Assembly (NCBI GenBank): GCA_947568835.1
Contig: OX387602.1
Span: forward strand, 1,830,570-1,894,569
Reading direction: 5' to 3'
DNA from: Protonemura montana
Taxonomy: Eukaryota; Arthropoda; Insecta; Plecoptera; Nemouridae
Length of the DNA: 64,000 bases
Position numbers and translations under genes: made by a program. Shown here one piece after another: positions 1 to 64,000 of the stretch. Position 1 is the first letter of the stretch. The number at the start of each line of letters is the position of its first letter. The notes under the pieces are model-generated. The model did no database searches, was not told the origin of the DNA, and worked only from the letters and a program-made list of their open reading frames with translations.

Positions 1-1260
1 AACGATGATAAAAGTGCACAATCTTTGGGATTTTATTGTGACCTCTTTGGGGGAAAAAGAGTTATGGGTGTGGTAATAAGAAATTTTCATTCGAGATGTA
101 TCGCGGTATAAAGTCTGGATCTGTCGCTGCAGAACGCCGGGAGCTTCAGGAAGATCCGTCTTTCTTGCGGATTATCCTGAAAAAGGGAGGGTTAATCCTA
201 GCGATTGGGCACAATAGAAGGATATTGGTGGCCAGCTAGCCTTTGAAAAGTACGCTCCGTATTCGCTGTCAGCTTAATGAGGCAAGAGTGAACATAATTT
301 GTTACCCCCTATCATTATTTTTATATATGCGGTACAAATTTCTGTCTGTTTTTCATGGCTTATGGAAAAGATAGGCTTCGCAAAGGAAGAAAACCACTCG
401 GTGCTTTGTGAAGTAGGATAAGAGTGAAGCAGAATATATGAAAAGTTAAGTGCTTTTCTACTTGACGAATGGAATCCTAGATAAGGAGTAAGACGGAGAT
501 AGTGAATCGAGGATGAAAGCAGGGTTACGAGAAGAGCGAGTACTTGACACAACAGTATTGTTGGATCAGCGATGCCCTCGCCTTTGTTCCGCGCTATTAT
601 GGGGAACACCCCTTCGCTACTTAGGGACACAACAATAAAACACACCGAGTTGTGCAGCAGGGTGCTCGACTCGGTGGGTGGTTGACACCCGGCCAGCCGT
701 CAAGGTCGTATTCAAATCAATCCAATGAGGAATACATTTGCCATAACATTTCCCGAAAAACGCAAGATAATCAAGCGGCCTCTGAATAAGGGATCGATAA
801 CGTCGTGCGTGCCGCGATTGCTTTATTGCCAGGTTAATCGCTCAGAAATGATCTTAATGGAGAGTATAACTTATCTGGAAACGATTGGCAATATTAGTAA
901 AGGTCGGCTTTATCATAATAACCAGATCAACTAGGTCGAATGTCAGTTCTGCTGTAGCATTCGTGGACACTCGTGCAAATCACCGTGTTTTTTTTGTTAT
1001 AGTTGCTCGCAGTAAACAACGACATGTAATTGCGTTGAAGTGTGGATGGCATCCATTTAGGCAATTCGTGTCCCGTGAGAAATTTGTCGGTGGCAGTAAA
1101 ATGATGAGCTGTCACTTCTCTGCGTGGCTGGAGCCTCCACTTCTCGGTGGGGCTGCAGTCTCGTCGCCCCGGCCCAGCCGTTAGGTGTGCCGCGCCAAAT
1201 TGCCCGCCAGCCACTTTCGGTGGCGCCGCCCAAGATTAGATTGCGTTCGCGTTGTAAGAA

Positions 1261-1320
<60 letters not shown>

Positions 1321-2652
1321 CGGAACACATGTGTGACGGAAACCCGATTGCCGAGATGGATGGGTACACAAGAAACGATTATCAATTCGATCCGGGAAAT
1401 GAGGATGAAACGGCAGTTTTTGATTGTTGATGGCGAATACACGCCCCAATATGTTGAACAGCTTTTTTACAGAAGCGATGTGAATCTTTCGTTCCCAATT
1501 TCCCAATTTCCCAATTTCCTTTTCCCAACAATTTCCTCTACACTGGTTGACTTCTTTCACGTGTTATTGCTAAACGTACTATGTGTTAACTGAAAATGAA
1601 TGTTTTGACCTCCCGTCATATAAAAGTCTGCGTTGAATTATGTTCACATTTCTGCATATATGATAATAATAAAATAAATATCCTCGCTGAAAGACGCAGC
1701 CATGATAAACGGTTTGTAATCTCCAATAAGACGGCGTCTGGCAGCGTCGGGACGGCAGAGACGTCGGTGCAGGGGTTCTATGAGGGGGTACAGGAATGCG
1801 CCGCCTCCGAGCGCGTAATGCCAGCGGATGCATCGCTTGGAATGCCAATTATTTCTCATTTGGGTGCTCTGTGGGCAGTGCCTCCCCCCCTCCCAAACCC
1901 CAGCTCCACCCGTCCTAACCCCATCCTCTCATAGCGTCATGCACGAATCTACCGATCATAACCCCGGACGGGTTGCCTGGCCAGACGCGACCGGAATACC
2001 GTTATTTGATCGACAGATAGCGGAATTTCGACAAGAATTCGAACGCCTTCATTTATTATTTGAATATATCATGATTCATTCATGCAAATTAAACGTACTG
2101 GAGATCTGCATTTTTAATACCATCAATCTATTGAAGCTGTAGAGTGTAATACCGAACTGTCAAGAAGTGAAGGCGAAAAGAACTGTCAGAAGTGCATTGC
2201 AGTAACGCTAAGTGATCGTGAAACAGTTCGTGAAGGAAACAATCGGATATCAGGACATGTGCAATGTACGATCAATAGGTTAAACGATGCATTCGTGAAA
2301 TGTTACCTCCTGATATTATGCCCAGGCTTCGGAGCAAAAACCGTTATTTTACGATGTACTTTTATTACATAGGGTGGCTGGAATATTCAGCAATCGATCG
2401 CCGAAATGGGAAACGTTGCAGCGCACTTCGGCTCGATCCAATTGGTTATAAAAAGCATTTACAAGCTCTCATCCGAAGTTCCGAACCACTTAAAATCGAA
2501 ATTTCAATTACTGCCGCACATGCTTTCAGCGTGTTGCATTGGCATGATGCTCACAATTCAATTCACTTCGCCCATCATTATGCTTATGCAAGCTGGATTA
2601 ACAATCTTGTAACTTTCTGCATTCCAATAAAAGTTATATTCATTGCAAGCCA
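1..2652. other. No gene recognised; contains poly-G tract
   Basis: I see no supported gene here. Open frames are short and lack convincing splice sites on both strands. The only conspicuous structures are the long G homopolymer at 1261-1320 and a short run of CCCAATTT-like units near 1495-1525. If the weak gene A model is right, this stretch would lie downstream of its last exon. Confidence 0.5.
1261..1320. repeat. 60-base poly-G homopolymer
   Basis: An uninterrupted run of 60 G on the plus strand, preceded by an A and followed by CGG. Runs this long are rare in animal genomes. It could be a genuine, G-quadruplex-prone mononucleotide repeat or a sequencing/assembly artefact. The apparent glycine- or proline-rich frames crossing it are just translations of this run and are not genes. 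Confidence 0.95.
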
Positions 2653-2825
2653 TTAATTTACAGGATAATATCCCAAGCCATTAATAGCTTGAGAATATCT
2701 GATTTGTGAACTAGTTTTCATGTTTTCACGAGACTCCCTCGCGTAAGAATCTTTCGAATCGGATAATGTTCTCTGCTTTAAAAACAACGGAGAGATGAAC
2801 GAGGCATGTTTTGGGGAATTGAAGC
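2653..2825 (-). CDS. Candidate terminal exon of gene A
   Basis: On the minus strand an acceptor (AATAATTCAG) at 2826-2828 is followed by 173 nt open to a TAA at 2653. The frame needs one base from the preceding exon, which matches the phase-1 end of the exon at 4171-4533. The encoded 57 residues are rich in Ser, Lys and Arg (for example RTLSDSKDSYARESRENMK) and look protein-like rather than random. It is an alternative to the tiny candidate exon at 3734-3783. There is no recognised domain and I did not find a good polyadenylation signal, so this rests only on splice signal, phase and composition. Confidence 0.28.
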
Positions 2826-3733
2826 CTGAATTATTGAGCGCAAAGGTGTGACGCCATTGAATTGATGCCGACCCGCGGTAATCTCGGTAGCAAATTACCG
2901 CTACGCTTCGCACCATAAATAAATATCATTGCGCGGTGACAATGCATTGCGAGAACACATTCCCAACTCGGTGTTTGTGTGAATTCGCTGGGTGGGCTGC
3001 AGACAAAAAATGTTCAAGCGACACACATGATGCGGATTACCCCACACAGTTTGGACCACGTGAATCCTTTTGATAATGAACAGGATTTTATCAATATTTA
3101 AAATGATTTAAACTTTGTGTGCGGTCAATCGGAAATGCAAGCTAGAACTGAAAATAAGATTACAATAAGTGACAATAGGGAGTGAAGTTATCGTGCCAAT
3201 ATCGTGCCTCTCACTGTATTGGTGGGATTTAAAGAAAGCCGGAGTTTGACTGCAAATTAAATCCATGGTATAGTCATCGCCAGCCTCGATCAGGGATATG
3301 AAAACACACAATTCATTTGGACCAGTTGTGTACTGACATTTACAGGAGTTTTAAAAAAGTGCGGCACTAAAATAGCAAATCGCTCGCATATGTCGGTCGC
3401 TAAATTGATCGTTATTTACAGCGCACCATGGCGAGTGGTTCTACTGGCGAGGCATTCACAAGATTTCCCACATGTGTGTCGCGTGTGTTTATATGACCAT
3501 CACACAGAGATAACTGAACGTTTCGGATTGGCCCAATTACATTAGGCAACATTGCATTGCACTCCAACTTTCAGCGATGGAAATTCTATCACGGGTGCAT
3601 CGTACAAATAAAATCGCGCAAAAACGTCAGCAACGATGAGACCGAATTCGACCAACGTGCACCGGAATGGTTGTCGTAATGGATGAGATCCGTTGAGATC
3701 TAGGCTAACCGATGAAACCATTGGAAATCTTAC

Positions 3734-3783
3734 TGGATCCATTCCTGACCACAGTCTTCCAATATTTTCAACGTTTCGAAGCT
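3734..3783 (-). CDS. Candidate 50-nt internal exon of gene A
   Basis: A minus-strand acceptor (CTTGACAG) precedes 50 nt ending at a consensus-like donor (CCA|GTAAGA). Entered in phase 1 it reads ELRNVENIGRLWSGMDP and ends in phase 0. The entry phase agrees with the exon at 4171-4533. The exon is too short to be convincing without transcript data, and I could not find the next exon. Confidence 0.22.
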
Positions 3784-4170
3784 CTGTCAAGATAAAAATA
3801 AACATCTACTGGAACAAAAACCGAACTCTAGTAGATTTTACTGGTTTTCTATGACCTAGTTACGACCATTTTTTCAACTCAAACTTAGATCTGCAACTCA
3901 CAGAAACATTGCATTTAACTGCATGTGATTCCAAGTCGTCCTGACAACTGTTTTAAACTATTACTTAAACCACGGAGCTAAAAAAGGCAAATCTGGTCTA
4001 AGCCCATAACTTTCAAACGTAGCCAGAACCACTTCTCATTCCCTTATAATATGATCGTGAGTTAGCGTGACACTTGTGATGCAAGTAGCCGAGCTTAAGA
4101 AGTCTACAAAAGATGACCTGTTGAACGCAAATCGTCTGGTACTTGTTTGCGGACACCAGCGCTTTCTTAC

Positions 4171-7100
4171 CTTGTGCGGAGGCCGACGGCGATGTCCCCG
4201 CGGCTGCGGCGTCCGTCATCGTCGTGGCGGCGAGACGCAGCTGGTAGCTGGTGTTGGAGTCGCCGACAACGCTCACCACGGTTTGCGGTTTTGACGCGCC
4301 GCCCCGCGCTTTCGGCGCGGACGTCACCGTCGACGCACATGCGCCATCGCCGCCCCTGCCGCCAGGTTTTGATTGCTCCACGTGCTCCGGCCCCTCTGCG
4401 TTGTTCACAATGTTCTGTTCGAATGTCTTTGATATGTTTTTGTAATTGGAAAAGTCGCGCTGGGAAATGTGTTTCTTTTGCGTGCTGACTATGTCCATGG
4501 GTATGTCTTGTTCTAGTGTTTTGTTCGCGTTCTCTGTGGGAAGAGAAGGCAGTGTGTAAGAACTTGACAGGAGATTACATTACCAACTAACTGTGTGGAT
4601 TTGAATATAAGCGGAGAATTAGAAATTTTCCTGTAAGCGTTTCAGTCTCGAAAACACACGGACCGCCAAAGATGAAAATACAATTTAAGACTCGGCATTG
4701 ATTGTTCAATTATTAATTAAAACAAAATTACTTTGAAAGCTCTTTTCTCCAATGATGAGTTACTTAATGCATCCTCTAATTCCTCCGCCTGACTCTGTCT
4801 CTCTCTCTTTCTCTCTGTCTCTCTCTTTGCCTCTCTCTGGTTCTCACACTAACTCAACATCGATCCCATATTTCATCTCCCGGCATCCCGACAGATTTCC
4901 TTTCCTTTCGACCGGAGCGCCCATGTCGCCGACTCCGACGCAAAGTTGGTCTTTGCGAAATCACGATCGAGATACTTTGTGCAGAACACTGCCAGTCGAT
5001 GGCAGTAAAATCAGACACACTTTGTGCTGAGAATCTCTTTATACTCTGTCAGGTCTTGATTTTTTTTTTTTTTTTAAATTGCTTCATCCACTCGCCTTGG
5101 TTCCGATTCGAAACCTCGAAACCACTTCAGGGAACGGACATAGCAAGTGGAGCACCTGGCCGACTGAGATTCGGTGGTTGGGTCTGTGAACTCGATGCAC
5201 CATTATGACTGACCTTGAATGCTTAGAATGTATAAAGTTGCTATTTTTAGAACCATGTAGCGAATTTTCCATTGTGAGACAAAATCATTAAGAACGATCG
5301 TCATGCTTTACTAGCAGAGCAAATTTTATAAGCCACGTAGTTTGCATTTATGTGTGGACTTGAATCGAGGAGGTACGTGAACAAAGATTTGCCAGGCAGT
5401 CCCAAGTAAATATTTCAACGAGGTCGTAACGAACCAGGTTTTGTTCGGAAGACAAATTGGTTTGTTTAGCTGATGTATATTAGCTAAACCTTCCTATTGA
5501 AGTCTTGTATTATATGTACGAAACAGTAATCAAACAAATGTCACACTGGTAAGTTAGATATTTTCCAATTAAAGACACTTCAGGTTCAGGACTTTGCAAA
5601 GCCTTTGTGACATGTGTGCTATTTGTACGGATATATAATTTTAGAGAAATTGCTTTAGCGAAATATTTTGTGGTTCGTATTTAAATGTTAAATTTATCAG
5701 AACGTACTCCTCTAGGATAACCCAGCGACTCCATTTGCAATCATTCAATTTTACTCCACGATTTGTTATGCATATTTTTCATGCATAAAACTGTGTCATG
5801 CATGGCTTGACATAAAAATTTACAGTCCATAAAACTAGCTATCAAAGCAAAACGAAATTCTGAACCCCTGAACGCAGCCCGCAGAGCAAACTCGGCACCT
5901 CCTCCAACGCTTTGCAAATTTTGTTTTGCCTTTGCTCACAAAACACACGAGATCAAAATAAAATAATTAACCTCTTGGTGCAGTGAAAACGCTTTTCAGT
6001 GCAATTTATTAGGTCTAATGGAAAATTTTCCTCTCAAAAGAGACTTGTCAGAACAAGACTTAACATTCGGTTGCGAAACTCCGAACTCTAACCAAACACA
6101 AACATGAAATTAGTATATAAACCATTTATAACTCAGCATCAACGTTGCTTGAGTATATACGAAGCCTTTGCTGGCTGTGTGCTACAAAATTAAGCTCGTG
6201 CATCATCCTTATCCATTACCAGTAATATCTCGCGGGATTAGCCGAGGTCAGGCGCCGGCCGAGCACGGAGGTACCACGCTGTGTAAATCGAAATTTTCTC
6301 CGAATTTACCGAGCAAACTTTTAAATTGATTAAACTGTCCACGCCTATGACAATACTGGACCCTTCGTCAATTCAGCTCAAGTCATAAGGTATATATCTT
6401 GTAAACACTGGGGTCAACTTGGAACAAGAGGCATTAGTTCCAAGTGAAGACTTTAGCTGTATCTTGGCGTTCACAATTAAAAGCAAATGGGGATAATTAT
6501 GATTTAGACAAGAGGGTATCGAGTTGTTATAAAATTGATCCTGCTATTATTTTAGATGGACTTTTTATTCATAATTGAGAAAAACAACGAACTGGGTCGC
6601 ATGAACTGTTTTCAAGAAATACTGTTTCACTATCGCGTTTGAATGTAGCTCGATTAACGAATTAGAAAGGAGACCTATCGATAAAGATAGCAGGACAGAA
6701 AATATTTGGCAATGCTGATACAGGTAAAAATGTAGTCATTATATCAGTAGATACCATTATATTACCTATACACCTACCTACTGGCAGAACGTGTTAGCAT
6801 TTAGGCAGAAAAAAAAAGGTGTGTGTTTAAGTATGCGTTTCTATTGCGGAGAACCGTCAAGCGTTATTTTTATAACCACTCTTCAGGATTGGCTTGTAAA
6901 CCTTCCGCCGTAGCACGCACCAGTCGACGGAGATCACTCGACCCGGGTCTTTCCTAGCGTGCACTAATTCACTCGGGAGAGAGATTGGAAAGTACTCTGA
7001 TCTAATAACTGTAGTAGCTAAGCAAACTGAACGTTTTCTAGAGTTTAATACCTCGAGAGACGATGCCAGCCTTTATTTAGTGACACACTTTAAAAGCAGA

Positions 7101-7432
7101 ACAAATGAGACGCGATGGTGAGGTTGTAAATAATGCAAATGCATCGAAATTACTTTAGCAAATGCACTGCTCGGCGCGTTTATGAATAAACTATTGGCTT
7201 TTTTGTTGAAAGTGGTGGGTTTCAGAGGTCCCAGGATTTTAAATAGTTGGTTTGTTCTATTTAATTTCAACTTTCAACGCGCTGTCTTCGTTCGTTAGCT
7301 GCTCTGCCACGAGCCTTGTTAATTGACTTTTCATCACTCACGGTAAGGTTGCTCGGAGCCCCTGCTAAAGTGTTGCTGTATCGTTGAAGAAGAGGGGAAA
7401 CAGTCTCTGGCGTCTCCACAAATGCGCCCCAT
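4171..7432 (-). CDS. Gene A: uncharacterised low-complexity protein, two candidate coding exons
   Basis: I do not recognise this gene. Two minus-strand exons join in consistent phase 1: 7342-7440 (acceptor CTCCCTGCAG, donor ACC|GTGAGT, ATG at 7432 in the context GAACATGG) and 4171-4533 (acceptor TCTTCCCACAG, donor CAAG|GTAAGA). A second ATG at 4498 (CCCATGG) is an alternative start if 7342-7440 is untranslated. The predicted product begins MGRICGDARDCFPSSSTIQQ and continues into a Gln/Asn/Lys-containing segment, then a Gly/Ala/Ser/Thr-rich segment of high GC3 codons. No domain, signal peptide or membrane segment is visible. A GC-rich exon at 9795-10150 with a strong donor is a likely upstream non-coding exon. 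The model is supported by splice sites and phase agreement only. Confidence 0.42.
4534..7341. other. Presumed intron of gene A
   Basis: No gene is visible. It contains a CT-rich microsatellite (4793-4840) and a T run near 5060. Base composition is AT-rich and frames are short. Confidence 0.4.
4793..4840. repeat. CT/TC-rich microsatellite
   Basis: Imperfect pyrimidine repeat of CTCTCT, CTTTCT and CTGTCT units on the plus strand. Confidence 0.85.
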
Positions 7433-7440
7433 GTTCTCTG

Positions 7441-9794
7441 CTGCAGGGAGACAAACGACAGTCCCCATGGCCGTCGGCGACGACGACTCACGACAGTTCC
7501 ATTTGCAACGCGAGCCTCCGCGAGGAAATCTGAGGAAATAACTTGCAGATTAGTTGATGGCCAATCGAGTGATAACAAGGTCGGGGGAAAGTTCAACTCG
7601 GCTCCGTGATGTGGACCATTCGGTGAACTCCGGATCCAACAACACTTCAAGAACTAGATATGAACTCTATCGTGAAAAGTTTTTCAGCCAGGGGGGCCAC
7701 GACACCGGCGGGCGAAAGGGACCATGATTTAATAAAGCTGACGGAGTAAAATTCCGCTCCATTTTCGATCGCAATCTCCCCTGATTTTGCCGGCAGAGAA
7801 GCGAAAGTAGCGTTTGATGATGCTCGAGCAATTTTAGACTTTCTGACCTACGATACCCTTTGTAAAATCTATATTGAACGCAGCGCGGAGTTGTTGCTGC
7901 CGTACAGTGCTGGCGTAATTAATATCGACTAAATTACACGGAGTATCCTTCCCATACACATGCTACGTTATGCAGTGTGTTTATTTATCATAGAGGTAGA
8001 ACTAAATCATCTACGGGGTCCTGAAAGAGTCCCTTTCAGTTATTTCATAACTCATCATTGGCCGGTACGCAAGTTATACACAAGCTGGCAAAGTGAATGA
8101 ATATTGAAGGGTAATTTTTAGCCTCCGAAATGGCGGGTTAATTTTAGTGGGTCGCTAGACGTTCCACATGTCAGGATCTGAGCCTCAAGCGTGTTTTCTG
8201 AGTAATTACTAAATATTCATCTACAGGAAGCTCGTTCCTGGTGGCGTGTCTCATAGAAACAGAGTTCCCGTTCCTTGAGTTTGGTCTCGGACCGTGAATT
8301 CTGGCCACATTTTCCGCGTTCAACATCGATTGTCGGCAGCTTCCCCTGGATGGCATCAGGTTGGACCCGATTTTATTCGATCTCATTAGTAGGCTGCAGA
8401 GCGAAGCGGAGACGCGAAACGCGTCGGAGAACTTTCGCCCTTTTGCATCTTCGCTCGACTGCTCAATAGCAACAGGTCATTGTTAGTCGCTACGTGCGAG
8501 ATTCCACAAAACCTGCACGAACACGTTTAGATCAGCTGTAGTGCTCACTCTGTTCACACCAGTCATAATTACAGGCATTGATTTTAACTTCGCACCTGAC
8601 TTTTTACTCAGTTTTCTGTGATATTCAAATAGCAAAAATGATTGCAATTATACTGAAATGAAAATAATCCGACAGACTTGTCTGTAAAAGAAATAAAGAT
8701 GTATTTAATGCACTTGGTATTTCGCATGGATTCAGCCCACTTTCATTGTTAGCTGATTAGTAGTAAATACCATCATGCAACAAAAATTATCAAAACAGTT
8801 CCGCTCCGAAGATAGAACATCATTTGACATAAGCAATAATTTTTTTTCAATGCGTCTCTTGCGGCTAAAAGGAGTTAAAAGGTATTTTGTCCTCGAGTTT
8901 CCAATATAGAACGTAATCCAATGAAGTCAATTGAATAACCGGCTGGATGAGCAATTTCTTCATTTGCCCTCAAGATCGTGCACTTTAATCCGACGGCGAC
9001 CTGGCAAGGCGCTGGCGATAAAAGCTTGCCAAATGAATATTTAATGATGTGGTGCGAAAGTTTAGGGTGCACGACGTACCTACTCATACACCGGGTACCG
9101 CAGACTGCAAGGGACCAAAGGTAGAAACGTTGATCAATAACTAATGAGGTAAAATTCGTTCGATCCCGTTGGCACACAAACATGTTTTCGTACTCAGCTG
9201 CTCGGCACAATCACCCAATCACGTGAAATTCACGCACACTTGCAACGTGCCACAGAGTTTTGAAACAAATAATTGGCTAATTTACCGACGCTATTTTCCA
9301 TCAAACATGCGCCACTCATTATCCATCAATTTTCCTCGCATGTAGCACCTCGTGAAACCTATAGCTTCATTGCGAGATCAACGTCTCAGGGGACAACCCT
9401 GCCGGCCATCACACAATGAATTCAATGGCAAGTGGGAAAAAAAAGTTACAAATAGAAAACGTGCGAATTACCACCAACATAAAGGCGATGCCTGAAATGT
9501 GCGCTACGCATGTGTCTCGACTGTTGCGTGCAGCATGACAATGTTTCACGCACTCGGTTTTTAGACATGAATAGTAAACAATTGAACATGTTTCAATAAT
9601 GACAGCTAGCCAGCAATTCATCCTATACGAGCCAACAAGAACGTGTGGTGTGTAGGTACCCAGTATTCCACGCCAGTTATTACTTAACAATGGGACACAT
9701 AAATACTAGAGCCATGTAAACCTCGGAGTCCACTAGCATATTGACACATTAATTAGCAATATTAGGTAGGTAGAACCTGTTGTGATGCGCTCAC
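7441..9794. other. Presumed first intron of gene A
   Basis: No coding exon, RNA gene or repeat was recognised in this stretch on either strand. If gene A is real it is the intron between the GC-rich first exon and the exon at 7342-7440. Confidence 0.35.
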
Positions 9795-10150
9795 CTGTTC
9801 ACAGCGTTGCAGGAGACAGACTCTGGCTGGCCGGGCAGCAGGCGTCCTGCTCGCGCGCGTGTTTTCCGGGATCTCGCAGCCCCTCCGCCGCCGCCGCCGC
9901 CGTCGCTAGTAGCGGCGGCGGCCGCCAGGGTGTAGAGCGTCGAGACGCCGAGCACGCGTCGATCGCGCGCGGGCACTTGTTCGCGAAGCGTGCGCCCCGC
10001 GAGCTCGTTGGTTCGGCTTGGCTTGCCCTCCTACGTGCCTGCCGCGCTCCAGCCATCGCAGCGCGCCTCCGCCTCGCTATACAAATCCGTCTGACAAGCG
10101 ATCGAATCGAACTACTCAAATCAAAAAACAATCCCTCGGGGAGGATATTT
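9795..10150 (-). promoter_or_regulatory. GC-rich island with probable 5' exon of gene A
   Basis: This is one of the most GC- and CpG-rich segments in the window, with inverted GCC/GGC trinucleotide runs (about 9886-9925). On the minus strand it ends in a strong splice donor (GAACAG|GTGAGC, exon end 9795). An AUG-initiated frame inside it stops just before the donor, while another frame stays open without an AUG, so I read it as a 5' untranslated first exon overlying a promoter. The right boundary and the transcription start are not defined by the sequence. Confidence 0.4.
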
Positions 10151-10847
10151 CCTACCCGTCAGGCGCCGGGAAGAAAGTGCGGCGTCTAGCGACACAGAGT
10201 TCGCATTATGGTCTTAGAATTTGTGTCGCGCCCGTGCAATTTTAGACCGCGCGCGCGGAGCACTCGAGGAAATTCGGTTATGGACGAGTGGAGAAACGTG
10301 ACTTATTTCACGTCGCACAATGAGAGATGCTGAAAGGGAAACTGAGTCGCAGATCTGTGCTCATCTCTGGCAGCAAATCGCCTTTGCTTTTAATACCTTG
10401 CCAAGGGAAACAGACTGGGATTTTTAAATTCTTGACATTTATCGGTCGTTCCCGGCCGTCCCCACTCAACCCCTCCAATCCCTCTCCCACGCGCAATCCA
10501 GCAGGTATCGGAAATGTTATTTTGGGCTTTACCTCGAGGACGTTGCCTGTTTTTATACAATTTGCTTGTTTTTCCGATCGTCGTTCCAGATCTTTCTCCT
10601 TTAATAAACCGAGCAATCCAGAAACTGCGATGCCATCATTAGAACTTCCCTATCTATGCCATCAAAATCTTTTATAATTTGACATTTTTATAATTTCTTC
10701 AAGAAAAAAAAACTTTTTTTTCGTGAGTGACAAGTCTAATCCTCTCTTGAGACTATTTTAAATAAGACTGCGATAAAGACTTCTCTCCTCTTGATGTTGC
10801 AATTTTAACAACAGGATATAAATCGAGTCCTTATCCTTGTGTCTCCA
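10151..10847. other. Intergenic flank left of the transposon
   Basis: No gene is visible. The transposon begins at 10,848, about 700 bp upstream of the GC-rich first exon of gene A. Confidence 0.5.
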
Positions 10848-10862
10848 CACTGCAAAAACAGT
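10848..10862 (+). repeat. Left terminal inverted repeat
   Basis: CACTGCAAAAACAGT, an exact inverted match of 18,215-18,229 apart from a short indel just inside. Confidence 0.9.
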
Positions 10863-10920
10863 ACTCTTGTTTCCAGCACATTGAGCGCTCTAAAGTTGCC
10901 ATCGACTTGAAGACATTAAT

Positions 10921-11040
10921 TTAGTCTGGTTTCAAGACTACTGATCCATCTGAATTTAAATTCAGAGATTCATTTTCTCTGGTTTGCAAAACCAGAGTTT
11001 CATACTCTCTGAATGGAGAAACCAGACAGTATGTCAGTCT
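10921..11040. repeat. Left subterminal palindromic repeats
   Basis: Several short inverted motifs built from TCTGG and CCAGA or AGTCT and AGACT, for example AGTCTGGTTTCAAGACT at 10,923 and a 19-bp near-palindrome at 10,978-10,996. The same motifs recur at the right end. They are likely transposase-binding sites, which is inference from the CACTA family. Confidence 0.7.
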
Positions 11041-11246
11041 GAAAATTTGGATTTGATTTGGGGATGGGATGGAATGAAAGGGAATGTGGTATCAATATCA
11101 ACACCGAATCTGCATGATATTTGCTCAACTTTATTCCTTTGGTTTTGTAACGAGATGGGTTATTACTTATTACCCATGCTAACAAAAGCATATAATACAC
11201 TATATGGTAACAAAAAAAAAACCGGTGTCAATAGTATAAAATACAA

Positions 11247-11544
11247 GCAGGTATCAAATTCACCTTCAACATAATGCCTTCAGTGGCTATTTGGTAGGAA
11301 TACGATTTAAAGAAAAAATAGCCATGTTATGATTATCAAATCTACTATAAGTCAACACAATTTGTCAATGGCTATTTAGAAAGTAAAATATGGGAGCAGG
11401 TATCAAATTCACCTTCAACACAATGCCTTCAGTGGCTATTTGGCAGGAATACGACTTAAAGTCAAAAAAAGTAAAGTTACGATTTCCAAATCTACTAGTC
11501 AACAAAATTCTTTAATGGCTATTTTGGCAGCAATTTAAGTAAAA
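11247..11544. repeat. 149-bp tandem duplication near the SAM gene 3' end
   Basis: Two head-to-tail copies start at 11,247 and 11,396 (GCAGGTATCAAATTCACCTT...), with the conserved segment AATGCCTTCAGTGGCTATTT in each. A third, partial copy (AATGCCTTCAATGGCTATTT) at about 11,947-11,966 abuts the stop codon of the minus-strand SAM gene at 11,968. The copies lie in the presumed 3' untranslated or downstream region of that gene. Confidence 0.85.
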
Positions 11545-11967
11545 ATAGTACCTAATGGTATAAGTAGAAAATCTACCTTAAGAACGGGCAAGTGCAAGCT
11601 CAGCAAATTCCGAAAAATTATTTTTTTACTATGTGTACTTCCAGTTGCCAAATTCCTCTGCCAAATTGTTTCTTATAGCAACACATTTTATTATATCTTT
11701 ATACAATTGAGTTGTTTTAACCAATGTGATAAGATAACTTATGAATGTATCCCTATACCTACATTAAAAAGCTTTTAGATACACATTTGTAAACGAACTA
11801 TCAAATTTGTTTTAAAAAAATGTATTGGAGAACAAAATTCTGTTATGAGAACTAAGCTGGCAGATAGCACAGCTGGAAGTATGATCAAAAACTCAATTTG
11901 TTGGAATTAGCGATGGCAGTGGCTGCGCTTGCCCGGTCTTAAACACAATGCCTTCAATGGCTATTTG

Positions 11968-14415
11968 TTACTCTAAATCTAAATATTCCTTAATAAACTT
12001 ATTGTATGTAAGTGTTCCCTGGAACTTTGTTCCAATCTTGGTTTTCAACATGTACAAGTGTAGAAATGTTAGAAACATACCATATGCAGAGGGAAAGTTT
12101 CTGTCCATTACAAAGTATGATCCAAGTAACACCAGCAGAAGCTGATGTGTCGATAGCGCGCCCGAATGGCACATGACGCGACCTTCGCATAGGAGCGCCG
12201 AACTGATGATAGTTTTTTCATCAAAATAAACCACCATGCACGGGCCCTGCACAGCTTCAGACGTCAAGTCAAACTCTTGACCGGCCTGCAACAAAGCACG
12301 ACATTAACGCCCTCATTTCAGCTGATAGTGCGGTATATGAATACATAGCTACAAAATAATGCCAATGTACCATTGCAAGCTCCAGCAAGGGGCGACTACC
12401 CTTTTTGGTGCGAGGATGAAGTCGGGAAAGCAGCCGGACGAATAAATTCATATTCTCCAAGTCGGCAAACTCGAAGTGGTCATCTTCTTTACCAAAAATT
12501 ACTTTCAGTTTTCTAGACACTTCGGCAAATGCGTCAGACGTGTTGGAGATATCTTGTATCAACCCGAAATCAAAAATCAACTGAAATAAAAATAGACAGT
12601 TAGTACCCTGATCTTTAGTAACCTGGCTTACAATTTCAATTTCAATTGAGTTAATGCCCCTACCATTTCTGTGTTTGATAAATGGGGAAATATATCCAGA
12701 ATATCTGAGCAGGTGGTTGCCGCAGCAACCACTTTTCGTCGTTCTTGCGCCGTTTGTACGAGCAAGAGCTTAATGTGTGGTCCCCCTCCAGCCCCCTTCT
12801 TCTTCAGCTCCTTCATCATATCGGACATTGGATCTTCAACTAGCTCAGCTGGTTTAGTAGTACTGTAAAAAAAAAAGTTAATTTCACATAACCTTTAGTA
12901 CCTACTATTATATTATGATACAACAGAAAGTTTAAAACAGTAAATTTTTTACCATTCGTGAATGGAGACCACTGCACTTTTGTGGACAATCTTTAGGTTC
13001 TTTGTTTTGCGGGATTTTCCCGCCAAAGTCCTTTTTTCTTCATAAACGTGATTAGTTCTGCACCTTTGAAGCCGCAATCGTACAGACACCTGTTAGAAGG
13101 GAAAAACCAATCGTAGACTTGCAGATAGATCCAAATAACCATTGCCTAGGTCAACAATTATATTTTTATATTAAAGGCTTTGACATGTAGGAGTGGCTTT
13201 AGGCAGTCACTTTAGGTATTTTTTATTAATATTACTGGCCCAATGACAATAATGATGGTATCACCGGCCATGATCGGTACCAAGTAGGTACCTACTTGCA
13301 TAAAAAATGACAACCACAGAAGATAAGTTGCAACGTAAACTTACATTTCGATGTTCTGACCCGTCTCCCAAAAATGGGTACTTGTCGACAACCGCCAAAC
13401 TGTAGTTTGAGTAATCAGTTGGTGTTGGGTTTCCATTTGTTATGCCCAACAGATGGACAGAGAGCATTCTTACAAGCTCTAAATGTAAATGGCCATTTCG
13501 CTCAAGGTCCCCTCGGCTATGGGCTACTTGCAGGTTATATGTAAGCTCTGGAATGGTCGTGGGGTATGGAATAACATCCTTAGTTTTCCTTTTCACATAG
13601 AAGGCATTTTTCTGTGCAAGTAGTCTTGGTTTGGGTGGAGTGTCTCTGGCAGCTGGTGATTCCACCCTGATAGTGGAGGCACTGGAGATGGAGCTCACAT
13701 CCTCAATGACACAATCAACAACATTTTCAGTTGCGAATGATGTTGTGGCCTAAAATCAAAGAAATCAAAGACCAGTCAGAAGGGCAAAAAGATGATAGGG
13801 CCAAAATATTTGACATTAGGTAAAAATTATTGAAAGATGATAGGTTACCTACAAGAATGCACCGTAACTTGAAATATCAGAACGAGAAGTTATGACAAGT
13901 TTCGTACCACTACTGGGATGTTGTCCATGATTACAATGGGCTCCGACTCTTGGTGCAACTCATGTAGTTTCTTCAAAAAAATTACACGCTTTCCGATGGA
14001 AGGTATAAGAACGGCAATAATATCTGCATGCCCGCTCAGGGCAGCCAGTGCCTCCCGGTTTATATCCGCCTCTGAAATATAAAATGGAACCACCGTGAAT
14101 GGTGGTGACTGGTGATACAGAGAGTGCGGCTACCTTTTCAGTGGTGGCATCACAGTTCAGTTACTTTGATCACCAGTAGGTAAGCTTTAAGGTATGTAAA
14201 CTTGCATACCCTGGTAACCCTAAACTAAGCCCAAGTAGGATACATAAGGACACACACCCAAGTAGGTTAGTTTAACCTAGAAGGATATGAAAGTTTACCA
14301 TTTGTTACAATGAATTAATGGTTATTCATCCTGCTTTACACTTACCTCGAAAAGATTCCACAAGTGATTCTAATCCCCACTTGTAGAGGATAGCTTCGGT
14401 GTAGTCGTCTGCCAT
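11968..14415 (-). CDS. SAM-domain (SAMD3-like) protein of the EnSpm transposon
   Basis: Seven exons on the minus strand: 14346-14415, 13908-14071, 13345-13749, 12953-13089, 12664-12862, 12371-12580 and 11968-12285. All introns (83-274 bp) are GT-AG, all phases agree, and the sum is 1503 nt, giving 500 residues and a stop. Residues 1-75 form a sterile alpha motif: MADDYTEAILYKWGLESLVE, then EADINREALAALSGH and a helix ending FLKKLHEL. A basic linker follows, and then a region like the fish SAMD3-like proteins, with a motif ending VVDKYPFLGDG near residues 195-210 and an alpha-rich C-terminus. SAMD3-like genes are often found beside EnSpm transposases, so I infer an accessory role in transposition, perhaps multimerisation. 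It shares a 279-bp divergent promoter region with the transposase. No stop or frameshift was found. Confidence 0.85.
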
Positions 14416-14694
14416 TATTTTGTACCCGAATCGCACAGTGGCTATACAAAACACTTCGAAGATTCCCAATTTCTGAGGCGACGCCGCTTCACCTGCTATA
14501 AGGGCTAGAATCGCTAAAAACGCGCGAAAATCGGTCGGAGCTGCTGTCTAGCTCAGCCTAGGTCGGATCAGCTGACCGTGTTGTCAATGTCAAGTAGCAC
14601 TAGCAGTCCGAGTTCGATCACAGGGTGCTTTTGTGTTATTTATTTTATTTAAATATTTTTAATAGATTTGCTTGCACGGTCACAATAAAATGAA
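14416..14694. promoter_or_regulatory. Divergent promoter between the two transposon genes
   Basis: The start codons of the SAM gene (14,415, minus) and the transposase (14,695, plus) are separated by only 279 bp. Both 5' untranslated regions and promoters must lie here unless there are undetected upstream exons. I could not identify a clear TATA box or initiator. Confidence 0.6.
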
Positions 14695-17670
14695 ATGGTG
14701 TACTCGTGTGAGATGTGCTTTTTCAAATCTGCAAGTAGAATTTCGACAGTGCAACACGTTGTGAGAAATCATAGACATGACTTAAATTTTTTGACGAACT
14801 GCAGATTCCCAGATTGTAATGCGTCTTATCGCAACTGGGTGTCTTTCAAATCGCATGTCGCTAGGAAACACAAATACGAAGAGGTTCTTGAACAAGATCA
14901 ACCTGGGCAGGAGCTGGGAGGAAACGTTGATGATATCTTTGTGAACGAAATACAATTGGGTGGTAAGTCTGACATTTCAGTTTTGAGTTGTAAACCTAAC
15001 TTCATAATATCAGATGATTCAGTTTAGCATAGTGCATTTTCATTTTATTATTGGTGTTTAACGACACACTGTTGTAGCATTTGGCCTATGACACTGGTCT
15101 ATTGACATGCATTTTCTTTTACCAGAACAACACGATTTTGAGGGTGCAGTGGAAGAGATTCCATTCCCAGTCGATGCCTTGAATGAGATTCGTGGGCAGT
15201 ATGTCAAATACATACAACTTGTGCGAGAGGGCTGCAATATATCGCAAAAGGCAACTGATACGATTACGGCAGGCATAATTCAATTTTCTGAAGATTCTTT
15301 GGCTGCTCTGAAGGTGTGTTAATTAAAGTTGTTCCATCTTGTTCTAAAAATTCCCACCTCGTAACTACCAACATGAACCAAATAGTATTTATTTAATCCA
15401 AAATCCCAATTCAAGGTAGGTATCGAAGTAATTCATTTTGGGCACTAGGACCTAGCACACTGCACTGTGTCTACCTATTACACTAATTTAATTTTGGTAC
15501 TGCCTTAGAACCCAAAGATAAGAATAAAATAGGTACCAATATATTGTAACCTTGCTGTACAATTCTCCGAATGAGTTCATGTTTTGAATTCAACTGTGTA
15601 TTTCAGGCACACTTACTTCAATCAGTTCAACCAGATGGGATGATCTCTTCTGCTAGCATCGAGCAAATATTTGAAGACTTCAAACTCTCTACAGCAATCG
15701 AGGATGTCAAAACTAAATATTTGCTCGATCAGTTTTTGGTAGAAAGTGGATTTTTAATTATGCCACAGTCTGTTAATCTAGGTTATGTTTGGTCTTGGGT
15801 TAAAAAACCCAGATTACACTTAGCCAGGAAGCATATAAACTTTTATGAAGTTTCATTTTTTGCTCAGCTCCAGCAGCTTCTAAATCAGGATGATATTTTG
15901 CATTGTGTGGACCACCCAAGGGCTGTGAATAACAAAGGATTGCTAACAGATTACCAGGACGGTACTTTTGTTAAAATGCACCCAATTTTTGGAAACTGTC
16001 CTGATTCCCTGATGATCATTCTTTATTATGATGATGTGGAAATTGTAAATCCCCTTGGGTCAAAAGTAAAGAGTCATAAGCTAGCCATGTTTTATTGGAC
16101 ACTTGGTAATATATATCCCGAGTGTCGGTCAACTTTGAAGGTTGTGAACCTCCTATGCATAGTAAAATCAGTACATTTACGGAAGTACGGCATGAACAAA
16201 ATTTTAGAAACTTTTGTAAGGGACATGAAAATACTAGAATCCTCTGAAGGTAAAATAATGTTAATAAAAGGACTTGAGAGACGTTTTCGAGGCTCCCTTT
16301 TAATGTTTACTGGCGACACTCTGGCAGCCAATTATGTGGGGGGCTTTAAAGAGGGGGTAGCTTTTGCCAAAAAACCTTGTCGATCATGTTTAGGCACTGA
16401 TGTTTCTACCAAAATTTACTTTAGAGAGAGCCAGTTTGTGCTTAGAGACAAAGTCACTCATTCGGAACAGTGTGCTGTGTTAAGTGAACCTGGCCTACCA
16501 AAAGATGCTGTGACATTTTGGTCAAAAGAGTTTGGACTAACAGGTAGGAGTCTTCTCTGTGATATCGAGACTTTCGATATCACAACATGTCTCGTTCAGG
16601 ATATTATGCATGTTATAATAGAAGGAGTTCTTGAAATGGAAATCAGACTTTTTTTGAAATACTGCATTGAGAATTTACATATTAAACTAAAAAAGCTTAA
16701 CAACGATATCTCTGGCTTCAATTACGAACATCTCGTGAAAGACAAACCGTCTCTCATAGAGCGGAGACACCTCGATAACAAACTTCGCCAGAACTGTGCG
16801 CAGTTAATAACTTTAGGAAATACTTTGCCTTTCATTGTGGGTGACTATTTGGAAGATGACAATGAGCGTCTAATGAATCTAACATTGTTGCTGCAAATTT
16901 TGAATTCAATGATGGCATTTGAAATCAGCATCGAAGATGTTGAGCTTTTGAAGACAATGATTGATGTTCATCATTCACAGTTTGTCTTGTTATACAGAGG
17001 TCCAACTCCAAAGTTCCATTATATGGTACATTTACCAACCCAAATTATGCTTTTCGGTCCATTACGTCATCAGTGGTGTATGAGGTTTGAGGGGGCCCAC
17101 TGTCGCTTCAAGCACATGGCTTCTGTTGTCAAAAGCTTTAAAAATATAGAGTTAACTCTGAGCTATAGGCACCAATCGCTGCGTTGTGCTGAGCTGTTTA
17201 ACTTACCACATGACCCGCCAAAAAATGTTCTTTGCAAGGGTGATGTTGTGCCACCTGGACGTTCCATAAAACTAGGTGACCATGAACACTTTGATTGTGT
17301 GGCACATAGTTTAAATGACTTTGATGTGGACAAAGTTATCTTAAAAACAAGAAACTTAGCTGTGAAGGGAACCTTCTATAAAATTGGCACAATTATCTTG
17401 TTAAATAGTAATGAAGATGATCTTCCCAAATTCGGGAAGATAATAGATATCATTGTTAGTAATAGCACAAAGCTTTTGCTTTATGAAAAGATTGAAACGG
17501 TTTGGTATGAACGCTCTTACAATGCGTACAAGGTAAACGCATCGTTTCCAAAAATCATTTGTGCTACACATGTTAATCAATTAATTCATCCCCATGCTCT
17601 TTCCATGTTTCGTGTAAAGAATGATTTCTACGTTCCTCTCCTCAATCATAGAAGAAATGAATTTTTCTAA
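14695..17670 (+). CDS. CMC/EnSpm-family transposase with two N-terminal C2H2 zinc fingers
   Basis: Three exons, 14695-14962, 15126-15313 and 15607-17670, joined by GT-AG introns of 163 and 293 bp, give 2520 nt and 839 residues. Exon 1 encodes two C2H2 fingers: C5-x2-C8-x12-H21-x4-H26 and C36-x4-C41-x12-H54-x4-H59, probably for DNA binding. The catalytic region follows: LYYDDVEIVNPLGSKVKSHK around D294/D295, a GDT motif with D389, CRSC (410-413), QDIMHVIIEG (D484, H487, E491) and a later HYMVHLP...MRFEGAH segment (H623, H627, E647). These are the acidic residues and Cys/His pairs expected of this DDE family, but which Glu is catalytic is uncertain. AATAAA follows at 17,693. The frame is intact, so the enzyme is likely functional. 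It should cut and paste the element by its 15-bp ends. Confidence 0.9.
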
Positions 17671-17692
17671 GCAGGATTTTCTAGTGAAATCT

Positions 17693-17698
17693 AATAAA
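17693..17698 (+). terminator. Polyadenylation signal of the transposase
   Basis: AATAAA 22 bp after the stop codon. Another AATAAA lies near 17,930. Confidence 0.6.
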
Positions 17699-17949
17699 TA
17701 TATGCACTGACCAACCTATCTCGAAATGGTACACTTTTATTGTTTTTGTCTTGTAAAATCATGTAATTAATGAATAATTTTATTCATTTATTAATGGAGT
17801 TTAACGATACCTACTGATATGTTGGATTTCAATAAAATTATAAAGACCATTCCAAATGAAATGTGTAATAACTCTAGCTGCAACAATTTGAAATTTCACA
17901 TGTAAATATTTTTTGAATTATAGTTGAAATAAATAAAAGGTGTTGACTT

Positions 17950-18229
17950 CAAGTCTGTCTTTTTCTGGTTATCAGACATCGGGGGTCAGTGTTGCAGCGA
18001 AGATGATACAAGATTAACGTTAAATCTGGTTACCAGACTATCTGAGTCATGGTCAGATAGATAAAATCTGAAAATCAGACTAATTCTATTGCTAAAACAC
18101 GATGAAGCATTTTTAAGACTTTACTTTTTAAAAAATCTCTGGTTTTAAGAGTGGAAAATAAAATCAGACTAAAGATATCTGCTTTTAAGATTTCAAAAGT
18201 CTTACATTCAGTACACTGTTTTTGCAGTG
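17950..18229. repeat. Right subterminal repeats and terminal inverted repeat
   Basis: Palindromic motifs such as TCTGGTTATCAGA (17,964), CTGGTTACCAG (18,026-18,036) and several AATCAGACT units mirror those at the left end. The terminal inverted repeat occupies 18,215-18,229. Confidence 0.75.
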
Positions 18230-18231
18230 CA

Positions 18232-19548
18232 GGGGAATCTTAGATAAGCCCCAAGACACCGGTTTCTTATAACTAAACAGGCTCCCTGAGCGTTTTCCGC
18301 ACCTGTTCCCGGTGAGCCCACGGGTTAACTGGATAAGACTTCGGAGCCCACTGCACACTTGCAGGATCAATAAATCACGCTTGGGAATACACAATTCTTC
18401 CAGCTTCGTTGAACAACACTGCTCCAGGCTCTGGTGATTGGGAAACAATATTGGATATGCGATTATGACAAGGATTTCGTCTTCAACGTTTCGGTAATTC
18501 ACTTTCAAACGGCGGAGAACGGTGCAAAACAAAAACTTCTTCGTTCTGATAAAAACTCTGCAATGTGAGCATTTGTGTGAAATTGAATTACCGTATAAAA
18601 CACCACATTTCCTGCAGAATGTCAGCCTTTTCTGTATTTTATCAAACCCGAGAGAGGAAGAAAGATAAAGTTTAATACAAGGGAGGGAATTTCGAACGAC
18701 TCTATCAATGGCCCATGCCAAAAAGGGGCCCGGCAAGTAGGACGCCATTCGAGACTTGGCTACACTGTTTAAGTAGGTATAGATAATAGGCAGAACCCAA
18801 CATTAAAAAGCGACTCCTTTTCGTCGGCGTTCGCACCTACAGGTATTGCAATGTTTAATTAGACCAAACAACGTTCACCCGCGGGAACAACGCGACATCG
18901 TGCAGGCAACGCGATGAACTTTACATCCTAGCGTGTGCCATACCAGAGCTAAACATTTGAATATTTTACGCTTTTTCTGCTTCAATTGACACAGCGTATG
19001 TTGTATTGTCGAGCCGACGGGCGGCCTCTGGCGGCTACCAGTGTAAAACTTGGCCTGGCAGAAGAGTGCTTTAATAATTATACGCCTCACCCCCTTTGCT
19101 AACCACCATATATGTGTGCATGATTAATAAGACCTCGTGCGTATTACGTAGGTACACTACTGTCACGTCCATACCAGCGGCTGGTGGAGGTTGAGGTTTG
19201 AAACTGAATGCTGGAGGAACTCGAAATGTGCCAAGCTTTTTATTTCGCCATGGATTTATTAAAGTTACGATATTTTTTCACGAATCTGCTGTCGAGTTAT
19301 TTTGTTTAGACCCCCAACGCGGTTTTATAACAGCAAACTCATTTATTTAGAGGAAATGGATAATGAAGTGGAATGCAAAAAATATTTTTAACTGCGGAAT
19401 ATAAAATACTGTTTTTTTTTTTTTTTTTTTTTTTTAACGTAAACGTGGTTACATTGGCTGGCATTAATTTATATCCTGCACAATAGGTACTATATTATTT
19501 CCCAAGAAATTAGCTGTTCGTTCCTGTTTCAATTTCTCTGATGCATGT
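18232..19548. other. Intergenic flank right of the transposon
   Basis: No supported gene. A minus-strand frame of 188 codons (18,185-18,748) runs from the flank into the transposon end and is discussed as an observation. A 25-base T run lies near 19,411-19,435. The 3' untranslated region of the adhesion gene probably lies in the right part, where TTTATT (AATAAA on the minus strand) occurs near 19,240-19,260. Confidence 0.45.
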
Positions 19549-22500
19549 TCAATGTAGCTTTACAATCATAGCTACTACAGCTAAGACTACCGAGGTTATG
19601 GGAAAAGATTTGACCGTTAACGCTTGACTTCTTCCGTTCAAAATGGCTGCCACTTCCACTGAAACAAACATGTAATGAAAGGATAACTGACAAGAAAGTA
19701 GAAAATTGCTCGAGTTTGGGCGTCACTCCAGTCGCAAGTGCACGGAATTGTTAGCAGTTATCAACAGACTTGTCATATGGAGGGTGAGATTTTGGTGGGA
19801 TAGCGTTTTGGTGGAGCCTTTCAAACGACTGCCTTGCTAGTTAAAGGAGCCGCGTGCTTATACTATAGCAACAAGCTCTCTGAACGTCCAGCAATCGGAC
19901 GCCACGACCCACTAGCTTTGTCTGAACGGCGCTGCCGAATGGGATTCGACTGTCGTTAGGCGTGCGTTTATCGGGGAGGGGTTGGAAAAAAACCAGTCTT
20001 TTATACCGAGTTCTTGCCAGCAAATAGCAGCCAGATATAGCAGCCAGATATAGCAGTCAATCGACCACGGTTCTTTTGGCTAACGAGCTGTTAATCTCGT
20101 AACTAGGTTGTAAAAACTGACTCTAAAACGAGTGTCAATTGGAAACATCACTTGGGACGTTTAGGTCAAAAGGAGAGCGAAAACTTACCGGGCAAGATCT
20201 GGTTTTCTTCTGCATTTGATAAAACTTGAATTATAAGATCGTCGTCCTGAAGATCTGAAAAAGAGTGCGTGTAATAAATTTTCGTGCTGACGCTAAACTG
20301 GCGAGCGACAGTAAAAATTCTTTTCGAGAGACACAATAATTATTAACTGACGCTTGTGATTGACGTTGAAACAGAGCGCCTCGTGGTCGAAGCGTCATTC
20401 AAAGCGAGAATTGATGTACTTAGGAGGGCTTAATATCCGTAACAAGTGACAATATTCATGCAACAATATTGTATACCTCCAGAACGCAGGCACGGCGTAT
20501 TATGTTATATTTCACTTCACTTTGAAGTCTTTGTTCATAACAAAATACAAGATAATTATTAGACATACTTACCTATAAAGACAAGATAACGAAGCAAGAG
20601 GAATGCTAAATTATAATCAGTCACATCTCTCTCCTGGTTTTGCTACGGGATTAAATCGTTTTGTTCGCTTGCTCCCTACGATACTGTAGATACAGGTGGT
20701 ACGTACAATGTACGACTACCACCTGACTCATGTAGGTGTATAGTAGGCACTGTACTTGCGCTAATTACTACACTTTACATGCCGCGAGTTTACATGCGAG
20801 TGGAGTCGGAGCTAACACAATTATTCCTCACCTCCGCCGTCGGTGGCGAACCTAATGACGGGCGAGGGCTGGCTCCAGCCGAACCTATTTCGGGAGAGCA
20901 GCATCGCCTCGTAGACTGCGCGCCCGTGGAGCCCTGTCAGGGTGTACGACTTGGTATGTAGGGGCCCTGGGGAATTGCTGTCGGCGGGAATCACCAGCTT
21001 CAGCCATTGGTCCGGCTTGGCATTCACCTGCACACCAGTGAAATCCCTCCATGATAACATTCATTAGCGAGCCTTAGCGTAAAGTGGCACGCTGTTTGTG
21101 AATATATGTGAATACACTTTAAAGCCGCTCTGTACCAGCATTCTGAGCGATACGCTAAACTTGCATTCTGTTCGTTCGATATTATATTACTATTAAATTC
21201 TATTATTAGGTTTGGAGATAGCGGAAATGATAGCACTCCTGCTCAGTGGTTCCCCGTTTTCCCTCCCCCGCTCGCCGTGGAGCCTGGGGGTGGTTAAAGA
21301 CGTCAGAAGGGTAGTGACGTCAGCTGAAAGCCGGAATAAAATTGTATCAAGGAACGCGTTTTACTTCCCTGTGACGACTTACGTCTCATTAGCTCTGCTT
21401 ATGCAAGCACAATTTCTTCTCATATGTCTTATCAGGAGACCGACAAGTTTGAAGCGTGCGAGACCTGCGTACTCGATCATGCACGACTGTACTTAGAGCT
21501 GTTGCTTTTCTTGAGCGAGAAATGAATCTCGGATTGTGAAATTCGTCAGTCTTTGCGTTGTGAGGATTCTCCGAAAAGAAGAAACACGTGGGTGACAATT
21601 GATTAAAGAAGTCCTTACTTGCAGCGTGCCGCAGAACGGAGAAGACGCAAAAAAAAAACGAAATAAAACTTGGGAAGAAAATTAAAATTCGGCATGGAGT
21701 GAAAACCAAGCTACGGAATTGAATCACACAAAACTTAATTACAAAATGTCATATTCCTCGAGAACCGGAGAAGGACTTTAGATAATACTTGGCCCAGGGT
21801 TTAAAGATTTCCCGGGCAACGTGCTAACACCTCCCTCCCTACGCCCCGCCCTAGAGTCGGGCAATAATACCTTCATACCTGAAACTTTCTGAAGAGCAGA
21901 TTATACTCGATGATGGGCGAATAGCTATCCACCTCCCAGATGATGGTGTAGTTGGTGTCAGCGGAGAGTCTGGACTCGCTTTTAAACACGGCCGGGTTGG
22001 CGACACCTGCCGGATCACAATCCAATTAGAATCCAATTAAAATTACGCGCATTAGTGACTAATTTTCACTCGAGTAATGCATCGCTTAACAGAAGTGTGT
22101 TTTTATTGCTAACGTAGATAACAGCTCGACGTCGGCGTGGTTGACAGACCTGACAGCTGAACGACTTGCTGTCCGTGGCCTAGCATGTTGGTAGCCCTGC
22201 ATGAGTAGTGAGCCAGGTCGGCCACCCTAACGTTGCGAATCAGCAGGCTGTGTCGGTCATTGTTGATCAGTGTGACTATCCGGGCCGATAAAGTCACCGG
22301 GCTGCCGTCCCGGAACCATACGACCTGCATCCCAGAGTTTGTTAAGAAGGCTCTAGCGAAGAGGAGACATTTATCCACTCGCTGGCTTCTCAAGGAAAAT
22401 CTTAACAGACGCTTTAGTTTGCTCATTTACAGCCATTCATAATAAAAACACACAAAAGCCAATAAACATTGTTTTCTAAATCAATATTCATTCAAGATCA

Positions 22501-25500
22501 TCAATCACCAATATGAAAGTAGCATACTCCACTTTATGACATATCGAAATCATGAATTTACCTCAGTGATCGCCCTTGCATTCCAAAGAGAACAATCTTA
22601 GTGTCGTGACTGATTGTTGGTCCTCTTTGGCTTCCCCAAATGAAAGTTATTGTCTTTGTGGCTTTTTTTACCCTCTATAGAGGGCTTCCTAGATCCATGT
22701 GCAAGTTCCTGCTTTGTGAGAGCTTTTTGGAAACCCTTCAGCTTCTCAAAGTGAACGCTTCTGACTTGTGAATGATTTTTTGGCACTTTTGGCTTTCCCG
22801 ATTGCAAGTTTCTGGCTTTGTGACTGGTTTTGGGCGCCTACCGTTGCGTCGGGGTCGGCGGTGACGCGGCAAGCGAGCTCGGCGCGAACCCCGGGGGACG
22901 CATGCACCCAGCTCCGTTCGGCGGTCACTTCCGGCGGATCTGTGGACCAGGAATATGTGCAAGCGACGAGACGGGCAATCGATTTCCGGATAAAAATACC
23001 GTAAACCTGGATGCATAGATTTACGGTTGGTAAAGCCTTTTTGGTACGCTCTGCGTAGGCTGTGCAAAACTGACTCAAAACTATTTTACGGTGTAAAAGT
23101 ACAGATTTAATTATACTATTAAAGGGTTATGGATGCATTTAAATTTATATATAGCTTCATAAAACCATTGAAAGTCATTAATCCTTCAAATACCAACCAG
23201 AGAAGTGAAATACTCGACTCATGCGGACCATAACTTTGAACTGAGCTACCAACTAAAACTGTCGACCTTGAACTTTGATAATATGTGACCTGCTCTAAGA
23301 ATTAATAACAATTAACTGATAATATTGATCAGCCATTTCGAAGCAACACTTTACTTTGGCAGCGGTTTTCTATCGCGCAGGGTTTCTATCGAAGTCCAAT
23401 ATCCCACTATTATCCTACTATAAAGTCCACTAATATCCAACTCTAACTGGCTTCAACATATTTAGTGATCATTAATTAGTTTCGAGAGTTAAACTTATCT
23501 CCTGGTAAGCGATCAAAGCGACTAGGTTAGCTCGATGCCGCTACATTCACAGTGGCTGCAGCTGTGATCGATGCATGTTACTGGGCCGTTCCTAGCATCA
23601 GGGGAACGTAACTTTGAGCTGCTGCGCTTGCAGCACTTAAAACTTGCTCGTAATTACGGCGTCAGGTGTGTTATGGACATGGGAAATCCCGAATTTTCTT
23701 AAACAGGCATGCCGCAAACTTTTCCTGGATAAAATTTGTGCTACTTTTCACTAAGTAAAAAGACAGGGGATATGCTGTGATTATATTTTCTCAATGGAGA
23801 GAGTGAGGGTAGCTGCCTTCCGAATAGAGGAATGGGGTTAAAAATAAAATGGGGTTATTTTGGTAGGCATTCAGATTTCATGACTGAGGCTTTTCTTCGG
23901 CTTGTGAATGCTTAGCGCATTGGGTTTGTGTGTTCGAAATCTGCGGGAAATTTTGTAAACTTGGGTGCCTTATTTCTATCAACCTATATCGAGTATGATA
24001 TCAAAATGAGCCCTGCAAAAGTAAATAGATAACCCCCACATATAGGGCTACTCTACATAGAACTTACCTATATAGGACTACAAATTTTTTTGACTGAGTG
24101 AGAGATTTGGCGCAGATTTTGCGATTGACAATGGAAAAATGGAATGGAATGTAGTTAAGTTTTCTTCCACAATTTTATTTTCCCTTTCACTAGCAGTGAG
24201 ATCTGTCTCATCTACCGACCAGTATGGACGAGCTGTGAGATACGAATGCTTACAAAGGATCCGCAGACGGATGGAGGCTGACACTGGGTTGCCGACGCCG
24301 TTGCTGGCGACGCATTGGTACACACCAGAAAGAAGTCGCGTGTCTGCAGTGAACTGCAGTCTCTTCCGGTTGTCAAGCAGAGGGATTTCCTGACCCTGAG
24401 AACCAAGGCCACTCGTGATCAATGGAAAACCGCGCACAATAGACAAGGTTTTTAAAGCAGCGAAGGTGAAAAGAGAAATGTCCGAATATATTACTGCAAG
24501 AACTGGCTTACGACTGAAGGAACACTGACATTTCAAGACGTTACAATAGCTCTGTCGGGTTTCCATGCTGTGAGTCAGCCACAGAAACTTAGTATGCAGG
24601 AATCGCAAGCTGGAGCTATAAACCTCTGACATTGAAAACCCCGCTTCCCACAAATTGGCCTGAATGTCAAGAGATATTACATATCCGTGACTATAAAACT
24701 CAACTTAAACTTTCTGGTAGCGTGAAGAGTCATCGTTTGTACTGCCTAAAATTATCCATGGAAAGTTCTTAGAGTTGGATTGTTCTGTTTGCTGTTTCGA
24801 AAGCTATCTCACCTTTGAGAACTAATTCAATACAAAATAATGGAATTGATCTTCTATCCATGACAGTGCCCAATGGTCGACCAACTTTCCGGAACGATTT
24901 CCTTTTCTCATTTCCGACCCTGCAGAGCTCTTAGATAAAATAGCACCTCATATACGTTCGTCTCAATTACACCAAAGAAACAAGAACAGCCCGAAACTTT
25001 CTTCATTCATTATTTAAGAGCAATCAACGTTTCAGTCTTGCCTTGGTAAACCAAGTGAGAATGGGCTGAGGTACCCCCGACGCTTGGCACCGCATGTCCA
25101 CCTCCTCGCCCAGTTGCAGCTCGAGGATGCCGTCGGCTGGGATGGGCGACACCGACGGAGGATCTGCAAGTGACGTAGCTCGTTAGGGGTGTCCGCGTTT
25201 GGTCCAAGGCATACACGCTGTGCTGAGTCGCTACTCGCAACACGCATTGCGGTGTGGCAAAAAGGCGGTTACATTCTACTGCGCCAGACACAGCTTCGGT
25301 GGAGTCGTCGTTTGAACATTCCTTGTGGTGACACACGAATGAATAGTCTACCCCTATCCTTCACTAGGGGGCGATCCTGCAGGCGTCGCTTTGTACCAAT
25401 CTCGAATTATAAAGGGGTGTTCATCAAGAGTTCTACACTATATTATAATCAATGTAAATCCGAGCTCGCAAAGCTGTAACAAGGAATAGGCAATGACCTG

Positions 25501-26971
25501 ATTAATAATTAGTGCAGCCAGGTGGTACTGCGCACGGTTTTGCATGAATTCGCTCAAGGAGTATTATAACTTAGTTTAAGGAACCTCTTTGACGTCAGAG
25601 GTCATTCAGAGCATTTAATAATGTTTATATCCTTGACATGAACGTTCAACGTTCTTGGTTTGGGGCTCAAATTTGCCTTCCTTTGCTTCAATGACTGATA
25701 AAATTGCCTGGCCTGGAATATTTTATGTGTATTGGAATCCACATGAAGTATCATGGCGGTACGTACACAGAACTTCGATTGCGTGTATCTGCTGTATCGG
25801 GCCCCAAGGGTGCTGGCGAACCACCTGGCAGGTGTACTCGCCGGTATCTTCGGGGCGCAGGTTCGCCACCTGCAGCGTGTGGTTGGGGTACATCTTAATG
25901 TTCTCCGGCATTGTCATGTTGGCGTCGCTAGAATCCGCGACTAGGATGCCGTCCCACCACCACCGGACGACGTTCACCCCTAAAATCCCGAAAAGACATT
26001 TTGTCAGGCCACTTTTAAACTTTGGTTCAGACTACTTATTTGCGGCAGAACACTCGTACCTAGGTTTTCAACGTAGCATGGTAGTAGCACCGTGTCGTTT
26101 TCAAACGTCTTCACCGTGGTCGGGACGCTCTTAAATGCCGGGTCTTCATCACAGAGTGCTCCTGAAATACAAGTTATTTTTCACGGTAATTGCAAGGATA
26201 AATACAAAAAGAAACGTTTTTATTTTTAATTGATCATAGCCGCAAAGCCTAATCTCATTAGAGAGCAATATACGATTTAACAAAGGGGAACTCTAACTGG
26301 TGATTATCTGTAATGTAATGAGGGTCTTTGACGAGGTTTAATAGTGTGTAATAATATCAGTTTGACGGAGTCGGTCGGTTGGTCGGTCGGTTCGTCGCAT
26401 GCAAGTGGCAAATGACAGGCCTATGGAAGCTGGCAGATGAAAACACAATGCGCCAGGCTCGCTGACAACCAAAGTGTCGAATCAACGACAATGGAAGAAC
26501 TGATTTTATCAGACCACGATGTCACACCAATCATGCTCGAATAAATCTTATGGCCTAACAATTGGGCTGTTTTAGAATGTCGATTGAGTGGAGCAATCTT
26601 CCATCGTTCATTGGAGGGTGCAACATTAGCGGCCACGTATTGCGATACCAAATACACTTGCGCCCGATTCACTGCAGAAATAGTCAGTTTTTTATTTGGA
26701 TTTTCTCAAAATTATCTCTTTCATATGTATTGGTACGTATTTACATGAATCAGTCTAAACTGTAATTTATTTTCCCAGTGGCCCAGACCAATTCCCTTAA
26801 TGGAGTCCCAAAGGAAACTTTGAGGAGCTCTATTAACTAACGCAGGAATATTAAATCCATCGATCGAAGTCAAGAGGCTAGCGACACGCGTTTTTTGCAA
26901 TCATCGTCCTCATGGTACTCACCCGACACGAAACACAGACAAACAATAAATACGAAAACACGGTCACACAT
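19549..26971 (-). CDS. GPI-anchored Ig/FN3 cell-adhesion protein, Klingon/Wrapper class
   Basis: Eleven coding exons on the minus strand: 26923-26971, 26060-26161, 25767-25979, 25042-25163, 24254-24395, 22842-22939, 22150-22324, 21879-22006, 20832-21027, 20189-20254 and 19549-19658. All phases agree and total 1401 nt, giving 466 residues. Residues 1-17 (MCDRVFVFIVCLCFVSG) are a signal peptide. Ig1 has C45 and C101, Ig2 has C147, W160 and C190, Ig3 has C233, W245 and C284; Ig2 and Ig3 each begin YPP. One FN3 domain spans about 301-406. The last 19 residues form a hydrophobic tail without a basic cytoplasmic end, fitting a GPI-attachment signal. NDT, NMT, NHT and NYT sequons are present. Three Ig plus one FN3 plus GPI is the architecture of Drosophila Klingon and Wrapper, neural surface adhesion proteins. 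Which paralogue this is cannot be settled here. The intron at 24,396-25,041 is GC-AG. Confidence 0.9.
24396..25041 (-). other. Non-canonical GC-AG intron in the adhesion gene
   Basis: The exon ending at 25,042 finishes TTTACCAAG and is followed by GCAAGA, a standard GC donor. Joining it to the acceptor TTCTCAG at 24,396-24,402 keeps the Ig2 frame (ILTWFTK then GQEIPLLD). The nearby GT (ACTTG|GTTTAC) would break the frame. Confidence 0.75.
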
Positions 26972-27920
26972 AGTTCACAGCACAAACAAAAAATCGCGCG
27001 CGCACAAAACGAATGTCGCGTCTCCCGCCAATCTGTACTTGCACCTTCAGTTGGTCTGCTCAGTTAGCGAGACACTTCTGTCACCAGCATCATACCATGT
27101 CCATCTCTGTCACCGGCTGAAATAATTTCTCACAATAGTAGCAGCTCTGTAGTGAGCTCTCAATGCCGATGAGATGAGGGCGGGGATTTGACCGGTCAGC
27201 CATAGGAACGGAACGGACCGGGAGGCCGCAAGGGAGAGCAGATGGGCAGTTGGGGGCATCTCACTCATTTCGACTGGGTGAAGGCCATGCGTTTAATTTC
27301 TAAATGGCCGGAAGAGTTAAAGAAATTCTGTCGCGAATTTTCACTCATCGTTGACCTGGATTTCGATGGAGGTGTTCACACCAGTATGTGAAAATCGATG
27401 CGCTACAAATTATCTCAATTACGTAGAGCTCTATTGTTAAATCTATTGAGAATTTCTCTGAATTGAATTAAGTATTTTACTATGAGTCTCCTTCAAAGTT
27501 GAAAGGCCAGGCGGTGGGGTATAGCGCATATCATAGCAACTCCGTACATTCCGTTTGACCACTGGCTGGTCAAAGGCAAGTCTCACAGGTCAATCGGACG
27601 ACCCATCTTCAGTCTTTGTAGGGAGCAATTGACCAGGGGCAAAAAAAAAGATCCACTTCAATAGTCATAAAATGGTACTAATTGAACGTAGTACTATTTA
27701 CAGAGCGCCGAGTAGGACTTGCATGTGTTGTCTTTGGATGCAATTAAAGACGTTGGGAATGAAGGCAGTTAAATTGCACTTAATTCCAATCAGTCGTTTA
27801 TGGTCTACATATTTTGCAGCGGTAATTTGGACGTTTATTTTTGCGGCTTCCCCCGCGCTGAATTATGCTATTTGCATCGTTGCCGACGCCTACGGCTACG
27901 TCAAAGTTGTTTTTATATTG
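26972..27920. other. Upstream region of the adhesion gene
   Basis: No coding exon recognised. It must hold the 5' untranslated region and probably the promoter of the minus-strand adhesion gene. Two TCAGTT motifs near 27,047 and 27,060 face the opposite way and were not taken as its initiator. Confidence 0.45.
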
Positions 27921-27944
27921 TAATAATAATAATAATAATAATAA
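27921..27944. repeat. (TAA)n microsatellite, LINE 3' tail
   Basis: Eight TAA units that form the 3' terminus of the minus-strand LINE. Confidence 0.9.
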
Positions 27945-28009
27945 GCATTTTATTTCCAGATTGGTCATTACAAATAACATTGGAAAGTCACACAATATAC
28001 ACAAAAAAG

Positions 28010-29593
28010 TCACACAATATTTACAATCTCGTTATTAATAAACTCATTAACAGAATAAAAGCAGTTGCCCATTAAATAGTTTTTCAGTCTGCTTGAAAAA
28101 TCTTTATCGTTACTTTTACATTTTATATCCATTGGTAAATGATTAAATAATTTCACACCACATGCAATAGGTCCTTTACTGTAATTTATTGTTGTTAAGT
28201 CATATAAGTTAATCTTTGCCCTTAATGTATAATCGTGGTGTTTATCATTACTTTCTTTGGTTAAATACTTATTATTAATAACATACATCACAATAGTAAA
28301 AATATATAAGCATGGTAATGTCATAATTCCATATTTTTTAAAAAGTGGCTTAGTCGAATCTTTAAAATACACTCCTGGATTTGTCGGCTCATAGCTTGCA
28401 TTAGCCAGGTATTTGATGGCCCTCTTCTGTAGTCGAAACAATTTAATAATGTGTGGTGAATGACCCCACAAGACTATACCATATAGGAGATTGGAATGGA
28501 CATATGCAAAATAAACAAGTTTTGCTGTGCTGAAGTTACATAATTTTAAAATCCTTTTAACTAAATAGCACCCTGACGATATTTTCTGTGCAGTATTATT
28601 TATGTGGGTTATCCATTTCAGTCGATAGTCTATTGTCACACCGAGAAATTTCGTCTCATCCACTACTCTAATGCTTTTCCCATTCATATATAAAAGTGGT
28701 GTCATATAGCCATCTTGTTTGTCATTAAAACGAATAATTACAGTCTTATCAGTGTTGAGTTTAAGTTCATTTTTTAAGCTCCAATCAGTCATTTGATTTA
28801 CTGCCAGTTTGCTATTTTCTACTATGCAGCTAACATTTTCACTTACGAGAATTGTGGTGTCGTCTGCAAAAGTAGTCAGAGAGCCTTTTGTCACCGCAGT
28901 TTCCAGTTCATTTATGTAGATTATGAACAATATCGGAGCAATTGAACTACCCTGGGGCACGCCTACATTTATTACCTCTTCATCAGAATAAGTGACTCCT
29001 ATTGTTTGATGTGTTATCTTCACTACCTGTTTTCTATTTCTAAGAAATGTTTGAACCCAATTGTTAGCCACTCCGCGGATGCCCATACCTTGTAGTTTCA
29101 TTAATAGCAAGTCGTGATTTACCAAATCAAACGCTTTTGTGTAGTCAAAGAAAATACCGTAATTCCTGCTATTCATTTGCATGGATGACATTAATCGATT
29201 TACGAAATTTGATATTGCAGTCGTAGTGGATCTATCCTTTCTGAAACCATGTTGGCATTCACTTAATAACCCATACCTCTCTAAAAATGCAACTAATCGA
29301 GCACAATACGCATTTTCGAGTAGTTTTGAGAATACAGATTGGAGTGCTATTGGCCTGTAGTTATTCAGTGTTGTTTTGTCACCCTTTTTATATATCGGAC
29401 AAACAATCGACAATTTTAATGCTTCAGGGAAGACTCCTGTCGCGAACGAAGTGTTTATTATGTATATAAGAGGTTCCGCTAAATATACAGCAGCATTTTT
29501 GGTGGTGTACTGTGCTGTGCATATTGCTATTTCACGTTCATATGAATAACAATTCAGTTCAAAACCTGTAACGCTTATAATTAATTTCTCGTT
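28010..29593 (-). CDS. Non-LTR reverse transcriptase, N-terminally truncated
   Basis: The frame is open from 29,593 to a stop at 28,010 (527 residues), with no initiating Met required because the 5' part of the parent ORF2 is missing. Motifs in order: ATGVFPEALKLSIVCPIYKK entry motif, NNYRPIALQSVFSKLLE, HGFRKDRSTTTAI, FFDYTKAFDLVNH, GVPQGSSIAPILFIIYINEL, the catalytic FADD box, and the thumb/connection region with ETKFLGVTID. The C-terminal portion carries the LINE-type LPCLYIF and GVKLFNHLP segments. No stop or frameshift is visible, so the insertion is fairly recent, but without the endonuclease it cannot mobilise itself. The exact clade (CR1, Jockey or a relative) needs a tree. Confidence 0.88.
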   Translation of the reverse strand, partial: NEKLIISVTGFELNCYSYEREIAICTAQYTTKNAAVYLAEPLIYIINTSFATGVFPEALKLSIVCPIYKKGDKTTLNNYRPIALQSVFSKLLENAYCARLVAFLERYGLLSECQHGFRKDRSTTTAISNFVNRLMSSMQMNSRNYGIFFDYTKAFDLVNHDLLLMKLQGMGIRGVANNWVQTFLRNRKQVVKITHQTIGVTYSDEEVINVGVPQGSSIAPILFIIYINELETAVTKGSLTTFADDTTILVSENVSCIVENSKLAVNQMTDWSLKNELKLNTDKTVIIRFNDKQDGYMTPLLYMNGKSIRVVDETKFLGVTIDYRLKWITHINNTAQKISSGCYLVKRILKLCNFSTAKLVYFAYVHSNLLYGIVLWGHSPHIIKLFRLQKRAIKYLANASYEPTNPGVYFKDSTKPLFKKYGIMTLPCLYIFTIVMYVINNKYLTKESNDKHHDYTLRAKINLYDLTTINYSKGPIACGVKLFNHLPMDIKCKSNDKDFSSRLKNYLMGNCFYSVNEFINNEIVNIV

Positions 29594-30307
29594 TTAAAGC
29601 TGAGTCGATATGTTTTGCTATGGCTAAACAAAGCTGGTGGGCTAACAGTTAAGTTCACGAAGGCGTTTAGTGCGCTCTCTGTCATGATACGAACAAACTT
29701 AGTCGAGTGGCTCAGTCCATTAGTAGTAAAATCTACCAACAGAGCTTTATAGCATTTCCGCTAGTTTTTGAATTCTGTACGCATATGACAACCTAATAAT
29801 TATCAACGTATTTTTACATGATTAGTTGGAATGTGTAAGAACGTTCTCGTATTCCACACTTTTGCATATTCAGTATTCTGTGACCAAAAATTACCCGACC
29901 AAAATGCCAAAAAAGTCAAGCGCAACAAGAAAAGGTAAGCGCCTAAAAGATTTAAATGGTGCGCGAATGGTGCGCAAATAAGCTTGCGCACCATATTTTC
30001 CTTAATTGTGCTCAGTACTCAGCAAAAATGCATTAGAAAAACGAATGCATCAGCATTGAATTATTGATAAGTACCAATTATCAGGCGGATGTGAATCTTA
30101 TTTTTAGACCAGTTATTAGTCACCCAAATGACAAACATGTGAAACGAATCACATGCTCTGCAGTACATGATGTTCGTTGGTCATTCTCGTGTCAAAGTTC
30201 ACAAATTCCCGGATTGGCGATTTTTAGAAAGAAACGCACGTAGTACGAGTTGGCAGCTAGAGGGCTACTATTGGTGGTTTCTTTATATCTGATTATTTCT
30301 AGTGGTC
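29594..30307. other. No gene recognised
   Basis: AT-rich spacer between the LINE and the 5S-derived SINE; no supported feature. Confidence 0.5.
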
Positions 30308-31261
30308 TTTCAACCGAACGGTTTGGCATGTTAGAAACACCAGTTCTCATGAGATCACCGACGTTAAGCAACACTGCGCTGGGTCAGGTATTGGATGGGT
30401 GACCATCATACACATGACCAGTTCTGTTCGGAAGAGAGGTTGGAGGGATGAAAGTTAAACAACACTGCGCTGGGTCAGGTATTGGATGGGTGACCATCAT
30501 ACACATGACCAGTTCTGTTCGGAAGAGAGGTTGGAGGGATGAAAGTTAAGTAACACTGCGCTGGGTCAGGTATTGGATGGGTGACCATCATACACATGAC
30601 CAGTTCTGTTCGGGAGAGAGGTTGGAGGGATGCAAGTTAAGCAACACTGCGCTGAGTCAGGTATTGGATGGGTGACCATCATACACATGACCAGTTCTGT
30701 TCGGGAGAGAGATTGGAGGGATGCAAGTTAAGCAACACTGCGCTGGGTCAGGTATTGGATAGGTGACCATTATACACATGACCAGTTCTGTTTGGGAGAG
30801 AGGTTGGAGGGATGAAAGTTAAGCAACACTGCGCTGGGTCAGGTATTGGATGGGTGACCATCATATTCATGACCAGTTCTGTTCGGGAGAGAAGTTGGAG
30901 GGATGAAAGTTAAGCAACACTGCGCTGGGTCAGGTATTGGATGGGAGACCATTATACACATGACCAGTTCTGTTGGGGAGAGAGGTTGGAGCGATGAAAG
31001 TTAGTACAGCAACTTCATTCGCCTTGCTTATCAACCTCTCGACAGCATGGATTTGTGGAGGAATCCTGTTGTTCGCGTTGTACCGTCCTTCGGAAGGTAC
31101 GTTAAGTTGGTGCTCTTCGACAGGAGTAGGCTACATGCCGGCACCGGGTTTCTTCTCCTCCCTTCTAGGCTAGGTTAGGTTCATCATCACCCACTCGTTC
31201 ACCGACGCCATTAGATCAGTACCGCTTGGCCAGATGTCAAAACAGTGCGTCGTTAAACACC
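30308..31261 (+). mobile_element. 5S-rRNA-derived SINE with expanded internal array
   Basis: The segment starting near 30,308 aligns by eye with animal 5S rRNA along its length: CATGTTAGAAACACCAGTTCTC, then GATCACCGACGTTAAGCAAC and GGTCAG.TATTGGATGGGTGACC. The last two contain the 5S internal promoter boxes. It is followed by a non-5S body and tail shared with a second copy at 36,822-37,230, including CTCGACAGCATGGATTT and GTCCTTCGGAAGGTACGTTAAG. This is the arrangement of SINE3-class elements. Unlike the second copy, this one has the 5S part repeated in tandem. Boundaries are approximate. Confidence 0.8.
30363..31003 (+). repeat. Seven 91-bp tandem units derived from 5S rRNA
   Basis: GTTAAGCAACACTGCGCTGG or close variants recur at 30,363, 30,454, 30,545, 30,636, 30,727, 30,818 and 30,909, an exact 91-bp period, with a truncated eighth start at 31,000. 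Each unit holds the 5S A-box-like and C-box-like segments, followed by about 45 bp ending GAGAGAGGTTGGAGGGATG. Units differ by only a few substitutions and no indels. Confidence 0.93.
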
Positions 31262-34200
31262 ACAAATAAATCAAGTGGTCGTTCGAAAGCCACATCACTA
31301 GCTCCACAGCACGAAGAAACTGCCTACAGTCGATCAAGTAGAGCTCTGTCTTAGCCGACGCAACAAGCTTTTATAAAATGCCCACAGATCGCACTAGTTC
31401 CAGCATTTCCCTCTGTTGCACCCAAAGCTTAGAGCTACGGTCACCTATCCTCCAGTCACTGCAAGCCCGATCTTAGACCCTTTGAGAATATTTACAAAAA
31501 TTTACAAATTTATTCAAAAACTCCACAAACTTTTCCATAGTTCTTAATAATTTAGCACCCCTTTCCATATCCAACCCCTGCACTAAAAATGTTGTTTTGC
31601 AATGTATATTTGTATACCTTTTCTAGCTCATGCAGGTAAAGAAAATCTATATATGTCTTTATTTTGAGCTGTATTAATAAATCAGATAATTACCACTGAT
31701 GCACCCTTGCAACTTTGCATTGGCAACGAGTTGGAAATAACAAATTAGAGCAAAAATAAGAAAAGCTGAAATAATAAAATAAAGCATCCCTGAACATTCT
31801 AGTCTCGTACCGGTTTCCGCTTAATTTCAACTCTCCTTAGAGTGAAAATAATTTAAAAAAACACATACACTTTTTGTGATAAAAAGCTCTGCAGCCCAAC
31901 TCAAAGTACGTTCACGAGGCCCTAGCTTATGCATTCCGCAAATCGCTTTGCCAGTTATTCTCTCACGTAGCGGCAAAAGCTCGGTGAGAATATTGTAGCA
32001 AAAGTGGAGAAGCATTTTTAGCAAGAAATTATAATTCTAGATTAATTAATTTAGAGCAGTCCTAGTAAGCATTTCTTTTTTTTTCTCTCTGGGTTCAAAG
32101 ATTTGTAGTCCTTCCCACAGACCGATAGAATCCAGTCAGCAACATTTATCAAATCCGAGCGCATTCACAAAACTAATCAATTATTAATCGAGAGAGAACA
32201 ATTATTTTTTCCAATTAATAGTTGATTGGTTTCTATTTATTGGCCTATTATTGAAGTCCTTGGCTTGGAGTTCCGCTTCCGTTATGCGACAATTACGTGA
32301 GAATAGCTAAGCGCAACAACAACTCGAATTACTCATTGCATTAGTCTTATAAAAATCACAATCAGTGTGACTAAAAAAAAAATGATTGGAGCGAAATGTA
32401 TAAATAGTTCAGACGCAACATTGGACTTCAGTGTAATGTGCAACAACAAATGAATCAGAACGTGCACATGGCGTAATGCAAATAATGAATTCCATGAAAA
32501 TCGAAGATGCATTTTAATTGTGAAATTTTAAAAAAGTGGGTTCAAGTGGCAAATAAAGCTGGGTTTCGTTAATAAAGGTCATGGATATAGCGCCGAGAAT
32601 AGTTTAGACTAGCGCGTCATTTCGATGCCACTTGGTGTTCGTCGGGCGTCGGAAATAGTGTGAGGCGTCGGTCCAAGTGTGCCGTCGCGACGCCGACGCC
32701 GATGCAGCGCTGACGTCGACAAACGGGAACGGTTAAAACGCACGCCTTCCTGTGTATGAGGTGCCCGACAATTGAGATGTAGGTTGCCAAAGAGTGGCAC
32801 AAGATTATTTCTCAAACTTGCTTGAAGGAGATGAAGCAAACCTCGTCCCGTAGACCCAGGACCAGAACGATATCTCACGAGAAAGTTGAAATAAGCTAAA
32901 CTTTTTGTGTAGATTTCAGTCGATGACACAACACGGGCCGAATATAAAAAAAAAACACGTGAAGGGCCAGAGCGTAATTGCAAAATTTAATTACCAATTA
33001 CTCGTGGAATAGTATGACAGAAATGATGGAATAATCTTTGTCCCAAAATACAATTACCCCCCAAAATAAGTGATAATTGGTCAATTGGTGCGACGTCAGC
33101 GTGTCTTTAAGATGTCACATTCGATGCTGGCACGGACGTCGTCGTCAACCAATTAAACATTAATTGAGAAAGGGTGAAATTAAATTTGAGACAGAAACCA
33201 GAAAGAAGGAAATGAACGATGTAAATATGCGCTGCGAACGAAGGGCGTTATTATTTGTAATATGAAAAGCGATATTTCTTGGTTATGACCGCGCGTGCGT
33301 AAAACCATGGAAAAACTAAGAAAATAAACATGCACGAGTAAAAGACGGTTTATTTTCTCGCTTGTTTCTTCTGAATTTAGCACAGCGTTCAGATTGTTGC
33401 GAGCTATAAAAGCTTGACTCTGACCTAGATCTGGCGTGACAAGGGTACTGCATCGTATCAACTTCACCCGTGCGCTTGTCTGTCTGTCCTGCGTCTGGAG
33501 TCGGGCGTGGTCTGCGATCGGTCTCCGGGGAGGGCCAAGGGAGGTAAATTAAGATCCGTTAGGGGATCGGATGTCGATGCAGGGGATGTTGGCTTAATTA
33601 ATGGTCGAATAGACACGAGCACCCATCGGAACTAGGGCAAGTTCATAGCTTCCAGCCACTGAGCATCGAGCAACAACACGGCGTTACAATTGAAATGTCC
33701 TTTTTTAGTACTGCCAATAAGAAAGTGCTAAGTGTAATTAAGAGGCCGAGCAAGATGCCTCCAAGCTATTGATATGTTTATGTTTCTTATCGTCTCTTCG
33801 ATGTGCTCTGTTCAAAGTATATTTGTTTTGTCATTCCCAGAGGAGTCATGATAATCAGTATTTTAATTATCCATTGCCTAGACAAGGCACGACTGCATTG
33901 CACGGCTGTCCATTCGGCGAGGTCTCAGTCACACCTGGCGATTCTCATTCTCGACTTGTACCAGCGCCTAGGACTACGGCCAAAGCGTCGGGAAAAATCA
34001 AATGACGGATCAGTGGAATCTTAAGACGTACCTGTGAGCGACCATCCCCTTGGCATTCCATGCCGTATGTCAAGCTCATTATGCCGAGATGAGGCTATTG
34101 TTATTATTCTAGACATGTATTACCGAAGCATCCCTCAACGCTGCTCAAAGTACTACGTAGACAGGTTATAAAATGAAAAAAAATCTCTGTTCCAGTCATT

Positions 34201-36821
34201 GTTAAAGATGACAATGTAACAACATGACAATGGTCCGGGTCAAATGTTGAGGACCAAAAGAGTTATTGATAGCAATAACATATATTTTAAGAAAGTAAGA
34301 TAGGCTATAATTTAAAATAGATGAAGTTCCGACTGATCTGTCGAAAAAAAAAATATATAAATCAAGATGTATTTCTTGTTTACGATAAAGTTCGTAAAGT
34401 AATTTTATCAAAGCATAATTTATTGATGTGCCAACTGCCATTGTTTGGCATAACTTTTGTAGTTGTCGACCTTCACACACAACATCTACCAACGTGCCGT
34501 GATAAACCTACATGAGAAACACACACTTTGGCCGCCGAAGATTGTCGAACACCGGTGTTATCCTGCCACGCCCTGCAATAGCACCTTCCGAACTCGAAGA
34601 TCTCTGCACTCCACGTGTATACCCTTTGTTTCGATTCATTCACAGGCAACTCGCAGTCGAACCGTGCTGCGTTCGCGATTCAAACTCATTGATGTGTAAT
34701 CAAGTTGTGCTTCCTTCCTTCATGCAGACGCAGAGAATTTGGTATGCATTTTGGGAGCAGCTCGTCGACAGGAAGTCGTGAATCGGAACTCGGCAGATGT
34801 AGTACGCGATAGATCGCCCTCGGATTAAAATCAAACTCTAACTGTTGGATTATTTTATACGTTTATTTATTGCTCTCATCCGTTTGAATGACAGTTACCA
34901 TCCACCTATTTTTTAAGTTCTCTTTTATGAATAATACCGATTGTTATGAGGATAATCTGTGCTTTTAGTGGTGCCATGTATGTTGGCTTCAGGACACGGA
35001 CGATTTTGTTCCTGAAAGAACAAAGAGTGGGGGTCTTCTGGCCGCATCGTTTGAGGAGTCAAAAAATGTGGACGCAGTGCGGGGGGACAAAACGCAACCG
35101 CGAAAAAAATCAATGCCAGAGACCAGATTTGAGCGCAGAATATAGTGAAGGACGTCTAAGTCTGTCAAATAGCCTGGAAGAGAGAGATTTTAACGAGATG
35201 TATACGTTAGCCTATTATGTTTACGTTAAAAACCAAATCTATTTTCTTGAGATTATTTTACGCCAGGGCTTGGTAGAAAATCGCGCCCAAATTCCTAACT
35301 ATGCTAATAGGAGTGAAATTTAAATACGAAAATCCTGACAAACTGATGTCATTTTCTGTATCTTGACGCACGTTCCATCTTCAAAGAGCCAGGATCAACA
35401 ATGGAAGGATAGTTCTTCAGAGGCGTGGCATGCGAGGCTTAGCATCGCATGGCTCAAGGAAATAATAGTTATGATAATCTCGGGGAATATTTGTACGATG
35501 TCTCTGCCGTATTAATTGGCACTACCTTACATACACCTGAGGAGAGTCACGTGATGCTTTCTGGACACGATATTTGTCGTCATGCGTTGCTCAGGATGAC
35601 CTCATCGCTGCAGAGAGTGGTAAAGCGCTATGCTGCGACCACGACGTTGTCTTCATGCCGACGTCACTGATTTGTCATCGAAGTATAATGCAACCCATAC
35701 CACCTATACTGCGCCATGCATCAAAACCACATAATTTTAAGATGTTAACCTCAAATCACAAGGTGCTTCCTTGCCAGAGGCTACTCGCATCAATTTACAC
35801 TGATAGGTAGATTCAGAGGTTCTTGGTTCTGTGTAATTGTTGTCCGTACGTGGAATTTCTTGTTACTTGAGAAGGACTAATTGTTTGACTTTGCAGCCTC
35901 CAGCTGACCACCCACCTCCATTTTCCCTTTAATAGCTCTAACCTAAGAACCTAAGAACCTAGGGACAGATCACGATGAGAATATTTGATCGCCTATTACG
36001 TGTCTAAACGACGCCATTTCGAAATGAATCATGTCCATGAGACTGAGTGCTTGCTCGGAGGTGAGCACAAGACAAGCATCTATCGATTTGACAATTAAAA
36101 CTGTCAGGCACATACACGGTAATGTACACATTAATAGTATTAAACGCACGGTGATTGCCTTATGACCAATCCGTCCACATGATATTGTTGTTCAGAAGTT
36201 ATTAGCTCCAGCCAAATATTTGCACACACAGAATATTAGCATTCGAAAAGCTTTCTGCTAAATGTTTTCAACGTGTACCTGACGGACGGTTCAATATTGA
36301 CGACATCATTTGGGAAAACGTGATCCTGGGTTATTTTATGGCTGCCGCGTGCGATTCGTGATGTCACCTTCATTTCCTTTACAAGATTCTTCGCCAAATT
36401 AGTCAAGTATCGGCACTAGAAGAAATGCGTCACTCGCGGTTTGATTATCAAAAATATTAATTCATGATGCGCGTTTGTCATCGAGTCAACAATACGTACT
36501 TGCGAGACTCATTCATGAACTATAAATGAAAACTTTCCCGACCGCGAAACGTGAATATCACAGCACTTATAAAAATAAAATCGTGTCAATCATAGTTTTG
36601 AGTAATTACATGTGGTTTGCATTGACTTGAATTGTGCTAGATTGCATTCTGCCTGGAAGCACACGCTTAAATAAAGTGACTTTTCACTTTTATGGCCGAC
36701 CTGGACTGATAGCCATGCATTTATTAATATGACCTCAAAAACGAGTAATTTAACATAAATATTAATAATATTATTATGTGATACCATACAAATTTATCTT
36801 CCATATCATTCTATAGAACCT
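31262..36821. other. No gene recognised
   Basis: About 5.5 kb between the two SINE copies without a supported gene. A GC-rich patch at 32,640-32,720 has several GGCGTC/GACGCC motifs but no convincing exon. Confidence 0.45.
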
Positions 36822-37230
36822 CTTACCGAACGGTTTGGCTTGTGAAACGACTCACTTGAGATCACTAAAGTTAAGCAACAGTCCCTCGAGTCACGCTTTG
36901 GTTGGGTGATCTTCACGCTCATCGCCAGTTTTGTTCGATAGAGAGGCTGGAAGGATGGAAGTAAATACTCCTTGCTTATCAACCGCTCGACAGCATGGAT
37001 TTTTGCGGGTGTTGTTCGCGTTGTATCGTCCTTCGGAAGGTACGTTAAGCCGATGGTCCCCGAGGCGTATTCCTTTCTCTAAGCCCGTGGTACTCTTTAA
37101 CCGGAGCGTGCCAGCACCGGGGTTTCTCTCCTCTCTCTCAAAGGATATGATCCATATCATCCTCATCATCAACCGACGCCAATGGACCAGTGCCACAGGG
37201 CACGTTGTGAGTCATCAAACTCCACATATC
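36822..37230 (+). mobile_element. Second copy of the 5S-derived SINE
   Basis: Starts ACCGAACGGTTTGGC like the first copy, carries a diverged 5S segment (GAGATCACTAAAGTTAAGCAAC, then TTTGGTTGGGTGATC), the shared GAGAGGCTGGAAGGATGGAA, and the same body and tail (CTCGACAGCATGGATTTTTG, GTCCTTCGGAAGGTACGTTAAG, CATCATCAACCGACGCCA). It contains a single 5S unit, so it shows the unexpanded state. The 5S part is more degraded than in the first copy. Confidence 0.75.
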
Positions 37231-38698
37231 TATCTAGAACCTCCATATATGGGATTTCTGCTGGTTTCCCCTGATGACGTGTAACAGAGATGCTGTAAAC
37301 TGTAAAAGTGCTTAGTTATTAATTTCTTATCAGTTTTCATAAAATATGAGCTGTGAAGTACGTGTAGATTTCTGCCGAACGCAGCGATTCATCTTTCTTA
37401 GAACGCTCGTAAGTTGCTCTGGTCTGCCATAAGGTGACCAAGTACCGACAATTCCATGCTAAGTGAATGCCAGTGCATTAGGTGGCATTTATAGTTTTAT
37501 CTTTTGTTAGGCCTCAGTCGGCACACTAGGTATACTAACGTGGCGATGAAAACCTAGCCCCAGCAATCACGAGCACGGACCATGGTCTGTGGGAATCATT
37601 AATTCGCAGTTGGACCGCCGGTGCTTTTGATTGGGCGTGGATTGAATCGTGAAATAAAGGTAATCAGGAAGCGGCGGCTGGGCTGGACAGGGTGTGGACC
37701 CGACAAATATTGTCAGCGATGGGGTGATGGATCTGTCTTCTGTCGGCGACTGCAGCGTTGTTTCCACTGAGCCACCTTTAATATCTCTCGCCCATCTGTG
37801 ATGATCGCTCTCACCGGGAAACTCCACTTTTTTAAGGTTCAGAACGAATCGCGGAAAAACCTTTATTTGACCTTGGAGACAGGAAAATACACCCGGGTCA
37901 GATTACGTTATGCACGGAGAAGCTATTTGCAAAATTTAATTCCCGAATCTCAATATGTCTGAAACGAAACTAGACTTTACCAAACTTGGACAAACTTATG
38001 TGCACCTGACGCTTCATGCTAATTACGTTTATTTATCATTATACAAGATCATGTGATGCAATCACAGCATGGATCCATTCTAATTGAGCTTCACAATAAA
38101 AAGCTGTAAAGCCTTCACCTACGGTACGGGTCACCTATGGCTCTCGGATTTACCTGTCGAATAGTGTGTGGCTTATTGTATTAAATATTCCAATCACGAT
38201 CGGCGGTTCAACAACCGAATTGATAGGTGGAATAGAAATGATGCGCTAACGTATTATGGCACCATGAATTTGTTAGCGCTATGCGTGTACGCATGGTAAG
38301 CACTGAGCAGCGAATGTGTACCGCTCGTCGCACGCAATTCCTGGGGATATAAGAACCTCGAGTGTCGCCTGCAGGTGGCCCATTGTTCGGTCGGACAACA
38401 AGAAGACATGAATTTGTGCTGATGGCGACACTTGGATAATAATTCTAAATTTGATACAAATCATGAAACGCGCTTGAATGTATACCAAATGTTTGATAGT
38501 CGCTAGCGTTTCGGTGGTTTCGATTGAATTTGTATTTATTTTTCATTCCATGATCGATCATATTGATATGATCATACATCATCTTGATATACACAAGTAA
38601 CTTATGCGGTTAAGTTCAATAACAAAAATATATATAAATATAGGGTGATACACTTTATGCCCATTGTCAATAATGCAAATTTATAAAATACAATAGTT
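37231..38698. other. No gene recognised
   Basis: Nothing supported on either strand. Confidence 0.45.
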
Positions 38699-39070
38699 TT
38701 AATACTTGTTATTGTGGTTAAAATATTGATCAACAGAGCAAAAACAATTGTCAGTTAAAAATTGTTTAAAAGTAGCCTTAAAAGCTTCACCACTTTTTTC
38801 TTTAATAGCGCTAGGAATTTTATTATAAAATCTTGAGCCCATGATTAGCGGTCCTCGAGACTATTTATCAGTTTTACACAATTCAATTCAGATATCTTTT
38901 TGATTTCTCACATCATAGTCATAAACTTTGTCAGTAGTTTGTAAAATAGCGCGACTTTCGATTAAAAAAAGAACAGTACAATAAATATACCTATACAGAC
39001 ATGGCAAGGTTAAAATGTTCAGTTTGATAAAGCTTGGTAAAAAGTTTCAGAGTACCCGTACTTTGCTGGC
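38699..39070 (-). pseudogene. Decayed LINE ORF2 C-terminus
   Basis: Minus-strand translation gives LNILTLPCLYRYIY, then VYDYDVRNQKDI, two in-frame stops, SRGPLIMGSRFYNKIPSAIK and a C-terminal stretch ending FLTDNCFCSVDQYFNHNNKY before a stop at 38,699. This lines up with the C-terminus of the LINE at 28,010-29,593 (MTLPCLYIF, GPIACGVKLFNHLPMDIK, YLMGNCFYSVNEF). It is an old, 5'-truncated copy of a related but different family. Confidence 0.8.
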
Positions 39071-42000
39071 CAACTTAGTATTCTCGGGACGCAGGAAAAA
39101 CATTCTATTAATATTTTGAACGGACATAAAAATTATTTTTATCTGAAGATGAATTGAGTTAAGATATTTTTTGTATTCATCCAATCATCAATTACGACAG
39201 CACGTACCTACTTTCAAACCGCTTATACTTATTTTGCATGGTTTTACTTATGATTTCGTAGAGAAGCGACGCATGATTACGATGATTATACCGTCGAGAG
39301 GTTGGCCGAGTGCGTGAGAGGTGAGCATAGAGATCGGCTGGAGGCTGTGCGTAGCCAAGATCAAGATATAGCATATAAGAACAAGATGCATGGCCGTACT
39401 CTCTGCTTTGCCTCGCGGGCTGCAACGTTGGGTCCATGCAGTGAGATAAGACCTTCCACATCTCCCATTCAATATCATGGAAATAAAAAGGCATATGAAG
39501 GAAAGAGTGAAGCAAGCAGCGATGTGGAATGATGACTCATGAGTGGTCATAAAGCATTGAAGATGATGTCATTGATGCACGATGATGTAATAGCACGCAT
39601 GTTTATGCAGCCTATTACGGGTGCGGAGATGCGTGGTGCGCTATTGTCTTTTGCGCAGGGGTTTATCTGTTTCATTTTTTACTGTTATAGTTTTCACGGA
39701 GTTAATGAGAAGTGAGCGTACAGTGCATCAATTGGTTTGAAAATGACGGAAGTCGTTCCCTGAATGAAAATTCTTATTGGAACGGAAATGCCAAAATGAT
39801 GGCATCGAGTTGAGGAAAGACATCGTAAGAGTCGTTTCTATTGTAGTCGTGCTTACACAATTGGTCATCGGCTTGGACAGGGCAATCCCAAAGTTTCTGA
39901 GGTCGGTCTCAAAATGTCACACTTACTTCACACTCGTGACAAGAGTCTCCATTTAAGTAGAAGGTGTGACGGTAATTTTAATGCATGCACAGACATATTA
40001 TCTGCACTGATGCATAATTTCAGAATATTTCAGGATGTCAGGCCGACCATCCCCTAAAATCTGGTAGACTGGAAAGCGGTGTCGGAAAGTTTTACTGGAG
40101 GTTCTCTCTATTATACCTGAAAATAATAAAGCTCGTCGAACTAACAACCAGAATGACTATACGATCTCAAAATGAATGAGTCCAATAAAACCAATCTCAG
40201 TAGTGACGGCATTGAAGGTAAAGCCGAAATTAGAAAGGATGGAAATCTGGACTTTCAAGCGGATTTCCTCCAATATTGAATTACTCTCTGCACACATCCT
40301 CCGCTATGTATGGCATGGTGTTCATTGATAGGCAGACCCCAAAGCAGCTGTGTTTACTTGTTTGGCTCGTGCTCACAGAGAAACAGAAGACTTAGTGTAC
40401 TTGTACTTGTTATACTTGCCAGCAAATAGTTTTTATTGTTGGCCCGGTGATGCAAAGTAATAATATTCTTAGTAAACTCTGCGTGCGTGAAGCAACTCTT
40501 TCTAAATCGGATCTTGACATCACCGAGCTCTGGTACTGGTAATCAACCGGCTAAATATGACCGGAAATCTGTTCCCTTGGTTCCGGTTCAACTAAAGATG
40601 AATATGCGAGGTTTTTTTCATCGAAACACATTGAAATTAGTGCTTGTGCGGCTGCCGCTGACAAGCTGTTGATACTCATATGCGAATTCATTCGCTGAAC
40701 TAATCGCTATCTAATAAATACATTAGTAACAATTACCAAATATTTAGCTACACCAGTAAACCGAAACAAATGCGTCGTTGAAGGGAAAATGACTACGATC
40801 CCATTTTTAAAAGATCAATCATGAATCGACCACTGACATAGCTGTTATAATTACAAAAGTGTTTTACATTGACGAAATGACAAGGCGTGCATTTCTACAA
40901 TGTGACTGCCGGTGGGCCAGCAGTTATAAGCCGAGGCTGCTGATCTCAAGTCTGGTTTCTCTCCTTATATAGAGGATACATGATGAAAAGAGCTTGACGC
41001 AGGTCAGGGCTGCTTTGAAAACGCACCCTCGAGATAACTGACCACTCCACGGCGCCTTGTTCGCGCATGAAAGCATCTACCTGTTATCTGAAAGCTGCTG
41101 CTGCTCTCCTGCAGCGGGTCCCTTTGAGTGAACTTCTTTGACCACGCATGTAAAGCTGGGAATGAAGAGTTCTTTGTGGCGTGAGTAATGTTTGTACTGG
41201 ACGTCTTTCGCAGGGTGAAAAGCAAGAGCACTCTGAAAAGCCGGTCGACTCTCGGCACAGACAACAGCTGGCATTGGTGGACTCATTTCATGGTTCCAGT
41301 CGCGATTGTTTTTATCTTTATTTCTCAAAACGAACTCATACTAAAATATCTCGACGACTGCACGCCAATTGCAGGTTTGTTGTGGTTACGGATCTATAAT
41401 TAGCTCACTTCAATAAGCATCTAATTAATCAGCTGTCTGTTTCTCAGCATGTGTTTCACTTCTGCCCTTGTTTCTCGTTATCCGAGTTTTAATCGCGTTT
41501 TTTTTTTGGTTCACCGTTCACCCATTCCATTTGCAAAAGAAGTACGTGCACCATGGTTTTATGTGCTAATAAAAGTATGAAATAATAACGCGGATGAGAA
41601 GTGTTATATTGTGTCCTCATATACTTTTCAGATTGTTTGCCTTGACGGGGAGAGGGGAGTGGTAGGTGGAGGGGGGGGTGGGGAGACTAGGGATGGATTG
41701 ATGACCATGCTGGCTAGACATCCAGGTCAGGCTGATTAAATGTCAACCAACGCCAGACGGGGATGAGATGCTTGGGGGTCTGCGATATTGACTGGCCGGA
41801 CTTATTTTCTGACGAGCAAATACACAGCGACCCAACTATTTGGCATTAAATAATTTCACGGGCACAAGTAGAACCTTTGGAAGCTTCATTTCAAATTAGA
41901 CCAACACAGCCTATCTCACATTAGTTGGCAAAAGGGCAAAATAGTTGGAAGCAAACTGATTAAAAAAGTTAGGTCGAAGTCCCTAATGCCACTTTAAAAT

Positions 42001-42698
42001 GTTTCTATTAGAATATTTTAAAGGTGGTATCAACAAATGAGAGCATTTTCAAACGTAATGATGTATACAGAAAGTTATGTGTGTCACTAGTGAAATGGGT
42101 GCTCGTAGATAAAATTTGGCATAGCGTCGGTGAAATGAGAGAATTTCGTATAAATAGTTTGATCGCAATTGGCAAGAGCAGGATGTTATGAGCGAGTGGT
42201 GCGACTGGCTCTTAGCAGACATGCTGGTGCTGCTATCCACGACACGACGCCGCACAGCGCCGCGACGCCAGGCAGGCGTCGCCCGCACCCCTATCCTGTC
42301 CAGGAATAAGTGCACACATATACCCAGAGCAATGTGGGTCATTTCTACATCTGTACGCTGACTGCATCTCTCTGAATATTATTACTTCATCACAACAACT
42401 TCTGGACGAAATGCAGTCACTGTCGACTTCATTCTACTAAATTTAAATGGTAAACCGCAATAGAAAAAAAACCCTTAAAGATAAACCCTGAGGCCGTCAC
42501 CAACGAGAATGCTATTTGTATCCGTTACATTTATAAAGTTAAAGTACACATAAAGAATTGGAGAAATTTACAGGAATTGTTACACTTGTGGTTGGATCCT
42601 TGGTAGTAGTGGGTTCCAATGACGCAACGCCGAGCGGCGAGTCGATACTATCCCGCAGTGCAAGACAAGCCTAGCCAGTCGTGCGCGTTGTTCAAGTC
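39071..42698. other. No gene recognised
   Basis: No supported exon. Contains a G-rich block at 41,647-41,692 and a small GC-rich patch near 42,225-42,295. Confidence 0.45.
41647..41692 (+). repeat. G-rich tract, potential G-quadruplex
   Basis: At least five runs of three or more G within 46 bp on the plus strand, including an eight-G run, separated by short loops. Confidence 0.7.
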
Positions 42699-42735
42699 AG
42701 TTGCTTGTGTGCCTCGTTTGGAGTTGGTTGATTCT
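42695..42735 (+). promoter_or_regulatory. TATA-less Inr + DPE core promoter
   Basis: TCAGTT at 42,697-42,702 matches the arthropod initiator with A+1 at 42,699. GGTTG lies exactly at +28 to +32 (42,726-42,730), matching the downstream promoter element RGWYV at its required spacing. The start codon of the signal-peptide exon follows 138 bp downstream. Confidence 0.6.
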
Positions 42736-42836
42736 TGTTCGCGCTCGCGTCGCCGCCGTGCCAAACTCAGTTCGCTGCTTTACCCTGTGCTGTGTTCTGT
42801 GTGCTATTGTCGTCGAGGATTATTTCAAAAGACAAA

Positions 42837-42906
42837 ATGTTTCAAAGGTTAACTACGAAGACGGTGCTGGCGATCTTGGTGGTCTCCTGTCTACTGGCGG
42901 GAAAAG
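42837..42906 (+). CDS. First coding exon of a secreted protein: signal peptide
   Basis: ATG at 42,837 (context ACAAAATGT) opens a frame MFQRLTTKTVLAILVVSCLL followed by AGK and a phase-1 donor (AAAAG|GTATGT) after 42,906. A short basic N-terminus, a hydrophobic core and small residues before the splice site make a typical secretory signal peptide. An Inr+DPE promoter sits 138 bp upstream. First exons that carry just a signal peptide are usual for neuropeptide and other secreted-protein genes, but the mature product is not identified. Candidate downstream exons are at 45,004, 54,082 and 59,645. The gene could also continue beyond the window. Confidence 0.6.
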
Positions 42907-45900
42907 GTATGTTTCGCTCACTTTTGGCGCTACTATTTCATCGCGGATTTGAAATTTAAATTTCTTGAAACTCATGTGAATATCACGGACAATGTATTCG
43001 GTTATTTAAATTAATCTAAAAAAAACGAACGCATACTCATGCGGCGCGTTCCGAGCCATTATACAAGGACAGTTAACACCGGAATGGTGCCGGAGCTCAC
43101 TATGAAAGGAACGAAATTGTTTGTTATTCTTAAGAATTGACCCTCTATCTTTCTGCTCTTCTATCCACCCCCTCTTGTTGTGCTCCTGCTGCTGAGAGAA
43201 TAGATAGGAGCAAGCTATTTTGGATGAAATTCATAAAAAGCACGCACAGCCCTGCACATCTAAAAGCGCTCAGAATAGAAAAGTGATAGATGAGGGTGGA
43301 TTTGTTAAGGGCGGGCGACTGTATGGCTAAAGAGTGTGAAGTGTTTAATTTTGAGAATACACCTAATAGCGTGTCGTGTGTTCTAATTTATTTGAATCGA
43401 GCGGGGCGTGCGCAGGAGTGCTATTGGGGGGTAGACACGAGACAAAATTCTTGCTCACTGTGATTCCGGCTGAAATGATCATGTGCATTTCTTTGCTCAA
43501 ACTGTGAATCAATCTATTGAACAGTGAATGACAGGTAGCACATAGTTTGGTAAGCGACTCATGCACTGGGTTTGATGTCCATCGACGTGCGATGTGCTGT
43601 TGTAGCTGTTTTATACCTTCCTCTTCGTTGTCATCAGGCCTGGCTAGACAAGCGACAGAACGTGATTTGAATATCTTCAGCGTCGAATCTCTTACTTTCG
43701 TAGCGAAACCCCACCGAAAGTGCGCTGAATTTGCTCCACCAGATTTGTGGATCGCAGTGGCATTATTCTCCGACGGATACAATTACTTTCCAGCGATATT
43801 CACCGATTTAGGCGAACAGCTGTAGTATGGCGTTCCTTACATTTGAGGAGATAATAAAGCTGTTCACATTTACTCAGCGATAATGAAACTTACAACCGGC
43901 AATTAGGACCCAGAAGTTAGTTAGGCATTGTAAATCATTAGGTTTTGAAAGCACGTGATGAGGGATTGCAGAATAATGGTTCGAGCAATTGATGCATTGC
44001 TTCTTGATAATACCGGGTGTTAAAACGCTTGTGTTCACTAACAGCGTTCGTTTTCAGTTCGATCGGCCGCCATTTATTTGATCGTGGCTGCTTGATTGGC
44101 ACACACCCATTCATTTGCGTAATGCTTGTGTTAATGACGGACATCTTGTACCCTACTCCTTGCATTTGGGGGATAAACTTGCTGGGAGGCGCTTCGCGGC
44201 GCAAAAACTTTATTAATCTCGCAAGTCAAGTGGCGTTTTTTTTTCGTGGTGTCAACTCGAGTCTGGTCTGTCAGCCAAGGTCTTTCGGTATCAGAAAAAA
44301 ACTATCAAATTCCTCGCGAAGAAAATCATAAGCGCAATTATTTCACTTGGACTTTTTTTTGTGGACGAAAGTCTAAAAGGGGATGCCGGGAACTGCTAGT
44401 CAGAAATGCACGCGCCATGTTTGCCCGTTACACAGTAGAGCATACCGACTGTACCCGTCAGCAGATTGACCTAATAGCCCCGTCCAATTGATCGGCTCGC
44501 GCGCAGGGGCGATTGCAGCCTATTGTTTGAATTGTTTTAAGAGAGCAGAGCGCCACATCACCGAACGGTTGCCGCCTCCGTATGATCCCAGCTCGTCAAG
44601 AAGTGAGTCAGAATGGTCCCCCTAACCCCCTCCCCTTCAAATGGCGTATCGGGGCGATTTGCGACCGGATTTGGGGTGGAAAGCGGACGGGTTGGACGAA
44701 CTAAATATGAGCGTCAAGTCGCAAGTCAGTGACTGCGAATGAAATGCTCGCTGCCTGCCAGCACCAAGGGAACGCTTGGAACGTTGACTCACGGTATGGG
44801 CTATCGCGAGTGGTTCATCGGTGCGGAGACGGTAATTCCAAAACATTTCCACCGTGCGTTTCACGGTTCGGTGGCGCGGACACGTGCGTTGATTGCCACA
44901 GGAGAGGCGACGAATGTGCGTAGCGTTGGTTCACATCGCCTCTAAACAACGACATGTGATCGGCTAGAAAATGTCTTTACCCCTTTTTTGTAATCCTATG
45001 CAGTCTCTCCAGACGGCAAGGGCGTCGACGCCCCAGACGTCACATCGGTCGCTCAGCCGTGAGCGTCTTATACCGACGCCCGACGTCGCTTGAAGCGTGC
45101 TCAGACGTCTGATTCAATCTTCTAATCACAACCGAGACGTTGATTACACTATTCAGAGGACAAGACAGCTCTAATTATGTGTCATAGCTGTGCGATCCGT
45201 CTTGCCAGACCAGTTTGTCTGGACTGTACTAGAGCGTTCGTTCGGTCATGTTTATTAATGAAGAGCATCACCAATTAAGCGGCAAGGGTGCCTTAGCCGC
45301 TGTCGCCGCGGTTCTCTTATAATGGTAATGATAGGTCATATCAACGAACACCAATTGAAAGTAATTTATTCTTTAGATGGTTAAAAACGACAAATCCTAT
45401 TATAAAAAAAAAAAAACACCTTGCCCAAAATTTGAGATAACCAGTCCAGTAAGTTCTGTGGAGACTTGAGAGTAAAACGAGAAAACAAAATCGAGACCAG
45501 CAACTCGCTAAAGTGCTCCACATGTGTGGCATACGAGATGGTGATAGCATCGTCACGTGATTTTTGTGCCTCCTTACCGTTGTTGCCAGTCGGCCGACTT
45601 GGGTCTATAGCGATCGCGGCTGGCAGCCATGCGAGCAAAGGTTGTTTAATTTTGCTGTAATTATGACAGTGCGTTTAGGTCTTTAGGGTCTGTCTATCTG
45701 TAACGAGTTGTTGAAGGCTGTTTTCATTGCCTTCGGCGCCAAAAATATCACAGCGCATTTTTTTTTCCATCACAATTGAGCACTTGTGAAATGCATGCGA
45801 AGCAATTAGGCAGAACAAGTTGAACTATTTTAATATGCTTATGGTCTCACTGTTCCCATGCCTTTTCTTCATTTTAAATTGCCGTTTCGGCACGCAACGA

Positions 45901-48900
45901 TTTCGGGTTCAATTCAATGCTATTTTCATTTCCATTCTGACTTTGACTGGTCGTTTTTACTTGTCATTGACTGGGCAGGAAAAATTCCTTCTAAATTTAA
46001 TATTTAGATAGCGATGATTAGTTGAGTTAGTGATGCTTCCCATCAGTTAAGTGCAGAGATTGTGAGATGTGGCTGAATGGGTTGATGAGCAATCTGGAGG
46101 AAAATTCTTTCCGGAGGTCATGAAGCCAAGATTCCTCGTGTCAGAAAGCGAGCGCAGCTTAAGCAAAGAATCTTGCATTCATTTGGGAACCCAATGGTTA
46201 TTTGTGTTGTGGGTTTTAGATAGCAAATTATGAGTCCTATCGATCATTCTCTGCGGTAGCGTTGATTGCAAGTGATGGACTCTTACTTGAACTTATCATT
46301 CGACGAGTTAATTTATTTCCAGATTCTTTATTCTCGCCGGGTAAGTGTCAATTTTTTTTGTAGTATTCGGAGGGTGTTGACTCTCAAACTATTGTTAGAA
46401 TCCACATCAAATTCATCTCCAGACGGAATGTCTGGTATGGCTAAATAAAACGGAAAGACTTGTACAAAAACTTGCCAGCATTGATAAAATTGACGGCCGA
46501 GAACAATGAAGCGTAAAGTAACATCTTGGTTTAATGAGCAAAACGTTGGCTGCTTTATAGGGGAAGAATGCTATTTGTTTCTAATGGCTTTAATGATTGC
46601 AATTTAAACAAAGCTATTAAAAAAATTGCGCAACCGTCGAAATGGGGTTATTTAGGGTTGGGAGAGAGGAGGTGCCCATCTGGGGAAATGGCGTGGGTTC
46701 GGTTATCTGAAATAGCCGGGGCCTAGTGGCACAGTAATTTCGTCTGCCGGGCCCTAATTTTGTGCCAAGTTTTCTCGTCGGTTGTTGTGTTTTTTTGCCG
46801 TGTTTCAAGCTAGAATAGCGCGCAACTCGTTGTCCTCTGTTTATTGTTTGTGGAGGAGCGAGATGTTTTCGTTGCTCCCGCAATGGAACACTCTGACCGC
46901 TCGAGAACACTTCGGTTATCGATTTTTCACGATTTGGCTCGGATTTGAGATGCAAACATCGTAAAAGTCGGCACCAAAGCCTTGGCCAAGAGCAAATCGT
47001 AAAAACAGCGACGTGTTATTATTGGACTGTTTGACAGATTTTAGTGGACATGATCAGATTTCGTCGGGGGTTCACTGATATTGTATTTATTTACCGATAT
47101 AAACTCAAACTCTCAACACAATCCAACCTTTGCAAGATTGAAAGTAGAAACAACCATACATTTTGCAGATCAACTTATAGACTGAGCAATCAAATGTTTT
47201 CTGCAACAGCACGCAGCTGCCTGTATCTTTTGCACATAAAACATGTCAGGCGGTTTAGAAGTAAAGCGAAAAGGATCTTATTGAGAAAAGCATTCGATAA
47301 TATTGACGAATTTATTACTTGTCAAATAAAGATTGGAATGAGTAAAAAAAATGAGTAAAAAAGATGTTAACGAGCAAACTCTTAACTTGCTGTTGATAGT
47401 GAAAAATGACTGTAAATATATGTTTGTATCTGGACAATGTCTATATTATATTGAGAAATAATACACAGACAATAAAAAGGCTTGAATTTTGAAAAAAAAA
47501 TTGATATTTCAGTTTTAATTTCTACGCGTGTTGTTTCTGAACGAGACTGGTTGCTCTTTATGAACCGCAAACTGTTTTTACAGTTCGGCGAGCGTCAATC
47601 GATATTCCAACGTGACAGTTGGTTGAATGTGACAGAATAGGAACAGAACTGTACGTCTAGTGACACGACTCGATGTAAATTAGAAGCTATGAAGAGTTGA
47701 ATGCACTGCATGTGAGAGTTGGGCGAGATCCGTTGCGATCATGCGCGTACGACGACTCCACAGCTCTCAGTGCAAGATGAAATGGTTACAAAGGGTATTT
47801 AAAGCTGGTCTACGTACCCCTCAAGGAACTGAGCATCTTAAAAATAACGCGTTGCGATTTGCGCGTAGGTGTGTGTGTGCACACGGAAATCTAGCGAGGA
47901 GTAGCGAAATATAGGTCGCATACCTTCGACAAGTTTATTAAACATGTCAGGATGGAAACATCTTTCGGTTAGCATGTTGGTAACATGATAAGCCCTTAAT
48001 CGTCGATCGAAGTCCTAGCGTAGCCTAAAATTAGTGCATTTTACCACATCTAAATCGACCCACTTTTGCAGCATTGTATACTTAAAAAATTTAAATTTGG
48101 GAATGATAACATAAAGATATTTTGGTAGACGAAATACGAAGCTTGCCGCAAGCTAAATGTGTTTCTCTTGAAAGAGTCCACGTCGAGAATTTGCTGGCTG
48201 TCCGAGACAAATGGAAAATGTCCACCTGCAGCTATATGAGAAATGTCATCAATTAGTGCCTGCAGCTTCGCTTACCTAGAGCCGCCTCGTAAAGTGCTCT
48301 AATCCGCTAACTCTAAGACAATTCCCGTCCAGAGACTGGAGCTGTATCGTTTCCGAAATGGTTTATTCTGTAAAACAAAAAGTGATTACACGTTAGGCGT
48401 CAATCGTCTTGAATTGGTGATCGTGCGGCATATAAAAATGTGAAGTGCATCAATGAAGGTCATCATTAAATGACCTCACTTCCTTGTTACAGAGCTCTTA
48501 TAATATGTAATTGGGTGCAAACGAGGCTGTATCGCCGCATATTCACTAAGACTTAACTAGGGCTTCCTGTGCCCAGGTCCACTCCAGTGGACGGGGACAC
48601 TGATAAGAAACTTAGGAAGACATACGCTTGCAATTACAGGCACAAGTCGCAAACAGATCTTGCCAAGCGGCAGATCCACTCGACGTCCGCCAACTAAACG
48701 GCAATGAAACAAAAAGTCGTCTTCCCATTCATTACTTGAACAAAGTCATCATAGAAATTATTCAGCCCACCGCGAATAACGAGATTTGCCCTCTGGGCGC
48801 TGCCAGCGGCGTTGACGACTGCCACGTGGTGGCGCGTTGATCGCCGCGATGAGCGCGTGCAGAGTGACCGCAGGAGGAACCGGGTCCTCGCCGGTACGAG

Positions 48901-50180
48901 TCTGACCAGACGCGCTGGCGACGCAGCCTGTTTGACCACATTCTTGAGGGAATACGAGCCGCGATCGGGGATACGTGCATTGTCGGGACATGGTGTAATT
49001 AACCATGATGTGTGTAAGAAACGTGTACGTACAGGTATTTAATTAATTGGCGATGAATGCGTCGATTCTTGTGTGATCGTAAGGCAGTCGAGACTTTGCA
49101 AATCAATAAATACATCGGATAATCGAGGCTTCGAGAAGGAGATTTATATGGCTGTCTCGTCGATCCAATTATAATCGTGTACTCCTTACTTACGCTATAG
49201 CAGTGGGATATCAATGAGTTATAGAATACTTCTTTCAGATTCCTGTAGATATGTTAGGGTAGGAGAAAAGCATTAGCGTCGAACGAATGGCAGGACGGTT
49301 TTTTCTCGAACCCGTGTTGTAAATTTAGAATTTCGTGAAATGCATTCTTCGGCTGTTTGACTGCACCCAGGATGTTCACGTGACGTGTGTACGTTTGCAG
49401 CAGCACCGCATTGCACAGCAAGTGCCAACGAACGCAACAGTATGTGGAAAACTATAAAGTCGGTCGCTTTTCACCGCGCAATCAGGAAAACTAGCGAAAA
49501 TCTCATTACAAACTAAGGCAATAAACATGCAATGACAAGTGAAGTATTCAGAACGCCTCGGTATGTGCCGTGCCTTGGATGGCGAGCTCGCCGAGCCAGA
49601 CCGACGCCCTGCCCTCGCTTGCATCGCGTCGCTTGCATGCGGCGTCGGCCGCCACAGCACAGACGTCGGCATTGTCCGAGGCCCTAGCTGTTAGTGGGTA
49701 ACGACGTAAAAACAGAAAGCCCCGGTTGTTGTGCTTAGCTCGGTTTTCATGGCGCAATCGGGATAGCATGGAGTCGCATCACGCGATCTGATTCATACCT
49801 CGAATAACTTTACTTGCCGGGAATTTCACCGTGTTCGTGTACATGAACATTATAAAACGGGAACAGAGTTTTAATAATTGATTACTTTTGTTAGAAATGT
49901 TTGACCATGTTACGGACACGAGAAAGTTTAGGTCCAGTCTGGGATAGGGGCAAATAATGCCGGCAAGTAGTTAGTGCAAAGCAACAAGTAATGGCATCTT
50001 GGGGACAGCATCCTTCCCAGATCACGGCTTACTTGAAACATTGCTAGGTCAATGAAATAAACATTCAAGATTTTTCACAAAGTGATTTACTATTGGTTTG
50101 TGTTGTCAAAATTGTCGTAAAGCAAATAGCTGTTATAAAAAAGTGCTTAGTAAAGACCGCTAAATCTTCTGCGGCTACCT
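42907..50180. other. Presumed first intron of the secreted-protein gene plus intergenic DNA
   Basis: Apart from the candidate exon at 45,004-45,058 I see nothing well supported. GC-rich patches near 45,000-45,110, 48,790-48,960 and 49,560-49,690 make long open frames on both strands that lack paired splice signals. Confidence 0.4.
45004..45058 (+). CDS. Weak candidate second exon of the secreted-protein gene
   Basis: A strong acceptor (long pyrimidine tract, CTATGCAG) precedes a frame that in phase 1 reads VSPDGKGVDAPDVTSVAQP up to a possible donor (CAGCC|GTGAGC). Without that donor the frame stops at the next codon. It lies in a GACGCC-rich island where chance open frames are common. Confidence 0.25.
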
Positions 50181-51866
50181 TTACATCCACTTCCCTTTCT
50201 TTTTCTTCAACTTGGCCAATTTTGGCACGGCTGTCATCTCCAGAGGCTTGCAGAATTGCTCGACAATCTTGGTGCTTCGCGACTTGATTGCGTCTCTGGT
50301 CATGACCAGCGGGTCTTCAATCTCATGCTCGACTATCAGCGGCTGGTCGTACATGTCGACGTCGGCGAACAGTCCCTCAACCTGTGCCTCCACGATCTGC
50401 TTCTCAGTGACAGCCTTTGCGCGTGCATTCTCGGCTTCGTCCATCGGGTAGAAGATTTGCGTTTTCAAATTCTTCAACTTCTCGGCTATCATTTCCATCA
50501 ACGTCTCGGCATTTTCTTCCATGGGAGGCGGAGCGAACACCAGTGAACTTTCTGCCATCAGACTGTCACTGTCGTCATCCTCGTCGTCGTCAGGATCCTG
50601 GACTCTGTCGAGTAGTTTGTAAAGCGTCTGCGCGGACGCCCGCATGGACGTCAACAACATGCCCAGTCGCTTCGTCTCTTTTCGATCCGTGTCGCGTTTG
50701 ATCACCTCGGAGCCGATCTCCGACAACAACCTTTTCTTCTCGTCCCTGTACCTCTTGACATCGTCCCCCATGTTCGCCTGCAGCGTAGCCAGCATCAACT
50801 CCTCGTTATTTCGTCGGCTGATGAGCTCGTCGTAGCTAGCCTTCAGCCCGTTCAGTTGCATGAGAAGCCGATTTTTCTGACGCATTTGCTCCTGCATTTG
50901 TGGGAAAATGTCGTCGAAAGTCGGCACCAGCGTCACATCTTGCACCTTCCTAATTGTTTCCTCGAGCTCGTCTATTTCTATTGGCAGCGCAATTTCACTT
51001 GGCGACGGAACGATGTTGCATTTCGTGACGTCAGTCTCGCTCTCGGTCCGCATGAGATTCTTGGACTCGTTGAAAACGTTTTCCACCTCTTCTCTCATTT
51101 TCCGCACTTGCTTGTCCCTCATCTTCATGCTGGCCTTCACCTCTTTCTCGAAGGTTTTGTACGCTTGACGCAGGTTGCAAAGATCTTCGGTGGCTACTTG
51201 GCCCATCTCCGTCGCTTGGAGCACGCATTTCATCTGAGCCTGTTGGTCACCGTTAAGGAACAGAAGCACGCGGTTGAAATAGAGCGCATCTTTCTTCAGC
51301 AGCGCCAGGATTTTCTCGTAGGAAAACTTGATAAGGAGAGCGGCACTGGTTTTGGTCTTCATCGTTTCTATTTTATTGAGCACGACTTGCTCGCCGCGAC
51401 GTGGATTTATGGTAGTGGCTTCTTCATGCACTCGGAATTGCAAGTTTTCAGCTTCGAGTTGCAGTTCTAAAAGTCTTTTCATGCGTGTTTTTAGCTTGGA
51501 ATTGAGGCGGTCCAGCAATTTTCTCTTGTTAAAATTGAGTTGAAATACATTTTCAATCACTTGCACAGGGAGGCGATTCTCGTAAGCAAGCAAGTACCCC
51601 CTGTGGTTTTGCAGGGCGTTTCTAAGCCGTTGTTTGTCACCCGATTTGGCGTTAGTAAGTGTATTGCGGTAATAGAGAACATCTTTCGTCAGCTGCCGGA
51701 TTTCCCTCAAGTTTTTCTTGCGAGTTTTCTGTGTGTCTGTCAGCAGAGTAGATCTGTCTCGTATGTAGAGATCCACCAAACCTCTGTACTGAACAAGCTT
51801 GTCCCGAATAGTCCATCTCTCATCTTGCAGGTGATGGATCTTTTCTAAACTATCTAAAGCCGCCAT
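50181..51866 (-). CDS. Coiled-coil protein resembling ODAD3/CCDC151 (outer dynein arm docking)
   Basis: A single uninterrupted frame of 561 residues, starting MAALDSLEKIHHLQDERWTI and ending in a basic tail KLAKLKKKKGKWM. Most of the protein is predicted coiled coil, with charged heptad-like stretches around residues 1-160, 215-270 and 320-420. An acidic spacer (DPDDDEDDDSDS) near 430 precedes a conserved-looking C-terminal part with METLMEMIAEKLKNLKTQ-type and RDAIKSRSTKIVEQF-type segments. The N-terminal DERWTIRDK...LTKDVLYYRNTL pattern and the C-terminal repeat-like KIRS/KSRS motif match what I know of ODAD3, a subunit that docks outer dynein arms on axonemal doublets. That would imply expression in sperm or ciliated neurons. 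Lack of introns is unusual beside its split neighbours. Another coiled-coil family (CCDC63/ODAD1) cannot be excluded. Confidence 0.7.
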   Translation of the reverse strand: MAALDSLEKIHHLQDERWTIRDKLVQYRGLVDLYIRDRSTLLTDTQKTRKKNLREIRQLTKDVLYYRNTLTNAKSGDKQRLRNALQNHRGYLLAYENRLPVQVIENVFQLNFNKRKLLDRLNSKLKTRMKRLLELQLEAENLQFRVHEEATTINPRRGEQVVLNKIETMKTKTSAALLIKFSYEKILALLKKDALYFNRVLLFLNGDQQAQMKCVLQATEMGQVATEDLCNLRQAYKTFEKEVKASMKMRDKQVRKMREEVENVFNESKNLMRTESETDVTKCNIVPSPSEIALPIEIDELEETIRKVQDVTLVPTFDDIFPQMQEQMRQKNRLLMQLNGLKASYDELISRRNNEELMLATLQANMGDDVKRYRDEKKRLLSEIGSEVIKRDTDRKETKRLGMLLTSMRASAQTLYKLLDRVQDPDDDEDDDSDSLMAESSLVFAPPPMEENAETLMEMIAEKLKNLKTQIFYPMDEAENARAKAVTEKQIVEAQVEGLFADVDMYDQPLIVEHEIEDPLVMTRDAIKSRSTKIVEQFCKPLEMTAVPKLAKLKKKKGKWM

Positions 51867-54081
51867 ATTGATTGGGAGAATTTACAACGAATGTACCAAT
51901 ATGGCGGAGAATAGTCGAAATAGTCCAAAATAGTAGAAAATTGTGGAGAAATGGCACAGTAAGTGTCACGAAAACATATTTCACCTGTTATAATAACGGA
52001 GAAGGCATACTACTGACCTTTGCTACTGACGTCCAAAGTGTCAAACTATTTCCGAATACAATTTTTTCCCGGGCATGTTGATACCTTCTAGAACCGTAAG
52101 ATCACAGCCTTCTCAATTCTCCCGCTCACATATCATCAAAATGTCATCTTCAATATCGCAGAAAACAAAGTTCTTATTATTCTTAATGGAGTATAAGTAG
52201 ACTTTTGGCAGTAACAATTGGTTTTTACCTTTTATTTTCCGGCACATAAACCCGCGCATAATTCTCTATGCAATTCACGTTCTATCATCCACGGCTCGAC
52301 GCTATAAACACTGGTTTATTGGTCTACGGAATGATCTAGCTACGCTATAGCATAACACAAATGACGCCAGCGATATTTGTGCGCGGCAGGAGGCTTGTGC
52401 TCATGGCGGGCCGGGGCGTCGACTCTGGCCCTCCCTCGATTCCCAAAATAGCGCCCCGAATCTGACGCCGCGCCACGACGCGACACTCAACTCTACCCGC
52501 ACGGCGTCACGCTCGTTCGCCCACGTCTGATGGTTTTCCGAAGGAACCTCTTCATAGGTCAATCTTCTTAGCTATGCCATTATTAACGACATTGACGCGG
52601 TTACGACCCAAAGCTGCGCTGATACCAAAACCAGATGGAATATAGGTTTGCGTTGTGTTTTGATGACTTCTCAAACGGCCATATTCAAATTTGTATTGAA
52701 AGTATTATGGACTCGCCTGTTTTGTTTCCTTTAGGGCTTTTTAAAATCGAGGACATCGGACGGCGTGTTTCGTAAATTTAGCGTCGCGTTATGAAACTTC
52801 TCGCCCTTGTGACTGGGAAATAGTATGCATGCCGGCGGGCCATGTGGTTGGAAAAATAGATTTGGAACTTGATAGGCATGCCTTTATATACCTACTTGAA
52901 ATAATGTGGAATCTTTGTATACAGAGGCTATGATCATGGGGCTGCAATGATTATGACACATCCGGCCACATCCGGCACTTGCCAAACAATTACTCCTAGG
53001 TACACCTAATTGCATGTTGTCAAAGTAACCTGTGAATTGCATGTAATGCAGTTTAGCGTGACCCGTGCAAGCGTGCCTCGAGGTGTGAACATGACGGTGT
53101 TTTCGTGGGAGACCGGCAGGTGGCTCGATCTCTCACTAGAACACATTTTCAAATACAATAATGCACCAACTTATTTTGAAAAAAAAAAGAGTACATCTGT
53201 CAAACTGCAGCAGCTAATAGGCCCACCCTAGCGTAAACATTAATCTTTCCGATGTAAAACGTAAATTTGACGCGCTAGAGTTCACAGTTTGTGAACACAA
53301 ATATTTATAACTCGCTTCAAAAACGTGTCAATTCTGATGGGAAATGAATGCTCTACATTGTGAGTATGTTTTGAGGTACAGTTGTCATTTTTATATCACT
53401 CCCATCCATTAGTGCAATGCTTTAATGTATTCCAAGCGGAATGCATAATGTAACGAGGAGTGGTATGTACATCACGAACGTTGGCGCATGTCTTCATTTA
53501 TTCGGTTCTGAATGAAGACAGTTTGAGTTCCTTGTCACTGAATTATGTTTTTTTTTTGTCATTTATTTCCTCTCATTTCTTCATCAAGCGTTTGTAGCCA
53601 TCTCTCTTGAGGGTCGCATCGCTTCTTGTAGTTTTAGAACGTTCATCACTTCCTGCGTGCCGTTTGTTTTCGTTGGCTAAAATACTCTTACATCGTGTTT
53701 GCTCGCGCCGTCACAATGGGACAACGGCTAATCGCCGTTTTAAGCTGAAGTGAGTCCACGGAAAATGAACAAGCTTGATTTTCCTAATTGAGGAAACCGG
53801 CGTAATTTTGGACAGGAAAATCTCATCTAAAGGGAAATGACGACGAGGATTCGAAGCTCGAGTTGTAAGTGGTCTTTAGAAACGACTACAACAATGGTTT
53901 CCTGGAGTCGAAGCTTGTTTACATGATGAGCAATGTCGACACTGGCTGCGCAAAGCTGAGGTTTGTCAGCACACTTGGAGCACGCTTAGCTAGACACGCC
54001 GTCTCGCCGGAACGGAAGCGGCGACGGCTGTAGGGCGTCGCTTTCCAGCTCATCGACATGATGATGCATTGTCTCCCGCAG
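51867..54081. other. No gene recognised
   Basis: The promoter of the minus-strand coiled-coil gene should lie just right of 51,866; no core motif was clear. GC-rich patches occur at 52,380-52,530 and 53,990-54,060. Confidence 0.4.
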
Positions 54082-54171
54082 CAACCGCAGGACCCGGCGT
54101 GATCACTGCGCCGTCAAACGACGCTGCCTTGCATTCGACATCGGCGTCGGTGTTTACCCTTCACGCCGCAG
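54082..54171 (+). CDS. Weak candidate internal exon of the secreted-protein gene
   Basis: Exactly 90 nt between an acceptor (TTGTCTCCCGCAG) and a donor (CGCAG|GTAAAC). In phase 1 it reads ATAGPGVITAPSNDAALHST and continues open, leaving in phase 1; in phase 2 it reads a dibasic-rich NRRTRRDHCAVKRRCLAFDI. Both are open, so frame alone does not decide. It lies within a GACGCC-rich island. Confidence 0.25.
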
Positions 54172-55082
54172 GTAAACCAAAAGCTAACCACGCTGACAGG
54201 GTTATCTCTCTACAGTGGAATTGTAAATGATAATCCCATTAAATCGCAGTTTTGCGTAACGCCACACCGGAAACGAGAAGTATGTGAGAGAAAAAAAGCA
54301 CGAAACATATCCTTGCTATTTGACTTTTCGCCCCAGCGTGCGACGTCATCCGCACATGTGGCCTCGACGATGATTTACTCGAATTGATGAAAGTGCGGTG
54401 ATCGTCGTGTAATGGCGGGAAAACAGTTGGCTCCATTCATTGTCGAGAGCGCCGCGAGATACGGCGGCCGCCGCGGTCACTGCCATGGTCGTATCGTCTT
54501 TCATTCATCGCCACGATTAGTGCATTCGTGATTTAGTGAATTGGCATTCGTGATTTTATGAGTAATGATAGTACAAGCGTCTTAAAAAACGAGCAGGGCC
54601 AAATATAGACGGAATTCTTAAGCAATATGGTAATTGCATCTAAATTCTATCTATACCACATGGAGTTTGTTAGTTTGATGATTCTTCTGCTAGATAATCA
54701 AGAAGCTCGATCACTATCGATCATTTCTCCTCAAGCGTGTAAACTTGTTGTGCCAACGTCCAAGTAATAGCCAGGCGACGTCCTCCAGCACAGGACGCGG
54801 CAAAGTAACCCGTGGTAAACATTTCTTATACCAGGAGAACGCCGCTCAGCCAATAAGTGCACACCAATTCATTATGCAAATTCCATCCATTCAACCGGCT
54901 TGGGAACTAAACACCATGCGTTTGAAACAATCAAGCGACATTACATGCAAATTTCTTCTTGCGCCTCCTACAGCGAAGCAATTCCATCGCATGAAAATAA
55001 CTGCCATCTTCGCACTCAAGTCCGAACATTATCAATCAATTTGAATTGGGTAATGAGTGAAGTTCATGGAAACACAATTTGC

Positions 55083-55112
55083 TATTTAAGTTCAGCATCG
55101 CGGTGTCACACG
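55083..55112 (+). promoter_or_regulatory. Possible TATA-type core promoter
   Basis: TATTTAA at 55,083-55,089 is followed about 25 bp later by TCACAC, an imperfect initiator. A candidate first exon starts downstream. Confidence 0.3.
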
Positions 55113-55208
55113 AGCGAACGAGCACGAGTTGAAGAATCTCTTAGAGTTCAGTGACCCTCGTTATCACCAGCACCTTCCTGTGAGTGACTCGGTCCGGGCG
55201 CTGGGGGG

Positions 55209-55383
55209 ATGTCTGCCATGTGGCCACGGGACGCGATGTGCCGCTGGTTCGAGGGCGAGGGAGTGGTCGGCCAAGCGTGGCGATGGCCTATGCGTGATCC
55301 TACCTCGTCTGCATCCGAGGAAATCGCCGAATTTGTGCTGGATACCGACACTTATCGACTTTCCGCGGTGGATTTTCCTTCCG
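55209..55383 (+). CDS. Candidate first coding exon, unknown protein
   Basis: ATG at 55,209 opens 175 nt with GC-rich third positions, starting MSAMWPRDAMCRWFEGEGVV and ending VLDTDTYRLSAVDFPS before a good phase-1 donor (TTCCG|GTGAGG). If unspliced the same frame reaches a stop at 55,443. A possible TATA element lies about 125 bp upstream. I do not recognise the sequence and found no convincing partner exon. The antisense frame is also open, which weakens the call. Confidence 0.33.
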
Positions 55384-58300
55384 GTGAGGTTTTCCGACTG
55401 CAATCGCAACACGTGGAAGAGGGTGGCTTGAGAATCGATATTTAGTCGAGCGTCTTGAAACCATGCCCACCGTCGTACGCCCACACGAAGAAGCTTATGG
55501 CATTTCTATGCTAATTTATTGGGTTTTCAATTTTATTACGAGTTATTTCTCATGTGTATGAATTTAAATTGAAGTAATGCACGCGTCATCTAGTGGGCAT
55601 AAATCATTGTGCAATCCAACGTTTTTCTCATGTAATTTACAGCTAAAATGTTCGCTTGATTAAACTTTAACGATCTCGTAAAATGTAGATTTAAAGTTGG
55701 GGGACCAATTCAAAAAAACTATTCGTGCCGAGTGCTGACATAGATTCCGACTTTTACGGGTAGAAACGTGTAGGGTCGGACTTGTAAACCTTGGCTACTC
55801 TAGAAATGAAATGACTACTACTTTACAGGCACTCTTTTATGACATGAAAGTGGATACAATAATATTATTGCGTGCGGGGGCAGCATGACAGAAATATATG
55901 TTTCTGTTTCCACAAATAACCATATTTATGAAGCGCCAAAGGTGGAACTTTGTGCAGTGCACGTGTAATTCATTTTTACCTAAATCCCTTTTTATCAAGC
56001 TGCAATTAGGCGGTAATGCGCGTAATCGCGTGCGTTGACATTGAAGTGGCCGGGGTTCGTTGCCAAGGAGGTGCGATGCATGGAAGGGGTTGGCGACGAC
56101 CCTCGCCTTCTCGCAGTATTGATCGGGCAAGACGGAAAAAGCATGGGCTCGAAACAGCTCGTTATTACGTTATGACTGCTGGTCATGGAAGCGCGCGAAG
56201 CCATCCGTGACGGACGACACAAAAGATTTCTCGTCTCATTTACTCAGGGAGCTCATTCCGAGGTTAATTTTATGCCGTCGCTTTTGTCTCCAGCCTCCTG
56301 GCGGCGGCGTTAGGGCGCCCCTAACCCTCCCCCTCCCCCCTGTTCCTGGTTCAATCATCGTCACGACAAAAACAACACATAGATGTTGATTCATTCGGCG
56401 GAAAACGAATGGAAATTGTGGTGCAAGGTTGCCTTCCAACGCCTGAGTCGCCACACAAAAAACCATGCGCCTAACATACTCGAAACCTTAACCCAACAGT
56501 TTCAGTTGACCCCAGGCAGGACATGGATGGGATAACATTTAAGTTCTCAGGAAGTGAAAATATATCAAAAGAAGAGTAACATTCATGTGTGGTCCAAATT
56601 CTCAGAGAGCAGCGCTGCAAGAAGCTCTTATAGCTGCATTAGTTATCAATAACTTCACGGATTGTGTACAGGCGTTGGGTAACGGGTCGCCTAACAAAAT
56701 ATAAGTTCCTTTTTACGGATGTACACAATGGCAGTGCTAGAAAAGAATGGAGTCGTTCCAACAGCTTTGCTTTCGGAAAGGGAGCTGCTGGAACTGATTG
56801 TAACTCTTGTACATTGTTTGTTGGCGCTGGTGCGCTCGGCTCGGGGCTTCTAGTGCCCCCTCCAAATGACCACTGGCACGGCGTTGGTGTTTCTCTCGAG
56901 CGCCACATCTTGGCAACCAGCCATTAGACGCGCCCTCGCTCCCTATCCCTTAGTTTCTAGAAGCTACTAAGCAGACCGCTATGTAAATTATTCGTTACTG
57001 TGAGTTATTGCGGGGTGAGCAGTTCAAATTTTTAGTTTTAAGTTGAAAAAAAGTCGTGTAACAACACTTCAGACTAAAATGAAGTCCTCATTTATCTTCT
57101 TAATTCTTAAAATATTAAATTACCTTCTTATATCTAAGTTCCTCAGGCAATAGGTACTACCGTTGAGTGTGTAATACAGGCACTCAACGGTGGCACTTAG
57201 CTAAATCTTTGTACTTTAGCCCAGCACTATGTAATCTGCAACGACCACGCCTGGCCTTGATAGGACGTTGTAAGATGACCGAGAAGAAAGATGACTTCAT
57301 GTCATTCTTGAACCCAGTTTTTTCGAACGGAAAACGTGAAACATATTTTGGAGCGGGCAAGAAACGTTGTAACGACTTAATGTCTGTCTGGAGAAGCGTA
57401 AGCTAATCAGAAACAAAATATTATAGGTGTCAAAATTGAGTCGCCACCTCGTAGCTTGTAGATGCACTATCTTGAAAACTTGTTGGACCACATAGTCGAG
57501 CGACACCAATGAAAATAACACTCGAGGATAGAATTTGAATGCACTCTGTCTTAATGAATGCATGGAAGACTTACATATATCTTCATCAATCATGGCGTTT
57601 TATTGTACAGAATAGGATAACTGTCTGGAAAGTGCATGTTGGACAGTTGATGCTCATCCCCCGTTGGCCGAGGATTTGAGACAAGTAAAACATGCACATT
57701 TAATTGCAATTTAACGCGTACTGCAACTAATGTGCATGTGTCACAATTGAAATGCAGTCGATGAGCTGGAATTGCATCACTTGCTGCACTTCCTATTTAA
57801 GTTCACGCGTGGAACGAACTCTGATGCACATACCTGAAATACGATGATCAATTGATCAACTATGCGTACCTCGGGCGAAGGAAGTTTTCACAAAAAAGTT
57901 CAAACAAATGATCATTATTTAACAGAACAAAAAAAAACGTTATTAATTTTTTTTCTGGCGTGGAAACGTCAGTCACATTGCATGCCGCTGGCACTCACAC
58001 GTGTTTGTAGTTGATGTCACCTACCATTTGATTCCGGAACGCACAAAAGGGTTGTTAACGCATATTATAAGGCATTTCCGGGCTTATGTGGTACCACATT
58101 AAAGTAGCAGGACGCAACCCTACTTTTAGAGTCAAAATTACAAGGGTAGACGATAATTTATGGCAGTTAAGAAAAACTCTTCTCGGCTTGGTGAAGAAAA
58201 TCTTAACAAGATGACAAGGTTGTTTCACTTTCGCAGCTGCCGGTTGAAGGAAAAGCGTGAACAAAAATTGCAGAGTCACCAGGAATTATGATGCGTGCTT

Positions 58301-59644
58301 CGGGAGGGTGGAGAGAACATCATGAGAGATGACATGTTGCTTGGTGAATGAATCGCTGATACATCATTTGGAGATGAGCAGCAGATAGCGGAAGTGGCTA
58401 CCGGCAAAATGTGCTCTCAGCGTTCGGCTGAATCATTTGTGGTTAGGCCGCCGATGTTTGGCAATCGCTGCCAAATATTTCGGGTTTCAAGAATTATCTC
58501 AACGATGGTTTCGTAACTGGGCCCTGTGTGTCGTCCAGATATGTGGGAATGCGAAATGTAACTATTACTATAACGAATCGCTAAACTCATCGCCGCGATG
58601 CTGAAATAGATTGACTTAGAACCGCTTTCGCGATATTTTAATACTCTACCCAAGGAGTCGGCTTTGTATGAGAATATAAAACATATAATTGGATCGTTTC
58701 GTTTTCCTGGCCAGATCGCGAAGAAACAACTTCCAATTCGACTAACATGCTTGTTAGACAATCAATTTGGTAGCAGGGAGGTCTGCCGTGTGTGTTGCTC
58801 GTAATGACCGCTTCAGGGGAGACAGGGTGGAGAGATGAAGAATGCCTTCAGTAGACATCGGAGTGCATTGCCGACGAGAGAGATGGTGCGCTATTCATCT
58901 TCAGGGCGCCCAGTTTTTCGGATCCCGCTAAATGGCCACCGTTTGTCTAGCAAAAAAAAACTTTTGTACAAGGGACAAAGATCGGGTGGGTATATTGTTT
59001 GCTTGAAAAAAATACGATTGGGTTGCATCTTCGAGTTGGACACCATAAATTTTGGATCCTTTCCTGCTTTTCTCCATTGTTGGGTGTCGTCAGTCAGCTT
59101 GCCGAACAATTCCCGTCGTGTTCGTACCCACGGGAGGCCATGCCTCGGACCTCGCTGCCAACCTCGAATGCACCTTTTCAGAGGTGCAAAGCTACCTCGT
59201 GAATCTCATTACAAACAGCGACTCGAGTAAAGAATGCGGCACACTTTCCGTTAACTTGCAAGTGTGAGACTCACTTTTTTGATACAATTAGATTTTTACA
59301 GAGTATAGTGCTATGTGCTTAGCCAGGTTTGTGTGCCTATCCCAGGCAAACAGTCCATAAAAGAAATCTAACAAAATGTATCGGCTATGTTTGCGTTTGG
59401 CGAGGTAATAAACCTTGTCATGTAAGAAAAGGGGTGAAACTCTTCACATTCTCTCTTCAGAAATCTTTCACGTCCATTGGTTCCAGTTTTACTGCCAGTG
59501 CTACTCCAAGAAGAAACTTTGAATTCTTTTATTGCAGTCCACTCTTCAAGTGCGTCAATTCTTTTGTTGCTTATAAATCATGTTTATGAGGGTGGGTGGC
59601 TGTGTGTTAAGTTTCTTGTCTAAGAGTAAATTGCTGCCTTGCAG
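55384..59644. other. No gene recognised
   Basis: No supported exon. A C-rich block at 56,315-56,340 could form a G-quadruplex on the minus strand. A TATTTAAGTTCA motif near 57,793 repeats the one at 55,083. Confidence 0.4.
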
Positions 59645-59826
59645 CCGACGGGAAGTTCCTTAGGAGTTCCTTCGGACGTCTGGATGGGGGCGTCGTGGCC
59701 AGACTGGATGTGGATTGTTTTCACGCAATCCGATCCAGCGACGAAGCTGTAAAACTGTCTACCAAGTCATCCATCAGGCGACCACCCTTAGGGCGACTGC
59801 CCCAATCTTTTATCAAGGCTATCTAA
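59645..59826 (+). CDS. Weak candidate terminal exon of the secreted-protein gene
   Basis: An acceptor (TGCTGCCTTGCAG) precedes a phase-1 frame reading ADGKFLRSSFGRLDGGVVAR and on to a stop at 59,824-59,826. The entry phase fits both the signal-peptide exon and the phase-1 reading of 54,082-54,171. The assembled product of about 113 residues matches nothing I know, so this is tentative. Confidence 0.22.
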
Positions 59827-62800
59827 ACAAACAGGGAGACAACACGAAGACCTTGGCTCCAGGGCAGGGCACTCTCCCAAAAAAAAAATCTGGAGCGCTC
59901 GACGCATGCTCACTTAGCCAACACTGCCCGAGTTACCCTCTTCAAACCCATTTATCTATGTTAGTTTATAAAATCCGATGTTTGTAGCTCGAATCGTAGA
60001 CATGAAATCGATTAGGGGTTTCAACCTCAACTTCATAAGTATCTGGCGGGATCTGGTTTAACATATACACCAAACTGAAGTGAAAAAAAAATCATCAACC
60101 GAGATTGATGTTCTTAAAGCAATCCCTTAATGCATTTACGTTGTTTCAATCCATCTTGGTAGACTTCCCGTTGTGAAGTTTAACTGCTGGATATATTTAA
60201 AAGTTAAAACGCTACCCCTTTATGGCTTCGCTCACGATACATGTTAGCCGATGTAATTTTGCCGTTCATGGTTCAAAGCGTTTCCTGTTGAATTATAAAG
60301 CCCGTGTAATGCATTTGGATGCCAATATGTCTACTTCTTTATAATGTTATATTGCACATGAATTTAGCATGCCTGCTTCAAATGATCTTGGCTCGTCGAT
60401 CAAATGCTAGCAGCAAACAGCTGCGTAGTCTGGGGGGACTACAACTTGGACCAAAAGAAACCAGAAAGAAAAACGGTTAGCAAAAAGAATCGAGGGCTGT
60501 ACTACAAAAAACGAACAGCGAGATGATGAGGACAAAATTCTTTGAAGTCTTAGAGGTGATTTAAAACGTTTAAAGAGCATAGATCACAATATCGTAAATG
60601 GTCATATCATCTCTAAGACTGATGGGCCGTATCAGGAGTGGATTACCCATTGTCAGAAACGACCACCCTGTCTGGCAAGCTGAGTCGAGTCATGCTTCTT
60701 TGTGCCACTGCTTTAAAAAGTCCATGTTTAGTAGAAAAATCATATCCAGCAAACTGCTTGCATCACGTGCAAGGCACATGATTAATGGAATGATGCTCAA
60801 TGCTCGGCTATCAGCTCCAGACTGCGCTCCAGACTGCGCTCCAGACGGAATCCTTCACTGTTCACTCTGATTTCAAGAGAACAACAAGATCTGCCTTGCC
60901 GTTTTCACCGAGTGCCTGCTAGTCGCTCCCCCTAATTTCTGGCTCCTTCATTTTCTTCCTGTTTCTATCTATATATAACTCGAGGAAAATATTTTTTGTT
61001 GATATCTTCCTTTCTCCCAGAAAAACATCTACAAGGAATTATTGATTTGATATTAATATCAAACTTGTATCGATTCTTGAAGTGAGGGTCCTGGTTCCAG
61101 ATCAGCCTGGCCCAAAGCAAAGCTCATACCAGGGTCGTTTTAAGTGTGGTTATTGGTTACTATGCGATCCATCTGCCTGTTCCGCACGCTGAGCTCCATA
61201 CAAAATGAATCCCTCCACCCAGTGTCCATATTTTTGTCGGGGTAAATTATTACAAGACCCGCATTACTATATTAGTTTAATACGAACGACCACGCACCCT
61301 TCGACCCTCTGTCTATAAATCAACGTATAATGTACAATGTGAATCAGCTGCAGTTTGTTTTAACGTCGGCTTGCGAATCCTATTCTTATCGAATTTGCTG
61401 AAGGGGAGATCACAAATTGCATCTTTACGAATATGTTATTTGTTGCCCATTGTATCATGTTTTATGTTAAAGTGTTTATTTTCCATTCTTATGCCCGAGA
61501 GTATCTTTCATCGCTTTGTATGCCTCAATTTTTATCGAGCACAAATCAAAATGTTTCTTTATTCTTAAAGTAGAGATTTCAATGTATTTTCATGTGCGAG
61601 TTAAATGCTCAAAAACGACTCAGGGGTCAGATTTCAGTCCTGGCAAAGGGGTATAAACCCGGTTCTCCCGTGGGGCGATCTACCGATTGCAGATTTAGAG
61701 ATATGCACTCAGAATCGACAGCTACGTTTGCAGCGAAACATATTGTGTGATTGACAACAAGATCATCTGGTTTTTTTATTCTCGCATTTCCATGTCGGTG
61801 TAACTTTGTATCATTTTTTAATTCAAATTTCCATGGCTGGCGGCTTAATTAAAGTTGATTACATTTCAGGATATGTTAAAAGTGCACTTATGTCGGTTAT
61901 TATAATTATAAAAACTATTGTAATTATACTAATTACTAATTATATCAACATTCGTTTCGGTATGGCTTTACAAATTTTACGTAAAAAGAGCATTTTTTTG
62001 AACATAATTAAATGGTTAGGGTTCCCGGAGGAGTTTATCCCCTAACCACATGCCGCTGCTCCGTATGTTTTATTGATTACAGGTGTGCACTTCAAAATTA
62101 CACACAACTACCCTCGTCATTTGAATATTTAATCGATATACCACCGTATACCTTTAGTATGCTTATACATTTTCCTTCACGATTTAATCGAATCCATAAT
62201 TATTCATTTATAATCGGACGTGGCTTATTTTTCTTTTCTTATTTTACGAAGTCGGCATCGCTTTCAATCGAACACAAATCATAACTCTGAGATCAAATCC
62301 CTGTGATCCGACATCTTTGAACGGCATGGGTAAACCAGCTCTAGGCAACTGTGATTCTATTTCCAATGCTTTCTACTTCCTAACCTACTTTATTCCCTGC
62401 ACATTACCTTACATTTTTACACGCATTATTCGAAACAAAAACACCAACCACGCACTGTTTGCCTTACGAAATGTCCAACAAGTATAACCTAGAAATTGTA
62501 CATGGGTTTGGCGGGTGGTTGGACAACAGAACTTCTCAATTTGGTCGGTAAATCAGATAAAACATACATCTATGTACTTCATCTGCTCTAAATCGCTGCG
62601 TGGGTGTAGCCAATTACATTAGCCAATGAGTAATTCACTTTCACCAATGATTGTGTAGTTTTATTTTCAACATTACGCCAGTGAGTGGCCTCAAACTTCA
62701 CCTACTAATGTACCACCTAACCTCGAAGGCGTCGTCGGCAGATTGTTATTCAAGTGAGCACTCTCATCCTTCCGTAAGAATTCACAACTATTTACAGTGA

Positions 62801-64000
62801 GATAGATGGATAGATGGAATATGATAAATAATACCATGAAAAGAAGCTATTTGTTCTTACTATTGCAAACACTTACGCATCAAGGATGCCACGCATTGTT
62901 TGCTCTGTATAAAATACCATTACGAAATAGTGGCCCACCTGAAATGATATTTGCTCACACAAATGGGCACCGTCGCAAACCCTACTCTCTCCACTCACTC
63001 CACGGGTTCGCAAGAGCCAAATCTGGATCTTAGTGTTATATTTTTAGAAGTTTTTAAAAGCTTGGCTGCTTCTTCGAGATAACAGTTCTTAAGGGTCTTA
63101 AAAGGCCGCTTGACTTTTGTCCCATGCGATCGTGCAGATGGCAATATTTTAGATATATTAGAGGATACAGGTGTAATTTAGTGTAATATGTTTTCGTCTC
63201 GACTGCCTTCGCCTAATTGCACCTACCGGTGTTTCAGAAGGAACCGCTTAAAAAAAACTAATAAGGGTCAGGACGGCGCATGTCGTGCCGGTTAAGTTCT
63301 TTCTCTGCTCCGTAAACAATCTACTGCTCTTTCATTCTAAAGAGCAAACCGAAGGCATTCTAGTCCCGATAGTTATTCGACGCGCATGCGTCTGCCGCAC
63401 AGGCCACTAACGCTTGACCAGAATATCAATGCTGGACAAAGTGGAGCCCAGGAATATAATCATGTTGTTGCGTGCATTATTCACCGTCTTGCTTCTTGCT
63501 CTGGCCTCTTAAAAAAAAAAAAATCGAATCCGGAGTTCTGCAGAATGAGCGCGGAGAGAGGATATTGTGCGGCAAATTCATCGGCAACGTCCTGATTTTG
63601 GCGAGGAGTTGCGACGCGGACCGGTCTGCGCGGGCCGGCCCGTCACGGGATCGATTGCGCGCACCGGAACCGGATGCAGATATCTCCGGCGTCGGCGCCA
63701 GGTGAACTACGTAGCACTTCCGAGACTTGCCAAGACACATCTCTGTTACGTGGCTTCTGTTGATAGCGTCGAGATAAGCACGCGTTTATTTATTGACCTG
63801 AAGATAGTTACAATGCGTTTGTTCGGGCAACGTTTGCTTGCTGGCAGTCTGTTTGTTTGTTTGGGCGCAGCGGAGTATCTTGTCAAGGCACGAGGGTGAA
63901 GGAAACGACCTGTCCAACTAGTTTTCAATGAAGCCAATCACCATTGATGCTTCGTGTTTTTCTTTTTTCCCCTGCGCTCTGAACAGAACAAAACTTAACG
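59827..64000. other. No gene recognised
   Basis: AT-rich sequence with a three-unit 12-bp repeat (GCTCCAGACTGC) near 60,808-60,845. A GC-rich block at 63,540-63,705 ends in a possible donor (GCCAG|GTGAAC) on the plus strand and might be an exon of a gene reaching beyond the window, but its frame is ambiguous. Confidence 0.4.

Follow-up and report, generated by a model that had tools for sequence, protein, structure and literature searches.

Structure of the element

The window (the whole stretch of Protonemura montana DNA that was analysed, 64,000 nucleotides) contains at positions 10848-18229 an element of 7382 bp with a divergent pair of spliced genes, encoding proteins of 839 aa and 500 aa. 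Its features are:

10846..10847, no strand: left target duplication, 2 bp (CA); one of 15 independent insertions, each with matching 2-bp flanks
10848..10862, plus strand: left terminal inverted repeat (TIR), CACTGCAAAAACAGT; 15 nt, 100% complementary to the right TIR
10863..11167, no strand: left subterminal stretch; exact TCTGGTTT at 10925 (+), 10978 (+), 10989 (-) and 11019 (-)
11968..14415, minus strand: gene 2, seven exons, 500 aa; N-terminal segment weakly SAM-like
14416..14694, no strand: interval between both start codons, 279 bp as measured; presumed from its position to be a divergent promoter region
14695..17670, plus strand: transposase gene, three exons, 839 aa; from the spliced model and motifs
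17910..18214, no strand: right subterminal stretch; TCTGGTTT at 18138 (+), near matches at 17964, 18025, 18072, 18161 and 18178
18215..18229, minus strand: right TIR; 15 nt, complementary to the left TIR
18230..18231, no strand: right target duplication, 2 bp (CA); matches the left flank

The initial annotation had claimed both ends of the element, and these are confirmed as perfect 15-nt TIRs at 10848-10862 and 18215-18229, with the termini CACTG..CAGTG at 33 ends in 17 copies. In the 258.5-Mb genome the TIR 15-mer was counted 35 times; the family represented by the window copy (family 1) accounts for 33 of these with its ends and the other two are single sites, whereas the control pattern, the 15-mer read backwards, had 0 occurrences. 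A search for copies with different ends yielded at least 16 left and at least 17 right 200-bp ends, all 100% identical, these counts being lower bounds that include the window copy's own ends. The subterminal repeats that had been reported are enriched with respect to dinucleotide shuffles: the 305 bp adjoining each TIR on the inside together contain 7 copies of TCTGGTT (both strands), a maximum reached by 4 of 500 shuffles, and 5 copies of TCTGGTTT, reached by 3 of 500.

The exons of the transposase gene (plus strand) lie at 14695-14962, 15126-15313 and 15607-17670, and those of gene 2 (minus strand) at 14415-14346, 14071-13908, 13749-13345, 13089-12953, 12862-12664, 12580-12371 and 12285-11968. 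As had been proposed for these stop-free genes, the ten exons join in frame, without phase conflict, across GT-AG introns.

Copies, insertion sites and age

Family 1 comprises 17 copies in the genome, 14 of them full length. Compared with the window copy, ten of the other 13 full-length copies show no difference in 7382 bp and the worst shows 2, which amounts to 4 differences in the 95,966 bases compared. This near-identity indicates a very recent spread and, if about 3e-9 changes arise per base and generation, places it within about 10^4 host generations. The transposase is uninterrupted in 12 and gene 2 in all of the 13 other full-length copies. However, a stop codon within the transposase of one full-length copy (L035) and the interrupted copies on C1 and C12 count against proven activity today. 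Judged from its sequence, the transposon is intact and probably recently active; the earlier description as intact and possibly active agrees with 14 full-length copies differing by 0-2 bases, 15 insertion sites and related empty sites at five of these.

A 2-bp target duplication was found at 15 of 15 independent insertions, with the sequence TA in 11 and another sequence in 4. The CA duplication that had been claimed is thus present at the window copy, but it is atypical of the family. The related empty sites, which lie in repeats, correspond to 5 of the 15 junctions, and the best of them (for copy L029) is a gap-free 160/160-bp match at C15:474156. These sites bear on the possibility that the copies multiplied through segmental duplication or assembly error and not by transposition, for which the shared flanks of L027/L028 on C14 and, on the right side only, of the two copies at C12:12.8 Mb could be taken as evidence. 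However, flanking sequence differs among the 15 insertions, each with its matching 2-bp duplication, and element-free related sequences exist for five junctions. Multiplication by segmental duplication is thereby ruled out for 15 of the 17 copies, and as an overall explanation duplication or assembly error is extremely improbable.

The transposase and its relationship to known systems

The candidate catalytic residues of the 839-aa protein, with roles assigned by motif, are D294 or D295, D389 and E647, and CRSC (410-413) and H623-x3-H627 sit between D389 and E647. Two N-terminal C2H2-like fingers were recognised by eye. Pfam returned zf-C2H2 and DUF4218 below the cut-off only (DUF4218: E 0.0053, 17.1 bits against 27) and no match to Transposase_21 (TNP2) at E<=10; the structure predicted for exon 3 alone (mean pLDDT 31) was unusable. 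According to the accessible part of PMC12730594, the CMCT are defined by such D-D-C(2)C-H(3)H-E motifs, CA..TG termini and duplications of 2-5 bp. Family 1 has this motif set, CA..TG termini and a 2-bp duplication, within that range, and it has the short subterminal repeats in both orientations (TCTGGTT) by which EnSpm/CACTA elements are recognised. Its motifs support placing the transposase in the CMC/CMCT clade (EnSpm, Mirage, Chapaev, Transib), and together with the termini and the 2-bp duplications they support an EnSpm/CACTA-like (CMC) identity, in keeping with the initial annotation.

The element resembles EnSpm/CACTA in its CAC..GTG termini, short TIR, subterminal repeats, D-D-C(2)C-H(3)H-E order and two proteins, and differs in its TA-rich 2-bp duplication and CACTG start. 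Plant EnSpm/CACTA elements have a 3-bp target duplication. The same length is given for fungal EnSpm in the accessible text of PMC12730594. In maize Spm the second protein is an alternative splice form (PMC1636069, accessible part), whereas here it has its own divergent gene. TRC (SmTRC1; Tribolium and Aedes TRC) and Spongebob are likewise animal CACTA relatives with 2-bp duplications, as far as the accessible portions of PMC1636069 and PMC4298943 describe them, but their TIRs begin with CCC and not with CACTG, and the element falls outside TRC on this criterion. The motif published for eumetazoans, [LVI]-D-x-[LM]-H-x3-L-G, takes the form Q-D-I-M-H-x3-E-G here. The fungal, EnSpm-like ESTA elements, compared by description in the accessible text of PMC12730594, share the TA duplication and the CMCT motifs; however, three of their families carry TET/JBP, and the duplication here is not TA at 4 of 15 sites. 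The rarity in arthropods suggested for intact elements of this kind was too strong a claim, as CACTA-type elements have been published from Tribolium and Aedes (PMC1636069) and ten CACTA families from Daphnia pulex (PMC2884549), both sources as far as accessible. The arthropod host named in the initial annotation is supported in part: a COX1 gene read with TGA as tryptophan, with neighbouring frames that resemble COX2 and ND2 by eye, is consistent with an invertebrate. Family 1 is a new, very young family of an already known transposon type.

Family 2 and older relatives

A second family (family 2: L044, C11:3170525-3177433, 6909 bp) has CACTGCAAAAA ends, with the same TIR start as family 1, and a TA duplication. 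It shares the divergent gene pair and the exon structure with family 1, at a protein identity of 60% for the transposase (62% in exon 3) and 41% for gene 2, and the D, D, C(2)C, H(3)H and E motifs are common to both transposases. The six introns of gene 2 occupy corresponding positions with the same phases, and the two transposase introns are placed equivalently, their phases agreeing as judged from the exon lengths. These eight common introns support the gene models and indicate that both genes are conserved. Gene 2 was found at two further places with only part of the transposase, and in decayed form near a family-2-like end in L045 (C16:28.04 Mb); in-frame stops and this nearby end rule out L045 as a domesticated host gene. 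A third lineage, with a transposase about 30% identical, lies at C5:12.997 Mb and C2:28.20 Mb, and the older C2 relative can be aligned with family 1 at D389, C(2)C, H(3)H and E.

The older related lineages in this genome point to a clade with a long history here. It is conceivable, though rather unlikely, that family 1 is an old, nearly lost resident family re-expanded from one surviving copy, without arrival from another species; family 2, the relatives near 30% and the relic L045 are consistent with such a vertical reactivation. However, decayed copies and shortened derivatives would be expected after long residence, and their absence counts against it: among the 36 matches from 44 candidates in the search with transposase exon 3, none lay between about 99-100% and 62% protein identity, and the genome search for the TIR 15-mer revealed no shortened derivative with an exact TIR at both ends. 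We consider it very probable that the element is an autonomous cut-and-paste CMC/CMCT (EnSpm/CACTA-like) transposon early in an invasion or burst, and family 1 allows an invasion to be watched before shortened derivatives appear. Viral or bacterial carriage was rejected, since viral contigs and bacterial assemblies contained neither a transposase relative nor the exact 22-base left end; these collections are not animal genomes and are silent on transfer between animals.

Gene 2 and its possible role

Gene 2 is a conserved partner gene and the least ordinary part of the element. The opposite reading, that gene 2 is a passenger and was captured from the host or is a frame without a role in transposition, would fit the lack of any Pfam domain above the cut-off in either family and of a third-lineage match above threshold to the gene-2 profile built from two sequences. 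However, its position, orientation and six intron phases are the same in family 2, non-synonymous differences between the two families are proportionally much scarcer than synonymous ones (pN 0.43, pS 0.83), a decayed gene 2 persists in L045, and no separate host homologue appeared among the matches listed beyond the family-1, family-2 and L045 places. A passenger gene is therefore quite improbable.

The N-terminus of gene 2 has a weak SAM-like character, and the gene may resemble vertebrate SAMD3. A SAM_2 match was obtained for family 2 only (E 0.58, 10.8 bits against a cut-off of 20.5), family 1 having no SAM match, and hhalign of the two-sequence gene-2 profile against five SAM sequences gave a probability of 1%. 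Searches of the PDB yielded no meaningful match (one was empty, another returned one DARPin at E 0.65), and a further search of solved structures gave a single match at E 1.5, which was not useful. No SAM-domain or SAMD3-like partner of EnSpm/CACTA was found in the open-licence literature, covered as listings and the openings of abstracts, and the term 'SAM domain' is absent from the accessible part of PMC9004415.

In the mechanism that we propose for this cut-and-paste transposon, the 839-aa protein would bind the element ends via its N-terminal fingers, cut with its DDE active site and insert the element at TA-like targets with a 2-bp stagger. As a second factor, the 500-aa protein may form oligomers on the TCTGGTT repeats of the subterminal stretches via its SAM-like N-terminus, and could help to pair the ends or regulate the element, in a role comparable to that of maize TnpA. 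The near-identical, mostly intact copies, together with the mapped targets, the sister family and the conserved gene 2, make this a good system for the function of the second protein. A gene 2 that proved both necessary and SAM-like would provide animal CMC elements with a defined partner protein.

More tentatively, and with considerable doubt, animal CMC transposases might repeatedly rely on SAM-like proteins as second factors, whose SAM-like part would polymerise along the subterminal repeats and bring the ends together, making them an animal counterpart of TnpA. This suggestion is based on the head-to-head arrangement of gene 2 and the transposase in families 1 and 2 and on a SAM-like frame in the third lineage. 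There, the separate frame follows the transposase on the same strand, starting at most about 75 nt behind it, matches SAM_2 at E 0.0047 (17.5 bits against a cut-off of 20.5), and is 64% alike over 44 aa between the C5 and C2 copies.

Structure and classification of the element

The two-gene element at window positions 10848–18229, read base by base, ends in a 15-bp perfect inverted repeat. Its modelled genes are as follows.

Within 10848–18229, forward strand: transposase gene, three exons, 839 aa
Within 10848–18229, reverse strand: gene 2, seven exons, 500 aa

All introns in both models are GT-AG and the frames join without conflict. The subterminal motif TCTGGTT is present in seven copies, a count above that of shuffled sequences (reached in 4 of 500 shuffles). 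The defined ends, subterminal repeats and two genes joining in phase described in the initial annotation were borne out.

The element carries the three hallmarks of CMCT elements: a D-D-C(2)C-H(3)H-E-type motif, 5'-CA..TG-3' termini and a target duplication within the 2–5 bp range. Pfam did not detect Transposase_21 in the transposase. According to PMC1636069, animal TRC elements also have 2-bp duplications, but they start with CCC, a feature absent here. The suggestion that such elements are uncommon in arthropods goes too far: PMC2884549 describes ten CACTA families in Daphnia, so arthropod CACTA elements were already known.

Copies in the host genome

In the host genome (258.5 Mb, 34 contigs), the left 200 bp of the element matched at least 16 places and the right 200 bp at least 17, the window copy included, all at 100% identity; no copy with different ends turned up among them. 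Ten of the 13 other full-length copies showed no difference from the window copy over 7382 bp, two had one and one had two, giving four differences in 95,966 bases. The transposase is uninterrupted in 12 of the 13 (L035, the exception, is interrupted by a stop codon at residue 281), and gene 2 in all 13, with a single amino-acid change in one.

Three further copies are damaged. That at C12:12.813 Mb is interrupted by a 6.46-kb insert, with frames resembling by eye an endonuclease and a reverse transcriptase; about 125 bp of the element are missing beside the insert, and one 681-bp stretch is 99.1% identical. A second C12 copy, without its left end, retains element bases 4171–7382 at about 12844720–12847931 and has the same right flank as the first; a gene-2 exon-1 match at C12:12837849 hints that this second copy continues beyond that to the left. 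In the third (C1:5.12–5.13 Mb), the transposase gene is interrupted by a 4.1-kb DNA transposon (inverted repeat starting GGGTCATTCCATGTGTAATCACTCAC, CACT duplication, 863-aa frame).

Mode and age of the spread

Transposition rather than duplication accounts for 15 of the 17 copies. A matching 2-bp duplication (TA 11, TT 2, TG 1, CA 1) was found at all 15 insertions with distinct flanks, 14 of them tallied and one, on C12, read from its flanks; two full-length C14 copies with common flanks were counted as one insertion. When the 15 joined flanks were used as queries, the best 40 of 624 candidates scored included junction-spanning sequences for five insertions, the window insertion not among them. 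The match for L029 was identical over 160/160 bp (C15:474156), the best for L026 and C12 reached 96% and that for L033 95%, and that for L038 was gapped, at 89% or less. These matches come from related copies of repeats in which the element is absent, rather than from alleles of the insertion sites themselves.

The exact 15-base repeat occurs 35 times in the genome: 33 are the ends of 17 copies of this family, and two are single sites (C14:5329036 and C16:7844031). No derivatives bounded by the exact repeat were seen, a search that short forms with changed ends would escape, and the transposase search listed nothing between this family, at 99–100%, and the next match, at 62%. Together these results suggest that the family arrived, or became active again, very recently. 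At a mutation rate near 3e-9 per base per generation, the spread would date to the order of 10^4 generations.

Relatives and the identity of gene 2

A second family (L044), with CACTGCAAAAA ends and flanked by a TA duplication, carries the two genes in the same divergent arrangement; its proteins are 60% (transposase) and 41% (gene 2) identical to those of the first. All three transposase exons correspond, as do all six gene-2 introns, in position and phase. At synonymous sites the two families differ almost to saturation (pS 0.77 for the transposase, 0.83 for gene 2) and at non-synonymous sites less (pN 0.24 and 0.43), so purifying selection has acted on both genes. Gene 2 is listed alongside only a partial transposase at C1:18.64 Mb and C2:2.90 Mb, and a relic (L045) combines a family-2-like end with a decayed gene 2.

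In a third lineage (C5:12.997 Mb and C2:28.20 Mb), the transposase is fragmented and about 30% identical, and a SAM-like frame (SAM_2, E 0.0047, below Pfam's cut-off) starts within about 75 nt 3' of it on the same strand.

L047 12999157–12999528: SAM-like frame just downstream of the CMC transposase, first copy
L048 1330–1461: the same, second copy

The first 65 residues of gene 2 fit, by eye, the SAM consensus, and a SAM-like character is suggested. Database searches with gene 2 gave no match above any cut-off; Pfam yielded E 0.58 for family 2 and no SAM match for family 1, and a profile comparison (five SAM sequences against a gene-2 profile of two) was negative. We therefore limit our claim to gene 2 being a conserved partner co-inherited with the transposase, and infer that it may act like maize TnpA.

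Host and other features of the window

COX1 matched C34 and the 25.9-Mb contig C4 with equal score, each with eight in-frame TGA codons. Under the invertebrate mitochondrial code, the C4 COX1 adjoins frames resembling, by eye, COX2 and ND2, so the host fits an invertebrate; the gene order makes an arthropod plausible. The C4 stretch (L046, C4:5.76 Mb), with a second, partial COX1 match 16 kb away, may be a big piece of mitochondrial DNA inserted recently or a join made in assembly.

The window also contains the following.

1261–1320: run of 60 G, possibly an assembly artefact
28013–29593, reverse strand: long frame containing an RVT_1 reverse transcriptase domain (E 8e-32), probably part of a non-LTR retrotransposon
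30313–30433: 5S rRNA match (57.9 bits)
30363–31003: tandem array of seven 91-bp units

The last two overlap (joint span 30313–31003), and the 91-bp units seem to repeat part of the 5S match.
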